64,000 bases of DNA from the NCBI GenBank assembly GCA_958295885.1, contig OY282380.1, forward strand, positions 1,488,001-1,552,000. Direction: 5' to 3'. The notes beneath the pieces were generated by a model, which saw only the letters and a list, made by a program, of their open reading frames with translations, was not told where the DNA came from and made no database searches. Of the stretch, positions 1-64,000 are shown in pieces. Source of the DNA: Arenicellales bacterium. Lineage in GTDB: Bacteria; Pseudomonadota; Gammaproteobacteria; Arenicellales; JAJDZL01. The translations under genes and the position numbers were made by a program. Within the stretch, counting starts at the first letter, position 1. Each line of letters starts with the position of its first letter.

Positions 1-2
1 TT

Positions 3-68
3 CAATCCAGCAATCATGTTTCAACTCACCTGCAGATGAATCGATACAGCAAGTTATTCGTCGGATGA
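3..68 (+). CDS. 3' end of an upstream gene (partial, unidentified)
   Basis: This reading frame is open from the window edge and its TGA overlaps the prfA ATG as ATGA, a typical translational-coupling arrangement. In many gammaproteobacteria the gene before prfA is hemA (glutamyl-tRNA reductase), but the roughly 20 visible residues do not show a recognisable HemA tail, so identity is left open. The prfA frame is also open upstream, so this could be non-coding. Confidence 0.25.
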
Positions 69-1156
69 AAGAGTCTTTAAGAAAGAAATTGGACTTGCTC
101 CTAGCTCGCCGGAACACGATCAATGAACAATTGTCCGATGCAGCCGTTGTTCGGAATCGAGATCAATTTCGAAAACTTTCTATTGAATTGGCTGAAATCC
201 ACGAAGTCGTAGACAGTTATGCGAATTTCCTGAATTTGGAACGGGAAATCGAAGAAGTAGAAAACTTACTGGATGACTCCGACGAGGAAATGCAAAATAT
301 GGCTCTTGCTGAAATTTCAGACCTGTCCCAGAGCCTGCAAGAGGCTCAGGATGCAATTCAGCAACGCCTGCTGCCCAAAGACCCCAACGACAACCGGAAC
401 ATCTTTCTGGAGATTCGAGCCGGCACCGGAGGCGACGAAGCAGCCATCTTTGCCGGCGACCTGTGCCGAATGTACAAACTCTACGTGCAGGGGCGAGGCT
501 GGAAATACGAAACCATCACCGAGAGCGAAGGAGAACATGGCGGATACAAAGAAGTCGTGCTTCGAGTCATTGGCAAAGGCGCCTACTCCCGCCTGAAATT
601 TGAATCTGGAACTCACCGCGTGCAGCGCGTTCCAAAAACCGAAGCACAAGGCCGAATTCATACCTCTGCCTGTACTGTCGCAATTCTTCCGGAAGCCGAC
701 AAAATTGACGAAATTCCGATTAATTCTCAGGATTTAAGGGTCGACACCTTTCGAGCGTCCGGAGCCGGCGGTCAGCACGTTAATCGAACCGACTCCGCCA
801 TCCGAATTACGCACTCACCAAGCGGAATCGTCGTTGAGTGTCAAGACGAACGATCACAACACCAAAATCGGGCTCGCGCCATGGCCATATTGCGTGCCCG
901 GCTGCTTCAGGCCGAAATCCAAAAACAACAGGAAGAGAGATCTGAAGCACGCAGGCTGATGGTGGGTTCAGGCGATCGTTCGGAGCGAATTCGGACCTAC
1001 AATTTTCCGCAGGGAAGAGTGACTGATCATCGCATCAATCTAACCCTCTTCCGACTGGATGAGTTTGTGTCAGGGACTATGGACCCGATCGTTGATCCGC
1101 TCACCGCTGAATTTCAGGCTGGTCTGATGGCCGACATAGATAGTTTTGATCGGTGA
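65..1156 (+). CDS. prfA: Peptide chain release factor 1 (RF1)
   Basis: RF1 recognises UAA and UAG in the ribosomal A site and triggers hydrolysis of peptidyl-tRNA. The 363-residue protein has the usual RF1 length. The catalytic GGQ lies at residues 235-237 (GAGGQHVN), and the stop-codon discriminator region contains [10 protein letters not shown], the PxT type of RF1. The C-terminal half follows RF1 closely ([22 protein letters not shown] is split by the conserved RTYNFPQ block). The ATG at 65 gives the normal RF1 N-terminus. The stop overlaps the GTG of prmC (GTGA), so RF1 is coupled to the methyltransferase that modifies its GGQ glutamine. Confidence 0.97.
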
Positions 1157-2004
1157 ACTCGCGTCGACTGACGGTTGGTGAAGCGCGTCTCGCGGCTCGC
1201 AACCTGCTTCATCGATCATCTGCCGTCGCTCAAATCGAAGCCGACATTCTTCTTGCGCAAGTGCTGTCAGTCGACCGCGGTCTGCTTGATGTCCTGACTG
1301 ACGCTGCCCTAAATTGCGAGCAGCAGACTCAATTCAGTCATCTGGTGTCGAGGCGTATTGCATATGAACCCCTTGCCTATATCACCAAGCAGAAAGAATT
1401 CTGGTCGCTGGTCTTTGAAGTAGACGAGACGACTTTGGTGCCAAGACCGGAGACAGAGCATGTCGTTGAAAGAGCGCTGCACCGATGTAATGGCATAGAA
1501 AATCCACAGATCGTCGATTTGGGAACAGGCTGCGGCACAATCGCTTTAGCGCTCGCCTCGGAACTGAAAGACGCCAACATAATTGCGACAGATTTATCGA
1601 GGGCGGCCCTGATGGCTGCCAGGAACAATCAACAGCGCTTTGGAATTCAAAACACTCACTTTATTCAAGGTGACTGGATGACTGCGCTGCGGCATCAGCA
1701 GTTTGATTTAATCGTTGCAAACCCACCCTATATTCGGGTGGATGATCCCTGTCTGAAGGATAAAGCGATGAGTTATGAACCGCGATCAGCACTCGTTGGC
1801 GGAGTGGATGGAACCGAAGCAATTCGCACGATCATCACCTCATCCAAGCAGCACCTCAAAAGCGGAGGATGGCTTGTTCTAGAGCACGGTTTCGATCAGG
1901 CAAAAAGCGTACAAACACTGATGAAACAAGCTGATTTGAACCATATCAAGACCTTTCAAGACTTGGCAGGCCTGGATCGCGTAACCGAAGCTCGCGCGCT
2001 TTGA
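1153..2004 (+). CDS. prmC: Release factor N5-glutamine methyltransferase PrmC
   Basis: PrmC methylates the glutamine of the GGQ motif in RF1 and RF2 with S-adenosylmethionine, raising termination efficiency. The SAM-binding glycine motif [12 protein letters not shown] lies near residue 120, and the substrate-binding NPPY motif begins at N190 (ANPPYIRV). Its 283 residues match the family. It starts with GTG overlapping the prfA stop, the standard prfA-prmC arrangement. The gene is convergent with xthA about 75 bp downstream; I see no strong hairpin terminator between them. Confidence 0.95.
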
Positions 2005-2080
2005 ATCAGCTGGCGCCGCTTGACTGCTGCCTGGAATCTGAGAAAACGCACTGCACCGTCCAGATGGAACAGCCCTTCAC

Positions 2081-2854
2081 TTAGCCCGGCAGCATGAACT
2101 CGGCAACCACCGGCGTGTGATCGGAGGGGCGTTCCCACTTCCTCGGTGCTACGTCGATGACGCAGCCGGTACAGGCGCCGCGCAATAAATCACTCACTAA
2201 AATATGATCGATGCGCAAGCCTCGATTGCGACGAAAACTGGCAGCCCGATAATCCCACCATGAAAAACTTTTTTCAGGCTGTTCAAAGTGTCGGAAAATA
2301 TCAAACAATCCCAGCTGAATCAAGTTCTGGAAATTTTCTCGCTCCGGCCTGCTGCACAGAATCTTGTCTCTCCATTCTTCCGGGTCATGCACGTCTTCAT
2401 CTGCCGGCGCAATATTGAAATCTCCAGTTACGACCAATTGATCGTGCTGCGAAGACTCCTGTTCAACGAAGCGGAGCAGATGCTGGAACCACGTCAGTTT
2501 GTATTCATACTTATCAGAACCCACCTTGGCGCCATTGGGAACATAGACATTGATCACGCGAACGCCGTTTGTGGTAATCGATATAACCCTTCGCTGCGGA
2601 TCTCTATAGCCAGGCAGTCCAAGAACAACATCATCAATTTCGCCGCGAGCTAAAGTCGCCACGCCATTGTAGGTTTTCTGACCCACAAAACTACAATTGA
2701 ACCCTGCTTCCTGCAACGTCGAAGCTGGAAACTTTTCGTCTACCGATTTGGTTTCCTGCAGGCAAAGCACGTCTGGCTTGTGCTCAGCACTCCAATTCAG
2801 GACATGCTGTAAACGAACTCTTATCGAATTGACATTCCACGTCACAATTTTCAA
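2081..2854 (-). CDS. xthA: Exodeoxyribonuclease III (AP endonuclease, EEP family)
   Basis: Exonuclease III cleaves abasic sites and removes 3' blocking groups in base excision repair. The 257-residue protein begins MKIVTWNVNSIRVRL with the conserved Asn. It has LCLQETK with the metal-binding Glu, VYVPNGAKVGSDKY with the catalytic Tyr region, TGDFNIAP with the catalytic Asp and Asn, and RIDHILVS followed by the SDHTPV C-terminal Asp-His pair. All catalytic residues of the exonuclease-endonuclease-phosphatase fold are present. It is transcribed alone on the minus strand and converges on prmC. Confidence 0.93.
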   Translation of the reverse strand: MKIVTWNVNSIRVRLQHVLNWSAEHKPDVLCLQETKSVDEKFPASTLQEAGFNCSFVGQKTYNGVATLARGEIDDVVLGLPGYRDPQRRVISITTNGVRVINVYVPNGAKVGSDKYEYKLTWFQHLLRFVEQESSQHDQLVVTGDFNIAPADEDVHDPEEWRDKILCSRPERENFQNLIQLGLFDIFRHFEQPEKSFSWWDYRAASFRRNRGLRIDHILVSDLLRGACTGCVIDVAPRKWERPSDHTPVVAEFMLPG

Positions 2855-3380
2855 CTTAGCACTCCGAATTCTGTTTTGGAAACCCTAAATCCACGAGAGA
2901 AGCGGGTCGTTGCCAGCGATAGAATTCAAACCTCAAACGCAGGTGTGAAATTTCCCCGCAATGCAGTGAAAATTCACAGTGTCGCGAGGGTCTTCGTTCA
3001 AGCCTCTTCAAACCCTGAAGAAGTGCTGACAATTCTCGCTGTTTATGTAATTAAACAATTATTATCAATTATTTCCAATTGATTTTATGGTTACCGCAGT
3101 GCATGCCTGACAAAACAGGTCCAATTCACTATCCACCTGCAGAATACACCCCGGCGCTACACCTAATAATACCTTGTTTCGAGGTGATTATGTTCAACAA
3201 TTACCCGATTTGAATCGCCGGGAGATGGTGTTGATCACCGTCGGTGACAGCCTTTGGTACGACTCTTAGAAAAAAAGAGGTCATGGTCGCAGTGAAATTT
3301 CACCTGATGCCATGTTTCGCATGATGGCCAGTCGGGATGCCGCTCATCTTGGACAGTGACTGACAGAAGACCGTGAAAGC

Positions 3381-3412
3381 AATTGGATTTTCAAATATTT
3401 GAAAATCCAATT
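3381..3412. repeat. Perfect 32-bp palindrome
   Basis: The half-site AATTGGATTTTCAAAT at 3381-3396 is followed immediately by its exact reverse complement at 3397-3412, with no spacer. It could be a terminator-like hairpin, a small inverted-repeat element or a protein-binding site. No U-tract follows, so a rho-independent terminator is unlikely. Confidence 0.75.
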
Positions 3413-3453
3413 CTAAAATAGTGGGATTAGATTTTATAAACTATTATTACTGT

Positions 3454-3737
3454 TCACAAAAATTTCCTAGATTTCTCGTATAAAATTCTTTCTGCCAATG
3501 CCTTCACTGCCTCGCAGGCGGTGCAGCTGTAGGATTCGTGAATATTCTGTTGATGATCCAAGCACGGCGGTGACTGCACGATGAACACGGAAAAGTCTGC
3601 CGTGCCGATGCCGTCGAAGCTGAAATGTGGATTGTCGCCCGAGGCGCAGACCTGGCAGTTGTTGGAACCGCTGGCACCGCTGCGGGAATAAGCGGCTGAC
3701 CGCGGTTTTCGTTCGAAATTTATGTCATTAACGGCTT
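3454..3737 (-). pseudogene. Open frame with CxxC pairs, no start codon; possible gene fragment
   Basis: The minus strand has an uninterrupted frame of about 94 codons, starting after a stop and ending at a TGA at 3454-3456. It contains NCQVCASGD near the middle and SYSCTACEAVKAL near the end, two Cys-x-x-Cys pairs that could bind a metal. There is no ATG, GTG or TTG near the start of the frame, so if it was coding it is the 3' remainder of a larger gene. I do not recognise the family. Confidence 0.25.
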
Positions 3738-3973
3738 AAAGTACAGGTACAATATTCTGCAATTTACGATGTGCTGGCAAGAAGCGAATCAAAGGCAAAT
3801 TCCTAAAACTAACATTGATTCAGGACAGTCGTTAGCAATAAATATTGCAAAAGCCTCACAATAATAATTTACGTTGCTTTTATCTTGCATTGAGTTCGTA
3901 ATTCACATCGTTTGTACAATTTTAGATTAAGCATCAAGTTCGGAATAGAACATTGCAGCAAACATGTTGCAGT

Positions 3974-4050
3974 GGCTATGTAGCTCAGCTGGTTAGAGCG
4001 CGGCACTCATAATGCTGAGGTCGGTGGTTCGAGTCCACTCATAGCCACCA
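3974..4050 (+). tRNA. tRNA-Met (CAT), elongator
   Basis: A 77-nt cloverleaf. Acceptor GGCTATG at 3974-3980 pairs with CATAGCC at 4040-4046, followed by discriminator A and an encoded CCA. The D-arm TAGCTCAGCTGGTTAGAG, anticodon loop ACTCATAAT (anticodon CAT) and T-loop GGTTCGAGTCC are standard. The paired G-C first base pair and the resemblance to E. coli metT/metU indicate elongator rather than initiator tRNA. It stands alone. Confidence 0.95.
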
Positions 4051-4187
4051 TTTTCAAGCCGTGTCGTACTCCCAATTAATCTGTAGAGTTTGAACTGTTT
4101 CTTCTCGGAATTTTCTGACAAGAAATTGTTCAAAATTCGAAATAATCCAAACCCGTCCACGGCTGACAGCCTTTCTGTAGAGCGGCC

Positions 4188-4718
4188 TTGGCCACACCAA
4201 CGACATTGGCCGAACGCAATCAGCAAAGGCGCGGGAGCATCGCCCATATCGCACGCTGGTGTTGTTCCGACAATCACACCACTTTCTCTCTGCCGCCGGC
4301 AGGTGATGCAGCAGCTACCACCGGCAGCGCACTTGATGCCCTGAACTGCCTTGCACTCGAACTCGGACTGACCCAACAACGACAGCGCGACAGCCAATGG
4401 TACAGGCGTGCGCTTCGCAACGAAATCACACGTCTGGCCCAGCAACAAAGACAACTGCCAGTGCTGATCATCGATGAAGCCCATCATCTGCGCCGCGAAG
4501 GACTCAGAACCGCGCATGCGCCTGCTGCTGATCGGGCCTGACCGAACTCAGAAGACGTCTGAACATCGGCATGTACCAATCCCTCAGCCAGTGACTGGTC
4601 ATCCGACATCACTTCACCGCACTGAACTGCGACGAAACCGGACGCTACATGCAGCATCGGCTCTGCGTCGCCGGAACCGCCGCTCCACCTGGAATCTCTC
4701 TTCAACCCCTCAGAGCAC
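4188..4718 (+). pseudogene. Remnant of ExeA/TniB-type AAA ATPase of a transposable element
   Basis: Three reading frames joined by frameshifts together spell an ExeA-like ATPase of the kind encoded as helper by some transposons. Frame one gives LRNEITRLAQ then LPVLIIDEAHHLR (Walker B). A shifted frame gives PRMRLLLIG, and the next gives LTELRRRLNIGMYQSLSQ, a TGA, then LVIRHHFTALN and TGRYMQHRLCVAGT. The last frame gives LESLFNPSE. The TGA sits where the family usually has Arg, consistent with CGA to TGA. No Walker A or transposase is seen nearby. It lies directly after the tRNA gene, a common integration region. Confidence 0.55.
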
Positions 4719-4889
4719 TGTCAAAAACCCAAAATCAAGCCGCTAAAGCGCAATGTTCCCAGCCACACTGCCAGCTTAGAAACGGGCCGAAAATGTCGGA
4801 ACAATGTGATCCATTGAACTATTTCGTTCCGATTTAACTTGAATACTCCCTTCAAATTATTCTGAAACTCAACACGCCGCATCGCAAAT

Positions 4890-6134
4890 TCAATTTCTGC
4901 CGGTGCTCATCCGTGTCCTGAATTCCTTGAAGTCGTCTCGCTCGACCGACACTGCAATGGACAGGCCTACGACCAATCCCCAAAATGGTGCGCCTATGTT
5001 CCAAATCGTGATGTCGGAAACCGTAATCAATAAAGTTACGAGAGAACTTGTCTGAAACTTTCCGCTAAAAGCACTCACGAAAGATTTCTGCAGCACTGGC
5101 AGCAGGGCCAAACCTGCCAATACGGCCACAAAAGCGGTGGGAAGTTTCAAAATAATCCACGTTACCGCAAAGGCAAAGATACCGAAAATCACACTGAACG
5201 CACCAAAAAAAATTCCTGCTATGTATTGGCGCCTGCGTTCGCCACCGCTAACAAGCACTGCATTTGCCGGCCCTGTCACACACGCTGACACCGAACCAAA
5301 AACCGCATTCGCCAGTGATCCAATTCCACAGGCAGCCGTCAAGGAATTGACGGGTGGTTTGTGACCAGCATTCATCAATACGGCAAAACCTTGTCCATTT
5401 TGAGCGACCAATACCGTAATAGCAAGAGGAACAACCAGTTCAAATAGAGACTGCTGAGAGAATTGTGGAAAAAACAGAACGGGCCACGCAAACCAGCTCA
5501 GCCCTTCCTCTTCCATCTGAAAGCTGCCGGTCAGCAGCACCACGATCAAACCCGCAATCAGTGTCGCGATCACAGGCGGCACATGATCTCGCAGACCTGG
5601 AATCAGCAGAACCACAACATAAGCGATTGTCATTGCGCCTGCGAGCAGCGCGTCCTGTTCGAAAGCCAGCACCACGTCCAAACCGAACTGCAAAAAAATT
5701 CCAGCCACCATCGCCAGCACGACCGGCATAGGGGTAAATTCCAAGGCTTTGCGAACGCCGCCCGATAAACCGATCACGCCAATTAAAACTCCTGTGACCC
5801 AGTAAGCGCCAATGACTTCTGCGAAACTCAAATGATCCAAGGCAGAACCAAGCAAAACCGTGCCCGGAATCGTCCAGGCAAAACTGAGAGGCTGACGGAA
5901 TGCCACAGAATACCAAAGGGTAAGAACTCCACCGGTTACACAGCCGGCGAAAATCCAAGATGCGATTTCGACTTCACTCAATCCACCCGCAACCCCCACA
6001 GAAATGATGATGGCGACGGGTCCGGTGAAAGAAAATAGTACGGCAACAATTGAATTAGCGATATAAATTCCGCCTATATCCTTGCAAAACTCACGTAATC
6101 TGAGAATAGGTCTGGGGATTGGTTCTAAAATCAT
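4890..6134 (-). CDS. BenE-family benzoate/H+ symporter-like permease
   Basis: A 414-residue polytopic inner-membrane protein with about 11-12 hydrophobic segments. It resembles the BenE (YdcO-like) benzoate transporter family, including the N-terminal VAVLFSFTGPVAIIISVG region, YWVTGVLIGVIGLSGG and the conserved NAVFGSVSACVTGPANAVL segment. BenE proteins import benzoate with protons. It starts at the ATG at 6134 and is divergent from the aminotransferase gene at 6223, leaving an 88-bp shared upstream region. The neighbouring acyl-CoA dehydrogenases make an aromatic or organic acid substrate plausible, but the substrate cannot be read from sequence. Confidence 0.85.
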   Translation of the reverse strand: MILEPIPRPILRLREFCKDIGGIYIANSIVAVLFSFTGPVAIIISVGVAGGLSEVEIASWIFAGCVTGGVLTLWYSVAFRQPLSFAWTIPGTVLLGSALDHLSFAEVIGAYWVTGVLIGVIGLSGGVRKALEFTPMPVVLAMVAGIFLQFGLDVVLAFEQDALLAGAMTIAYVVVLLIPGLRDHVPPVIATLIAGLIVVLLTGSFQMEEEGLSWFAWPVLFFPQFSQQSLFELVVPLAITVLVAQNGQGFAVLMNAGHKPPVNSLTAACGIGSLANAVFGSVSACVTGPANAVLVSGGERRRQYIAGIFFGAFSVIFGIFAFAVTWIILKLPTAFVAVLAGLALLPVLQKSFVSAFSGKFQTSSLVTLLITVSDITIWNIGAPFWGLVVGLSIAVSVERDDFKEFRTRMSTGRN

Positions 6135-6222
6135 GGCGACGGTTACCGAACACAGAAGGAATGAATATTTATTCTATCCATATTGAATCGCATTATCTTA
6201 CTCATAAGGAGCGCAAATCATC

Positions 6223-7413
6223 GTGAGATTTTCAGATCTGACACGTCGTGTAGGTGGAAAAGGAGCTGACGCCTGGCAAATTCACTATACTGCCCAAGAG
6301 CGGCAACGACGTGGTGAAAGCGTCATCATTTTGTCGATTGGACAAGAAATGCTGGAAACTACGCCTCGGTTGATCATCGATTCTGCTTTTGACAGCCTAA
6401 ATCGCGGCAGACATCACTACAGTGACATCGGCGGCGAACCTCAGCTGAGAAACGCACTGGCGAAGTTCGCTTCAGCCCAGATGGGCATTTCAATATCAAC
6501 TTCGAACTGTGCGGTTTTCGCCGGAGCGCAAAACGCATTGTTTGCGGCTTCGCTCTGCACTTTAGAGGAAGGTGACGAAGCCATTATCATCGAACCGTAC
6601 TACGCAACTTATCCGGCGACTTTTTCAGCCGGAGGGGCAGATGTAATTTCAGTTCCAACTCGCCCCGAAGATGATTTCATGCTCCGCGCAGAAGCTGTGC
6701 TAGAACGGATCACCGACAGAACGCGGTGCATCGTCATCAATTGTCCCCAAAATCCTGCAGGCGTAATTTATAGTAATGACTGTATAGACGCTTTAGTGGA
6801 GGTCTGTCAGAAACAGGACATATGGCTGATAAGTGATGAAGTTTATTCTTCGCTCGCCGCACCGAATGGATTCAGAAGCCCTGCTTCGATTCCAGGCGCG
6901 TTTGAACGTTGTATAACAGTCTCCAGCGTATCTAAATCTCATCGGATGACAGGCTGGCGAGTAGGCTGGATCATTGCTGACGAACCGCTCATCAGACACT
7001 TGTTCAACCTGTCCGTCTGCATGAGTTACGGATTGCCCATGTTCATTCAGGATGCGGCCGTGACTGCACTGGAACATTCGAAGGATGTTTCGGAGAAAAT
7101 ACGTCATGAGATTGATCGAAAAAGAACAATGGCAGTAGGTATTCTCAACCAAATCAATGGAATACAGGTTCGTGGTGCAAGAGTTGGAATGTTCGTCACC
7201 TTTGACGTTCGAAAGCTCGGCGTCAGTGCTACAGAATTTGCGTGGAAACTGCTTGATGATCATCAAGTCGCGGTATTGCCCTGCATTGCTTTTGGACGGA
7301 GCGGCGCTGGAATACTGCGAATGAATATTGGCGAATCGGTGTCAAATCTCGAAACGGCCTGTGCGTCCATAAACGACTTGGCCCGCACTTTCGCAGCTCG
7401 GACGAAGAATTGA
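6223..7413 (+). CDS. AruH-like PLP aminotransferase (fold type I)
   Basis: A class I/II aminotransferase of 396 residues, cytosolic. The PLP-binding lysine is K238 in SVSKSHRMTGWRVGW, with NCPQNPAG and ISDEVYSSL as other cofactor-contact motifs. The start MRFSDLTRRVGGKGADAWQ and the SKSHxMTGWRVGW block closely resemble P. aeruginosa AruH, the arginine:pyruvate transaminase, so it probably transfers an amino group from an amino acid to pyruvate or another 2-oxo acid. The start is GTG, preceded by AAGGAG at 6206-6211. It heads an apparent operon with two acyl-CoA dehydrogenases; exact substrate is uncertain. Confidence 0.85.
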   Translation: MRFSDLTRRVGGKGADAWQIHYTAQERQRRGESVIILSIGQEMLETTPRLIIDSAFDSLNRGRHHYSDIGGEPQLRNALAKFASAQMGISISTSNCAVFAGAQNALFAASLCTLEEGDEAIIIEPYYATYPATFSAGGADVISVPTRPEDDFMLRAEAVLERITDRTRCIVINCPQNPAGVIYSNDCIDALVEVCQKQDIWLISDEVYSSLAAPNGFRSPASIPGAFERCITVSSVSKSHRMTGWRVGWIIADEPLIRHLFNLSVCMSYGLPMFIQDAAVTALEHSKDVSEKIRHEIDRKRTMAVGILNQINGIQVRGARVGMFVTFDVRKLGVSATEFAWKLLDDHQVAVLPCIAFGRSGAGILRMNIGESVSNLETACASINDLARTFAARTKN

Positions 7414-7474
7414 ATCTGCCATTTTGTCGATACGCTTTGAATTGATGGCCGCACACCAAATTATCCGTCGCTCG

Positions 7475-8677
7475 ATGACTCTAGCTTCAGCGTCATTCAG
7501 CAAAGAATTAGAAAATTTTCGTTCGCAGGTTCGAGCTTTCATTCAGGCTTCTTTACCTGAAGACATCCGCCAAATGGTGGCGGATGAACAAATGGACCTA
7601 CCACGTGAAGCACAGCAGCGCTGGCACAGGATTCTTCGAGATCAAGGTGGATGGTGCTGCCCTTCGTGGCCGGCGGATTACGGCGGACCCGGCTGGGACG
7701 ACGCACAGCAGTACATATTTGAGCAGGAACTGTCTCTTAATGAGGCGCCCCGTCTCATGATTTATGGCGTAGGCATGCTGGGACCGACTTTGTTTGAGTA
7801 CGGAAGCGCTTGGCAAAAACAACGATTTCTGCCGGATATTTTCAATGGAGACACGTTTTGGTGTCAGGGATTTTCCGAACCGAATTCTGGTTCTGATCTG
7901 GCGTCTCTTGGATGTAAGGCACAGCTTGATGGCAACGAATACGTCGTTAACGGTTCAAAAATCTGGACGAGTGAAGCGCATATTGCAGACTGGATATTCG
8001 GCTTGTTCAGAACCAGCTCAGAAGGGCGAAAACAACTCGGCATTACTTTTTTGCTGATCAGTTTGTCCACGCCCGGCATAACGGTCGAGCCTCTCCTGCT
8101 GTTTGAAGGAACACACGAAGTCAACCAAGTGTTCTTTGACAATGTTCGCGTGCCGAAGTCACATCAGGTCGGCGCCCAAGGCGAAGGATGGACGATTGGC
8201 AAATACCTTCTCGGGCTTGAACGGTTTGGAACTGCCGAAGTTTCTCGCACAAAAGCGAGTTTGGAACGTTTGAGGCAAATTGCTTACGCTGAAATACCCG
8301 GAGGAACCCGACTGATCGATGATGTGACTTTTGCAAATCGCTTTTTTCAACTGGAAACTTCGCTGCATGCCTTGGAAATGACCGAACGCAGATTCCTGTT
8401 AGGAGATGATGGAAGCGAATCACTCGGTGCAGAAGCTTCGATTCTCAAGGTGCGAGGAACGGAAATCCAAAGTGATGTATTTCGATTGACTGCTGAAGCA
8501 GGGGCTCATTTCGCACCAATTGACCTGCCGCGCAATATTGATGACGGTCAAGCCAATCTGCCTTATACAACGGGCAGTGAAGCGAGAAATTATTTCAACT
8601 ACAGAAAAACGCCGATTTATTCAGGTTCCAATGAAATTCAGCGCAATATCGTAGCCAAGGCGAAATTGGGGCTTTAG
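7475..8677 (+). CDS. Acyl-CoA dehydrogenase (first of a pair)
   Basis: A flavin-dependent acyl-CoA dehydrogenase of about 400 residues. Visible motifs are the FAD/substrate region WCQGFSEPNSGSDLASL, VNGSKIWTS and the C-terminal YSGSNEIQRNIVAK. The frame is open further upstream (TTG 7424, ATG 7445). I chose ATG 7475 because MTLASASFSKELENFRSQV aligns with the usual short N-terminus; no strong ribosome site decides it. It follows the aminotransferase and lies 3 bp before a second dehydrogenase. Such adjacent pairs often form one heteromeric enzyme or act in sequence in fatty, branched or cyclic acid degradation; that role is inferred. Confidence 0.88.
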   Translation: MTLASASFSKELENFRSQVRAFIQASLPEDIRQMVADEQMDLPREAQQRWHRILRDQGGWCCPSWPADYGGPGWDDAQQYIFEQELSLNEAPRLMIYGVGMLGPTLFEYGSAWQKQRFLPDIFNGDTFWCQGFSEPNSGSDLASLGCKAQLDGNEYVVNGSKIWTSEAHIADWIFGLFRTSSEGRKQLGITFLLISLSTPGITVEPLLLFEGTHEVNQVFFDNVRVPKSHQVGAQGEGWTIGKYLLGLERFGTAEVSRTKASLERLRQIAYAEIPGGTRLIDDVTFANRFFQLETSLHALEMTERRFLLGDDGSESLGAEASILKVRGTEIQSDVFRLTAEAGAHFAPIDLPRNIDDGQANLPYTTGSEARNYFNYRKTPIYSGSNEIQRNIVAKAKLGL

Positions 8678-8680
8678 CTG

Positions 8681-9835
8681 ATGTCGGACTCCGAACTACG
8701 AGAGCAGCTGCTTCTGCTTGAAGATGTTGCAAGAAGATTTTTAGGTGACTGCTATACATTCGACCAGCGGCGTCTCATCATCGACAGGCACCCTGGTTAT
8801 TCTTTGGAACAATGGCGGACCATGGCCGAGCTCGGTTGGATGAAGCTTCCGATCGGCACCAGTTATGATGGACTCGGATGCAGAGCTGAATTTGTGGCAG
8901 CCCTGTTTAAAGAGTTTGGCAGATCACTTTGTCTGAATCCATATTTGATCAGTGTTGGAGTTGCTTCAAGAATTCTCGAGTGGGCAGCTTCAGAGCCTAT
9001 GAAAACAAACCTGCTGGAAGGCATCGGAAATGGCACGGAAATCGTGTCGTGCGCATTCTATGAAGCTCAATCCCGCTATGAACTTGACAACGTACTGACG
9101 ACCGCCGTTCCAACGAATGACGGTTATGAGCTCAATGGAGCGAAAGTCGCCATTTTGTATGGAATCGCTGCAACACAGCTCCTCGTTTTGGCTAGAACAT
9201 CGGGACATTCCACAGATTCAGATGGATTGTCCCTATTTTTGGTGCCGACACGTCAGCGAGGTGTCAGGTTAAAACACTACAGCGCCCACGACGGAGGTCG
9301 TATTTCCCTGCTGAGCTTAAACCAAGTCCAAATCTCATCGCAACGCCTCGTCGGCAGCGCTGACCGCGCGCTGTCCTGCGTTCAGCGAGCGATCAACTAC
9401 GGCAGCGCTTTGGCATGTGCTGAAATGGCGGGAATCATGGAAACCATTTTAGAACTTACATTAACCCATATCAAAACCCGTACGCAGTTCGGAAAAACCA
9501 TCGGTTCCTTTCAAGCGGTTCAACATCGGGCAGTGGATATGTACATGCGCTGTGAACTCGCAAATTCGATGAGCTCAGAAGCCGCCCGCGCCGTTGAAGA
9601 GCTGGAGTTTCCACAGCAGAATTTAGTTGTTTCAGCAGCGAAATTCGAAATTGGCAATGCCGCAGTATTAAATGCTGAGGAAGGCATCCAGCTGCATGGA
9701 GCAATGGGGATGATGGATGAAATGCCAATTGGTCATTGCCTGAAACGAATATTTTCCTTGAACCTGATGTTTGGTGACCCGGATCATCACTTAAATAGTT
9801 ACCGCAGACTAAGCCTTGAGCAACGCGTCAATTGA
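8681..9835 (+). CDS. Acyl-CoA dehydrogenase (second of a pair)
   Basis: A 384-residue acyl-CoA dehydrogenase-like protein, more divergent than its neighbour. It keeps TRTQFGKTIGSFQAVQHRAVDMY and the IQLHGAMGMMDEMPIGH region typical of the family. The usual catalytic Glu segment is not obvious, as is common for the second subunit of heteromeric ACADs. It begins with ATG immediately after the previous stop (8677), so the two are almost certainly co-translated and may form an alpha2beta2 enzyme. Substrate is unknown. Confidence 0.85.
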   Translation: MSDSELREQLLLLEDVARRFLGDCYTFDQRRLIIDRHPGYSLEQWRTMAELGWMKLPIGTSYDGLGCRAEFVAALFKEFGRSLCLNPYLISVGVASRILEWAASEPMKTNLLEGIGNGTEIVSCAFYEAQSRYELDNVLTTAVPTNDGYELNGAKVAILYGIAATQLLVLARTSGHSTDSDGLSLFLVPTRQRGVRLKHYSAHDGGRISLLSLNQVQISSQRLVGSADRALSCVQRAINYGSALACAEMAGIMETILELTLTHIKTRTQFGKTIGSFQAVQHRAVDMYMRCELANSMSSEAARAVEELEFPQQNLVVSAAKFEIGNAAVLNAEEGIQLHGAMGMMDEMPIGHCLKRIFSLNLMFGDPDHHLNSYRRLSLEQRVN

Positions 9836-9895
9836 TAGAACGATCAGGTCATACAATCTGTACGATTGCGACAAAATACTGAAAACTTAAAACTT

Positions 9896-10807
9896 ATGAA
9901 ATACGAAAACATACTTGAGACAATTGGCCGCACGCCGGTGGTACGCTTGAACAAATCGGGGGCTCCGGCTGACGTTCAGGTCTGGGTAAAACTCGAATAC
10001 TTTAATCCTGCCGGCTCGGTAAAGGACCGACCTGCCTTAAACATGATTGTTGATGCGGAACAGCGGGGAACCTTGAAACCAGGTGACACCATCATTGAGC
10101 CTACATCCGGCAACACAGGAATCGGGCTGGCCATGGTAGCGGCAGCCAAAGGCTATCGATCTGTCTTCACGATGGCCGAAGACATGAGCGAGGAGCGCAA
10201 AATTATTTTGAGAGCCTTTGGCGCTGAAATCGTTTTGACTCCGGCCCAATACGGAACGGTTGGCGCAATCGAGCGCGCTCAGGAGCTGGCAAAAACCAAA
10301 GGCTACTTTTTTGTCGGTCAGCACTTCAATCCTGCAAACCCAGAATCACACCGCGCCACTGCGGACGAAATTTGGGAAGATTTCGGGTCCGGCTTGGATT
10401 TCCTGATTTGTACAACGGGTACCGGCGGCACCATTTCAGGCTTGAGACAGTATCTTAAGGACCGCAATCCCAAGTTAAAGATCATCGCGACTGAACCTGC
10501 CGATTCACCCATTCTTTCCAAAGGCATCGCGTGCAAGCACAAAATTATGGGAACGGCCCCTGGATTCATACCCGACGTGCTGGACATGGATTCATTCGAT
10601 GAAATCATCTCCATCACAACAGAAGAAGCCTATTCTACGACGCGTTACCTCGCTGAATCGGAAGGAATTTTTGTTGGTATTTCGTCAGGTGCTGCAACCT
10701 GTGGAATGCTGAAAGTCGCTCAGCGGGAAGGAGCGCAGGGCAGTACCATCCTAGCGGTTTTGCCCGATACTGGTGAACGATATTTAAGCATTGACCTGTG
10801 GCAGTAA
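9896..10807 (+). CDS. cysM: Cysteine synthase B-like (O-acetylserine sulfhydrylase)
   Basis: A PLP enzyme that replaces the acetyl group of O-acetylserine with sulfide or thiosulfate to make cysteine or S-sulfocysteine. It has 303 residues, the CysM length. The PLP lysine is K43 in GSVKDRPALNM. The substrate loop TSGNTGIGLAM and phosphate-binding loop TTGTGGTISG are intact, and the C-terminus ends LPDTGERYLS. The frame extends upstream to a TTG at 9866, but ATG 9896 (MKYENILETIGRTPVV) is the normal N-terminus. It lies 60 bp after the second dehydrogenase and may be transcribed with it. Confidence 0.92.
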   Translation: MKYENILETIGRTPVVRLNKSGAPADVQVWVKLEYFNPAGSVKDRPALNMIVDAEQRGTLKPGDTIIEPTSGNTGIGLAMVAAAKGYRSVFTMAEDMSEERKIILRAFGAEIVLTPAQYGTVGAIERAQELAKTKGYFFVGQHFNPANPESHRATADEIWEDFGSGLDFLICTTGTGGTISGLRQYLKDRNPKLKIIATEPADSPILSKGIACKHKIMGTAPGFIPDVLDMDSFDEIISITTEEAYSTTRYLAESEGIFVGISSGAATCGMLKVAQREGAQGSTILAVLPDTGERYLSIDLWQ

Positions 10808-11475
10808 GCCGACCAATTCACTGATCGACAAGTCTTGATATGGCAAAAAAATATCAGGAATAATGATGGATTATTGGATTGAACTTCAATGATGGAAATT
10901 AAGCGAATTCGCGTAAATTAAATCCGTCCCGAATTATGAAGGTGAATCTCGGCACAAGGAGTGGAATCGGCTCAATCACTCTGCAGATTGCAATAACGTA
11001 ATTGATTCGTCAACTTGGAAGGTTTATCAGGCAGCTGCCATTCAACGAACCTACGGACTTCGAGAACTTCTGCCACAGCATGGGATTCTTGTAGATTGAC
11101 AGTCGAATGATTCCTGCTTTTGGAGTAACCCTAATCTGAAAATAGGAATGACCGTATAGAAAAAAGCCTTGTACGATTAAAGTGTTAAACATATCTTCAG
11201 GATCACCCAATGGGCGATGTCTGAACCAACCAAAAAAAATTCAAGGCTTATGAACTTTCTACCCTGCAAAGCAGCTGACAGCAACCGCGGCTACCGGCCA
11301 AGCATTCTCTTCAGCGTCTTCATCCGTCCAAATACTACACTATGAAAATAACATTAGGATTTGGTGGGAAATAACAAGCAATAGCTCATTGACACTTGGA
11401 ATCAGCTTAGGCCGTCAATTTGCCCCGTTGGCAATTACAATAAGAATGATTGAATTAATCGACCCTGAAAATTTA
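10808..11475. other. Gene-free stretch before IS66
   Basis: About 670 bp between cysM and the IS66 target duplication. Only short frames without recognisable protein features are present, and I see no strong terminator, RNA gene or repeat. It ends at the target-site duplication GAATAATT (11476-11483). Confidence 0.5.
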
Positions 11476-11543
11476 GAATAATTGTAACTACTCACCCCCC
11501 GAAGCGGGTAGGGAATTTTTAGTAAATCTGACTGAGAATGATT

Positions 11544-13032
11544 TTACTTGGAGTGGTCGAGCATTTGCACCGCATTGCCGTTGAGTGCGATTTGCACCGC
11601 GGCAAGCGAGCTGTAGCCTTGGTAGGACATCGACTGCAGGTAGCTGGAGATGCGACAGTAAGCTTGGGCGTGATCGAAGTTTCGGAAGGTTCCTGAGACC
11701 TTCTGTTTGACTTTCGCCATTCGCAAGTCGCGCTCGGCTCGGTTGTTGCTGAACGGCACCTCGCTTTGGCGGGCGAAACGAAGGATTTCAGTTTCATAGG
11801 TTTTGAACGCATCAAGCAGCAGTTCTGCCTCGGATTTGGGGATGCGGCCTTTTTTACCTTTGCGCGGCGGTCGTTGTGGCAACTCTGCTCTGCCTTCGGC
11901 GAGGATCGCGCGGTAGCGCGCTTACCTCCTCAAAGCGCGTTTCGCTGAGTTTTTTGGCATCGGCATCGGCCACTTCCCAACAGGTATCAAGCAGCAGTCG
12001 GCGCATGTTTTGCGCCCACTTGTGGCGGTGCGCTTTTTCGATGTGTTTGAGATTTCGCAAAAGATGAGGGCCACACAAGGCATGGTCGACATTGTCATAT
12101 TTGAAATACGTCGCCCAGCGGTCATGCACCAGCACCGGCTTTTTCGCATCGTCGTCATCGCCGCTGCCACGCGCGCCCATGCGCGGAATGATGTTGATCG
12201 AATTCACGGCTTTCGCACCGCGCTTTGGATGGCACTTTTTAACCACGAGGTCGGCAGACGAGCAGATGTGGATCCAGTGGTTTTTGCGGTTCACCCGGAT
12301 CGAGGTTTCATCCGCATGCAGCACCGGCATCTCCAGCAGCCGTTCAATGGCCGCCGGTTCCCAGTCGGCCAGAGTTTGATGCAGGCGCCGCACCCATTTC
12401 ACAAGCGTCGCTTCGGAAATCTGACGTCCGCACATCATCTTGAGCAGCTGCGCGGTGCGCTTGAGCGGCACCATCTGCGAAATCATCAGGTCGGTGGCCA
12501 AAGCGATGATGCCGTTGCCGTACTGAAGCGGTCCGGGCATGTTTTCGGGAAAAGCTCCGCGGTTGACCTTGCTGCACTTCGGACAGCGCTTGATCTCCGC
12601 GTCAATGCGAGTCTCCTTGGTCACGAATTCAATATCAACCAGCACTCGGCGCTGGCAGTCTTCACTAGCTGTCTCGGAGAGGTCTTCGCCACAGCCGCTG
12701 CATTCACAAACGGGCGAGGTCTGCTGTTGAACTTCGCGGCGCACCTTCTCGTATTGGCCGCGTTCAGGCTTCGGCCCTTTGCGTTTGGACCCTTTTCGAG
12801 ACGCTGCGGTTTTGTCAAACGGCGTCAGCGAACTGGGCAGGTCGGAGGTTTGCGAGGTTTTCTTGGTTTTTTTCTCCAGCAGCAACAGCACCAGCATCTG
12901 CAGCATGGACAAAAGCGTTTCGAACAGCGCCGCCACCGCCGGCGTCACTTCGCCGCTGGCTTGAAGCGCCGCGAACTGCGTCCGCTGCTCGGCCATCATT
13001 TCGTTGAGCGATTGCCGGCTGACCTTCGCCAT
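11544..13032 (-). pseudogene. tnpC: IS66-family transposase (TnpC) broken by one frameshift
   Basis: The N-terminal 370 or so residues read from 13032. They include a basic/zinc-finger part (CSGCGEDL; RCPKC), the catalytic LHADETSIRV and LVHDRWATY Asp motifs. Near 11917-11925 the frame is lost, and the remainder continues in another frame from RYRAILAEGRAELPQ, with the catalytic Glu in SNNRAERDLRMAKVKQKVSG, to a stop at 11544. The pieces abut with no missing domain, so a single indel has split an otherwise complete DDE transposase of about 495 residues. It is probably inactive unless frameshifting occurs. Confidence 0.88.
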
Positions 13033-13035
13033 CGG

Positions 13036-13248
13036 CTATTCGGCCTCCATCGGATACTCGCAGCGCAACTGACCCATGGCACACGCGTCAATTTCAATGC
13101 CGATGCTGCACTGCGCTGCCGGCTTGCGCTTCATGATGTCACCACCGCCCAGATGCGATTCGATGTAATCGCACTGAGGTGGCATCCGCGCGATGATGAC
13201 CTGGCACTGCCCGACCGTGGCTTTGCATCCGAAATTTGCGTTGTCCAT
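13036..13248 (-). CDS. Small Cys-rich passenger ORF inside the IS66 element
   Basis: A 70-residue frame directly upstream of tnpC (3 bp between its TAG and the transposase ATG) and inside the element ends. It has six cysteines (for example GCKATVGQCQVI, PAAQCSIGI, DACAMGQLRC). It does not resemble IS66 TnpA or TnpB as I know them. Its position suggests co-transcription with the transposase, but expression and function are unknown and it could be chance. Confidence 0.4.
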   Translation of the reverse strand: MDNANFGCKATVGQCQVIIARMPPQCDYIESHLGGGDIMKRKPAAQCSIGIEIDACAMGQLRCEYPMEAE

Positions 13249-13734
13249 CTAAAATTGGTGTGTATTCAATCATGCCCACACCATAGACTATCGACTACGT
13301 AATGTCAAGGGGCGAGTAAAACGTTCTGCCGCAGACCAATACAATCAGCTCACGATGCCTCTGCCCATTTGTATCTTCAACGGCAATGTTAGCCGCTCAA
13401 GAATTAATCAGAGGGGGTAAGTAGTTACGAATAATTTTAAGTGCCTGTAAAGAAGCAGCTAACGGTGGTTTAACTCCACATAGCATTAGGTCGAGTTCTG
13501 CACCCTGCTACATTTTCTGACTTGCTGATACCATACGGGAGATATTGTGGAAATTCCACAACGCAAGATTATCTGGATAGTGTTTATGAATATCTACAGA
13601 CGTACACCACCGGGCTAGAAAAAACAACGAAATATCTACACAATCGATTTGTTTTCAATTAGAGCGGAGATATTTGGACGAAAACTAATATGAAGAATTT
13701 ACCAGTGCTTTTTGAAATATAGAAGTATCTATCT

Positions 13735-14046
13735 TTAGGCAGACTTCCACGCAAATGGGATGAGATTGATTTCATCCTCTCGGCTTCGGGCTTGAGCAAT
13801 GTCGTAGCTGTTCTGCATCCTCATCAGTGTTTCCATAGACACCCCGAACACTTTTTCAATTCTGAGAGCTAACTCAGACGAAAGCGGGATTTGTTCGTTA
13901 AGCAAAGTAGTAAGCTCGGAATGCGATACTTCTAACAACCTAGCCGCTTTAGCTGTTGACAAACTAAGAGCTTCAACAATTTCAAACTTCACGAATTCTC
14001 CGGGATGCGGCGGATTTTTTAAGCGAATTCCACGCGATTCACTCAT
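13735..14046 (-). CDS. higA: HigA-family antitoxin (locus 1)
   Basis: A 103-residue HTH antitoxin of the HigA/VapI type. It begins with the HPGEF block (NPPHPGEFVKFEIVEAL), followed by an XRE-like helix-turn-helix (STAKAARLLEVSHSELTTLLN) and the ETLMRMQNSYDIAQAR tail. It neutralises HigB by direct binding and represses its own operon. It lies 12 bp downstream of higB in the toxin-first order typical of hig loci. Both partners are intact here. Confidence 0.9.
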   Translation of the reverse strand: MSESRGIRLKNPPHPGEFVKFEIVEALSLSTAKAARLLEVSHSELTTLLNEQIPLSSELALRIEKVFGVSMETLMRMQNSYDIAQARSREDEINLIPFAWKSA

Positions 14047-14058
14047 GGGAACTTCCTC

Positions 14059-14349
14059 CTAGTGGTAATTTTCATAATTCAGATCAATGATTTCATTCTC
14101 AGTGAAGTCAATTCGAAACGTAATTCGCCAATTTCTCGTAATCGATAAACTCCATGTTCCTCGGCGACTACCTGTGAGTTGATGTACTCTCCACATAGGG
14201 ATCGTGTACAACTCATATTCCGATTCCATATCTTGGAGAAATGCCAATACTCGCAATAGCTTTCTCGCTGATGCAGGCTGAATGCCTGCGGTACTACCAG
14301 TTTCAATAAATCGGCCAAGCCCTTTATGCACTACATTCCTTATTTTCAT
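14059..14349 (-). CDS. higB: HigB-family mRNA interferase toxin (locus 1)
   Basis: A 96-residue RelE/HigB-type ribosome-dependent mRNase. Family features are HKGLGRFIETGSTAGIQPASARKLLRVL, with the helical first half, and SRRGTWSLSITRNWRITFRI followed by NYENYH at the C-terminus. These basic and aromatic residues form the active surface in the family. It starts at ATG 14349 and is upstream of higA. The pair stabilises the locus or responds to stress; nothing in the sequence shows damage. Confidence 0.9.
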   Translation of the reverse strand: MKIRNVVHKGLGRFIETGSTAGIQPASARKLLRVLAFLQDMESEYELYTIPMWRVHQLTGSRRGTWSLSITRNWRITFRIDFTENEIIDLNYENYH

Positions 14350-15019
14350 GTTACAGACAGTTCAATCTGTCCGTCGTAGTAGCACATATACTGATTTAAT
14401 ATTAGATGACATGTGGAAAAGTCACATTAAAATAAACCAACTAAGGTATCACCAAGTTTAAACTGAGTTCATTAATTTATCCGGCGATTTACTAACACCT
14501 GGGTTGCAAACACAATTATTGGAAAGGACAATCTATACAATGTTATAGCAAGGACCTTCTGTGCCTGCTGTAAAATTGCTTTTGGTAGTCATCTGATTTC
14601 AGCGCGATAAATTTGAGAGAGTGGAACAACCTGCACTCTGTCTTTCCGACCGTAAATAAACATGTATTTGGAATTTGCTCCGATTGATTTTGAGTTGTTA
14701 TGCGTAAATGACCTTTGGTGTGAAATAATCTGATATACCTGCTTCGTTTGCTCCGACTCTATATGGGCAGTTCAAGTATTAGCCCCCATTTACATACTTC
14801 CGACAAAGACTGATACAGCCAACGATACAAGATACACAGATATGAGTTATTGAAATAGTGATTAACCAAACGTCCCAGAGCTGCTTAAATGACAATAAGT
14901 AAATAAATTACCAATGTATATCTTGCCCAAGTAAGGTTGCTACTCTGTCCCAAGCATAATACGCTGCTATTAATCCGCACGCACTCAGAGTGTAACAAAA
15001 TATTTCACGATATCGATGT
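14350..15019. other. Gene-free A+T-rich stretch
   Basis: About 670 bp upstream of the HigBA operon. No frame of useful length, RNA gene or clear repeat was seen. The HigBA promoter must lie at its left edge, but no convincing -35/-10 pair or operator palindrome was picked out by eye. Confidence 0.45.
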
Positions 15020-15571
15020 TTATTTTGTTACTCTCTCCCTTTCGTAATTTGTTTTTATCGATTCCCGTCTGTATCCATAGACAAATTCTGCAATGTACCC
15101 TAGTAGAGAAAATAGCACGAGACGAATTGGTTGGAGGCTTGAAGCAAGATAATCACCAACAGAAAAGAAATGAGTTGGATTAATACCAAAATGCTTATAG
15201 ACAATTGACGTGTATAGATAACCGGCGGAAACTAGTGTTGCGGATACTAAAGGAATGACCATCGCGATATCTTTCAAACGGAGATTAATTTTATAACCTC
15301 TGGAATCGTTCCATTGGCGATGTATTGACTTTTTTCTTTTTCGAATCTTGCGATGCAGTTTCAAAATATCTGCATTCAATAGCGGATTTATGTCACTTTG
15401 GAAAACATGCCGAAAATTTTGTTCAATATCAGTATGGTCTACTTCAGACGTTGTATACCAATGTGAAATACGAAACTCCAATTCCCGAAGGGGGATGCTA
15501 TCATCATCGTTACAAAGCCAGTGAAAATAATGGGATTCTGGATTTGATTCCGCACAATTTCCAGAACTCAA
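15020..15571 (-). CDS. Uncharacterised membrane protein
   Basis: A 183-residue protein not assigned to a family. The first 110 residues are hydrophilic with a basic stretch (HRKIRKRKKSIHRQW). Two hydrophobic segments follow (AMVIPLVSATLVSAGYLYTSI and PIRLVLFSLLGYIAEFVYGY), then a charged C-tail. This gives a cytoplasmic domain plus a two-helix membrane anchor. Its place in a decayed defence island would fit an accessory or effector role, but that is only context. Confidence 0.55.
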   Translation of the reverse strand: MSSGNCAESNPESHYFHWLCNDDDSIPLRELEFRISHWYTTSEVDHTDIEQNFRHVFQSDINPLLNADILKLHRKIRKRKKSIHRQWNDSRGYKINLRLKDIAMVIPLVSATLVSAGYLYTSIVYKHFGINPTHFFSVGDYLASSLQPIRLVLFSLLGYIAEFVYGYRRESIKTNYERERVTK

Positions 15572-15727
15572 TCTCCAATCATAGAAACTTTCGACTGACT
15601 CCGTTAGCTCTTTCCTAATTGTCTCGATAACTTCGTCAAGAGGGGAAGTCTTTTTCTAGACCCTTTTAGTACTGAAGTTGAATGGCAGACTGTAGAATAA
15701 GATAGCAGGATACGAAGCTCTTGATAC

Positions 15728-16102
15728 ATGGTTGCTGTTTCCCGTTTACGCAATATCAAGAATGCTTCCGAGATCAAAAAAAACGACGAAATTTCCCCGC
15801 GTTGGGTTACAAAATTAAACAAAGTCTATGGAGATGAGAGTTGGCGGGATCTTTATAGCGAAAGTCCTCAGGTAAATCTTTTCGGAGAAATTGAACTTGG
15901 GCGTGAACCTGGTGTAGACGGATTGATCCGAATTTACAAAAATAAGCTCAAATCGTTGCTTGGGGATAGGTTTCTTGATCAACGTCGACTTTTGAAGAAT
16001 TCTAATAATTCTACGCTGTTTGCATTCATGTTTTTTGTTGGTAATTCCGCGGGTATCACATCTGCGAAAAGGATTGCAAAGCACATCTTAGATCATTTAT
16101 GA
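15728..16102 (+). pseudogene. tcmP: Three-Cys-motif partner protein TcmP, 5'-truncated
   Basis: The 124-residue frame matches only the C-terminal part of TcmP: VTKLNKVYGDESWRDLYSE, VNLFGEIE, then DQRRLLKNSNNSTLFAFMF and [13 protein letters not shown], which parallel the family's LRNSRNxPLY and ALKIAQHIL segments. Full-length TcmP is about 270-400 residues, and a stop (TGA 15722-15724) lies just before the ATG, so the N-terminal two thirds are missing. Its stop overlaps the ATG of the Gp37-Gp68 gene (ATGA), the usual pairing. The pair's function is not established. Confidence 0.65.
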
Positions 16103-17037
16103 CCATGCCAACGAAATCCTTGATTGAGTGGACTGAGGTCACGTGGAACCCTGTTACTGGATGCACAAAAGTTAGTCATGGCTGTAAGAATTGTTAGGCT
16201 GAACGAATGTCTCGCAGACTACACGCAATGGGAGTCAATAAATATAGAAACGCTTTCTCTCTTACCATTCACGAATCTGTTTTAGAAGATCCAACAAAAT
16301 GGTCTAAGCCTCGATTGGTGTTTGTTCACTCAATGTCCGACTTATTTGATGAATCAGTCCCTGAGTGGTTCATTGAAGCGGTTTTTGACGTTATGAACCA
16401 AGCATCCCAACACACTTTTCAAGTACTAACCAGTGTCTGCCAGAAAACGTTTAATACAATGATAATAATCATTAATCATGTCATTCTAACAAGTGAAGAT
16501 TTTGCTGGTTTGTGGCATTTGGCAGCGAAATTCGCCTTTGAACCCGTTAATCCGCCAAAATCGAAATTTCTTCGTTTGAAAATATCGCATGATTGTTATT
16601 TATTATCAATGTGATGTATAGTTTTTGGATGAATACTAACTAAACGGCCTGCTCGTGTTATTAAAATGAATAGGCAAATTTACTGGTCGCCGAATATCTG
16701 GTTTGGTGTAAGTATTGACTCCGAGAGATGGATCGAACGATTGGGTCTTCTCAAGGAATTAAGTGCCCAAACGAAGTTTTTATCACTCGAACCTTTGTTG
16801 GGACCATTGCCCAGTTTACAGCTTCAAGGTATAGACTGTGTAATAGTAGGAGGGGAATCTGGACCAAAAGCTAGACCTATAAAAGTCGAATGGGTTAGAG
16901 AAATCCGGGACAACTGCGTAAACAACAAAGTGCCAATTTTCTTCAAACAGTGGGGCGGAGTTTTCAAGAAGCGAACGGGACGTTTACTGGATAACCGAAC
17001 ATGGGATGAGATGCCGGTGCGCTTACAAAATAGCTAA
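16099..17037 (+). pseudogene. Phage Gp37/Gp68-family three-Cys-motif (radical-SAM-like) protein, broken
   Basis: The N-terminus reads [20 protein letters not shown], then C-x-x-C: Cys22, Cys29 and Cys32 are the three-Cys signature. The next codon, normally Tyr in CYAE, is TAG (16195-16197). The frame then stays open ([15 protein letters not shown]) to FQVLT, where a 210-bp insertion brings in a stop at 16614. After it the same frame resumes with TKRPARVIKMN and runs through PNIWFGVSID, FLSLEPLLGP, CVIVGGESGPKARP and FFKQWGG to the end. So one nonsense change and one in-frame insertion inactivate an otherwise complete gene. It is coupled to tcmP upstream. Confidence 0.8.
16431..16633. mobile_element. 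MITE-like insertion with 7-bp target duplication
   Basis: The insertion lies within the Gp37/Gp68 gene between two copies of TACTAAC (16424-16430 and 16634-16640). With one repeat copy it adds exactly 210 bp, a multiple of three. The ends are imperfect inverted repeats of about 45 bp: the left end contains ACAATGATAATAATCATT and the right end, reverse-complemented, ACATTGATAATAAATAAC, both then reaching AATCATG. It encodes no protein, so it looks like a non-autonomous element mobilised in trans. Confidence 0.7.
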
Positions 17038-17179
17038 CGAATATTCGCAAATTTATAATTTTTCGCAATTCTTAGACAATTTGCTAATGCAATAATCAGT
17101 TGGAACAGAGTTCAGAGATTGCCAAGTTGTCGCAAATACTTCAGTGTAAACACTGGAAATTAGATGAAAAGGAGCAAGT

Positions 17180-17602
17180 GCGGTTTCGATAAATGGTTAA
17201 TCTCAGTTAGGCACTTCATTAATGGGGATTTCGAGTACTAAACTGGGGAATGACATTGCACTACAGTAAAAGAAACGCTTGGTTTGTTGAGCCTCGAATG
17301 CTAAGACAATTCAATTATCCGGTTGGTCTTACTCGAATGCTGGAAATACACTTGAATAGGGGCTCACATAAAGTGCTTATGTCTGCATTCCGTAGCTAAA
17401 ACGTTACAATCACTGGTTAAATCCGCGTCAATCTCAGCCAATAGCACCATCATCAGGCATTGTCCAACGCTGAAACCGGATAAACGAATGGTCCTGCATC
17501 GAATGCGAAATGTATGGATAAATATTATCAGTAATTTTTCCTAATTCAAGTCGAAGTTGACGAAACCTATCTAGGTGGAAAAGAGAAGCATAAGCACAAA
17601 TT
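17180..17602 (+). pseudogene. IS1595 (ISXO2-like) transposase remnant, N-terminal/central part
   Basis: Short blocks in different frames match an IS1595-family transposase in order: FDKWLISVRHFING, then MGISSTKLGNDIAL with SKRNAWFV, then the DDE motif QVEVDETYLGGKEKHKHK at about 17548-17601. The stretch between is riddled with stops. The C-terminal half is not found here; a matching C-terminal remnant lies at 35135-35284 in the opposite orientation. Confidence 0.6.
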
Positions 17603-17613
17603 CATATAATGAA

Positions 17614-17820
17614 ATGCAGGTCGAGGGCAATTACATTACCCAGCTAAGGGATCTGCAGATTCGTTTCACAATCAACGGACTGTCAGAATCAACTTTCCCT
17701 AAGATTACTTACAACGCCCAGATTACTTGCGACCTAACCAAGACTCGTGACACACTCATACCCAAGATCCTCTCCCGGCAACTTCGTTTGCAGATCGAAG
17801 AAATGGAAGCAGTGATGTGA
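17614..17820 (+). CDS. Small ORF coupled to the Hachiman-like nuclease gene
   Basis: A 68-residue frame from ATG 17614 (open further upstream to a GTG at 17575, inside the IS1595 remnant). Its TGA overlaps the GTG start of the nuclease gene as GTGA, so it appears to be translationally coupled to the operon. I recognise no family. Predicted features are an amphipathic N-terminal half and a charged helix near the end (SRQLRLQIEEMEAVM). It may be a complete small subunit or the 3' remainder of a larger gene cut by the IS1595 element; these cannot be told apart here. Confidence 0.5.
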   Translation: MQVEGNYITQLRDLQIRFTINGLSESTFPKITYNAQITCDLTKTRDTLIPKILSRQLRLQIEEMEAVM

Positions 17821-18617
17821 TTAGATCGTGCACTACAACTGAGTTTGAGGACAACCACGTCTGCGTATCTTGGCGTGGCCAGTCATTTTCGGATAGTAAC
17901 GACTTTTCAGAATTTCTCCAGACACAAGTTCGTTCACGTCTTGATGATAGAGAAGGAGTGGAAGATTTGCATAGTCATCTTCACGGCTTGGATCTTACCG
18001 GTATGGGAAGGGAAAGTCTAGAAGCTGTACTAGCAGCGGAAGTTCTTGAAGAGCGGGATTGGGCTGGTGGCGAAGCATTTGCTGAAGCTTATCTGATGGA
18101 GACGAGGGGCATAATATTCCCGTGGAACATGGAACGCGACAAACGAAATCCTTTTGGTTCGTTACCAGGGCCTGACCTTGTTGGTTTTGTGGCGGAAAAT
18201 TCTGGCTATCGTTTCGCTCTATGAGAAGTAAAGACATCCTCCGAAGAGACTTACCCGCCTCAAATCATGTCGGTTCGGTCAGGACACATGGGCCACCAAA
18301 TTGACCGGCTAGCCCACGACATCACGACAATTTACCAACTTATCAAATGGCTGCACCCACGAGTCAGATGTGGACCGCATCAGGCAGCATTTGATCGTTC
18401 ATGCACTAACTATTTCAATTCAGTGAAAAAATCAGTAGCGATTTTCGGCGTCCTGATTCGTGATACGCAACCGAATGAAGGCGATCTTCTTGCCCGGGGA
18501 AGAACATTGAGAGGCGAACTTGCCTCCACGACTCAATGCGATCTTGTCGCACTCTACCTTCCCTGCTGGCAGTTGGATCAGCTTGTTCCCTCAAATCGGC
18601 AAGGAGGTGACTCATGA
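17817..18617 (+). pseudogene. HamA-like PD-(D/E)XK nuclease (Hachiman-like), one in-frame TGA
   Basis: One continuous frame of 267 codons including the internal TGA. Residues 90-135 hold a PD-(D/E)XK-type site: PGPDLVGF, then YRFAL, then EVKTSSEE. Between FAL and EVKTS the codon is TGA (18222-18224), where Gly (GGA) is expected in a typical GEVKTS strand; beyond it the frame stays open to the stop. The nuclease-plus-SF2-helicase layout resembles Hachiman HamA (DUF1837) with HamB. The start is GTG, overlapping the upstream ORF, and the stop overlaps the helicase ATG. Assignment to HamA is by architecture and motif, not by search. Confidence 0.6.
18601..18609 (+). promoter_or_regulatory. Strong Shine-Dalgarno for the helicase, inside the nuclease gene
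   Basis: AAGGAGGTG lies 4 bp before ATG 18614, within the last codons of the nuclease gene. With the ATGA overlap it fixes the helicase start and would allow helicase translation even though the nuclease frame is interrupted. Confidence 0.75.
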
Positions 18618-21600
18618 ATCACTGGTTGCTAGATGTGATTGAAGATCGCCGCCGCGCCGCGTTGAAAGCCTCCAACAAGGCAGAAGTCTACCGTGAACTG
18701 CTTTCGACCGACGCGGAGCTGGATCTCGACTTGATCCGCGACATGGCCGATGCACTGGAGTTGGCGTCCCTTGACCTTATTCTTGAGCGATTTGAAGAAA
18801 ATGAAGACAAAGAAAAACTGCTTCGCTTTGCAGCATGTGATGCCTTTCAGCTCTTCAAGACGCTATTTACTTCGGAGAACCCTCCTCTAGAACAAGGTAA
18901 GACGCTATTGCGTGCATCATGCCTTGCCGTTCTAGGTGATCGCGGTACCGACGCTACACGCTGGCTTCGGGCATTGGAAAACACAGGGGATTGGCCTGAT
19001 CTTCCGATAAACTCAGAAAATTGGAGTGAACGTACTTGGGCGACACTCATCGACGTGTGGCTGCGTTTGATCCGCAAGCGAGGATGGATTGATCGAGACC
19101 TCGTACTCGAACGGGTTGAGGATCTGCGCAACAGTCAGAAAAAGTTCGAAAAAGACTATCTCAATGGGGTGTCTGCTCAGTCGGCTAAGGCTGCTGCTTT
19201 GGAACTCATTGGTCTTTACCATCTGGCAAAGGCGGCGGACATTCTAGCTCATTTCATTACCGACGGAGTTGTAGAAGGCAATCATCAGGTTCAACAACTC
19301 CTCGACACCCATTTTGACCGAGCTCATGCCGCATGCGAATCGGCCCGCCTAATTGAGCTGGAGCCCACGACGCGATTGCTTGCAGCCGCTTCTACTCAAC
19401 TCGTCAAAAATTCGATCTGGACGGTGACACGGGCGGTAAACTCAAGGGTGACACAGTTTGTTCAGACGCTGGTTTCCCGCGGCCGAGGGGAAAAAGCGAT
19501 ATTCGACTTCCTGCCGCCCCAACGCCGAACCCTTGCAGAGAGGGGACTCCTCGGATCAAGCCGTCGCGCCGTAGTCGTGAGTCTTCCTACATCCAGCGGC
19601 AAGACTTTGATTGCTCAGTTCCGCATTCTTCAGGCACTCAACCAGTTTGACGATAAGGACAACGAAGGATGGGTGGCTTACTTGACTCCTACCCAGGAGC
19701 TAGTGAATCAAGTAGCTCGACAATTACGTAGGGATTTCCAGCCATTGGGCGTAGTCGTTGAACGGGTTAGTCCTGCTCTCGAGGTAGATGGGGTTGAAAG
19801 GGGGCTGTTGACGGAGACCGAACTAGACGCAAAGGTTAGAGTCTTGGCGACTACCCCGGAAAAACTAGACCTGATGCTCCGCCAAGGCTGGGAAAAAAAG
19901 ATCGGCAGACCGCTGACGCTGGTAATTGTGGATGAAGCGCACAACCTTCAAAGTCCGCGTAGAGGACTCACTCTGGAACTTCTCCTGGCAACCATCAACC
20001 AAGAGTGCGAATACGCGCAGTTCCTGCTCCTCACACTCTTCATCGCAAACGCTCGTGAGGTTGCTCGGTGGTTGGGTGGACAAAACTCGAAAGACATTAG
20101 CCTTCCCTTAGACTGGCAACCGAATGCTCGTGCGATTGGGGTGGTCCAGACCGTACGAGAAGAACCCTTGAATAAACGCAGTTACGATTACACACTGGAG
20201 TTTGATACCGTTCACACGACGCGAAATACAATCGATCTAGACGAACACGTGCGGTTTCCAAAGGCTGTTGAGATTGCAAAGACGTTTTCCCAAGTCAATA
20301 AACAGGGCTCAATCGCAGCGGTTACAGCTCAACATTTAAAGTCTCGGGGACCAGTAATTCTAATGCACGCAAGACCGGACTGGGTTTGGTCATTGGCAGA
20401 TAAACTCAAGATTGCCAGGAACAAAAGGGCTTCGGTTCATGCAGATATTGAGCTTGTCCAAAAGTATTTGGCACTCGAAATGGGGGATACTTTCCCACTT
20501 ATCGAGCTTCTCTCTTATGGCATTGGTGTTCACCATTCAGGGCTTCCCGAAGAAGTAAGGATTCTGATTGAGTGGTTATTTGAGGCTTCACATCTAGATT
20601 TTTTGGTTGCAACAACTACTGTTGCTCAAGTGGTTAACTTTCCCGTGAGCGGTGTCGTTATGGCCTCGCATCAGTATTTTTCGTCCAACAGCCCACCCGA
20701 AGAAATGCCGCCCGAGGATTTCTAGAACATCGCAGGACGAGCAGGCAGAATTTCTCAAGATCAACTTGGAATTATTGCGTTAGCCGCGGACAACGCAAAT
20801 AAGGCCAGAGCGTTACGAACCTATGTCAACAAGAACACGGGAGACCTTAATTCAGCCCTCATTCAAATGGCAATCGATGCTGCTGCAGATTTGGATGACC
20901 TCGGAAAGATTGTATACCGCAAGCCAGAATGGTCCTGTTTTCTGCAGTATCTTGCCCATACGTATTCGCAAATGAGAGAACCCGCTACATTTTTTCAGCA
21001 GATTGAGCAGGTTTTAAGAGGAACGCTTGGGTTCGAAAAACTGAGACTGCGCAACAGCCAAATCGCACGTCAACTTCTGGTCGGCATCGAAAACTATGCT
21101 CGGTTTCTTCAGGAACCTGGACGACCAATTAAGCTGGTCGATAGTACTGGCTTCTCGGTCAATAGCATCATCACGATTTTGTCAAATAAAGGATCTATTG
21201 GTCAAAATTCCTGGAATTCCAAGACGCTTTTCGAGAACAAAGACCAGACCCTTCGCGACATGATGGGGGTATTGTTACTCGTTCCTGAACTCCGGGACAA
21301 CTTGGAGGCGGCAACCGGAGGCAAAGGTAAAGATGGCAATAAACTCGCCGGCATAGTCAAAGACTGGGTCGGTGGTAAATCGTTACCTGAAATTGCAGCC
21401 ATTCACTTCCAACACGATGGTGACACTCCTGTAACAGCGATTACCCGATGCGGTCAGAATCTCTTTGGGAAATTGACTCAAACTGCCTCGTGGGGACTCG
21501 GAGCACTGCTTTCTATTACTGCTTCGGGTCTTCCAGATGAAGAATTCAAGCGACTTAGTAATCTTCCATCCCGCGTCTTTTATGGAGTCAACTCCGATGA

Positions 21601-21808
21601 GGCAATTACGATGAGGCTGCTGGGCGTTCCAAGAACGGTCGCTGTGCCTTTGGCATGCCATTTTGGCGAGACTATTAACCAGCCACTGCCGAAGCTCAGA
21701 GAAAACTTGATCAATCTAGCGGAGCCAGATTGGAAAACTGCCGTCGGTGAAAATGGTTCAGTTTATCGCCGAGTTTGGCGAATATTTGAAGGTGTCGAGG
21801 ACGCATGA
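18614..21808 (+). pseudogene. HamB-like SF2 helicase (Hachiman-like), one in-frame TAG
   Basis: A single frame of 1064 codons apart from one TAG at 20723-20725. Helicase motifs are in order: Walker A LPTSSGKT near residue 325-332, TPTQELVNQ (Ia), TTPEKLDLML, Walker B/DEAH VIVDEAHN near 438, VILMHARPD (IV), the Ski2-like GIGVHHSGLP near 640, and motif VI NIAGRAGRI. The TAG falls immediately before NIAGRAGR, where EDFWNIAGRAGR would have Trp, so TGG to TAG is the simplest explanation. The 703-residue product would lack motif VI and should be inactive. It is coupled to the nuclease by ATGA. Confidence 0.8.
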
Positions 21809-21977
21809 ATATCTTGAATGACTCGTCACTAAATTTTCATAATTTGAGTAAAGACAAGTTGAACAGAGTATATAAAGAGCAAATTCCCTTAAGCCCAAGT
21901 TCCAGCCGGGATGACTGAATAAGTGCATGATCTGATTAAGAATACCAGAGAATATGAGTTCCCGCTACTGGGCAGGA

Positions 21978-23688
21978 TCAGAGGATATTGAATTTCACGT
22001 CTAAAATATCAAATGCCTTTTGCTGATAATCGGTCGGTTGATTAAACAGCCAGAATTCTGAATCTTTCCTCTTCAGTGGACGAATCCGATTCCTGCACAG
22101 CGTTGCAAGGTCCTGCATCAAAGTCTGAAAACTGTGTACCGGCTCGCCGGCCGCATTGAGCTTAGTCTTTTGTTTTCGATACGCAGACGGGGATTTTCTC
22201 GCCGGCTTGACATCCAGTCGCTTTACACACTCATCATCAAACAGTAGTGGCGCGAGTTTCTTACGCATCTCAAACTCGACATAGTACGCCAGCATGCAAA
22301 GCAGAAGATGCGAACGCACCCGGCGTTCGCGGCGATGATAAATCGGACGCACCTTCAAGTCGACGGTCTTCATTGACCGAAACGCCCGCTCAACTTTTGA
22401 CAGACGCTTGTAGCTGTCAAGCACCTCTTCGGTGCTCAGTTTATCCGCGCTGACACTGGTGCGAATCACGTAAAACCCATCAAGCGCAGCCTCGCGGTCA
22501 ATGCTTTGCTGATTGCGCTGATAACTGAATCGTTCAGGTCCCACCTCAATGTGAAAATGTTTGCGCATCTTGTGTTTGTCCAACGCCCGCGTTGCCCGAC
22601 GAACAATCGCACTTTGCTTTTTCAACCGATACTTGTCCCTTTTGGTTGCCGAAACAATTTCATCCAGCAAGCTCTCGGTCGCTTGCAGCAACTGTGCACG
22701 GGTGGATTTGCGCTTGTCTGCCAATAACGGATTGCGACACACCACCAGCCGCTCACCAGGATATAACCGCTCACAGCGGATCTCCCCCAGGCTACGCTCA
22801 TCAAACAAACTTGGCTGCAATGCGCCATCGTCTACAAGTTGTTGAATGGATACTGATTTCAGTGTCGTAATCCAATCATACTGCGCCGGTTTCAGATCCT
22901 CCTCAATGCGTGCCGCAGTCAACATGCCCCGATCCCCGACCATCACAATCTGATTGAGTGCGAAACGCGCCTTGAGCTTGTTCACCTGTGACATGACGGT
23001 TTGTGGATCAGAGGTATTGCCGGCAAACGCCTCAATGGCAACAGGCCGTCCATCGGCATCGCATAAAAGACCAAACTCAATTTGCTTGACCCCTCTTTTT
23101 TTATCCCGTGAATAGCCGAATTGTGCCAACTCACACTTCTCGCCGCACACCCAGGTCGAGGTCAGATCGTACATCACCACTGAGCCGTCCTGGAGATGTC
23201 TGCGTGCGAGTTTGTTTTCAATCTTGCTGGCATTCAAGCAGCCAGTCCATCGCTGCATAAAGATCATTCCAGTCAGCCTTGGTGACACCGAGACATTCAC
23301 CTAGGGTGTCGGATGCGATGTCTTCGCAGAAACCTCGGCTGGTTGCAAGTTTGGAACGAGGCGCGATGATTCTTGCGACAATCATCGCCAGGCACAGTTG
23401 GCGCTGGCGTGAGGGCTTTGAGTCGATCAAGCGATCAAGGCCGAGATTTTTGAGCGTACCGAGCACGGCAGCGACATGGCCGTGTGGGATCGAGCGGGTG
23501 ATGTCGAACAGTTCGGGTACAGGGTGGGAGGAATTTTTAAGTTCTGCGCGGATCATTGCGATCAGAAACGGTGGCAGTTTTGACAGGTTGGCAAGTGTTC
23601 TTTTCTTGCATTTTCCGTCTTGCCAGTAGGACTCTCGCACGAGAATGGCGGGCGGGGATTTTCTGTTTTTGATGGTTTCTACATACAT
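21978..23688 (-). pseudogene. IS1634-family (IS4-like) transposase, frameshifted
   Basis: The N-terminal 156 codons read from 23688 (MYVETIKNRKSPPAILVRES). After AAMDWLLECQ the frame shifts near 23228-23240 and continues with SKIENKLARRHLQDGSVVMYDLTST, IVMVGDRGMLT (catalytic Asp), and VERAFRSMKTVDLKVRPIYH (Glu region) to 21978. Together they make a full IS1634-type DDE transposase of about 570 residues broken by one indel. I could not fix the element ends by eye. It separates the helicase gene from a DUF2971 fragment that it probably truncated. Confidence 0.85.
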
Positions 23689-23823
23689 GGGTAATCGTTG
23701 TATTCAATCAATTAATGAGAATAATAACTAATTTACATGGGTAGGATTAAATGCTAAAAAAATCGCAATTACTGCGATAAATCAAGTATTTACGTCACTT
23801 TTTACGCTAAAATCCTCTGGAAC

Positions 23824-24084
23824 TTGGGGTTAACCACAAAATTTTCACATTGGAGTTATGAAGAAGAATATCGATTATTTGTACGGTTGGTTACAAGGCA
23901 TAATGATTTATATTTTATGCACTACGGTGATGAGATGATACTGAAACAAGTAATAGTTGGATTAAATTCTTCCGTTCTCCGTTCCGAGATAGAACAATCA
24001 ATAGGTAACAAATGCGAGGTTGAAATTTTTAAAGTTCGCAAAGATTATTGTGAATTCAAAATGGTGCGCGATGAAAACTTTTGA
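23824..24084 (+). pseudogene. DUF2971-like C-terminal fragment
   Basis: An 86-residue frame with the motif SHWSYEEEYRLFV followed by LKQVIVGLNS, matching the C-terminal half of DUF2971 proteins, which are frequent in defence islands and of unknown function. Full-length members are about 250-300 residues. The frame begins with a TTG without ribosome site, and the IS1634-type transposase lies just upstream, so the 5' part was probably removed by that insertion. Confidence 0.5.
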
Positions 24085-24235
24085 GTCTATTCCACTAAAC
24101 AGATTTTGGGCATTTTAATTCTACGGTGTGATGGACAAGAGTTCATCTAACTATCTGCTATGAAGATATGGATGTTAGAAGTTCACAAGAGTCTGAATCC
24201 GCACATTCTGCTGAAATTAATAAGTAGATGAAAAT

Positions 24236-25486
24236 ATGGATTTATTTAATCCTTTTAGTTCAACGAAACACGAAAATCGTTTAACTTGGTCATTTCTGAC
24301 CATGCTTAAGTACGACATGTATCTGCAGAAGTACATCTACGATACGGTGACCACACAGCTCCCTCAGTTACCAGCAATTTACAACACTTGGGAACCTGCA
24401 CATATTTCAACGCAGACAAAAATGATCGGTGAATCAACTCAACAACTTGTTTCTGTGCTTCTTACAGATGAGAAAATTCACGATAAGATAGAAATCAAGT
24501 GGGAAGAGCGCAATGCAATATACGACGGAGTCATTGAGTATTCCAACGGGTTAACTTTGATCGTTGAAAACAAACTAGATCATGAAAAAGTATGGAAGGA
24601 ACAGCTATCCCCGAGTCGTAATGCCTTATCTAGCACCCGTAGGGAAAATGTTTTGTTACACCAATTCGTAAAATGTTTGGTTTGGCCAGATGTCTTGGAA
24701 GCTGTTCTTAAATATTCAAATTCAGAAATTGCATCATTTGGAAACCGCAATATTGCTCGTGATTTTCTATCATTTACTGAAAAACACCATCCGAATTTGA
24801 CACCTTATCGAACCTATATTCTTTGTGGAAATAGAGAAAGTGCACTTATAAGACGAACAGTGCGTTTGGTCGACACATTAGCTTCTAAATCAGGGTTGAG
24901 CGTACACGACCAATCCAAGAATTGCTTAGAACATCTCGATTGTATTGCCAGGTTAATTGAATTTAAAATAATCATCAACTCCAATAAGAACACTTGGAAA
25001 CTTAGAATCAATTTGTGGCCAGCAAGCACCTCTTCTCAGGCAGACAGATTCCGCGAAGTATTGAATCGAGCTGAATTTATAAATTTGGATGAAAGTGAGT
25101 GGATCGTTACGCCAAATCTTAATTTTTCCTTTCAAGGAACAAAATTGTACTGGGCTACAACCGACTGGAACTCCCAGAGTTATTTGGAATACTTCTTTGG
25201 TCAGGAAAGACGTTATGGACGAAAGTATTCTAGAGAAATGGAAGAATTACTGGAACAGTGGAGTGAAAATGGTTTAATTCGGTGCGAGGATACATTGGAA
25301 ATCAAACGCATTTTTCAGAATCGAAAGTTCTTTGACATAAACCCGGAGTTTTCCGTATATCGAGAACTTGATAATGAAACCGTGATTAAGATGGAGAGTC
25401 AAGATCATCTTGAAGCACATATCATTGAGTCACTTTCAGTGCCACTAGCAACGTGGGGAGAAGATCTACGAGTGTTGGGAAAATAG
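24236..25486 (+). CDS. PD-(D/E)XK nuclease-like protein of unknown system
   Basis: An intact 416-residue protein. The N-terminus MDLFNPFSSTKHENRLTW carries a Glu at 13. A likely nuclease core follows: D97 in YDGVIEY and E111-x-K113 in LTLIVENKLD, the D-(D/E)xK spacing. The remaining 300 residues are not recognised; residues 190-245 (YRTYILCGNRESALIRR) may form a separate domain. It lacks an obvious partner gene, standing between a DUF2971 fragment and an IS end. Restriction or abortive-infection nuclease is a fair guess from motif and context. Confidence 0.6.
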   Translation: MDLFNPFSSTKHENRLTWSFLTMLKYDMYLQKYIYDTVTTQLPQLPAIYNTWEPAHISTQTKMIGESTQQLVSVLLTDEKIHDKIEIKWEERNAIYDGVIEYSNGLTLIVENKLDHEKVWKEQLSPSRNALSSTRRENVLLHQFVKCLVWPDVLEAVLKYSNSEIASFGNRNIARDFLSFTEKHHPNLTPYRTYILCGNRESALIRRTVRLVDTLASKSGLSVHDQSKNCLEHLDCIARLIEFKIIINSNKNTWKLRINLWPASTSSQADRFREVLNRAEFINLDESEWIVTPNLNFSFQGTKLYWATTDWNSQSYLEYFFGQERRYGRKYSREMEELLEQWSENGLIRCEDTLEIKRIFQNRKFFDINPEFSVYRELDNETVIKMESQDHLEAHIIESLSVPLATWGEDLRVLGK

Positions 25487-25550
25487 ACAGCACGCACAGT
25501 AAGACTCGAACCTGTATTGTGTCGGCAATTGCTCAACTAGTAACCAAATT

Positions 25551-25786
25551 GAGGCAGTTGCGCTGTTAGAAACAGTATGATTTGATTGAGTAAATCAAGG
25601 GGCGGAAATATTTTTTACCCCAAAATAATGCTGTTTTCTGCGTTTTTCCGAGCATTCTACCAGTTTTTCAGCCAATTCTACCCCAATCGGCAAAAAGCAC
25701 CTCACCGGGCATCCGAAGTCAGTTTGTATATTATTATATAACCATATATTATCAATAAGTTATGTTTTATATTCACCTACTTCTGT
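25551..25786 (+). repeat. 5' terminal 236 bp of an IS1182-like element (left arm of long inverted repeat)
   Basis: Begins with the terminal repeat GAGGCAGTTGCGCTGTTAG and runs 236 bp to the start of an IS66 copy. It is a near-identical reverse complement of 31424-31659, which is also exactly 236 bp. The same end is found again, degraded, at 52570-52736. Confidence 0.85.
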
Positions 25787-27077
25787 GTAAATATTCGGCC
25801 AACCCTTATCGAATAAAATAATTGCTTCAGCTATGGACACCACGACACAAATAGTGTATATAAATCATGCATGTCAAATGAGTTCAACCCAATAAGCCCA
25901 CCTGCGGAGTTTTCGGATTCGGGAAAAGGTGCATCGACGCCTTTTTCCAAACAATTCGTAAGGCTGTCGAAGCAGGAGCATATTCAGTTGAAGTATGATG
26001 TGAACCGTTGGCGGGGCCTTGCTCAACAATGGAAAGATAAATGTTACCATTTGGAGCATTCCCAGCAGGAGCATGAAACCCGAGAGTATTTGAAGCTGCT
26101 GGAGAAGCATCGTCGGCAGACTGAGGAATTGGAGCGAACAAAGGCGCGGGTTTGGCAGTTGGAGAAACAAGTCTATGGTCGTAAAACTGAGAAAAAGTCG
26201 GTCAAAAAAAACGAGGCTTTGGAACCTGCGTCGGCTGCGCCGAAGGAAAAGCGCGGCGCACAGCGCGGCAGCAAGGGTCATGGACGCACGCCTCGAGAGA
26301 AATTGGAGCGTGAAGTTGAAACTTTGGATGTTGCGCCTGAAGAACAGGTGTGCGATTCCTGTGGCGCTGCCTATGTGCCGATGTCGAACACCGACAACTC
26401 GGAGATTCTGGAATATTTTACGAAGGCGTATTTTCGCGAGATCCGGCGGAAAAAATATGCAAAGACCTGCAACTGCCGTCAAACTCCGGCCGTGGTGACA
26501 GCCAAGCCGGCGCTGCGGGTCATTGCCAAGGGATTGCTGGGGGTGTCGGTGTGGGTTGAGATTTTGCTGAGCAAGTATTGGTACAGTCGTTCGACCTGCA
26601 ATCTGCTGCGCCAGATGCGTGATCGGGGCATGGCGATCTCACAAGGTACGGTGACTGACGGTTTGAAGAAGATGGTGCCGTTGTTCGAGCCGCTGTTGGA
26701 TCAGTTGATGCAGTGGCAGATGGAAGATTCGGTATTTCACTGTGACGAGACCGGCTGGAAGGTCTATGAGAAGATGGAGGGGAAAATCGGCAATCGGTGG
26801 TATCTGTGGGTGTTTGAGAGCGCTTCATCGATGATCTACCGCATTGAGCCGACGCGCAGCGGTGATGTTCCGATCGAGCACTTCAGTGCACTGTCTGAGA
26901 AGCTCAAGGAAGTGTTTGTCATTTGTGACCGTTACAGTGGTTACAAACGATTGGCGAAGGTCAATGCGGCGATCATACTGGCTTTTTGCTGGGTTCATAT
27001 GCGGCGGGATTATCTCGAAGCTGCGGTGCAGTACCCGCAACTGGAGCCGTGGATGTTCGAGTAGCGGGAGCGCATTG
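25787..27077 (+). mobile_element. Truncated IS66-family copy 1
   Basis: Starts with the IS66-type end GTAAATATTCGGCCAACC at 25787 and is nearly identical to the first 1.3 kb of the complete copy at 28632. It ends abruptly at 27077, where a 119-bp inverted-repeat element begins. The right half, including the DUF4338 gene, is missing. Confidence 0.85.
25871..27077 (+). pseudogene. IS66-family transposase copy 1: amber codon plus 3' truncation
   Basis: Residues 1-397 are about 95% identical to the intact copy at 28720, covering the coiled N-terminus, zinc-finger segment (QVCDSCGAAY), catalytic HCDETGW and VICDRYSGY. At 27062-27064 the codon is TAG, where the intact copy has TGG (FEWRERIG), a direct demonstration of a Trp to amber change. 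Fifteen bases later the sequence is lost at the junction with the small element, so the catalytic Glu region is gone. Confidence 0.88.
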
Positions 27078-27196
27078 GAGGCTGTGAAAGTATTCTCATT
27101 TTCGTAGATTTCTGAATCAGAACAAATATTAATATCAATTAAATCAATGAGATAAATATTCATAATCCACTAATTTGGCAATACTTTCACAGTCTC
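27078..27196. mobile_element. 119-bp MITE-like element at an IS66/IS1182 junction
   Basis: Terminal inverted repeats of 17 bp: GAGGCTGTGAAAGTATT at 27078-27094 and, reverse-complemented, GAGACTGTGAAAGTATT at 27180-27196. The interior is A+T-rich and non-coding. It joins truncated IS66 copy 1 on the left to the truncated 3' end of an IS1182-like transposase on the right, with no target duplication, so deletion or recombination has occurred across it. Confidence 0.6.
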
Positions 27197-28567
27197 TGAC
27201 GCGGGTTTGCATTTTCATTTTCCCGCGTATGTAGTGCCGCTTGAAACGGCAGCCTTGGTCGAATCGAGAAAAGATACGCTCCAACGAAGTGCGCTGATTG
27301 TAGCCCTTCTGCCAGGTGACGGTGTGACGCGGCGTAGGGGTGAAGATGCGACGGTTCTTGTCGAGCTTGACGCGCACCACGCGGCCGTAGTCAGAGACCT
27401 GCCCGCCGTGCTGCTGGTGACATTCCTGATAGCCCTTGCAGTCCAGTCCATAGACCGCAGCCGGACAGCGGTACTTCAAGGTCTTTCGATCTTTTTCGAA
27501 TCCACAGAACGCCATCTCCCGCTGTTGTTGGGTCTCAGGACACACACAATACACCTGACCGCGCTCGTCATACACGATGTTGTCGGTTCGAACACCGTCG
27601 TTGAACAGGCGCGTGATGGGCACCTTCGGATCGTAGTGCTGATCCTGTTTTTCCTGTCGCCACATCATTTTGTAGTCAATCAGCGGACGAATCTCATACT
27701 CATCATACAAGCTGGCCTTGAGCTCGCGCATTCAAGACCGCGGTCGGCAGTAAACTGCTGGCAGCGTTCGGCCAGCTCTGGGGTTTGCTTGAACAGCTGC
27801 GGCAGCATGGAGTCGCGCAGACAGACCACTTCGGAGCGCGAGGCTTTGCGCAGTTTCACGGCTACTGGAATTTCATAGTGCGTGTCGGCGATCAGATGCA
27901 CTCGGCAGCCGAACCAAGTCTTGATCTTTTGCCACAGCGTGCCATCTTTACCGCGACCGCTGGTCTTGTGTTTGCCCCAGTCGGCATCGGGGTCCGAGGT
28001 GCGATCTTTGCCAGCGAAGGTTCTGCCGGTAGAATGAGAAGGCAGCGCTTTGCCATCGTAGCCCAGACAGCGCCCGAAATCCGGCACTTCTGCCATCAGC
28101 TGATGGCGCAGCGTGACGGTCATCTCAGAGACCAGGCCGGTGTCGGCTTCCAGTTTGCACAGCTGATTGAGAAAACGTGAGAAATTCCAAGCCTCGGGCA
28201 GTGACGTACGAAGCGGCTGGACTTGTTCGGTGACCGCCTCCACCTGGCCTTGCTCATCGTAATGCAGCACTGGTTTCGGCGGGCTCTGCATTGGCAGTGG
28301 GTTGAAGCCGCAAAGCTGTGCCAGCTGCACGTTTCGCGCCAGTTCGCGCAGCAGAGAATTCACCGAGTCATGCCCGAACACGACGCCTGCAATCATGCAT
28401 CGGAACAGGGCTCGGCTCGGAGAGTCGTTGCGGCCGCGGCCGCGTTGAGACGCAAGTTTGGCGACGATTTGTTGGTACGGCAGGTGCTCGAGAATCAGTA
28501 TCAGGCGCTGCAGTTGCGGCATGTCATCGGTTTCCCAAGAAAAAAGATGTGGATTGCTTTGAGGCAT
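27197..28567 (-). pseudogene. IS1182/IS4-superfamily DDE transposase, frameshifted and 3'-truncated
   Basis: Starts at 28567 (MPQSNPHLFSWETDDMPQL). Catalytic Asp segments appear as CLGYDGKALPSHS and QQFTADRGLEC. At about 27725 a 1-nt shift moves the frame; it continues as RELKASLYDEYEIRPLIDYK and NQRTSLERIFSRFDQ (Glu region) to KMKMQTRV, where it is cut. The fragment at 33007-33748 shows the missing tail (NIGMAIMMALVLAHYRADRK). The sub-family name is approximate. Confidence 0.8.
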
Positions 28568-28719
28568 ATGAAGTTCCCGGCGAATGCCTTGATGTGTTGA
28601 AAATCATGGCCCTGAATGATCGCACAGAATTGTAAATATTCGGCCAACCCTTATCGAATAGAAAAAATATTTGCTTCAGCTATGGACACCACGACACAAA
28701 TAGTGTATATAAATCGTGT

Positions 28720-30540
28720 ATGTCAAATGAGCTCAACCCACTAAGCCCACCTGCGGAGTTTTCGGATTCGAGAAAAGGTGCATCGACGCCTTTTTCCAAA
28801 CAATTCGTAAGGCTGTCGAAGCAGGAGCATATTCAGTTGAAGTATGATGTGAACCGTTGGCGGGGCCTTGCTCAACAATGGAAAGACAAATGTTACCATT
28901 TGGAGCAATCCCAGCAGGAGCATGAAACCCGAAAGTATTTGAAGCTGCTGGAGAAGCATCGCCGGCAGAGTGAGGAATTGGAGCGAACAAAGGCGCGGGT
29001 ATTGCAGTTGGAGAAACAAGTCTATGGTCGTAAAACTGAGAAAAAGCCGGTCAAAAAAAGCGAGGCTTTGGAACCTGCGTCGGCTGCGCCGAAGAAAAAG
29101 CGCGGCGCACAGCGCGGCAGCAAGGGTCATGGACGCACGCCTCGAGAGAAATTGGCGCGTGAAGTTGAAACCTTGGATGTTGCGCCTGAAGATCAGGTGT
29201 GCGATTTCTGTGGCGCGGCCTATGCGCCGATGTCGAACACCGACAACTCGGAGATTCTGGAATATTTTACGAAGGCGTATTTTCGCGAGATCCGGCGGAA
29301 AAAATATGCAAAGACCTGCAACTGCCGTCAAACTCCGGCCGTGGTGACAGCCAAGCCGGCGCCGCGGGTCATTGCCAAGGGACTGCTGGGGGTGTCGGTG
29401 TGGGTTGAGATTTTGCTGAGCAAGTATTCGTACAGTCGTTCGACCTGCAATCTGCTGCGCCAGATGCGTGATCAGGGCCTGGCGATCTCACAAGGTACGG
29501 TGACTGACGGTTTGAAGAAGATGGTGCCGTTGTTCGAGCCGCTGTTGGATCAGTTGATGCAGCGGCAGATGGAAGATTCGGTATTTCACTGTGACGAGAC
29601 CGGCTGGAAGGTCTATGAGAAGATGGAGGGGAAAATCGGCAATCGGTGGTATCTGTGGGTGTTTGAGAGCGCTTCATCGGTGATCTACCGCATTGAGCCG
29701 ACGCGTAGCGGTGATGTTCCGATCAAGCACTTCAGTTCACTGTCTGAGAAGCTCAAGGAAGTGTTTGTCATTTGTGACCGTTACAGTGGTTACAAACGAT
29801 TGGCGAAGGTCAATGCGGCGATCATACTGGCCTTTTGCTGGGTTCATATGCGGCGGGATTATCTCGAAGCTGCGGTGCAGTACCCGCAACTGGAGCGGTG
29901 GATGTTCGAGTGGCGGGAGCGCATTGGCGAGATCTATCACCTCAATGCGCGTCGTCTGGAGCATTTCGATGAGTCGAGGCCGTTGGCTCAGCAAAGCGAA
30001 TCATTCATGCGCCAACAGCAGCGGCTTGAGCGCTCGGTCGAGCAGATGGAGCGGACTTTGAAGTATGAATTGTCGGCAGAACAGATGCATCCGGCCCAAC
30101 TCAAGGTGCTGAGCAGTCTGCAGAATCACTGGTCGGGGCTGATGGTGTTTTTAAAACATCCCCAGGTTGCGCTTGATAATAACTCTGGGGAACGCAAGCT
30201 GCGCAACCCAGCGATGCTGCGCAAGAACTGCCGCGGCTCGGGCAGTCACTGGAGCGCTTCGCTGGCAGCACAGATGTTCTCAATCATTCAGAGCGTGCTT
30301 TTGTGGGATCTCAATCCCCAGCGATGGCTGTATGAATATCTCAGCGCCTGCGCCGCCAATGGCGGACAGGCGCCTGAGGATCTTGAGGCTTTCATTCCCT
30401 GGCGGATGAGCGAGGCTCGACGGGCTGAGATGTCGCAGCCACCGGCTGCAGTCAGCCAGCGCAGTTCTCTGATCTCAAAGTGCGAGGCAGCGGTATCAAC
30501 GCAACGCGGCTGTCTTTCAACCGTCTCACAGCCGCCATGA
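28720..30540 (+). CDS. IS66-family transposase (intact, 606 aa)
   Basis: A DDE transposase. Residues 1-100 are charged and probably coiled-coil (leader HTH/leucine-zipper type). A basic stretch and zinc-finger segment follow (QVCDFCGAAY; KTCNCRQ). The catalytic core has HCDETGWKVYEK, VICDRYSGYKRL and the Glu in NNSGERKLRNPAMLRKNCRG. Length is about 80-100 residues above common TnpC, mostly a Pro/Ser-rich C-tail. ATG 28720 lies 88 bp inside the element end. The stop overlaps the DUF4338 start. Confidence 0.92.
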   Translation: MSNELNPLSPPAEFSDSRKGASTPFSKQFVRLSKQEHIQLKYDVNRWRGLAQQWKDKCYHLEQSQQEHETRKYLKLLEKHRRQSEELERTKARVLQLEKQVYGRKTEKKPVKKSEALEPASAAPKKKRGAQRGSKGHGRTPREKLAREVETLDVAPEDQVCDFCGAAYAPMSNTDNSEILEYFTKAYFREIRRKKYAKTCNCRQTPAVVTAKPAPRVIAKGLLGVSVWVEILLSKYSYSRSTCNLLRQMRDQGLAISQGTVTDGLKKMVPLFEPLLDQLMQRQMEDSVFHCDETGWKVYEKMEGKIGNRWYLWVFESASSVIYRIEPTRSGDVPIKHFSSLSEKLKEVFVICDRYSGYKRLAKVNAAIILAFCWVHMRRDYLEAAVQYPQLERWMFEWRERIGEIYHLNARRLEHFDESRPLAQQSESFMRQQQRLERSVEQMERTLKYELSAEQMHPAQLKVLSSLQNHWSGLMVFLKHPQVALDNNSGERKLRNPAMLRKNCRGSGSHWSASLAAQMFSIIQSVLLWDLNPQRWLYEYLSACAANGGQAPEDLEAFIPWRMSEARRAEMSQPPAAVSQRSSLISKCEAAVSTQRGCLSTVSQPP

Positions 30541-31388
30541 CTCGATATTGCGGACGCGACTTCAGTTGCAAGGAGCTGGAGCGCATTCGCAAACTGATTG
30601 CCGCCCATCCTGACAGTTCCAGAACCCGGCTGTCGCAGCAGGTCTGTGAGCTGCTGGATTGGAAAAAGCCCGATGGAGGACTCAAACAGATGTCGTGCCG
30701 GGTGGCGATGCTGCGCATGCATCGAAATCAGCTGATTGTGTTGCCGCCGCCTCGTCGCCAACCTACCAGGGCGGTCATCCGCTTCACCGACAGCACTGCG
30801 CCGCAGACACCGATCCGTGCGCCGCTGCATGAGTTGTCAACACCCCAGCTGCGGCGGGTGTCAACCCCCGCTGATTCACGTCTTTGGAACGAATACATTG
30901 AACGCTATCATTATCTTGGATACAAACCCCTGCCCGGCGCTCAGCAGCGTTATTTCGCTGCCATAGACCGCCAGATTGTCGCCGCCTTCGGCTTCGGTGC
31001 CGCAGCCTGGAAAACCGCACCCCGGGATGACTTCATCGGCTGGAATCGGGAGCGCAGAGAAGCCAATCTGGCGCTGATCGTGAACAATGCAAGATTCCTC
31101 ATTCTGCCCTGGATCAACTGCCCCAATCTTGCCTCGCATCTGCTTGCAAGGCTCGCCCGGGAACTGCCGCAGCAGTGGTACGATCGTTACCGGATTCGAC
31201 CGGTGCTACTTGAGACTTTCGTTGAACAGCGCTTTTTGGGCACATGCTACCGGGCTGCGAACTGGATCAATGTCGGTCAAACGAAAGGACTCGGCAAATG
31301 CGCTGCCTCCGCCAAGCCAACATTGCCGATCAAGGATATCTGGCTGTACCCGCTGTGCCGGGACTTCAGGAAAATTCTCAACAGTTGA
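30537..31388 (+). CDS. DUF4338 protein related to Druantia DruA, IS66 passenger
   Basis: A 283-residue DUF4338 protein. The N-terminus MTRYCGRDFSCKELERIRKL with SRTRLSQQVCELLDW is the usual winged-helix-like start. The core holds RYHYLGYKPLPGAQQRYFAA, GWNRERREANLALIVNNARF and RPVLLETFVEQRFLGTCYRA, ending in NWINVGQTKG. ATG 30537 overlaps the transposase stop (ATGA), so it is translationally coupled and lies inside the element ends. DruA is a component of the Druantia anti-phage system, but solitary DUF4338 genes also ride on mobile elements. Here a role in transposition is more likely than defence. Confidence 0.88.
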   Translation: MTRYCGRDFSCKELERIRKLIAAHPDSSRTRLSQQVCELLDWKKPDGGLKQMSCRVAMLRMHRNQLIVLPPPRRQPTRAVIRFTDSTAPQTPIRAPLHELSTPQLRRVSTPADSRLWNEYIERYHYLGYKPLPGAQQRYFAAIDRQIVAAFGFGAAAWKTAPRDDFIGWNRERREANLALIVNNARFLILPWINCPNLASHLLARLARELPQQWYDRYRIRPVLLETFVEQRFLGTCYRAANWINVGQTKGLGKCAASAKPTLPIKDIWLYPLCRDFRKILNS

Positions 31389-31734
31389 TTCCTCTCGGCC
31401 TATGGGCTTGGCCGAATATTTACACAGAATTAGGTGAATACAAAACATATCTTATTGATAATATATGGTTTTATAATAATTTACAGACTGACTTCGGATG
31501 CCCGGTGAGGTGCTTTTTGCCGATTGGGGTAGAATTGGCTGAAAAACTGGCAGAATGCTCGGAAAAACGCAGAAAACAGCGTTATTTTGGGGTAATAAAT
31601 ATTTCCGCCCCTTGATTTACTCAATCAAATCATACAGTTTCTAACAGCGCAGCTGCCTCACTATTGGCGGCAACGATCCACAAACTAAAACAATTTGAGC
31701 CCATTACAAATTACGAAAAGATTCAATCTATTTA

Positions 31735-32017
31735 ATGATAAAGTCTACAAAAGGTAAGTTGATTTTATCTGTATTAGATGACCACCCGCAAAAAGGCTTT
31801 CCAGTAGAAATTTTCGATATTGCAAAAAGAAAGATTACCATGCTGAATTCTGTATATTCTTTGGACGATCCTTCGCGTAATTCCTGGAAACCGACTTGGG
31901 AAGTTGAAAGGAGACCGAAAGGGTCAATACTCTATTCGTATTAACAATCAGTGGAGAATTTGTTTCTTATGGACAGATCAAGGTCCAGCGAATGTTGAAA
32001 TCATTGATTACCACTAA
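31735..32017 (+). pseudogene. higB: HigB/GraT-family toxin, +1 frameshift (locus 2)
   Basis: The first 44 codons ([37 protein letters not shown]) match a GraT/HigB toxin. After GAT an extra C near 31868 breaks the frame. Removing it gives [34 protein letters not shown] and NVEIIDYH, ending at TAA 32015-32017: a complete toxin of about 94 residues. So a single inserted base kills the toxin. The antitoxin directly downstream is intact. Confidence 0.85.
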
Positions 32018-32021
32018 AATT

Positions 32022-32318
32022 ATGATTATGACTATGCTAAAGCAACCCTGTCACCCTGGTGAAATATTGATGATGGAATTTCTTGAACCACTTGAGATGA
32101 GCGCATTTGAACTTGCAAGACATATCGGCGTGCCGCATACCCATATTGAGCGACTTGTTAAAGAAACATCCCCCATGACGGTTGATACCGCTTTGCGTCT
32201 TTCTCGCTTTTTTGGATCAACACCGCAATTTTGGCTCAATTTGCAGATCAATTATGATGTTGCGAAAGCGAACACCGACGTTAGTAACATTCAGCCTCTG
32301 GAAAAAATTGCCATCTAG
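32022..32318 (+). CDS. higA: HigA/GraA-family antitoxin (locus 2), orphaned
   Basis: A 98-residue HigA-type protein with PCHPGEILMMEFLEPLEMSA, then the HTH segment AFELARHIGVPHTHIERLVK and FFGSTPQFWLNLQINYDVAKA. Several in-frame ATGs (31992, 32022, 32028, 32034) are possible starts; 32022 is chosen because it lies just after the toxin stop at 32017. The cognate toxin gene is frameshifted, so the antitoxin is now unpaired but may still act as a repressor or buffer related toxins. Confidence 0.88.
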   Translation: MIMTMLKQPCHPGEILMMEFLEPLEMSAFELARHIGVPHTHIERLVKETSPMTVDTALRLSRFFGSTPQFWLNLQINYDVAKANTDVSNIQPLEKIAI

Positions 32319-32760
32319 ATTGACAGGATACACAAGCTTCTAATCCTGCTGCATATTCGTTCTGCTCAATCTGATAGCAGCTGAGGTTTAATTCGGTTGT
32401 CTGCCGACCGAAACGGTTGCGTTATGTATCGATTTTCAGTAGATTTGTAGTCTGTTTTCCAGGTTGGCTTATATGACGAGTTGAACATTCCAGGTTGACA
32501 ATGCTTGTGCACACAAGTAGTTGCGTAGAAAAGATGTCACAATTTAACCCAAGTTCCGCACTTTTCTCGTCCAATCAAGCATATTAGAAATACTAGTTAG
32601 AAGATATTTTTAATATATTAATCTTTCTAGAAATTTTACTCTAAATAATTACAAGTTATATTAGTTTATTAGTAGTATCTTTGCTTTTGTTACTCCAATA
32701 ATCATATGTTGTTACATGTACAGTGTATCTGCCCCAAATCATCCGTTCCAATCCTCTATA
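32319..32760. other. A+T-rich stretch, no gene seen
   Basis: About 440 bp between orphan HigA and the IS1634-type fragment. No frame with recognisable features, no RNA gene. The right part near 32560-32700 is very A+T-rich. Confidence 0.4.
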
Positions 32761-32790
32761 ATGACCCCATTGGCAATTCACTTCATGAGC

Positions 32791-33006
32791 ATGTTCATCA
32801 AAGCCGTAGTTTCCCACACCAACAAAAAAGGACAGCCCCAATATGCCTACCAACTGGTGCAGGGCATCCGCACCCCAGACAACAAAGTCCGACACAAACT
32901 GCTTCTCAGCCTCGGCACCAAATGGTCGCTTCCTAAACAACAGTGGCCGATTCTGGTGGAACGAATCGAAGACATCTTAAGCGGGCAGAACAGCCTGTTC
33001 GAAAAC
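32791..33006 (+). pseudogene. IS1634-family transposase N-terminal fragment (second type)
   Basis: MFIKAVVSHTNKKGQPQYAY, then LGTKWSLPKQQWPILVERIE and DILSGQNSLF match the start of IS1634-family transposases with the KQQWP block. After about 72 codons the sequence switches at 33006/33007 to an IS1182-like transposase, so this is one half of a recombination junction. It differs from the transposase at 21978-23688. Confidence 0.65.
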
Positions 33007-34009
33007 CACCTGTCTGCGAGATTCCATGGTGCCGCAGCTGTTCGAGCAAACGCCAGAGCTGGTCGAACGTTGCCAGCTGTTTACTGCCGACCGCGGCTTT
33101 GAATGCTCGCAGCTCAAGGCCAGCTTGTATGATGAGTATGAGATTCGTCCGCTGATTGACTACAAAATGATGTGGCGACAGGAAAAACAGGATCAGCACT
33201 ACGATCCGAATGTGCCCATCACGCGCCTGCTCAACGACGGCGTTCGAACCGACAACATCGTGTATGACGAGCGCAGCCAAGTGTATTTTGTGTGTCCTGA
33301 AACCCAACAACAGCGGGCGATGCGTTCTGTGGATTCGAAAAAGATCGAAAGACCTTGAAGTGCCGATGTCCGGCTGCGTTCTATGGACTGAACTGCAAGG
33401 GCTATCAGGAATGTCACCAGCAGCACGGCGGACAGGTCTCCGACTACAGCCGCGTGGTGCGCGTCAAGCTTGACAAGGACCGTCGGCATCTTCACCCCTA
33501 CGCCGCGTCACACCGTCACCAGGCAGAATGGCTACAATCAGCGCACCTCGTTGGAGCGTATTTTTTCTCGACTCGACCAAGGCTACCGTTTCGAGCGACA
33601 CTACATACGCGGAAAGATGAAAATGCAAACCCGCGTCAACATTGGCATGGCCATCATGATGGCGCTGGTGCTGGCTCATTATCGGGCAGACCGCAAACAT
33701 CAGATGTGCTCACTGGTTAAAACCTGGCACCTGCCCAAATCAGCCTAGCCGCCGGAACGGAAAAGGGTCGCCGCCCATGACGACGCGGCGAGGCCATGGC
33801 GCGCCTGAAATCCGAAAAATAACTGCTGCCGCCTGTTTTTGCCAGCTGCTCAAAAGCATTCGCGTCGGTTAGTTTGCAATTGACCCGGCAAATGCTTGGA
33901 AATTCGTAAAATAAGCCGTCAAATGAACGATTGTGAGAGATTCAGAACGTGTTTTTTTATTTCAGTCAACTCCAAATTGTCGTGAAAACCTCTACAGCGC
34001 GACTGCCTC
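33007..34009 (+). mobile_element. IS1182-like element 3, 3' half, with degenerate transposase
   Basis: Begins in the middle of the transposase (CLRDSMVPQLFEQTPEL, FTADRGFEC, LKASLYDEYEIRPLIDYKMM). Frameshifts near 33330 and 33475 break it; it then continues with NQRTSLERIFSRLDQGYRFE and ends at 33748 (KTWHLPKSA). The 3' flank runs to a terminal repeat whose reverse complement is GAGGCAGTCGCGCTGTAG (ending 34009). This end pairs with the 5' end repeat at 31659 and defines the family's terminal inverted repeats. Confidence 0.75.
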
Positions 34010-34091
34010 TCAAAATTCGATCGTTGAATTTATAAATTATTACATATAAAATTTAGTGGATAAACTACTAATCATTAATAGATGATAAACG

Positions 34092-34415
34092 ATGAATTAC
34101 AGATGTTATGTTTGGGGAAAGGATTCTGACTGGGAAGCAATATGCACCGACCTTGACATTGCGGTGCAAGGAAGATCTTTTGATGATACCAAAAGTCTTT
34201 TGAATGAAGCTATAACCAATTTTCTTACAGATGTTGAATCCTTGCCTACAGACGACCGCCAGCGATTATTGAATCGCCGTTCACCATTACTGTTGCGTAT
34301 GAAACTACGCCTCAAATATCTTTTATTTATAGTACGAAGATTAATTCAAGAAATTATTCGCGTGAAACAACAGGGTAACTTATTTTCTACGTCTGTATAT
34401 GGCAGTAATACGTGA
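34092..34415 (+). CDS. hicB: HicB-like antitoxin
   Basis: A 107-residue protein whose first 70 residues match the HicB partial RNase H-like fold: MNYRCYVWGKDSDWEAICTD, LDIAVQGRSFDDTKSLLNEA. The typical CxDLDIAxQG core is present. The C-terminal 35 residues are hydrophobic and basic (LRMKLRLKYLLFIVRRLI), unlike the usual DNA-binding tail, and could anchor it to the membrane. Its stop overlaps the hicA GTG (GTGA), giving the reversed hicB-hicA order. Confidence 0.75.
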   Translation: MNYRCYVWGKDSDWEAICTDLDIAVQGRSFDDTKSLLNEAITNFLTDVESLPTDDRQRLLNRRSPLLLRMKLRLKYLLFIVRRLIQEIIRVKQQGNLFSTSVYGSNT

Positions 34416-34659
34416 CTTATGGTAAAGTAAGGAAAAATTTTAGAAAATAACGGTTTTACATTAAAGAGACACAAATCTGGAAGTCATCGAAGGTACACAG
34501 GGGAAGTCAGTGGGCAAACTCAACATGTTACTCTTGCATATGCTAGAGAAAGTGAAGATGTAAAACCAGGTACGCTTGCGGCCATAATTCGACAATCTGG
34601 TCTAGAAACTATTCCGATAAAATTTCCAAATCAGTCAATAAATTTCAAATTGACTTGAC
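34412..34659 (+). pseudogene. hicA: HicA toxin, frameshifted at an A-tract
   Basis: GTG 34412 gives TYGKVRK; then five A residues at 34433-34437 appear to hold one too many. From 34437 the +1 frame gives ILENNGFTLKRHKSGSHRRY, TGEVSGQTQHVTLAYA and VKPGTLAAIIRQSGL, the dsRNA-binding-like HicA fold with its catalytic His in GSHRRY, ending at TGA 34657-34659. So the mRNase toxin is complete apart from one base. The homopolymer makes slippage, or a sequencing error, worth excluding. Confidence 0.8.
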
Positions 34660-35134
34660 TTCCAATTACTTTGGCAAGTCGTTCTGGAGTAGTATCAATC
34701 TTTATTTTTTCCTGAAGTTCCTTTCTGTTGGGTTAATACTTATGTGATTTGAGTTCGACCACCGGAAGGGAATATTCGGGCAGTTTATTGTATTGTTTCT
34801 GTTTCATTTCTAAGCTTGTTTTATTACCCTAAATCTTTTGGCGTTGCTCTTGCGGCACGAATGATTTGAGTATTCCAACTTCTGGTCATTATGTCTGTCT
34901 CGTCAATTATCTCGTCAAACAACGAAAAATTATCCCTAAAATCCTTGAATGCAGAATAGTTGCGTATTCTGCCTTTTTTAGTAATTTCGCCTTCATCATT
35001 GATCGTTAGAGTTGTCTTTTGCTTATCGGTAATCTGGCATGTAAGTAAAGATACATCGTCAAATTTAGAAACATCCTCGGTTTTAAAAATGTAAAAGTGA
35101 ATGTTATCTTCATCAAAAACCGCAACCCATACAT
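34660..35134. other. No gene seen
   Basis: About 475 bp of A+T-rich DNA between hicA and the IS1595 remnant. Short frames only; no recognisable motif or RNA. Confidence 0.4.
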
Positions 35135-35284
35135 AGCAAATTCGTCTATAAATCTGTACAAGTGTTTTTTGCTGATCTTGTGAAATGTCTCTTTATGAGA
35201 TCTCTTTAACATAGTCCAGAAGGATTCAATTCCATTAATATGGGCTTGTTCATTCACATACTCAGCAACACTATGCTTTACATA
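35135..35284 (-). pseudogene. IS1595 (ISXO2-like) transposase remnant, C-terminal part
   Basis: The minus strand encodes VKHSVAEYVNEQAHINGIES followed by FWTMLKRSHKETFHKISKKH and LYRFIDEFA, the characteristic C-terminal block of ISXO2-like transposases (HTNGIESFWxLLKR, KHLxRYxNEF). The flanking residues on both sides of the frame do not match the family. It complements the N-terminal/central remnant at 17180-17602, which is in opposite orientation. Confidence 0.75.
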
Positions 35285-36180
35285 TAGCCGCCGGCGCAGC
35301 GTGACCTCGGCATTGATGTCACCGAGCACCTTGCAGTGCGGTCTGCGATGATGGCGGTGCATCGGCGTCGAACGCCGCAGCTCATGCAATGTCATTCACT
35401 TAAGGTAAATTTTCCATTGACATTAGAGCACGCACTAACCCTTGTGGAAAAGTGCCTCATTTTTTTGAAATCATCCACCGGCTGCAACTGAATCAACTGA
35501 CTCTTTCGGTCAACCGCGGTTCCACTTGCCAATCGGCTGTTTTGGGTATCTCTCAAAGGGGCGGCTCGGACGTTGTCGGTGGCTGTCAGGACGAATGCTG
35601 TTGAGCATGTTTTATTGGTATGGCTCAAATCTGACTGCCAATTCTTGACCTTTCCATCAGACTGCTGACTCGAACACTGAATTTTCTTTAGCAATTGCCT
35701 CACGAACAAGCCAAAGGGCTGCCAGAAGGCGATTTAGGGAGTTTCTCCGTACTTTTGCGTTCCGGGCAGTGAAGATGAGTCGCCTGAATTTCTTGCCTCA
35801 TCTTTTTTTCAAACCCTTTTTCGACCTCGTCATTCAGAAATTGGGTAAATTGTCTCGCATGACTTTGTGAAATGTGGCAACTTCAGAGCCCAATTGCGAA
35901 TCCTCTGAATACACGGAACTACATCAAAATTGGCAAATTTGCAAGAACTTGATGCAAATTCGGCAATTTAATATTTGTATGTTGATTTTACTTTTGGATA
36001 TTTCTATAAATTCAATAACTTAAGAATCTTGGTTGGGGAAGCATATTTTCACATTCATCAACCGTTATCACAATATAATTTCCATCTCTTTACTTTTCAG
36101 ATATCATTCAAATTATTGTTCCTGCAAGACTTGGGCAAGGAGTCAACCGCAAAACAGCCTGACCTGAAACCTGAACATCA
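35285..36180. other. Decayed stretch before miaB
   Basis: About 900 bp. A 105-codon minus-strand frame (35392-35709) is open but has no recognisable features and unusual composition, so it is not called. No tRNA or clear repeat was seen. The miaB promoter presumably lies in the last 200 bp, which are A+T-rich. Confidence 0.4.
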
Positions 36181-37533
36181 ATGACCAAAAATCTATACAT
36201 CAAGACTTTCGGCTGCCAGATGAACGAATATGATTCCTCTCGGCTCGTCGAATCGTTGGTCGCCTCTCACGGCTACAAATCTACATCAACACCGGAAAAC
36301 GCAAGTCTGCTGCTGTTGAACACCTGCTCGGTTCGCGAGAAGGCGCAAGAGAAAGTTTTTTCTCAATTGGGACGCTGGCGAAAATGGAAAATGGACAACC
36401 CGGAGCTGATGATCGGTGTCGGTGGGTGCGTTGCCAGCCAGGAAGGAGAATCGATCCTAAAACGAGCGCCTTATGTTGACTTTGTGTTCGGGCCCCAAAC
36501 CTATCACAGGGTCGGGGACATGGTTCAGCAGTCCATCAATTCTCGACGGCCCAGTATTGACATCACATTCCCGGAGATTGAAAAATTTGATTGTCTGCCG
36601 CCGCGCAGAGTCGACGGGCCTCGCGCTTTTGTTTCCATAATGGAAGGCTGCAGCAAATACTGCAGCTTTTGCGTCGTGCCGTACACGCGTGGAGAAGAGT
36701 ACAGTCGTTCCTTTGACAGCGTCATCACGGAGATCTACGAACTAGCTGAACAGGGCGTGCGAGAAATCACGTTATTGGGGCAGAATGTCAATGCGTACCG
36801 CACCGTGGACTATCTGGGACGATTGGTTGATTTTGCAACACTTCTAAAGTATGTCAAGGAAATCGACGGAATTGGGCGAATCCGCTACACAACCTCTCAC
36901 CCTCTTGAATTTACCGACGCCCTAGCCAAAGCTCATCAGGAAATTCCAAGTTTGGCGCAACATGTGCATCTTCCGGTACAAAGTGGCTCCAATGAGGTTT
37001 TGGCTCGCATGAAGCGCCGCTATACTCGGGAAAATTATCTTGACATCATTGCCAATCTTCGCAGTCACTGTCCTGAAATTTCAATTTCATCCGACTTCAT
37101 CGTTGGATTTCCGGGAGAAACAGAGTCCGATTTTCAAGACACTTTGGATTTAATTGATGAAGTTGGCTTTGATCACTCTTTTAGTTTTTTGTACAGTCCC
37201 AGACCCGGCACACCGGCTGCAGAATACAAAGACGATGCGCCGGTCACAGAAAAAAAACGCCGATTGAGCGTATTGCAGAATCGAATCAGCACTCATGCTT
37301 CACAAATTAGCGCGTCCATGCTCAACAGCACTCAGAATGTGTTGGTTGAAGGAGTGTCAAAACGGCGTCCAAACGAAATATGCGGTCGAACTGAAAACAA
37401 CCGAGTCGTTAATTTTGAAGGAAGTAAAAAATACATCGGACAATTTGTTGATGTTCGAATTACAATGAATATGCCGAATTCACTACGAGGAATGATCATA
37501 AACTCCAACTCGCAGGAGCTGCAGATTAACTGA
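36181..37533 (+). CDS. miaB: tRNA-2-methylthio-N6-dimethylallyladenosine synthase
   Basis: A radical-SAM methylthiotransferase that adds a methylthio group to i6A37 of tRNAs reading UNN codons. The UPF0004 domain cysteines are C12, C49 and C83, which bind the auxiliary 4Fe-4S cluster. The radical-SAM cluster cysteines are C157, C161 and C164 ([17 protein letters not shown]). A TRAM domain closes the 450-residue protein. The ATG at 36181 gives the standard start [18 protein letters not shown]. It begins the miaB-ybeZ-ybeY-corC-lnt operon; ybeZ follows after 1 bp. Confidence 0.97.
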
Positions 37534-37534
37534 A

Positions 37535-38497
37535 TTGTCCAATCGCGTTAATAAAGTGCAAACTGCCAAAGTCTTTGCACTGACTCCAGCTGACAGCAAG
37601 CGACTCGCGAATCTGTGCGGTCAGTTTGACGCCAATATCAAATCGATTGAAGGGCATTTCGGAGTTAGAGTTTCCAACCGCGGCAACATTTTTCAAATTG
37701 ATGGTGATCCAACCAGCGCACGTGAAGCTGAGCTGCTTCTGCGCGAACTTTACGCGGAAACAGAAACCAGCGGCCTGCTGAAATCCAATGACGTTCAAGG
37801 GGCGATCTCACGTCTCGAAGAAGAAGTACCAACTAAGGATGCATTCACGCTGAAAATACGAAAACGCGTGATCCGTCCCTGGTCGAAAACTCAGGAAACC
37901 TACCTCCGAAAAATTGCTCGGAGTCCGGTCTGTATCGGTGTCGGCCCCGCAGGAACGGGTAAAACCTACCTGGCGGTCGCCAGCGCGGCACAGGCGTTGG
38001 CCGATGATTCGGTGGATCGAATTGTATTGGTTCGTCCAGTGGTTGAAGCAGGTGAACGCATTGGATTTCTTCCCGGTGACATTGAGAAGAAAGTTAATCC
38101 TTACCTGAGACCGCTTTATGATGCATTGTACGAGCTGCTCGGGTTTGAACGAGTCGGCAAACTGTTGGACCGAGGCACGATTGAGTTGGCGCCATTGGCA
38201 TTCATGCGAGGACGAACCTTAAACGATTCGTTTATCATTCTTGATGAAGCCCAGAATACAACGATGGAACAGATGAAAATGTTCATGACCCGCATTGGCT
38301 ATAATTCACGTGCGGTCGTTTCTGGTGATATTACCCAGATCGACCTGCCGCGTTCGGTCCAATCCGGACTGAAACACGGACTTAAGATATTGGACGGAAT
38401 CAACGGCATCGAAATCGTGAGATTTCATAACCGAGACATCGTGCGGCACCCTCTTGTGCAGTCGATAGTCGAAGCATACGAAGCAAATCAATCCTAG
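37535..38497 (+). CDS. ybeZ: PhoH-family ATPase YbeZ
   Basis: A 320-residue PhoH-like P-loop ATPase that works with YbeY in rRNA processing. An N-terminal KH-like part (residues 1-100) precedes the ATPase core: Walker A GVGPAGTGKTYL, LVRPVVEAGERIGFLPGD, and Walker B SFIILDEAQNTT with SGDITQIDLP. The start is a TTG one base after the miaB stop; no ATG lies near the family's N-terminus, so this unusual start is likely real. It is followed by ybeY 13 bp later. Confidence 0.93.
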   Translation: MSNRVNKVQTAKVFALTPADSKRLANLCGQFDANIKSIEGHFGVRVSNRGNIFQIDGDPTSAREAELLLRELYAETETSGLLKSNDVQGAISRLEEEVPTKDAFTLKIRKRVIRPWSKTQETYLRKIARSPVCIGVGPAGTGKTYLAVASAAQALADDSVDRIVLVRPVVEAGERIGFLPGDIEKKVNPYLRPLYDALYELLGFERVGKLLDRGTIELAPLAFMRGRTLNDSFIILDEAQNTTMEQMKMFMTRIGYNSRAVVSGDITQIDLPRSVQSGLKHGLKILDGINGIEIVRFHNRDIVRHPLVQSIVEAYEANQS

Positions 38498-38510
38498 CAC
38501 TGCGCTTGTT

Positions 38511-38981
38511 ATGCACAGCAACGGAAACCTGCAGACCGTCCATGATTCGAAGGACAGACCGAATGATTCAGATATTGATGATTGGATATCAATAACATTA
38601 CGTCATGTTCAACGAGATTCTGCTGAAGTTTCAGTTCAGATTGTTGATTCGACCACCATTACGAACCTGAACGACAGGTTCCGCAGCAAAAACGAACCCA
38701 CTGACGTACTCGCTTTTCCGGTAAAACTGCCCGACCATATTGATTTTGACATCCTTGGTGAGATTGTCGTCTGCGCTGAATCTGTCAATCAAATGGCTGC
38801 TGAAATTGGTGCGGAACCCAAAGCGCACTGGGCAAGAATTATTATCCACGGCGTCCTTCATCTCTGTGGTTTTGACCATGAGGAACCAGCTGAGGCGGAG
38901 CAGATGGAACTGCTCGAGCATCAAGTATTGAAAAAACTGAATCTTGTACACCCAGAACTAAATGCGAATTTTTCGAAATGA
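38511..38981 (+). CDS. ybeY: Endoribonuclease YbeY (16S rRNA maturation)
   Basis: A zinc-dependent single-strand endoribonuclease needed for 16S rRNA 3' maturation and 70S quality control. The metal site HGVLHLCGFDH (H-x3-H-x5-H) is intact, and LNDRFRSKNEPTDVLAFP is the conserved substrate-groove block. It is 156 residues, the usual length. The ATG at 38511 gives a slightly long N-terminus. Its stop overlaps the corC ATG (ATGA). Confidence 0.95.
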   Translation: MHSNGNLQTVHDSKDRPNDSDIDDWISITLRHVQRDSAEVSVQIVDSTTITNLNDRFRSKNEPTDVLAFPVKLPDHIDFDILGEIVVCAESVNQMAAEIGAEPKAHWARIIIHGVLHLCGFDHEEPAEAEQMELLEHQVLKKLNLVHPELNANFSK

Positions 38982-39844
38982 AAGAGTCTAGCAGGAGCAA
39001 CATCTCCATCATCGACCGCTTTCGGCGCAATATCAGTAAGGCAATTTGGCCATGGCCTACTTCGGGAGAAGAATTAATAGAATTGATTCGCACTGCCAAC
39101 AAAAAGGAATTCATTGAGAACGAACTGCAGGATATCATCGAACGAGCGCTGCGAGTGTCGAGTTTGCAGGTGCGCGACGTCATGATACCAAGGGTATTGA
39201 TGATCACCATTGATTTGGATTCAACTTTCGAAAAAATTCTTGAAACCGTTACATCATCCGGACACTCGCGTTTCCCAGTCGTGAAGGAATCACTGCATGA
39301 CGTGGAAGCTGAAGGAATTCTGCTGGCAAAAGACATTCTTGCTCATGTCAGTGAAAATGGCGATCATGAGTTCAATCTCTATGATGCTCTTCGCGAAGTG
39401 ATGTACGTGGCGGAAAGCATGCGCCTCAATGCGCTTTTGAAGCGGTTTCAGGAGAAACACAACCATATGGCAATTGTTGTCAATGAGTACAACGCCATTG
39501 CAGGTCTTGTGACGATTGAAGACGTATTGGAGCAGATTGTAGGCGAAATTGAAGATGAATCGGACCTTGAAGAATCGGAAAAAATCACTCAGATCGAAGA
39601 CGATCTTTATGCAGTGAACGCCCTCACTGATATTGCAGAGTTTAACGAGAGATTCAACGTAAAATTCAATGAAGACGTCGATACCGTCGGCGGCCTGGTT
39701 TTTAAAACGGCAGGATACGTCCCAAATGTCGGTGAAACCTTTGACCTGGACGGTTTAATTTTAGAAGTCGCAAATGCCGACGAAAGAAAAATAATTCTGC
39801 TTCGCGTCAAGCGAAATTATTCTGCAGAATCAACTCCTGCGTAG
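38978..39844 (+). CDS. corC: CBS/CorC-HlyC domain protein CorC
   Basis: A 288-residue cytosolic protein with paired CBS domains (VRDVMIPRVLMITID, and HMAIVVNEYNAIAGLVTIED) and a C-terminal CorC_HlyC domain (FNVKFNEDVDTVGGLVF). It has no transmembrane region, unlike the longer TlyC/YtfL type. The CorC family is linked to magnesium and cobalt efflux, and in this operon context often to envelope function. It is coupled to ybeY by ATGA; lnt starts 2 bp after its stop. Confidence 0.93.
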   Translation: MKESSRSNISIIDRFRRNISKAIWPWPTSGEELIELIRTANKKEFIENELQDIIERALRVSSLQVRDVMIPRVLMITIDLDSTFEKILETVTSSGHSRFPVVKESLHDVEAEGILLAKDILAHVSENGDHEFNLYDALREVMYVAESMRLNALLKRFQEKHNHMAIVVNEYNAIAGLVTIEDVLEQIVGEIEDESDLEESEKITQIEDDLYAVNALTDIAEFNERFNVKFNEDVDTVGGLVFKTAGYVPNVGETFDLDGLILEVANADERKIILLRVKRNYSAESTPA

Positions 39845-39846
39845 AG

Positions 39847-41358
39847 TTGGACAGTTCGTCAGACCAAACTAAATTTGAGCGATTCAAACTCCTAGCTGCC
39901 TTTGCCGCAGGTGCAGTCGCAAATATCGGATTCCTGTCCCCAGGGTTCTTTGCAGCCACGATTGCCTCTCTTGTGCTGCTGTTCTATCTGTGGGGTGCAG
40001 CCACACCGAAACGCTGTGCATCGCTCGGGTTCATGTTTGGGCTGGGCCTGTATTCCGTTGGCATCAGCTGGCTATACATCAGCATTCACGATTTTGGGCA
40101 GGCCGCACCATTGCTGGCAGGCTTTCTGGTGGGGTGCCTGACGTGTTTTCTCTCTTTGTTTACGGCTTTATGCGGTTACGTTCAGGCAAAAATACGAACC
40201 CCCATCCTGTGGAGATATCTGCTTCTGATCCCTGCACTTTGGGTGCTCACTGAATGGTGCCGAAGTTGGATCTTCACCGGCTTTCCCTGGCTGTATATCG
40301 GTTACAGCCAAGTCGATACATGGCTTGCAGGCTGGGCGCCACTGATGGGGGTCTTGGGCGTCAGCTTCGCGAACTGTGTCATTGCGGGAGCTGCTGCGTT
40401 CACGATCTTGAAGGGATTTCGAACAGGTGTTTTGGCGTTTGCACTCCTGTTCCTGGCGACCGGTGCCGTCGGCAGCTACGTCAACTGGTCTTCACCAAAA
40501 GGCAAAACGATTTCTGCTGCGTTGATTCAAGGCAATATTTCCATATTCGAAAAGTGGAATCCAAATCTAGCAACCGAGCACCTGCGATTTTTTGTTGAAC
40601 AGAGTCTGCTGAGCGAAAACATCGATTTAGTGGTCTGGCCGGAATCGACCTTTCCTTATTTGGACGACCGACTGGAAAAACTGAAGTTATGGGAACTGCT
40701 GAAATCGCACCCTTCGGACTTCCTGGTCGGAGTTCTGGAAAAACAGCAGCACGAAAACGAAGAAATTATTTTCAACAGTGCGTTTGCGATTTCGACTGAA
40801 ATTCAAAAATATCGCAAGCATCGGCTCGTACCGTTTGGTGAATACACTCCGTTTCGAGAAATGCTAGGATGGCTTTTACAGTTCGTCGAAATTCCTGCCA
40901 GCGATCTGAGCTCCTACAAGGAACCACAGCAACCGCTTCTGCTCGCGGGACAGCCGGCGGGAGTATCCATCTGCTATGAAGATGTTTTCCCGACAGAAAT
41001 TCTGAAAATGCTGCCGGATGCCACATTTCTGATCAACATCAGCGAAGATGGCTGGTTCGGGGAAAACCTGGCTCCTTATCAACGACTTCAGATGTCGAGA
41101 ATGCGAGCGATAGAAACCGCACGTCCCGTACTGCGCGTAGCCAATCAAGGAATATCGGCGTCGATTGACGCCAAAGGCAACATCATTGATCAATTAGAGC
41201 AGGGGAAAGTGCTTCAAACCACAATTGTTCCAACAGCCGGAGTCACACCGTTTGCACGTCTGGGCAATATTCCAATTCTCCTGCTCTGCATCGGCCTCAT
41301 GCTGTTTAACGTTTTCAAGCATTGTCGGCGAACAGTGCGCCCTTTAGACCAGCACTAA
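39847..41358 (+). CDS. lnt: Apolipoprotein N-acyltransferase
   Basis: An inner-membrane enzyme that adds the third acyl chain to the N-terminal Cys of lipoproteins. About seven hydrophobic helices in residues 10-220 are followed by the nitrilase-like domain. Catalytic triad segments are visible: VVWPESTFPY (Glu), EIQKYRKHRLVPFGEYTPF (Lys region) and GVSICYED (Cys). The closing membrane helix is ILLLCIGLMLFNVF. It has 503 residues. The start is TTG, 2 bp after corC. The 3' end overlaps the convergent mgtE gene by 15 bp. Confidence 0.95.
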   Translation: MDSSSDQTKFERFKLLAAFAAGAVANIGFLSPGFFAATIASLVLLFYLWGAATPKRCASLGFMFGLGLYSVGISWLYISIHDFGQAAPLLAGFLVGCLTCFLSLFTALCGYVQAKIRTPILWRYLLLIPALWVLTEWCRSWIFTGFPWLYIGYSQVDTWLAGWAPLMGVLGVSFANCVIAGAAAFTILKGFRTGVLAFALLFLATGAVGSYVNWSSPKGKTISAALIQGNISIFEKWNPNLATEHLRFFVEQSLLSENIDLVVWPESTFPYLDDRLEKLKLWELLKSHPSDFLVGVLEKQQHENEEIIFNSAFAISTEIQKYRKHRLVPFGEYTPFREMLGWLLQFVEIPASDLSSYKEPQQPLLLAGQPAGVSICYEDVFPTEILKMLPDATFLINISEDGWFGENLAPYQRLQMSRMRAIETARPVLRVANQGISASIDAKGNIIDQLEQGKVLQTTIVPTAGVTPFARLGNIPILLLCIGLMLFNVFKHCRRTVRPLDQH

Positions 41359-42687
41359 AGCAGCGAACCCAAGAATGGCCAGAAATCCAACAACATCGGT
41401 AATGGTGGTCAGGGCAACGCCACCTGCCAGCGCGGGATCAATCTTTAACTTGTTCAGTAAAATTGGCAGGCCGACTCCGGATGCGACCGAGACGATAATG
41501 TTCGCCAACATCGCGATCGCAACGATCAACGCCAAGCCTAAGTTCTGATACCAAAACATTGATATCAACGCAACAACGACTGCCCATACCATTCCGTTCA
41601 GTCCGCCGACCAGTAATTCTTTTTTGAGCACGTCCATTGCATTTGCTGGGGAGATCGTGCCAATCCCCATGCCGCGAATCACATTCGTCAAGGTCTGTGT
41701 GCCAGCATTCCCGCCCATGCTCGCGATTATCGGCATCAAAACTGCCAGCGCTACCAATTTCTCAATGGTTTCTTCAAACTGACCGATGACGATGGAGGCG
41801 ATGACGGCCGTGATCAAGTTCACTCCCAGCCACAGAGCTCTTCGCTTTACCGTATACAGTACCGGTGCGAACAGGTCTTCCTCTTCATCCAGACCGGCAT
41901 GTGCCAGAAACGTTCGCTCTGCGGAGTCTTGAATGACATCTACGACATCATCGATCGTGATTCTTCCCAGCAGGCGCCCGCTGTGGTCAACCACCGGCGC
42001 AGACCCCAAATCATATCGCTGAAATGCTGCCGCAACCTCTTCAACGGGAATTTTCGCATTGAATGTTCTCGTGTTTTCATTCATGTGATCGGAAACGAGG
42101 TCATCCAAACTAGACGTAACTAAATTCCGTATCTGAATTGCGCCGCGCAATTCACCCTTTCGATTGACAACATACAACTTATCGGTATGTTCGGGCAGTT
42201 CGCCTCGCATGCGCAAATACCGCATCACTGTTCCGACAGGCACGCGTTCACGCACCGTCACCGTGTCTACGTCCATTAACCGACCTGCGGTATCTTCCTC
42301 GTAAGAAAGCAGCGTATCGAGGTCTTTGCGCCGTTCTTCATCAACGGCCATCATCAGCTCCGCGGCAAGGTCCGGCGATAAATCCGGCACCATTTCCACG
42401 ATGTCGTCAATATCCAGAGACTGGACGGAGCGTACGAAGATTCGTGGATCAGTCGCGCGAATCAGACTTTCGCGGACACCATCAGACACCTCAGCGAGAA
42501 CGTCACCCATGTCCGACTGAGCAACTTCATTCCAGATGCGATGCCTGTCTTCGGGTGGAAGACTTTCAAGCACAACGGCTAAATCTGCGTTGTGCAGATC
42601 ATGGATGAACTCTCTGAGTTCCGTGGCTGTACCACGTTCTAAGATATCGAGTACTTTTTCTCGACTGTCTTTGGTCTCGAACGGCAT
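41344..42687 (-). CDS. mgtE: Magnesium transporter MgtE
   Basis: A Mg2+ channel/transporter of 447 residues. The N-terminal helical MgtE_N superhelix (LREFIHDLHNADLAVVLESL) is followed by two CBS domains (VMRYLRMRGELPEHTDKLYV; RLLGRITIDDVVDVIQD). Five C-terminal membrane helices include the pore region VLMPIIASMGGNAGTQTLT and AGGVALTTITDVVGFL. The N and CBS domains sense cytosolic Mg2+ in the family. It is the last gene of the minus-strand rpoN-pts cluster, 120 bp after ptsI, and overlaps lnt at its 3' end. Confidence 0.95.
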   Translation of the reverse strand: MPFETKDSREKVLDILERGTATELREFIHDLHNADLAVVLESLPPEDRHRIWNEVAQSDMGDVLAEVSDGVRESLIRATDPRIFVRSVQSLDIDDIVEMVPDLSPDLAAELMMAVDEERRKDLDTLLSYEEDTAGRLMDVDTVTVRERVPVGTVMRYLRMRGELPEHTDKLYVVNRKGELRGAIQIRNLVTSSLDDLVSDHMNENTRTFNAKIPVEEVAAAFQRYDLGSAPVVDHSGRLLGRITIDDVVDVIQDSAERTFLAHAGLDEEEDLFAPVLYTVKRRALWLGVNLITAVIASIVIGQFEETIEKLVALAVLMPIIASMGGNAGTQTLTNVIRGMGIGTISPANAMDVLKKELLVGGLNGMVWAVVVALISMFWYQNLGLALIVAIAMLANIIVSVASGVGLPILLNKLKIDPALAGGVALTTITDVVGFLAILGFAALVLV

Positions 42688-42810
42688 GTTAAGTCAATTT
42701 TGAAATGTTTTGGCAGCCTGAACCAACCGCCAACGAATTAAAAGAGGAATCAACAGTTTAATACACTCCTGATTAGAGAAACTGTAACCAGAAAAGGGCA
42801 GACAGATGCG

Positions 42811-44574
42811 CTAAACCGCGACTTCAGATTCAGCTGGATATGAGTTTTCGTCATTCATGTCCAGAAGCAGCTTGAATCGTTCTGCAGATCCCAAGCAATC
42901 AAAAATTTGTTGAACATAGGGGTGAATTTGATCAATTGCGGAATTTCGAACAATATGTTTGATTTCTGGTATTGCCTGCGGGTCCATACTGAAAATCTTC
43001 AATCCCATCCCCAACAGCAGGCGAGTGTATAAGGCATCACTGGCCATTTCGCCGCATAAAGAAACGGGTTTGTTAAATTTCGCGCCCGCTTCGATCGTTT
43101 GCTTAATCAAACGCAGTACGGCTGGATGGAGCGGATCGTACAGATAGTTGACCTCATCATCCACACGATCGATCGCAAGCGTGTACTGAATCAAATCGTT
43201 TGTGCCAATCGACAGAAAATCGAGCTTCTGGGCAAATTGGTCCGCAGTGATTGCAGCCGAGGGCACTTCAATCATCCCTCCAATGGGTATGGCGGGGTCA
43301 TACGGATGACCCTCTCGGGTCAGCTCGCTTTTAGCCTCATTTATGATCCCTAGGACCTGTCCAATTTCATCCAAGGTCGACAGCATGGGGATCATGATCT
43401 GAATCTTCCCCAACGTAGACACACGCAATATCGCACGCAGCTGGGTAAGAAACAAATCTGGATAGTGCAGACAAAAACGAACAGCTCGAATGCCAAGGGC
43501 GGGATTCATTGCCACATTATGCTGCGCACGCCCGCCGTCAACCTGCTTGTCAGCACCGAGATCCATGGTTCGAATGGTTACGTTGCCAAGCGCTCGAACA
43601 ACTTTGCTGTAAGATTCGACCTGCACCTCTTCACTTGGGGAATCATCCCGATTCATGAACAGATACTCCGTCCGATAAAGTCCGACACCCTTCGTACCAA
43701 CCTTGGCAGCTGACTCAATATCAGTCGGCAACTCAACATTGGCTAACAAAGAAACTTCATGACCGTCCAAAGTCCGAGGTTCCAAATATCGCAGTCGGAG
43801 CAGCTGCAACTGATGCCGGTCATGCTCAAGTCGACGGTTTTCGAGCTGTATTCGGACCGTTTCATCGGGTTCAACGATTACGATGTTTTTAGTGCTGTCA
43901 ATTGCAATATCTACATCATGAGGGATGCGCTTGATCGCTCCGTGCAAACCGACAATTGCTGGAATCTGCAAACTACGGGCTAAAATCGCGACATGAGAAA
44001 TTGGGCTTCCCAAGTTGGTCGCGAACGCACTCATTTTCTTGTTCATAAAAACGACGGCATCCGCCGGAGTGAGGTCATGCGCCACCAAAATCTTCCCGTC
44101 AAGATTTTCATCGAATGTTTCGAATGACCTGAGCTTCGCACTTGGCATAAACAGCTGAATCTGCCGGATCACCTGATCGACATCATTCTTCTTGCTGCGA
44201 AGATACTCGTCTTCCATCTGCTCGAAAATTTCGACAATCTGGTTGCGATGAATCATCAGGGCGGTTTCAGCATCCACGAGCTGACTGCGTATGATTTCGA
44301 CCGTCACTTCGCGCAGCATCGGATCTTCGATCATCATCAGGTGTGCATCCAGGAAGGATGCAATTTCCTTTGGTGCACTCTTCGGGACTTCGTCTCTAGC
44401 CTTTTTTAGACTGCCGGATGCATTTCGAAGCGCGAATTCTAAAACGGCAATTTCCGAAGCGATATTCTCGGGCTCGATATTTCGAGCATGGACGATGACT
44501 TGAGACCGGTCAATCACATACGATTTGCCGATGGCGATTCCGGTGCCAACACCCGCCCCGTATAATGTGATCAT
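42811..44574 (-). CDS. ptsI: Phosphoenolpyruvate-protein phosphotransferase (enzyme I)
   Basis: Enzyme I transfers phosphate from PEP to HPr. The phosphorylated His is H194 in LGSPISHVAILARSL. The PEP-binding barrel shows GLYRTEYLFMNRD, MIPMLSTLDE and the CGEMASD active-site Cys segment. It is 587 residues with no GAF domain, so it is the short PtsI form rather than PtsP. The start ATG 44574 shares its A with the ptsH stop. No sugar permease genes lie nearby, which points to a regulatory phosphorelay with PtsN. Confidence 0.95.
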   Translation of the reverse strand: MITLYGAGVGTGIAIGKSYVIDRSQVIVHARNIEPENIASEIAVLEFALRNASGSLKKARDEVPKSAPKEIASFLDAHLMMIEDPMLREVTVEIIRSQLVDAETALMIHRNQIVEIFEQMEDEYLRSKKNDVDQVIRQIQLFMPSAKLRSFETFDENLDGKILVAHDLTPADAVVFMNKKMSAFATNLGSPISHVAILARSLQIPAIVGLHGAIKRIPHDVDIAIDSTKNIVIVEPDETVRIQLENRRLEHDRHQLQLLRLRYLEPRTLDGHEVSLLANVELPTDIESAAKVGTKGVGLYRTEYLFMNRDDSPSEEVQVESYSKVVRALGNVTIRTMDLGADKQVDGGRAQHNVAMNPALGIRAVRFCLHYPDLFLTQLRAILRVSTLGKIQIMIPMLSTLDEIGQVLGIINEAKSELTREGHPYDPAIPIGGMIEVPSAAITADQFAQKLDFLSIGTNDLIQYTLAIDRVDDEVNYLYDPLHPAVLRLIKQTIEAGAKFNKPVSLCGEMASDALYTRLLLGMGLKIFSMDPQAIPEIKHIVRNSAIDQIHPYVQQIFDCLGSAERFKLLLDMNDENSYPAESEVAV

Positions 44575-44843
44575 TATTCGGGTTCTCCAAAACGCAAATC
44601 AAATTTTTCCCAGACCGCGTGATAGGCAAGATCTTCGTCGACGCCTTCTACCCGCAGCGTAAGACAGGTGCCCTGAGTCGCGGCAAGCATCATCAGCCCC
44701 ATAATTCCTTTGGCGTCGGCGACATGGCTGCCGTTGCTGATCGTAATTTTGCTCTCAAACCCAGACGCTGTCCGCACGACCTGCGCAGCCGCTCTGGCAT
44801 GAAGTCCGAGCTTATTCAGTACTACTATTTCGCCGGAACGCAT
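44574..44843 (-). CDS. ptsH: HPr/NPr phosphocarrier protein
   Basis: An 89-residue phosphocarrier. The phosphorylated His is H15 in NKLGLHARAAAQVV. At position 46, where many HPr proteins carry the regulatory Ser, this protein has Gly (VADAKGIMGLMML), so phosphorylation by HPr kinase at that site is impossible; no hprK is present in the cluster, which fits. It sits between rapZ and ptsI and should pass phosphate from enzyme I to PtsN (EIIA-Ntr). Confidence 0.93.
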   Translation of the reverse strand: MRSGEIVVLNKLGLHARAAAQVVRTASGFESKITISNGSHVADAKGIMGLMMLAATQGTCLTLRVEGVDEDLAYHAVWEKFDLRFGEPE

Positions 44844-44846
44844 CAG

Positions 44847-45737
44847 TCACAAAAACTCACTGTGTCGTTTCTGCACCTTCAGTTCGCGGCGGACGAAGCG
44901 ATTCACCAATTTTTCGACGACATAAACCGATCTATGCCGTCCGCCCGTACAACCAACCGCGACGGTAATGTAGACTCGCCCGGCTGCCTGAAAGTCAGCC
45001 AGCCATTCGCTGATGAAAGCATCGATTCGATCAATCATTCGCTTGACTTCAGGTTTCTTTTCAAAGTAGTCCGCGATGGGTTTTTCCATGCCATTGAAAT
45101 TTTTCAACTCCGGCACCCAGTAAGGATTTGGCAGACAGCGAACATCAAACACATAATCGGCGTCCAAAGGCGCACCTTTCTTGTATGCAAATGACTTAAA
45201 CAATACCAAGGGCTCGCCTACTGCCAGCATAGCCGCATCTTCCTGAATCAAATTCCGCAGCTCATGTGGAGACATATGGCTGGTATCAAAGTGCTTTATC
45301 GCTCTCTCTGATACAGCATACATCAATTGTTTTTCCAGTTGAATGCTCTCAAGCAGCGAAACGGTTTCGTTCATTAAAGGATGTTTGCGTCGCGTTTCGC
45401 TGAAGCGCTTCACAAGAACGGACTCTTCGGCCTCCAAATAAATGATTTCGAAACCAATCCCGAGTTTTTTTAAATATTTCACATTATCGGTAAACTCACC
45501 AAGAAATTTTTCGTTTCTAGAGTCAATGCTGACCGCGGCACGGGTAAGCGGCACGTCAACCGACTCGATCACCTCGTCGGCGAATTCCTTCAACAGAATT
45601 ACCGGCAGATTATCAACGCAATAAAATCCGATATCCTCGAGTGCATGCAGTGCAATACTCTTCCCGGATCCAGATAATCCACTGATAATCTTGAGAAATT
45701 TGAGATTCCCGTTATTTGTATTCGATTTGACAGCCAT
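44847..45737 (-). CDS. rapZ: RNase adapter protein RapZ
   Basis: A P-loop protein (YvcJ/RapZ family) that in enterobacteria binds the small RNA GlmZ and delivers it to RNase E. Walker A GLSGSGKS is near the N-terminus. YCVDNLPVILL and GCTGGRHRSVYVVEKL are the conserved signature blocks. It has 296 residues from ATG 45737 (an in-frame TTG lies one codon upstream). It is located between ptsN and ptsH as is usual. Whether a GlmZ-like RNA exists here cannot be seen. Confidence 0.94.
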   Translation of the reverse strand: MAVKSNTNNGNLKFLKIISGLSGSGKSIALHALEDIGFYCVDNLPVILLKEFADEVIESVDVPLTRAAVSIDSRNEKFLGEFTDNVKYLKKLGIGFEIIYLEAEESVLVKRFSETRRKHPLMNETVSLLESIQLEKQLMYAVSERAIKHFDTSHMSPHELRNLIQEDAAMLAVGEPLVLFKSFAYKKGAPLDADYVFDVRCLPNPYWVPELKNFNGMEKPIADYFEKKPEVKRMIDRIDAFISEWLADFQAAGRVYITVAVGCTGGRHRSVYVVEKLVNRFVRRELKVQKRHSEFL

Positions 45738-45767
45738 CAACTCGGTAACTCTGGCCAGCCTTTTGCG

Positions 45768-46292
45768 TCAATCCAGAGCCGTCTCATTTTCGTATTCGAC
45801 AATTTGTTCGAAAAGTTGTTTTGAGGATTTTGCTGACAGCATGCGATGACAGAGATCACCTTGTTCGAAACCGCGGGCGAGTTTTGCCAGCACATTGATA
45901 TGGATGTCTGCAATATTTGCCGGCACCAGCAATCCACACGCCAAGATCACTGGCTTGTTGTCGATCGCATCCAACATTAAGGGCGTTGCCATGCGTAAAA
46001 TCGCCCCCACCGCTTCTGACAGTTCATTAAGACGGCCATGGGGCAGCGCAACACCGTTGCCGACACACGTACTGCCAATTCTTTCGCGTTTTAGCAAGGT
46101 GTGGAAAACAGTGTTCCTGTTCAAGTCATACTGTATGTTCTCGGCGAACAATCTGGACAGAATTTCGAGCATCCGTTTGTGACTCGAAACATGAACGTCA
46201 ACCTGAATGCGTTCTTCTGCAAATACGTCGCTGAGCAAAATGTCCTGTTTGCTGTGCCCTCCAACGGATAGTTGGCCTGACGTTTCATTCAT
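45768..46292 (-). CDS. ptsN: Nitrogen-regulatory PTS EIIA (EIIA-Ntr)
   Basis: The terminal acceptor of the PTS-Ntr chain, 174 residues. The phospho-accepting His is in GVALPHGRL, and the preceding KRERIGSTCVGNG block is typical of the fructose-type EIIA fold. It regulates potassium transport and sigma-54-linked functions in the family. The N-terminus is about 15 residues longer than usual. Its ATG overlaps the hpf stop (ATGA). Confidence 0.94.
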   Translation of the reverse strand: MNETSGQLSVGGHSKQDILLSDVFAEERIQVDVHVSSHKRMLEILSRLFAENIQYDLNRNTVFHTLLKRERIGSTCVGNGVALPHGRLNELSEAVGAILRMATPLMLDAIDNKPVILACGLLVPANIADIHINVLAKLARGFEQGDLCHRMLSAKSSKQLFEQIVEYENETALD

Positions 46293-46621
46293 CTTGAGTT
46301 CCGAATGGTTTTTTGTCTGTCAATATGCCTGCCGTGGTCAGTGAGTCTTTCTTTGTACTTTACAACCTGTCGGTCCAGCTTGCTGGTCATTTCATCAATT
46401 GCTGAAAACATATTTGTCGAAGTCGATTTGGCATGGAGTGACAATCGCCTTCCGTGAATGGTAGCTTCTGAGAGAAAAGAAAATTTTTCTTTGTGCAAAA
46501 TCACGTCAATCGTTGCAGGTTGGCGAAAGTGATTTTCTACCTTTTTGAGTCGTTTGTTTACATAATCCCGAACTGAATCGGTTACGTTGACATGGTGGCC
46601 TGTTATTGATATTTGCATCAT
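46289..46621 (-). CDS. hpf: Ribosome hibernation promoting factor
   Basis: A short HPF/YfiA-type protein of 110 residues that binds the 30S decoding site in stationary phase. Conserved parts are QISITGHHVNVTDSVRDYV and KLDRQVVKYKERLTDH. It lacks the long C-terminal dimerisation domain. The start ATG 46621 overlaps the rpoN stop (ATGA), and GAGGTG just upstream can act as ribosome site. Confidence 0.94.
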   Translation of the reverse strand: MMQISITGHHVNVTDSVRDYVNKRLKKVENHFRQPATIDVILHKEKFSFLSEATIHGRRLSLHAKSTSTNMFSAIDEMTSKLDRQVVKYKERLTDHGRHIDRQKTIRNSR

Positions 46622-47985
46622 ATCACCTCATTTTCCATCTTGGACATTGCTATTGCTTTACGCTGACGCTGAGTTGGAATTCTCAGTTCAGAGCGGTACT
46701 TGGCGACCGTCCGACGTGAAATTTCCATGCCGATGCTGCGTAAATTCTCGGTAATCTGTCGGTCACTGAGGGGCGAACGCGGATTTTCCTGCTTCACCAC
46801 CTGCCGCAACCTGTATTTGATCGAAGTTGTAGATTCATCACGACCGAATCGGTTCCTTATTCGATAAGAAAATAGATTTTTCACTTCAAATGTGCTGTCC
46901 GGAGTCATTATATATTTACCGGAACAGGCTCGACTGACAGTTGATTCATGCAAATCAAGTGCTTCTGCAATTTCCCGCAGTGTCAAAGGCCGAAGGCATT
47001 GTGCGCCAAACTTAAAAAATGGCTGCTGGCGCCGAACAATTTCCTGCGCAACCCGTAGAATTGTCTGATGTCTCTGACTCAGGTCGTGAAGAAATGCATT
47101 GGCTCGACCGAGATTCTGTTTCAGGAACCTAACGCTGTCAGAGTCAGGCTTTTGCTCCAAAATGGAACAAAATGTCTTTGAAATTCTCAGTTTCGGCAAG
47201 ACTTCGTCATTCAATTCAACATGCCATTGCGCGCCTGCCCTGCTCACGATCAGGTCTGGAATGATGATTTCAGCTGACGTTCCATAATCGTTTCCCGGCA
47301 GAGGATTGAGAGATCGAATCAATTCCACAGCGTCTTCAACTTCCGGCAGACTACAGCAGAGATGATCTGCGATCCGACTGATTTCCATCCTTGAAAGTTC
47401 GTCAAGGCAACGCTCAACAATTTCTCTTGCAGTGACCATAGCAGCAGATTCACTCAGATGGAGCTGAAGCAACAAACATTCCTGAAGATTACGGGCCGCC
47501 ACTCCCGCTGGGTCGAATCCTTGGATCACGTTTAAAACGCGTTCTACATCGCCCTCAGACACGGGTTTGGCCTTCGATAGATAATCTGCAATATCTTCAA
47601 CTGGCTCAACGAGATAGCCGCGCTCGTCAATCGAACTGATCACAGCATCCGCGATGAAATACTGATGCTGCGGCAGTCCAGAAGCGTACAGCTGATTCTT
47701 CAGATGTTCCTTTAAGGTCAGGGACTGCCTGGTGAACGCAGCGTATTCGAGGTATTGGTCCGAATCAAATTCAGATGAATCTCCGTGAGATGCTGAGACA
47801 ATGTTCGGGCAGGAGGTACTCAGCTGCTGGGGCTCGACTTCCTCAAGCATTGGATTGGAATCCAGAACCTCTCGAATCTCCTCTGCGAGCTGAGGGGCCG
47901 GCATTTGCAGCAGCCGAACGGCTGACATAAAACGCGCATTGAATTCCTGTTTCTGCCTTTGCCGTAATTCAGCGCGCTGCCTCAT
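46618..47985 (-). CDS. rpoN: RNA polymerase sigma-54 factor
   Basis: Sigma-54 recognises -24/-12 promoters and needs an AAA+ activator. Region I starts with QKQEFNARFMSAVRLLQMP (glutamine-rich activator-contact region), the core-binding domain is central, the HTH follows, and the RpoN box RRTVAKYRSELRIP lies near residue 430. It is slightly short at about 455 residues. ATG 47985 is chosen; a GTG one codon upstream is also possible. It heads the hpf-ptsN-rapZ-ptsH-ptsI run. Confidence 0.96.
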   Translation of the reverse strand: MRQRAELRQRQKQEFNARFMSAVRLLQMPAPQLAEEIREVLDSNPMLEEVEPQQLSTSCPNIVSASHGDSSEFDSDQYLEYAAFTRQSLTLKEHLKNQLYASGLPQHQYFIADAVISSIDERGYLVEPVEDIADYLSKAKPVSEGDVERVLNVIQGFDPAGVAARNLQECLLLQLHLSESAAMVTAREIVERCLDELSRMEISRIADHLCCSLPEVEDAVELIRSLNPLPGNDYGTSAEIIIPDLIVSRAGAQWHVELNDEVLPKLRISKTFCSILEQKPDSDSVRFLKQNLGRANAFLHDLSQRHQTILRVAQEIVRRQQPFFKFGAQCLRPLTLREIAEALDLHESTVSRACSGKYIMTPDSTFEVKNLFSYRIRNRFGRDESTTSIKYRLRQVVKQENPRSPLSDRQITENLRSIGMEISRRTVAKYRSELRIPTQRQRKAIAMSKMENEVI

Positions 47986-48127
47986 CACAATTCAACCTCA
48001 AAAAGCATCCGCACTTCCATCAGCGCCAGCGATTTATTCCGCAATTTAGAATGATTCCACGTTTTATTTTAAGTCCGATACCTGGTCTTGGATTGGTTTA
48101 TGGTTGATCATTGCCAAGAATGTTCGA

Positions 48128-48856
48128 TTACATTCGAAAATTCTCTCCCAGATAGTGCTCTCGAACCTTGTAATTGTTTGCAACTTCAGCAGCTGTCCCC
48201 TTTGCAATCACTTCACCCCGGTTCATAATGTAGCAACGGGAACAGATTTGCAGAGTTTCGCGCACACTGTGATCAGTAATCAATATTCCTACTTTTCTGT
48301 CCTGCATCTGTGCGATCAAATCCATTAATTCCTCAACTGCGACTGGATCAACTCCGGCAAAAGGCTCATCCAAAAGCAAGAAAAATGGGTTGAGAGCGAA
48401 CGCCCTGGCAATCTCAACTCTACGCCGTTCTCCACCCGACAAAACAGTGGATTTCTGCTTGCGAATGTGAGTGAGCTTGAAGTCTTCCAGCAAGAATTCA
48501 AGCTGAAAAATCCGCCCACCTCGCGTCAGATCATTTCTGGTTTCCAGCAATGCCATGATGTTTTCTTCGACGGTCATGCCACGAAAAATTGACGATTCTT
48601 GGGGAAGGTAACCAATTCCCTTTCTTGCGCGGGCGTACATGGGAAGGCGCGTGATGTTTTCATCATCAAGCCATACGGAACCCAAGTCGGGATACTCCAA
48701 CCCGACTACAATATTAAAACAAGTTGTCTTGCCCGCTCCGTTGGGTCCCAACAGGCCGATGACTTCACCGCGATTTACATGCAGACTAACCGAATTGACG
48801 ACACTTCTGGATTTGAACTTCTTGCAGACTTTGACAACGTCCAAATGGCTATACAT
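48128..48856 (-). CDS. lptB: LPS export ABC transporter ATPase LptB
   Basis: The cytosolic ATPase of the LptB2FGC complex that extracts LPS from the inner membrane. Walker A is GLLGPNGAGKTT, the Q-loop is GYLPQESSIF, the signature LSGGERRR, Walker B FLLLDEPFAGVD and the switch ITDHSV. The RVEIARAFALNP block is typical. It has 242 residues. It follows lptA by 32 bp and precedes rpoN, the standard lptCAB-rpoN order. Confidence 0.97.
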   Translation of the reverse strand: MYSHLDVVKVCKKFKSRSVVNSVSLHVNRGEVIGLLGPNGAGKTTCFNIVVGLEYPDLGSVWLDDENITRLPMYARARKGIGYLPQESSIFRGMTVEENIMALLETRNDLTRGGRIFQLEFLLEDFKLTHIRKQKSTVLSGGERRRVEIARAFALNPFFLLLDEPFAGVDPVAVEELMDLIAQMQDRKVGILITDHSVRETLQICSRCYIMNRGEVIAKGTAAEVANNYKVREHYLGENFRM

Positions 48857-48888
48857 GTAACTCTACGCACTGGTCAGATCACTTGCGG

Positions 48889-49377
48889 TCACAACACACT
48901 GTCGGCCACGAGCGTAGTACGGTTCTGCTGACCCTCTCCTGCTGGATTTTGAGTAGCATGAAGTTCACCGGTTTCGATATTGAAGAAAATTTTGTCGGCC
49001 ATTATTGAAAATGATCCCTGATTCATATTGACGTTTCCGGACAATTGAAACGTTTTTTCGTTGAAATTCAAAACTGCTTCGTCGGCGGTTATCGTACTTG
49101 GCCCTTCCGTTTCGGGCGTGAATTGAATGAGCAGAGGCATTCCGTGAATATAAGCCAATTTATCGGTCTCGGATATTTCCAACCTGTCAGCGAAAACACT
49201 AAATTCGTTTTGCGAAAGAGTTACGTTCCCTTGATACCTGCTGAACAAGTCTTTCGAATTGTAGTAGGTTTCATCAGCTGAAATTCTGATCACATCGCTT
49301 TCTTCAGACTGGGCCCAAGAGAACGAGCAATACATTGCCAATGCGATGTATAAAACTGGATTAAAGTATTGTTTCAA
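48889..49377 (-). CDS. lptA: LPS transport periplasmic protein LptA
   Basis: A periplasmic bridge protein with the OstA beta-jellyroll fold. A signal peptide is visible (LYIALAMYCSFSWAQS). The OstA body has ISADETYYNSKDLFSRYQG and VNMNQGSFSIMADKIFF repeats. It has 162 residues. It is placed between lptC and lptB, as in other gammaproteobacteria, and forms the filament between LptC and LptD. Confidence 0.92.
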   Translation of the reverse strand: MKQYFNPVLYIALAMYCSFSWAQSEESDVIRISADETYYNSKDLFSRYQGNVTLSQNEFSVFADRLEISETDKLAYIHGMPLLIQFTPETEGPSTITADEAVLNFNEKTFQLSGNVNMNQGSFSIMADKIFFNIETGELHATQNPAGEGQQNRTTLVADSVL

Positions 49378-49433
49378 TTTACTGTCACTCCCTTTAGAAA
49401 TAATACTGTTGGTTTGGCTTCATTTTAAAAATT

Positions 49434-49883
49434 TTACTGGAGGTCCGGCAGAGGCATTTCGTCGGGCTGGGATAAATTGAATCTCATTTTGTGGGTGCTC
49501 GAAATCACCGGAATCAAATCTATACCGTTAACGACTGAAACCCGAACATTTCCTTCCATAACTACAAACTTTGCATCTTCATAATAAATCCCGGAATCTG
49601 ACTGCGCAGTTCGAAAATAACCATCGTGATTAAAATGAGCAACGAACGGCTGATCGATTCGACCCACTCCGTCGTCTGGATTTTGGACTAATCTTGACGT
49701 TTCAAGCGTATAATTTAAATCCTCTCGCGGTGCAACACCTTGAATTTTTATATTTGTCATAATGCGGTTGGCCTGTTTCGTGGATTGTACGACTGTTTCG
49801 CTTACTTGGTATCCAAAATATTCCAGCGTAAGCGCCAATAAACAAACAACGACGAACAAACCTAAATTGACAAGCCATCTCAT
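49434..49883 (-). CDS. lptC: LPS export protein LptC
   Basis: A bitopic inner-membrane protein of the LPS exporter. One N-terminal helix (LVNLGLFVVVCLLALTLEYF) is followed by a periplasmic OstA-like domain with NDPDDGVGR-like and GNVRVSVVNG blocks. It has 149 residues, shorter than the roughly 190 of E. coli. kdsD and kdsC, which often precede it, are absent; instead mlaF diverges 88 bp upstream. Confidence 0.85.
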   Translation of the reverse strand: MRWLVNLGLFVVVCLLALTLEYFGYQVSETVVQSTKQANRIMTNIKIQGVAPREDLNYTLETSRLVQNPDDGVGRIDQPFVAHFNHDGYFRTAQSDSGIYYEDAKFVVMEGNVRVSVVNGIDLIPVISSTHKMRFNLSQPDEMPLPDLQ

Positions 49884-49920
49884 TTTATGAATTTATTGCA
49901 AAACGAAATTATTTGAATAG

Positions 49921-49949
49921 TTGACCAATTTTAAGTCTCGTTGTCTTAT
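49921..49949 (+). promoter_or_regulatory. Possible sigma-70 promoter of mlaF
   Basis: TTGACC at 49921-49926 and TCTTAT at 49944-49949, 17-bp spacer, end 22 bp before the GTG of mlaF. The -35 is good and the -10 is weak. It lies in the 88-bp region shared with the divergent lptC. Confidence 0.3.
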
Positions 49950-49971
49950 GCTAATTTAATCTATTTCGCTC

Positions 49972-50784
49972 GTGAGTGCACCTAATATTCCACCGATCGT
50001 TTCCATTCAAGACATGGAAATCAGATTTGGCGAAAAAACAATCCTTTCCAATATAAGTATAGAAGTACCTCGTTATGGTGTCAGTGTCATTATGGGGGCA
50101 AGCGGAGTTGGCAAATCAACTCTGCTGAATGTGATTTGTGGGCGATTGAAGCCCACTCGCGGTTCCGTCACCGTACTAGGCCGTCTTGTCAATGATCTCA
50201 AAGAGACCGAACTGTTCGCCATGCGGCGCCATATGGGAATGATGTTTCAATCCAGTGCCCTGCTGACAGATCTGACGGTTTACGAAAATGTAGCGTTTCC
50301 AATTCGGGAAAACACCAACCTTCCCGAAGCGCTTGTGCACAAACTCGTGCTGATGAAATTGGAACAGGTCGGGCTGCGCGGCGCCATGGATTTAATGCCA
50401 TCGGAACTTTCCGGTGGCATGCAGCGCAGAGTGGCCCTCTCAAGAGCGGCCGCAATGGATCCAGATCTGCTGCTTTTTGACGAACCATTTGTTGGACTTG
50501 ATCCGATTTCGCTCGGTGTAGTCACAAAACTCGTGCGTGAGCTGACGGATGCACTCAACACGACATCCATTCTGGTTACGCACGATGTCGAAGAAGGATT
50601 AAACATTGCAGATTCTGTGTTTTTACTAGGCAGTGACCGTTTGCTTGCTTCTGGGACATCCAAGGAACTGCTGCAGAGTTCTCAGCCGGAAGTCCGACAA
50701 TTTTTGCACGGATTACCCGATGGCCCGGTACGGTTTCACTATCCTTCCAAAAATTATCAAGGTGAAGTTCTGGGGATCGATTGA
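49972..50784 (+). CDS. mlaF: Mla lipid transport ATPase MlaF
   Basis: The ATPase of the MlaFEDB complex that maintains outer-membrane lipid asymmetry. Walker A is GASGVGKST, the signature LSGGMQRRVALSRA, Walker B LLLFDEPFVGLDP and the switch LVTHDVEEG. It has 270 residues. GTG start at 49972. mlaE begins just after its stop. The remaining partners mlaD, mlaC and mlaB are not found downstream. Confidence 0.94.
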   Translation: MSAPNIPPIVSIQDMEIRFGEKTILSNISIEVPRYGVSVIMGASGVGKSTLLNVICGRLKPTRGSVTVLGRLVNDLKETELFAMRRHMGMMFQSSALLTDLTVYENVAFPIRENTNLPEALVHKLVLMKLEQVGLRGAMDLMPSELSGGMQRRVALSRAAAMDPDLLLFDEPFVGLDPISLGVVTKLVRELTDALNTTSILVTHDVEEGLNIADSVFLLGSDRLLASGTSKELLQSSQPEVRQFLHGLPDGPVRFHYPSKNYQGEVLGID

Positions 50785-50785
50785 T

Positions 50786-51565
50786 GTGATCAAACTAATT
50801 CAAAAGGTTGGAACAGCAACGCTGCGGTCAGTAGAAAGGCTGGGTTACGCTTTGATCTTTTTCTTGCAATGTGTTTGCCAATTTCCAAAAACCCTAGGGC
50901 GTCCGGCTCTGATCGTGCGCCAAATTTATTCCGTCGGAGTACTCACAGTTCTAATCACCGTCGTTGCTGGCGCATTCGTAGGGATGGTTCTCGGTTTTCA
51001 AGGATATTATACGCTGGTCGATTTTGGCGCCGAAAGCGAGCTCGGTCTGCTGGTTGCACTCAGTCTCACTCGAGAATTAGGTCCGGTACTGTCTGCCTTG
51101 CTCTTTGCCGGCAGAGCCGGCTCGGCTCTGACTGCTGAAATCGGTCTGATGAAAACTACAGACCAACTTGCCGCGCTGGAAATGATGGCGGTCAATCCGA
51201 TTCAAAGAGTCATGGCCCCTCGAATTCTGGCTGGCATTTTCGTCGTGCCGCTGCTGTGTGCAATGTTTACACTGGTTGGGATCTTGGGCGGCTATTTCGC
51301 CGGAGTCGTGCAGCTGAGCGTTGATTCCGGCGTGTATTGGTCGTCAATTGCCAACGGGGTTGATTTTAGGGACGATCTGCTCAATGGACTGATTAAAAGT
51401 GCCGTGTTCGGTGTTATCGTCACATGGATCGCTGTATTCGAAGGTTACGACACCTACCCATCAGCAGAAGGCATTGGCAGCGCAACCACACGCACCGTGG
51501 TTACGGCTTCTCTTTTGATTTTGGGCTCCGACTACGTACTGACCGCTCTTATGTTTCGTCTTTGA
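50786..51565 (+). CDS. mlaE: Mla lipid transport permease MlaE
   Basis: The membrane subunit of the Mla ABC complex, about 259 residues with five to six hydrophobic segments. Conserved parts include AGAFVGMVLGFQGYY, LSLTRELGPVLSALLFAGRA, GSALTAEIGLMK and TDQLAALEMMAVNP. The frame is open upstream inside mlaF; GTG 50786, 1 bp after the mlaF stop, gives the expected start VIKLIQKVG. The next gene in most genomes, mlaD, is absent: IS-type repeat DNA begins 70 bp after the stop. Confidence 0.93.
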   Translation: MIKLIQKVGTATLRSVERLGYALIFFLQCVCQFPKTLGRPALIVRQIYSVGVLTVLITVVAGAFVGMVLGFQGYYTLVDFGAESELGLLVALSLTRELGPVLSALLFAGRAGSALTAEIGLMKTTDQLAALEMMAVNPIQRVMAPRILAGIFVVPLLCAMFTLVGILGGYFAGVVQLSVDSGVYWSSIANGVDFRDDLLNGLIKSAVFGVIVTWIAVFEGYDTYPSAEGIGSATTRTVVTASLLILGSDYVLTALMFRL

Positions 51566-51636
51566 ATTCAGACAAAAGATGCCAGCAAAAAAATAAGCTG
51601 ACCGTAGCAATGATCACACCAGCACATTTGATCATC

Positions 51637-51950
51637 AAGTTCAAGTTACTGAAAACTCGCAGAAAATTAAATTCAAACATCGCCACCCAATACTAATCTT
51701 ACAAAGCATTGCTCCTTTCAAACAAGTCTTTGATTTACTTTAACTGAAAATTAAATTCTGAAAAAAGTGACTGTTGGAACCCAATGCATTTGATCCAATT
51801 TTCTGTAAGAATTTTCCAAAGAATTTTCCAAAGAATTAGACAGTTGGAAAAGGGTTGCAAAAAGTCCCGAGGGCGAAAATCCTGTTTGCGTTCGACTTGG
51901 ACCTGCCAAAATCCGGTCCAATACATAAAACCATGCCTTTTCTTTGCTAC
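51637..51950. repeat. 314-bp direct repeat, copy 1
   Basis: Nearly identical to 56435-56749 in the same orientation, with small indels. It begins AAGTTCAAGTTACTGAAAAC and ends CTTTTCTTTGCTAC. On the minus strand it has a partly open frame (KKRHGFMYWTGFWQVQVERK), which suggests the end of an unknown IS. It abuts vapC sequence on the right. Confidence 0.8.
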
Positions 51951-52295
51951 AGCGGCAATTAGGCAATCTACCAGCTTACGCACGGTGTTCCCTTCATTTC
52001 TGCAACGACGAAACAGCACAGCCGCAGCCTCACAATGCACGGGATTTATGGGGAAATGAACCGCCATCGCAAGAAGACGTCGAAGCATCTGAAAATGATG
52101 TTCGGAGCGTGCCCCTGCCAGCAATTCCATTCTGATTGCATCACAGGTCGCAGAGTCGCCTTCAAGCGCAATTCCCACGCGAACGCAGATGTTCGAGCCA
52201 GTGTCTCGCAGAAATTCAACCCACGCCGAAGTGTCAATTAAAATCACGTCGCGCGTCTGCTGCGCATTTCTTCCAGACTGCCATCCCAACCTGAC
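51951..52295 (-). pseudogene. vapC: VapC toxin fragment (copy of the 57.2-kb vapC), 3'-truncated
   Basis: From GTG 52247 the frame reads VILIDTSAWVEFLRDTGSN and stays parallel to the intact vapC through VRKLVDCLIAAVA, then runs into the 314-bp repeat. The final segment with the last acidic residue of the PIN active site (HQDKDF in the intact copy) is lost, so nuclease activity is unlikely. The 48 bp to 52295 match the end of vapB. The upstream part is cut by the IS1182-like remnant. Confidence 0.85.
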
Positions 52296-52297
52296 CC

Positions 52298-52736
52298 GAG
52301 GCAGTTGCGTTGTAGAGGTTTTCAAGACAATTTGGAGTTGACTGAATCTAAAAAAACACGGTCTGAGTCTCTCTTAATTGCACATTTGATGAATCATTCT
52401 ACGAACATCCAAGCATTTGAACTGTCAAATGCAGTCGAACCGACGCGAATGCCCTTGAGCAGCTGGTAAACACAGGCGGCTGCAGTCATTTTCGAAATTT
52501 ACGCGCAGCATGGACTCGCCAGCGTCATGGGCGGCGATCTTTTTGCGATCAGGCGCCGGCTGGGCTGGCTTCGAGTGCCCGGCGAAGTGCCTTTTGCCAA
52601 CTGGGGTAGGATTGGCTCGAAAACCAGCAAATTGCTCAGAAAAACGCAGAAAATAGCGCTATTTTGAGGTAAAAAATATTTCCACCCCTTAATTTACTCA
52701 ATCAAATCAACCTGTTTCTAACAGCGCAAATGCCTC
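52298..52736 (-). mobile_element. IS1182-like element 4: both ends, internally deleted to 439 bp
   Basis: The left end GAGGCAGTTGCGTTGTAG followed by AGGTTTTCAAGACAATTTGG matches the 3' end of element 3 (reverse complement of 33940-34009). The right end (to 52736) matches the 5' end at 31424-31659. Thus both terminal repeats remain while the transposase has been deleted. No target duplication is seen. It lies between vapC debris and mcrC. Confidence 0.75.
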
Positions 52737-52911
52737 GAATATTTTTGCGAGCGTCGGTATTTTCACATCATATGACGTATCTGAAATTCTGTGGCGAATT
52801 CAGATAAATAAATAGTCCTGGGTGTTGATGGCATCACCACAGATTTTCCAGACCACATGATCTAGTTTATTTAGTCAATTTCGGCGACCGAAACGAATAA
52901 GTGAAGACTGG

Positions 52912-54219
52912 CTAGGCGGTAGCTGCGACCGAGTGATGGGTTTGGACTGACAAAGTTTCTTCAACAATTCCGCGTAATGCGTCGTGTACTTCGTCAATTT
53001 TGTCGAACGCGACGTTCACTGTCGCAATATCGAATCGGCATTGGACTCCACTGACTTTCCATTCTCGTTGGAGACGACAATCAGGTCGATTCAAACTTTC
53101 ATACCACGGGTAAAGCAAAATCAGGTGCCTCGCGTTATAGGCTTGACGGTACGCGAGCATCTGATAAATATCGGACGTTTTGACACCCAGCTCCGTTTTT
53201 TCAGAATTCAGTTTCTTCCACTTCGTATCTAGAATTACAACTGACCCATTTGATTTTGTTTTTATCACTGCATCCGGTCTTAACCAAAAGATTCCACCAT
53301 TGTTTTTCCCCATCAACGCAGAGTGCTGACAATTTTGAAGCGATACGTCGTATTCATAACCAAGTGCACGCTTCAAACTTTGTCCAATGAATTTCTCGAA
53401 TAATTCATTCATTGGAAACAGCAAACTAAATCCCTTATCTTTGCCGTAGGTTGTGCTTTGCCAGTTTTCTTTCAGAAACAGCAACGCAAAACGATAGAGT
53501 TCATGAAATGTTGTGTTCGTCCGGTCGAGCTTCACAGGCTCATGAAATGGAAATTGGGTATCACCAACTTCATTGAAACGTACGCGAAGTTCCCTCAAAA
53601 ATCGAATGCTAACTGCTGATCTCGCAACTTGAAACAAACAAATCACGGTTGCCTTGAGAACACGATTCAAGGGTGTGTTTTCAGACAATTCGTCATAGCG
53701 ACAAGCCAGACGGTCCGGCCGTACGGCGTGTCGTATGAACTGGCGCGTTATGTCAAGCTTACCTCGCAGCAAACTCAAGTCATCCTCCCTCACCAAATAT
53801 CTACGCGGCAAGCCTCTCTGAACTGATGAATTCAACCGACTCGCGAACAGCTGAATGAGGATTTCCAACAATCCATACCGCTGCGATGCGAATGTGGCAA
53901 GTTCATCATCTGAAATTTTAATTCCTTCCGCCACCAATAACATTCTCGTCAACGCCTTCCACGCCCGTTGATCGTCTCCATCGATCTTCGGCAATATTTC
54001 TACCGTGCGATTCGGCATTGCTAGAGTTCCAACAACTTGTCCTGCACGCAGAAATTTGGATTCTGAGGTGCGAGCGAGTACTGAGTCTTTCGGTAATTTA
54101 AGAGCCTTCGCAGCACGTTCGGCACGCTTTATCAGCAAAGCTCTCTCCGGGTCGGAGAGTTCTTCAACCAACAGCTTGTCCCATTCCTTACAGGTCAAAA
54201 GACTTGGTCTCAAACTCAT
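52912..54219 (-). CDS. mcrC: McrC-like restriction nuclease subunit
   Basis: A 435-residue McrC-family protein, the PD-(D/E)XK nuclease of McrBC-type modification-dependent restriction. The N-terminal DUF2357-like part has the GQVVGTLAMPNRTVEILPKI block; the nuclease core shows LRPDAVI then VVILDTKWKK (D and DxK), followed by SDIYQMLAYRQAY. It starts at ATG 54219, overlapping the mcrB stop (ATGA), so mcrB-mcrC form an operon. Both genes are intact, and this is the one defence system in the window with no visible lesion. Confidence 0.92.
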   Translation of the reverse strand: MSLRPSLLTCKEWDKLLVEELSDPERALLIKRAERAAKALKLPKDSVLARTSESKFLRAGQVVGTLAMPNRTVEILPKIDGDDQRAWKALTRMLLVAEGIKISDDELATFASQRYGLLEILIQLFASRLNSSVQRGLPRRYLVREDDLSLLRGKLDITRQFIRHAVRPDRLACRYDELSENTPLNRVLKATVICLFQVARSAVSIRFLRELRVRFNEVGDTQFPFHEPVKLDRTNTTFHELYRFALLFLKENWQSTTYGKDKGFSLLFPMNELFEKFIGQSLKRALGYEYDVSLQNCQHSALMGKNNGGIFWLRPDAVIKTKSNGSVVILDTKWKKLNSEKTELGVKTSDIYQMLAYRQAYNARHLILLYPWYESLNRPDCRLQREWKVSGVQCRFDIATVNVAFDKIDEVHDALRGIVEETLSVQTHHSVAATA

Positions 54220-55499
54220 TGCGAATTGCTAACAGTACTGTTGCTATCTACAATCAGGCGGTCGTAGGCATCGTCTGGAAATTTTTCTTGAACCTGCCAG
54301 CTGTATCGCTTCTCGAAATTTTCAGCTATTCCAGCGGGTGGTTTGAGCTCCTCACGTTTCAAAAAGCTGTCACCCTTTCCAAGCACTGCCTTGACTTTGT
54401 TCCAATCTTCGTAAAAATATTGATCAAGCAAGGGAATGATTTTATTTTGCATGATCTTGTCTACGTCAGCTCTGGATTCCGCCGTCATAAACCACGCGTG
54501 ACCAATCAGATGATCCCGGTCGAGCAGGTATTCAATCCGTTCATTGATTTTATGCAGAACCACCTCGAGGTCGACTCCGGTTTTCTCCTTTTTGTCCGCA
54601 AGAAGATTCGGCTGGGGCTGCAACTCTTCGAAATCGAACCGGCGGCGTATTGCTGTATCAATCTGGGTGATCGATCTGTCCGCGGTATTCATCGTGCCGA
54701 GAATATATAGGTTTCGCGGCAACATGAACTTCTTTTCTGAGTAAGGTAGAGTTACCCCGATCTCGTTGTCTGCACCTTCCCGTTTATCGTCTTCCAAAAT
54801 TGTGATCAGTTCTCCCAATACTTTGGAAATGTTTGCACGATTAATCTCATCAATTACCAAAACATGTGGGATAGCGTTTTGGTGGGCGCGATTTGCGATT
54901 CGCAGTAGAACTCCTTCTCTTGGTACCAAACGAAAACCACTTCCTGCGTTTTCGTTCGATTTCGTTTCGGGTCGCAGCCCTTCGACGAACTCTTCATATC
55001 CATAAGACTGGTGAAACGTAACAAATTCAACGCGTCCATTTTGGACAAGATCGCGATATTTCCCTTTAATTTCCTCACGCTTTCGCTCTTCATTTTTTCC
55101 AAAGCAGATATTGACACATCGCTCTCTTGTAGCATATGTTTTTCCAGTACCTGGAGGTCCAAACAGGATTGTATTCAGCGAATATTGCACGATTTTCTCT
55201 GAATACAAACTTGTTTGGACGATGTTTGGACGTTGTATTCCACCACATCCGCACTCTTGAATATTATTAAAGTCGAGAGATTTCAGAAAGTTGTTGGTTG
55301 GTTTTCCCCCACTATATCCTTTTCGGGGCGGTTCGCCTTTGACTATCTTGTGAGCTACACGAATAACGTACTTGGGTGGATAGTGACGCTCATTTTCAAC
55401 AAGACAGTACTTCGTACTTCGCCTTTTAACTGGAACACCCTGCTCATCAATCTGTTTGATGGCATCCTGAATATTAGCTCTCTTGATGTAGTCGAACAT
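54216..55499 (-). CDS. mcrB: McrB-like AAA+ GTPase with ScoMcrA-N-like head
   Basis: The motor subunit of an McrBC-type system, 427 residues. Residues 1-85 resemble the ScoMcrA N-terminal head (RHYPPKYVIRVAHKI, GGKPTNNFLKSL). The AAA+ domain has Walker A GPPGTGKT at 114-121, the HQSYGYEEFVEGLRP block, Walker B HVLVIDEINRANISKVLGEL, the McrB signature GTMNTADRSI and RRRFDFEEL. The usual McrB DNA-binding head is replaced by this domain, so target recognition may differ from classical 5-methylcytosine. It is coupled to mcrC. Confidence 0.9.
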   Translation of the reverse strand: MFDYIKRANIQDAIKQIDEQGVPVKRRSTKYCLVENERHYPPKYVIRVAHKIVKGEPPRKGYSGGKPTNNFLKSLDFNNIQECGCGGIQRPNIVQTSLYSEKIVQYSLNTILFGPPGTGKTYATRERCVNICFGKNEERKREEIKGKYRDLVQNGRVEFVTFHQSYGYEEFVEGLRPETKSNENAGSGFRLVPREGVLLRIANRAHQNAIPHVLVIDEINRANISKVLGELITILEDDKREGADNEIGVTLPYSEKKFMLPRNLYILGTMNTADRSITQIDTAIRRRFDFEELQPQPNLLADKKEKTGVDLEVVLHKINERIEYLLDRDHLIGHAWFMTAESRADVDKIMQNKIIPLLDQYFYEDWNKVKAVLGKGDSFLKREELKPPAGIAENFEKRYSWQVQEKFPDDAYDRLIVDSNSTVSNSQ

Positions 55500-55589
55500 A
55501 ATTTTTTTTCATAATTTTCATAAATACTTTAAATATTTGACAGTGTAATAAGGACAAGAGTTTATTCTTGAAGCTCAAACCGCAGTTCT

Positions 55590-56197
55590 GTGGGAGTCGG
55601 GGAAGCTCAATATATCTACGAAGATTTTAACGTGTTTGCGCTTCCGAAACCGAGCAGGCAACCCACACCTTTGCATGTGATGTGCGACGCTCCGCAAGCC
55701 TTTTATCTTATCGTGCAGCGACAGCTGATGGATGAAAAGGAGCCGGATCTGCAGGCAGACCTGCTGCCACATTTGTTTGTAGATCAAGATCATGAAAGTA
55801 CCCAGAAAGGGAAGTACTTGAACCGTGCGTTGGCTGCCAATGTGGATTTGCAGACAAACTGGAATGAGCATAAGGCAGTGCGTTTTTACAATCAGCGTGG
55901 CGAAGCCTCGGAGAACCGGATCAAGGAATTACACAGTGACTTCGGCGGCGCACAGCTGCCATGTGGCGATTCTGGCGACAATGCGGCGTATTTCAAGCTG
56001 TGTGCGTCAGCCTGCAATCTGTTGGCGCTGCTGCGACGATTGCTGCCGGCTGGCTGAGAAATGCAGTCGGGCGGTCTGCATGCGCTGGCAGCGCAGACCG
56101 TCTGCCATGGGCGGCAGTGGACTTTGAAACTCAATCGAGCACAGCCGCAGCTGATCGACGAAGCGATTTGGTCCATCCGCAACTGCCGACCGTCGTG
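55590..56197 (+). pseudogene. IS1380-family transposase, C-terminal remnant with nonsense codon
   Basis: The frame shows FYNQRGEASENRIKELHSDF, GGAQLPCGDSGDNAAYFKLC and ACNLLALLRRLLPAG, the conserved C-terminal block of IS1380 transposases. A TGA near 56055 follows PAG, where Trp is usual, and the same frame then continues with HALAAQTVCHGRQWTLKLN and LIDEAIWSIRNC to a TGA near 56196. The N-terminal two thirds are absent. Confidence 0.7.
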
Positions 56198-56434
56198 AAT
56201 ACGCCGCCTTGTGCGGCGCCGCTCTTCTCCAATTGACATCGATTTCGACACCGCGGAAGGCTTTCATGCGTATTGTCAAAGAAACGTCATGCCCCCGATG
56301 TCAATGAACCGGCTCAACCACCGCAAAATGAGAATCCCCGTGGACTGTTCTCGCCGAGCAGCGTACTGAATAATCGGAAAATCGGCTAAATTCTCGAACC
56401 TGCTGGCTGAAGAATTTTCTAATTCGGATTTGGA

Positions 56435-56749
56435 AAGTTCAAGTTACTGAAAACTCGCAATAATTTAAATTCAAACATCGCCGCCCAATACTAATCTGAC
56501 AAAGCATTGCTCTTTTCAATCAGTTCTTTGATTTACTTGAACTGAAAAATTAATTCTGAAAAAAGTTACTGTTGGAACCCAATGCATTTGATCCAAATCT
56601 TCTGGAGGAATTTCTGTAAGAATTTTCCAAGGAATCAGACAGTTGGAAAAGGGTTGTAAAAAGTCCCAAGGGCGAAAATCCTGTTTGCGTTCGACTTGGA
56701 CCTGCCAAAATCCGGTCCAATGCATAAAATCATGCCTTTTCTTTGCTAC
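56435..56749. repeat. 314-bp direct repeat, copy 2
   Basis: Second copy of the repeat at 51637-51950, same orientation, with an extra TCTGGAGGAAT insertion and a small deletion. It ends at CTTTGCTAC; here it is followed by unrelated DNA rather than vapC. Confidence 0.8.
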
Positions 56750-57243
56750 CGCCGGCAATCTCCTGGAAAAGTATTTGAATCCGACACAATAACTTCGAAT
56801 CAAATTGGCTGCGAAGTTCTGATCCGGGAACTGGCATGAATAGATGAACTGTTTTCTGACGGCTGCAATTGACAGCCATGAGGCGGAAACTTAGTCACTC
56901 ATTTATTGAGCTTTTTCTTTTCCCTGTCTGGAAACGGACCGAAACGGCCGGCGCATACCCAGTCAGCAGCGACTATCACTTCAGCCAATGGTGCGGAATT
57001 CAATAGACTGTCCTTACTCATTCCACTGACCTTCGATCCGCAATCCATTGCTCCGTTCGGTGAGATATGCCAGCATGCTGAAACAGGTTGCCACAAGAGA
57101 GTCAACAATGTTTTTTTTGGAAGCCCGGGTTTTTCAAAGTGGATGATCCGCACAAAGCGACATTCATCGAATTTTGAATCAAGGCAGCACTATCATGCGA
57201 CTGGACGCGCTGAGAGAGCTTTGCGCTGATGCCATAAGCAATG
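56750..57243. other. No intact gene seen
   Basis: About 490 bp between repeat copy 2 and vapC. Overlapping frames on both strands (84 and 107 codons) show no recognisable motif and are probably remnants or chance. Confidence 0.4.
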
Positions 57244-57630
57244 TTACTCAACAAGCTGAAGTTCGGTGCAGCGAGCCAGCACTTCAAAATCTTTGTCTTG
57301 ATGCAGCACCGGCACGTTCGCGTCGTTTGCAACAGCAGCAATTAGGCAATCTATCAGCTTACGCACGGTGTTCCCTTCATTTCTGCAACGACGAAACAAC
57401 ACAGCCGCAGCCTCATAATGCACGGGACTTATGGGGAAATGAACCGCCATCGCAAGAAGACGTCGAAGCATCTGAAAATGATGTTCGGAGCGTGCCCCTG
57501 CCAGCAATTCCATTCTGATTGCATCACAGGTCGCAAAGTCACCTTCAAGCGCAACGTTCACGCGAACGCAGACGTTCGAGCCAGTGTCTCGCAGAAATTC
57601 AACCCACGCCGAAGTGTCAATTAAAATCAC
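57244..57630 (-). CDS. vapC: VapC-type PIN-domain toxin (intact)
   Basis: A 128-residue PIN-domain RNase. The first acidic residue is in LIDTSAWVEF, the Glu segment is AIRMELLAGARSEHH, the next Asp is in VRKLIDCLIAA, and the last is in VLHQDKDFEVLA: the four PIN acids are all present. VapC enzymes cut initiator tRNA or rRNA. GTG 57630 overlaps the vapB stop (GTGA). A truncated duplicate is at 51951. Confidence 0.9.
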   Translation of the reverse strand: MILIDTSAWVEFLRDTGSNVCVRVNVALEGDFATCDAIRMELLAGARSEHHFQMLRRLLAMAVHFPISPVHYEAAAVLFRRCRNEGNTVRKLIDCLIAAVANDANVPVLHQDKDFEVLARCTELQLVE

Positions 57631-57830
57631 GTCGCGCGTCTGCTGCGCATTTCTTCCAGACTGCCATCCCAACCTGATCCTCGAAGACTTCGGGCCTCCT
57701 CAACATCCAAAGCCTGGCTCGCAAGTGTGCGAAGCGCAAGATTAACCGCCTCGCGCTTGGAATTCAAGCTGTAGCGACGCATTATCGCGGCACATGCCTC
57801 ATCATCAATGTCAATATTGGTGCGTGACAT
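57627..57830 (-). CDS. vapB: VapB-type antitoxin (ribbon-helix-helix)
   Basis: A 67-residue VapB2-like protein: MSRTNIDIDDEACAAIMRRY then SKREAVNLALRTLA is the ribbon-helix-helix DNA-binding part, and GSGWDGSLEEMRSRR is the C-terminal toxin-binding tail (W-x-G-x-L-x-x-M-R). ATG 57830 is chosen, as MSRTNI is the usual start, though the frame is open to 57848. It is upstream of and coupled to vapC. Confidence 0.9.
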   Translation of the reverse strand: MSRTNIDIDDEACAAIMRRYSLNSKREAVNLALRTLASQALDVEEARSLRGSGWDGSLEEMRSRRAT

Positions 57831-57848
57831 ACACATATCATACACCAT

Positions 57849-58812
57849 TAAGCGCTGGTCAATTATCGGCTGTTCCGGTTAGCCGCCGATAAATTCGAGT
57901 ATGGAATGAATCATTTACAGCAAATGCCGTAAAATCTGAATCGTTTGTCAGTACACTTCCACCAGAAAATAATTTGGCGGGAACCGATGGCTTCAAGCCT
58001 GATGAAGTCGCGAGAAATTGGTCCATTGATCTGCATTGAGTGAGGTGTAAACTTGTTTCCCATAGACATGCTGAATCGCACCATTAATTTTCTTGCAGCG
58101 TCTATGGCGGTTGAGGCATCTGCGTGGACACATATCGATTCAGACTGACTGGCACATTAATTCCGTCAATACTTTTGACAACTCCCTTTTCAATGGCCTG
58201 TAAAACTTACTGTGAGGCAAATTTTGGAACTGCAGGATCATGTTCACGAGTGATGATGACTTTGCCGTCACACTCCCAACCCGCGTAGAATTCCGGGTAA
58301 AAAGCCCCACCACGCTCGTGACAGATGGATTGGCGAAAAGTGCCCTGACACACCAAATTAACCGCCAGTGTCTGCAGCGGCATGAGCTACATATCGCAGC
58401 TCGGTCTCCATGTCATTAAGCACACAATCTGGCTTTAGATGTCATTCGGTCAGGACCGGAAGCGTGAAATTCGCCCTGTGTTCGATGTATGGCATGATGC
58501 ATTTCTCATCTCCCATTTCGAAACGGCCGAGGCTTTCTTTCATATCGAAATCATATTCAGCTTCATCGCAACGACATCACCCGATCATGCAGACTGCCTG
58601 GACCACCGTTCGAGTTTGATGGCACCGTGAATTCAATGACTCTTTTCGCTCGACGCTCTCAACAAAACGAATGAAGCAATTGAATGTAAACATTTCACGC
58701 GGGATAGAAAATCAATTACATTAATTGATCTGGAAAGTGTCAGGTGTTTCGATGAAGCGGATGAAAAATCCACAATTGCAGTTTAATGTCGAATAGGATG
58801 CGTCTGCTGCAC
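57849..58812. other. Decayed stretch between vapB and groEL terminator
   Basis: About 960 bp without an intact gene. The only suggestive coding trace is on the minus strand at 58102-58383 (separate entry). No RNA gene or clear IS end was seen. Confidence 0.45.
58102..58383 (-). pseudogene. Unidentified gene remnant with one in-frame TAA
   Basis: From ATG 58383 the frame gives MPLQTLAVNLVCQGTF, CHERGGAFYPEFYAGWECDG and KVIITREHDPAVPKF, then TAA at 58207-58209, after which the same frame continues with LQAIEKGVVKSIDGINVPVS to a TAG near 58102. The composition looks protein-like, but I do not recognise a family. Confidence 0.3.
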
Positions 58813-58844
58813 CAAAAAAAAGCCCCGCCGAAGCAGGGCTTTTT
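58813..58844 (-). terminator. Rho-independent terminator of groESL
   Basis: On the minus strand, stem AGCCCTGC and GCGGGGCT closes a TTCG tetraloop with a C-G closing pair and is followed by eight T residues. It lies 20 bp after the groEL stop. The A/T tracts on both sides could make it work in both directions. Confidence 0.92.
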
Positions 58845-58863
58845 AATCTCAAACCGAGGAGGT

Positions 58864-60495
<1,632 letters not shown>

Positions 60496-60533
60496 TTATT
60501 TCTCCATATTTCCTTGATTGCTATCAAATTAAG

Positions 60534-60821
60534 CTATTCAATTACTGCCATGATGTCGTCTTCACGCATCATGAGCACTTCTTCACTATTCTGTCTGAAT
60601 TCGGTGCCTGCATATTTGCCAAAAAGCACCTTGTCGCCGACCTTGACATCAAGGGGACGGACAGTTCCATCATCCAGAATTTTTCCATTACCTACAGCAA
60701 GAACCTCTCCTTGCATCGGTTTTTCAGCCGCTGTGTCGGGAATAACAATTCCACCAGGGCTTCTACGTTCGTCTTCAACTCTACGAACGACTACTCGATC
60801 ATGAAGTGGGCGAATATTCAC
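60534..60821 (-). CDS. groS: Co-chaperonin GroES (10 kDa)
   Basis: The heptameric lid of GroEL, 95 residues. [20 protein letters not shown] begins the fold; the mobile loop [15 protein letters not shown] carries the GroEL-binding hydrophobic tripeptide IVI, and [15 protein letters not shown] is the conserved core. First gene of the groESL operon; a CIRCE operator lies 188 bp upstream. Confidence 0.97.
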
Positions 60822-61008
60822 TCATACCTCCAGTCAACAGTTTTAGAACTAATGATTACGAAATTAAGCGCACAGTCTGCACCGCGCACTTCAACTCCAA
60901 TTTGTGAAAATAACGCTGCCTTCTGCCGCTTCGGAATGTGCCGTTGAGACAGCGGGCTGCGATTTTTCGAATAACACAATCGCAACCACACAATTACAGC
61001 TGCAATTA

Positions 61009-61035
61009 TTAGCACTCACTATTGGTGAGTGCTAA
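61009..61035. promoter_or_regulatory. CIRCE operator (HrcA binding site)
   Basis: Exact consensus TTAGCACTC-N9-GAGTGCTAA: half-sites at 61009-61017 and 61027-61035 with a 9-bp spacer. CIRCE binds the repressor HrcA, which controls groESL in many bacteria. It is 188 bp upstream of the groES ATG, longer than usual, and 134 bp upstream of the divergent cytochrome b gene, so it might influence both. Confidence 0.95.
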
Positions 61036-61169
61036 TAATTATAGGGATGAATATTTTGAATTCAACTGGAATTTTCAAAAATATTTGCACTGCTTTTTCA
61101 ATCGTCGGTCAGAAATGTTCGATAATTGAAATATGTTGCAGACTCAGCACAATCAAAACAGAACGCCAC

Positions 61170-61853
61170 ATGCCAGCTGACGACTCCAAGTTCATTTCCG
61201 TAAAAATATGGGATCTGCCCATCCGCGTATTCCATTGGCTCCTCGTCATTTTGGTCATCATCATGTTCGCCAGTGCAAAAACGGGAAATTTTGACATTCA
61301 CATCCTGGCTGGCAAATTTGTGACTGGGCTTCTAGTCGCAAGAATCTGCTGGGGAATATTGGGAAGTTCCAATACTCGGTTCTCTTCGCTGCTGTTTCGT
61401 CCTCAACAAATATTTTCCTACATCGCTAGGCTGCCGAAGCGAAAGCCGAGTTATCAGACTGGACACAGTCCGATCGGTTCGCTGGCAGTGATCTTAATCT
61501 TGGTTGCGCTGCTGGTGCAAGCGTCGACAGGATTGATCGCAGCCGATGTAGATGGATTGGTGGAAGGACCTTTTGCTTACTACGTAACTTACGAACTGAG
61601 TCGATGGGCAAGTGACATTCATGTCCAGCACGAACAGTGGGTGCTGATCCTGATCATCGTTCACCTGCTGGCAAACGCGTTTTACTATTTTTACAAGAAA
61701 GACAACCTGATTCACCCTATGATCAGTGGGTCCAAATCAGTACCTCAGCATCTGAGTGTTTCAAGACCGGAGCTCGCAACGACGAGAAGAGGTGCTGTGG
61801 TAGCTATTGTCGTTGCGATTTTAGCGGTCTGGGTTTTCAGCGTATACGGCTGA
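61170..61853 (+). CDS. Cytochrome b561-type membrane protein
   Basis: A 227-residue di-haem b-type cytochrome with four membrane helices. Haem-ligand histidines are plausible in IRVFHWLLVI, DIHILAGKFV, TGHSPIGSLA and LIIVHLLANAFYYF. Such Ni-Fe-hydrogenase-type or b561 proteins move electrons from quinol to small c-type cytochromes. The frame is open upstream to 61029, but ATG 61170 (MPADDSKFISVKIWDLPIRV) starts at the usual point. It converges on a cytochrome c' gene with 5 bp between the stops; the pair commonly occurs together. Confidence 0.88.
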   Translation: MPADDSKFISVKIWDLPIRVFHWLLVILVIIMFASAKTGNFDIHILAGKFVTGLLVARICWGILGSSNTRFSSLLFRPQQIFSYIARLPKRKPSYQTGHSPIGSLAVILILVALLVQASTGLIAADVDGLVEGPFAYYVTYELSRWASDIHVQHEQWVLILIIVHLLANAFYYFYKKDNLIHPMISGSKSVPQHLSVSRPELATTRRGAVVAIVVAILAVWVFSVYG

Positions 61854-61858
61854 CAGAA

Positions 61859-62350
61859 TCAGTTCTTTTTCTCACGGAACTGTTTGTGGCACCCGCGGCA
61901 GCCTTCTTCTCCTAATTTTTTGACTGCTGCGCCGATTTTCTCAAGTTCGCCACTTTTGAACGCGGCTTCTACATCGGTTGCCAGCGGTGCAAGCTTTTTC
62001 GATGCTTGTACAAAATCGTCCCACTCAGTCCAGATATTGTCTTTGGCTTCACTATGTTCATTGTCAGTCATTCCAGAATTCATCGGAAAAAGATCCGGAA
62101 TTCTGTCCACATTCGCAGCCATTTCAGCGGCCATTGCGCCGAGTTCCAGAGGTTCGCCTTTGCCGCGCTTTAGGAAATTGGAGAATGCCTTCATGCTGGT
62201 TCCCAATTTCTCCATGAAAATGTGGCGGCTTTTGTATACACCCGTAAGCTCTGCCATCGTTCCGTGAGAGTGACTGTACGCAGAAAAAAGAGAAAAAGTC
62301 AGCGCACTGACCGTCATTCCAATAAAAATCAATTTTTTCACTTTCAGCAC
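61859..62350 (-). CDS. Cytochrome c' (c556-like), periplasmic
   Basis: A 163-residue exported class II c-type cytochrome. A signal peptide is visible (LIFIGMTVSALTFSLFSAYS). The haem-binding CRGCHKQFR is close to the C-terminus, as in four-helix cytochromes c'. Roles in the family include electron transfer and NO binding. It is convergent with the cytochrome b561 gene. ATG 62350 directly precedes the signal peptide. Confidence 0.93.
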   Translation of the reverse strand: MLKVKKLIFIGMTVSALTFSLFSAYSHSHGTMAELTGVYKSRHIFMEKLGTSMKAFSNFLKRGKGEPLELGAMAAEMAANVDRIPDLFPMNSGMTDNEHSEAKDNIWTEWDDFVQASKKLAPLATDVEAAFKSGELEKIGAAVKKLGEEGCRGCHKQFREKKN

Positions 62351-62497
62351 ACCTCTAAAACATTATGTAAATCTCAATATATCCCAAAACTCGAGTTAGA
62401 AAAAAATTTTGAAAGGACCGAGGTTGTGACAATTTCAGCAGTGCAATTGGTTGAATTTATACCATTATAGTTGGTACGGTTTATTTTCACCAATCAC

Positions 62498-63619
62498 TCA
62501 ATTGATCGCCCGATACAGGCAACTCACCGGTCCTCCAGCGTATGCTCCATAGACCGGTGTCTTTTTGGACTCAATCCAGGAACGCATCTTGTTTGTGTAA
62601 TTACGATCAGGAAATTCACGCATATAAATCTCAGCCCAAGCAACTGTACGCGAACCCGAACCCTGAATCAACATTAACTGGAACTGATCCTTGTCAAATA
62701 CCGAATCCCATAACCACTCCATACCATCGACAATGGTGCCTTTTTTGGGTGCCAATTCGTACACATTGTCATATCCCGAACGCCGCAGGGCGAACGCGGC
62801 TCCGAACGCCGCCTGGTAGGTCATATTGGGATAATAGATGAGGTCCTTTTTCTTGGCCCAATACTTCCAAATGCGATCCTTGCCGCCTTTGCCAACACAC
62901 AGCATCGCTTTCTTATAGTATTTGTAGGCAGTCTCCAGTATTTTCGGGTTGCCAGTTGCATTTCCCCAGTGTGCGTAACCCATTGCATGTAAAGCGCGCC
63001 GATCAACACCCATGACTTTGCCTTTGAAATCGTTTTTCCCACTGATCGTAATCGAGTACAGTTTGTCTCCCCACTGTCTGACTTTCTGGTGGAACTGAGT
63101 TTCGTTCGGGAACTCGGCTTTCAGCACCAGGTAAGCATGCGCCAATGGCGTCAGAAACACGGCGAGCTGGAAGTAAGGTTCATTCAGACCGTTATAACTT
63201 CTATGCTCCTTGGGATGATAAGCCTTGACATCAGTAAAAGCATCAATTTGCACGGCTTCCGAAAGTGCATCACGAATACTAGCCCCGGCATATTCATCAC
63301 CATAGTAGTAGCTTTCAACCAGTTGATAAAGCGAATGTCCTGCCATTTGAACGTTTGATCGCTGCCGTTGAATCGGCCCGCTAATCGTGGCCTGTCTGTC
63401 AAGAGCTACACTCGCAAAGTTGTTTGAACAGATTCGCCTTCGCTCTTGGGCTGATATTTTTGACAACTCACTCTTGCGGACTAGTACGTCAACTACAGGT
63501 TTTATCTCTGATTGCTTCGTGCTCGATGCAATAACCGGCTGCGCACTAAAAATCAAAGACATAATAATCGCGATCGAAAACAGTGTAACAATCTGATATT
63601 GAAAATATGTTTTGTTCAT
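62498..63619 (-). CDS. Secreted lyase-like protein (alginate-lyase-type helical fold suspected)
   Basis: A 373-residue protein from ATG 63619, with GAAGGAAGATC just upstream as ribosome site; the frame is open to 63796 but the signal peptide (VTLFSIAIIMSLIFSAQPVIA) follows this ATG. The mature part is helix-rich with repeated aromatic pairs: EPYFQLAVFLTPLAHAYLVL, GYAHWGNATGNPKILETAYK, NMTYQAAFGAAFALRRSGYD. This pattern resembles alpha-toroid polysaccharide lyases of the alginate lyase (PL5-like) group, but catalytic residues were not identified, so substrate is uncertain. Confidence 0.5.
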   Translation of the reverse strand: MNKTYFQYQIVTLFSIAIIMSLIFSAQPVIASSTKQSEIKPVVDVLVRKSELSKISAQERRRICSNNFASVALDRQATISGPIQRQRSNVQMAGHSLYQLVESYYYGDEYAGASIRDALSEAVQIDAFTDVKAYHPKEHRSYNGLNEPYFQLAVFLTPLAHAYLVLKAEFPNETQFHQKVRQWGDKLYSITISGKNDFKGKVMGVDRRALHAMGYAHWGNATGNPKILETAYKYYKKAMLCVGKGGKDRIWKYWAKKKDLIYYPNMTYQAAFGAAFALRRSGYDNVYELAPKKGTIVDGMEWLWDSVFDKDQFQLMLIQGSGSRTVAWAEIYMREFPDRNYTNKMRSWIESKKTPVYGAYAGGPVSCLYRAIN

Positions 63620-63863
63620 GATCTTCCTTCTATCCAGATGCCTGCGAAGGTTAAAATATCCCTCAGTGAAAGTGAAATAGCGGTCGTCAGTGCGTTGGTT
63701 TAACGATGGTTGAATCTCGAATTGCAAATTAAAAAAATGCGAAGGTTCCATTATATTCCTTCCGAGACAACCATTCTGGCTGTGAAATTCGATCAAATTG
63801 TTTTGAAGATTAAACTCATTGACGGCTATTCAGGTGGCTGGGGATAGCCGTTTGACTTTAATT

Positions 63864-64000
63864 TAACCTTCGTTCTTCAATGCTTGCGCCATTTCATAAC
63901 TGGCTTGCAGCCTATACCAAGTTTCCGCTCCACCACCAATGGCTTTTTGAAGGTTGATGCCCAGCTGGCGCGCTGCTTAACCTATCTCCTTGCTGATTGA
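63864..64000 (-). pseudogene. higA: HigA-like antitoxin C-terminus, with in-frame TAA (partial at window edge)
   Basis: The minus strand ends with GINLQKAIGGGAETWYRLQA then SYEMAQALKNEG, the typical HigA C-terminal GxxAETWxRxQxxYE block, stopping at 63864. A TAA at 63977-63979 interrupts the frame shortly before it, so the gene is probably broken; the rest lies beyond the window. A hairpin (ACGGCTAT at 63822-63829 with ATAGCCGT at 63845-63852) follows and might be its terminator. Confidence 0.6.

Follow-up and report, generated by a model that had tools for sequence, protein, structure and literature searches.

A recently inactivated PDC-M23 nuclease-helicase pair with Hachiman-like features in a ruined bacterial defence island

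The two genes described here lie within a 64,000-nucleotide stretch of Arenicellales bacterium DNA (contig OY282380.1; the window, meaning this whole stretch) and are an ordinary, recently inactivated pseudogene pair of a known candidate defence system, situated in a ruined defence island. The pair is very probably a decayed copy of PDC-M23, a Hachiman-like nuclease-helicase pair, that is likely to have been acquired inside a type I restriction-modification (RM) operon. As such, it is an immune system in decay and not a new device, and it illustrates the death of a genome-guarding nuclease-helicase system.

Both genes are located on the forward strand. The PDC-M23A pseudogene, for a nuclease of the HamA fold, starts with GTG and occupies positions 17817 to 18617, and the PDC-M23B pseudogene, for a HamB-like Ski2-type helicase with a DEAD domain, occupies positions 18614 to 21808; the first-pass annotation had correctly described the two co-oriented genes as overlapping by 4 bp. 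Translation confirmed its further claim of one nonsense codon in each large gene: the only internal stop of the nuclease frame is TGA at 18222-18224, and that of the helicase frame is TAG at 20723-20725. When sequences of the same length and composition were shuffled 300 times, the mean number of stops was 65 and the minimum was 40. The presence of two stops against a mean of 65 implies that these are genuine genes with single interruptions. Moreover, the genes had been called otherwise full length, and when the stops were read through, both families were indeed matched from end to end, M23A covering positions 3-251 of the 263 in the PADLOC profile PDLC04527 (E 1.4e-88) and M23B positions 4-1059 of the 1060 in PDLC04531 (E 0). 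A strong AGGAGGTG ribosome site is still present upstream of the M23B pseudogene.

The stops are placed at key motifs, as had been stated. TGA lies one codon 5' of the catalytic Glu of the E-x-K motif (EVKTS), at a position occupied by Gly in 11 of 11 M23A relatives, and TAG lies immediately 5' of helicase motif VI (NIAGRAGR), at a position occupied by Trp in 12 of 12 M23B relatives. E133 and K135 are invariant in the M23A relatives; EVK is encoded in the window gene as well, but 3' of TGA. The definition of PDC-M23 asks for two translatable genes, and in the window pair translation of one is interrupted by TGA and that of the other by TAG.

The frames remain open past both stops and their composition is coding-like, as would be expected if programmed readthrough or recoding gave a rare full-length protein. 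However, UGA and UAG are common terminators in this genome (in a 400-kb sample, long ORFs ended with TGA in 73 cases, TAG in 46 and TAA in 40), and its 47 tRNA matches yielded no suppressor, Sec or Pyl tRNA. ARAGORN assigned ordinary anticodons to 45 of these 47, and neither a CTA nor a TCA anticodon was seen when the loops of the two weak matches were read by eye; the best match to tRNA-Sec is in fact a tRNA-Ser(CGA). Stop-codon reassignment, selenocysteine, pyrrolysine and suppressor tRNAs were thus rejected on the basis of the tRNA set and the normal stop usage. In addition, the relatives carry Gly and Trp at the stop positions and not Sec, Pyl or Gln, no Rfam element is found nearby, and the helicase has also lost the Gly of motif V and the Pro of motif III. 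Readthrough, which the annotation had considered the less likely alternative, is therefore close to excluded, and we regard it as extremely improbable. ATG codons downstream of the stops, at 18267 and 20867, could in principle allow translation to restart and produce two-part functional enzymes. These first starts are situated beyond EVKTS and NIAGRAGR, which sit between stop and start and would be absent from both fragments, so the restart products would be devoid of the catalytic E-x-K or of motif VI; functional split proteins can practically be dismissed. That the stops represent sequencing or assembly errors is very improbable, since the same operon carries two substitutions together with several further motif changes, stop-interrupted coding frames were rare in a crude scan of 400 kb of the same genome, and the decayed neighbours of the pair provide independent evidence.

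The window pair belongs to PDC-M23, a distinct PADLOC candidate family that resembles Hachiman in its fold and in the order of its genes; PMC12988326 cites the guilt-by-embedding survey of Payne et al. 2024 as the origin of the PDC families. The order M23A-then-M23B is common to 10 relatives with open frames, and the window proteins share with the family their end-to-end profile matches, the two-gene overlap and, as judged from the relatives, the embedding in type I RM operons, whereas the window copy differs in being interrupted in both genes and in having no host operon any more. The annotation had named the pair a Hachiman-like nuclease-helicase, and this was substantiated for the helicase by matches to the HamB1 models (E 2.3e-64) and to the solved HamB structure 8vx9_B (E 5e-22). 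For the nuclease the similarity resides in the fold. Neither window M23A nor an intact relative matched Pfam HamA/DUF1837 (PF08878), unlike the genome's own canonical HamA, and hhalign gave only a weak link, with a probability of 40%, between the M23A profile and three HamA sequences. When the AlphaFold model (mean pLDDT 84) for L103, an intact M23A relative, was aligned with VIA-align, HamA (8vx9_A) was recovered with Z 15.6 and rmsd 4.6 over 235 aligned residues, and the best non-HamA structure had Z 6.5; Foldseek alone yielded no significant PDB match for this model, and HamA was found only by VIA-align. The proposed comparison with DUF1837/HamA and HamB thus held for HamB and for the HamA fold and failed for the DUF1837 family itself. 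With Hachiman (HamA/HamB, PDB 8VX9) the pair has in common a HamA fold with the E-x-K strand, a HamB-like helicase and the nuclease-helicase order, but it differs in the missing Pfam HamA hit of M23A, the weak profile link and the separate PADLOC family, and the window copy is dead. These results place PDC-M23 structurally with Hachiman.

The description of the two frames as open except for one stop each was right about the number of stops and understated the damage, because the helicase is also substituted at residues that are invariant in 12 relatives. Seven such changes (A358T, F408V, V412A, V438I, P475L, I670V and G673V) were found in addition to the stop, and all seven are within or adjoin helicase motifs. 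They include the replacement of the invariant Pro of motif III by Leu (residue 475, 20036-20038) and of the invariant Gly of motif V by Val (residue 673, 20630-20632), both on the forward strand. In motif Ia, residue 361 (19694-19696, forward strand) is Gln at a near-invariant site where relatives carry Arg or Lys (R361Q). The motif V Gly and the motif Ia Arg are conserved in canonical HamB as well. The total of invariant-site deviations in the window helicase (8) is within the range of 0-12 observed in intact relatives, and excess decay by this measure was therefore rejected, which limits the decay reading. This implies that the lineage was mostly under constraint, and that the constraint was lifted only recently. 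At the same time, the deviations cluster in the motifs instead of being evenly spread, a pattern that simple neutral decay would not be expected to give: 7 were found at 46 motif sites and none at 132 other sites (Fisher p 1e-4 against relatives, in a post hoc comparison for which the motif windows were chosen after the alignment had been inspected). About 3.9% of random substitutions would create a stop here, and the two stops thereby imply approximately 52 neutral substitutions, or 1.3% of sites (interval 0.16-4.7%); this estimate is rough and presupposes that both stops postdate the lifting of constraint. The inactivation can thus be called recent in outline, as had been suggested, within this wide interval; the stops are not its sole lesions.

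The remains of a type I system directly precede the pair. The C-terminal end of an hsdS specificity subunit gene (17575-17820, forward strand; PADLOC Specificity_I, E 1e-7) overlaps the start of M23A by 4 bp, and the range first given for the operon, starting at 17614, also takes in the end of this truncated gene. An HsdS with a similar C-terminal sequence lies directly 5' of M23A in one related locus (L124), and in four other genomes (G235, G357, L004 and L006) M23A-M23B is located downstream of a type I hsdS and upstream of hsdR, with an N6 methylase also upstream in three of the four. These operons show PDC-M23 as cargo of type I restriction systems, carried in the interval from hsdS to hsdR. 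That M23AB stands in for HsdR as restriction module was considered and dropped, given that HsdR was found downstream in these same four operons. In a similar way, DarTG2 sits between hsdS and hsdR (PMC12255303) and TgvAB inside a type I RM cluster of V. cholerae (PMC11411939); intact M23AB relatives are likewise embedded, whereas the window retains only the hsdS stump. A tblastn search of the window and the 400-kb sample for hsdM or hsdR remnants detected none, apart from a weak 40-residue HsdR hit in L136. The stump adjoining M23A, together with the intact embedded operons elsewhere, indicates that the window copy was most likely once carried in a type I operon, now lost. Among the loci in which M23AB is intact between hsdS and hsdR (L124/L150, L125/L151, L004 and L006), the other cargo includes Abi_C, Schlafen AlbA_2, TPR and YhcG proteins.

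The surroundings of the pair are broken too. On the forward strand, only the last third of PDC-M41A remains (15728-16102; PDLC04635 positions 188-295 of 298), and PDC-M41B (DUF5131, identified with PADLOC and Pfam; 16114-17022) is disrupted both by a TAG and by about 190 bp of inserted sequence; an intact M41B is present elsewhere in the genome. This insert, at 16447-16632, includes the stop and splits the DUF5131 gene; terminal repeats of at least 14 bp were not found. An IS transposase gene (DDE_Tnp_1, PF01609) occupies 21978-23300 on the reverse strand, directly 3' of M23B, a C-terminal fragment of PDC-S31 lies at 23824-24084 on the forward strand (PDLC04990 positions 183-254 of 259), and IS66 copies are also situated around the M23 pair.

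We propose that the pair was probably acquired within a type I operon of the form hsdM-hsdS-M23A-M23B-...-hsdR, that hsdM, hsdR and most of hsdS were then lost through a deletion or the action of transposons, in an order of events that we infer, and that the orphaned pair would thereafter have gathered nonsense and missense changes. By analogy with Hachiman, the helicase of the intact pair would sense damaged or replicating DNA and free the PD-(D/E)xK nuclease; the window pair presumably gives no functional product now. It is sufficient for the lifting of constraint that the host operon, or any benefit, had gone, and a cost of self-damage is possible. The annotation had suggested inactivation selected by autoimmunity; the lesions are accounted for equally well if the pair decayed once the type I RM operon around it had been lost. 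Under such selection the pair would have harmed its own host, either after the loss of hsdM and hsdS or when triggered by transposition or DNA damage, and nonsense mutants would have been favoured. Hachiman is activated by the DNA damage that it senses and is mildly toxic (PMC12278908), which would be in line with this possibility, and the nuclease has been lost from some other M23 copies. Thus, in G073:C128 (L095/L148) an 11-bp deletion lies shortly 3' of the M23A active site while the helicase is still open, and in L005 all that is left of M23A, next to an intact M23B, is the C-terminal 23 residues. However, a single lesion would be enough for escape, with subsequent ones being neutral, unrelated defence genes nearby are equally broken, and M23AB pairs whose frames are open also occur on their own (e.g., L103 and L096), in places where hsdM and hsdS were not found beside them. 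We therefore consider selected inactivation rather unlikely.

A HamA1/HamB1 pair of the canonical type, with frames that are long and open, is present in the same genome (C1:4403784-4407702, corresponding to L092:3785-7703, G000), and its state bears on this question. In its HamA, Lys replaces the catalytic Glu, a residue shared by all nine relatives and the HamA of ECOR31 (E138), while its HamB lacks three of the GRAGR residues of motif VI and has a premature TGA that precedes the end of the homologous frame by 74 codons. Hence both Hachiman-type systems found in the genome are damaged in both genes, and the second is disabled at the same two motifs as the first, which favours selected inactivation, as do the 27 IS66 transposase matches of this genome compared with 0-3 in five congeners. 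The parallel loss is compatible both with general decay, the genome being rich in IS elements, and with selection against Hachiman, between which the data do not discriminate. It could be speculated further, with little confidence, that separate lesions in the same motifs served to rid both systems of nuclease and helicase function, the cause being that DNA ends made by an expanding load of IS elements would keep triggering the sensor, making IS proliferation and Hachiman incompatible. Should parallel loss in IS-rich genomes turn out to be general, what self-sensing immunity costs could be measured by setting IS load against Hachiman integrity.

Both M23 frames are open in 10 of the 13 other usable loci. 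The G292 helicase has a frameshift beside an A6 run, possibly an error; programmed frameshifting was rejected there, as the break needs +1/-2 and hence no -1 slippery site is involved, leaving an indel or an error. M23A is absent from the five congeners, no relatives of either helicase (M23B or the second HamB) were found in viral contigs, and the plasmid search returned only distant M23B relatives. In L005 (4678-5972) the M23A remnant and M23B adjoin a 389-aa ORF without a Pfam hit, a C5 methylase and a HATPase gene. Beside the window island, a 416-aa open frame without a Pfam or PADLOC match is located at 24236-25486, and at the island edge (13738-14349) a HigB-like toxin and an HTH antitoxin form an apparently intact pair.
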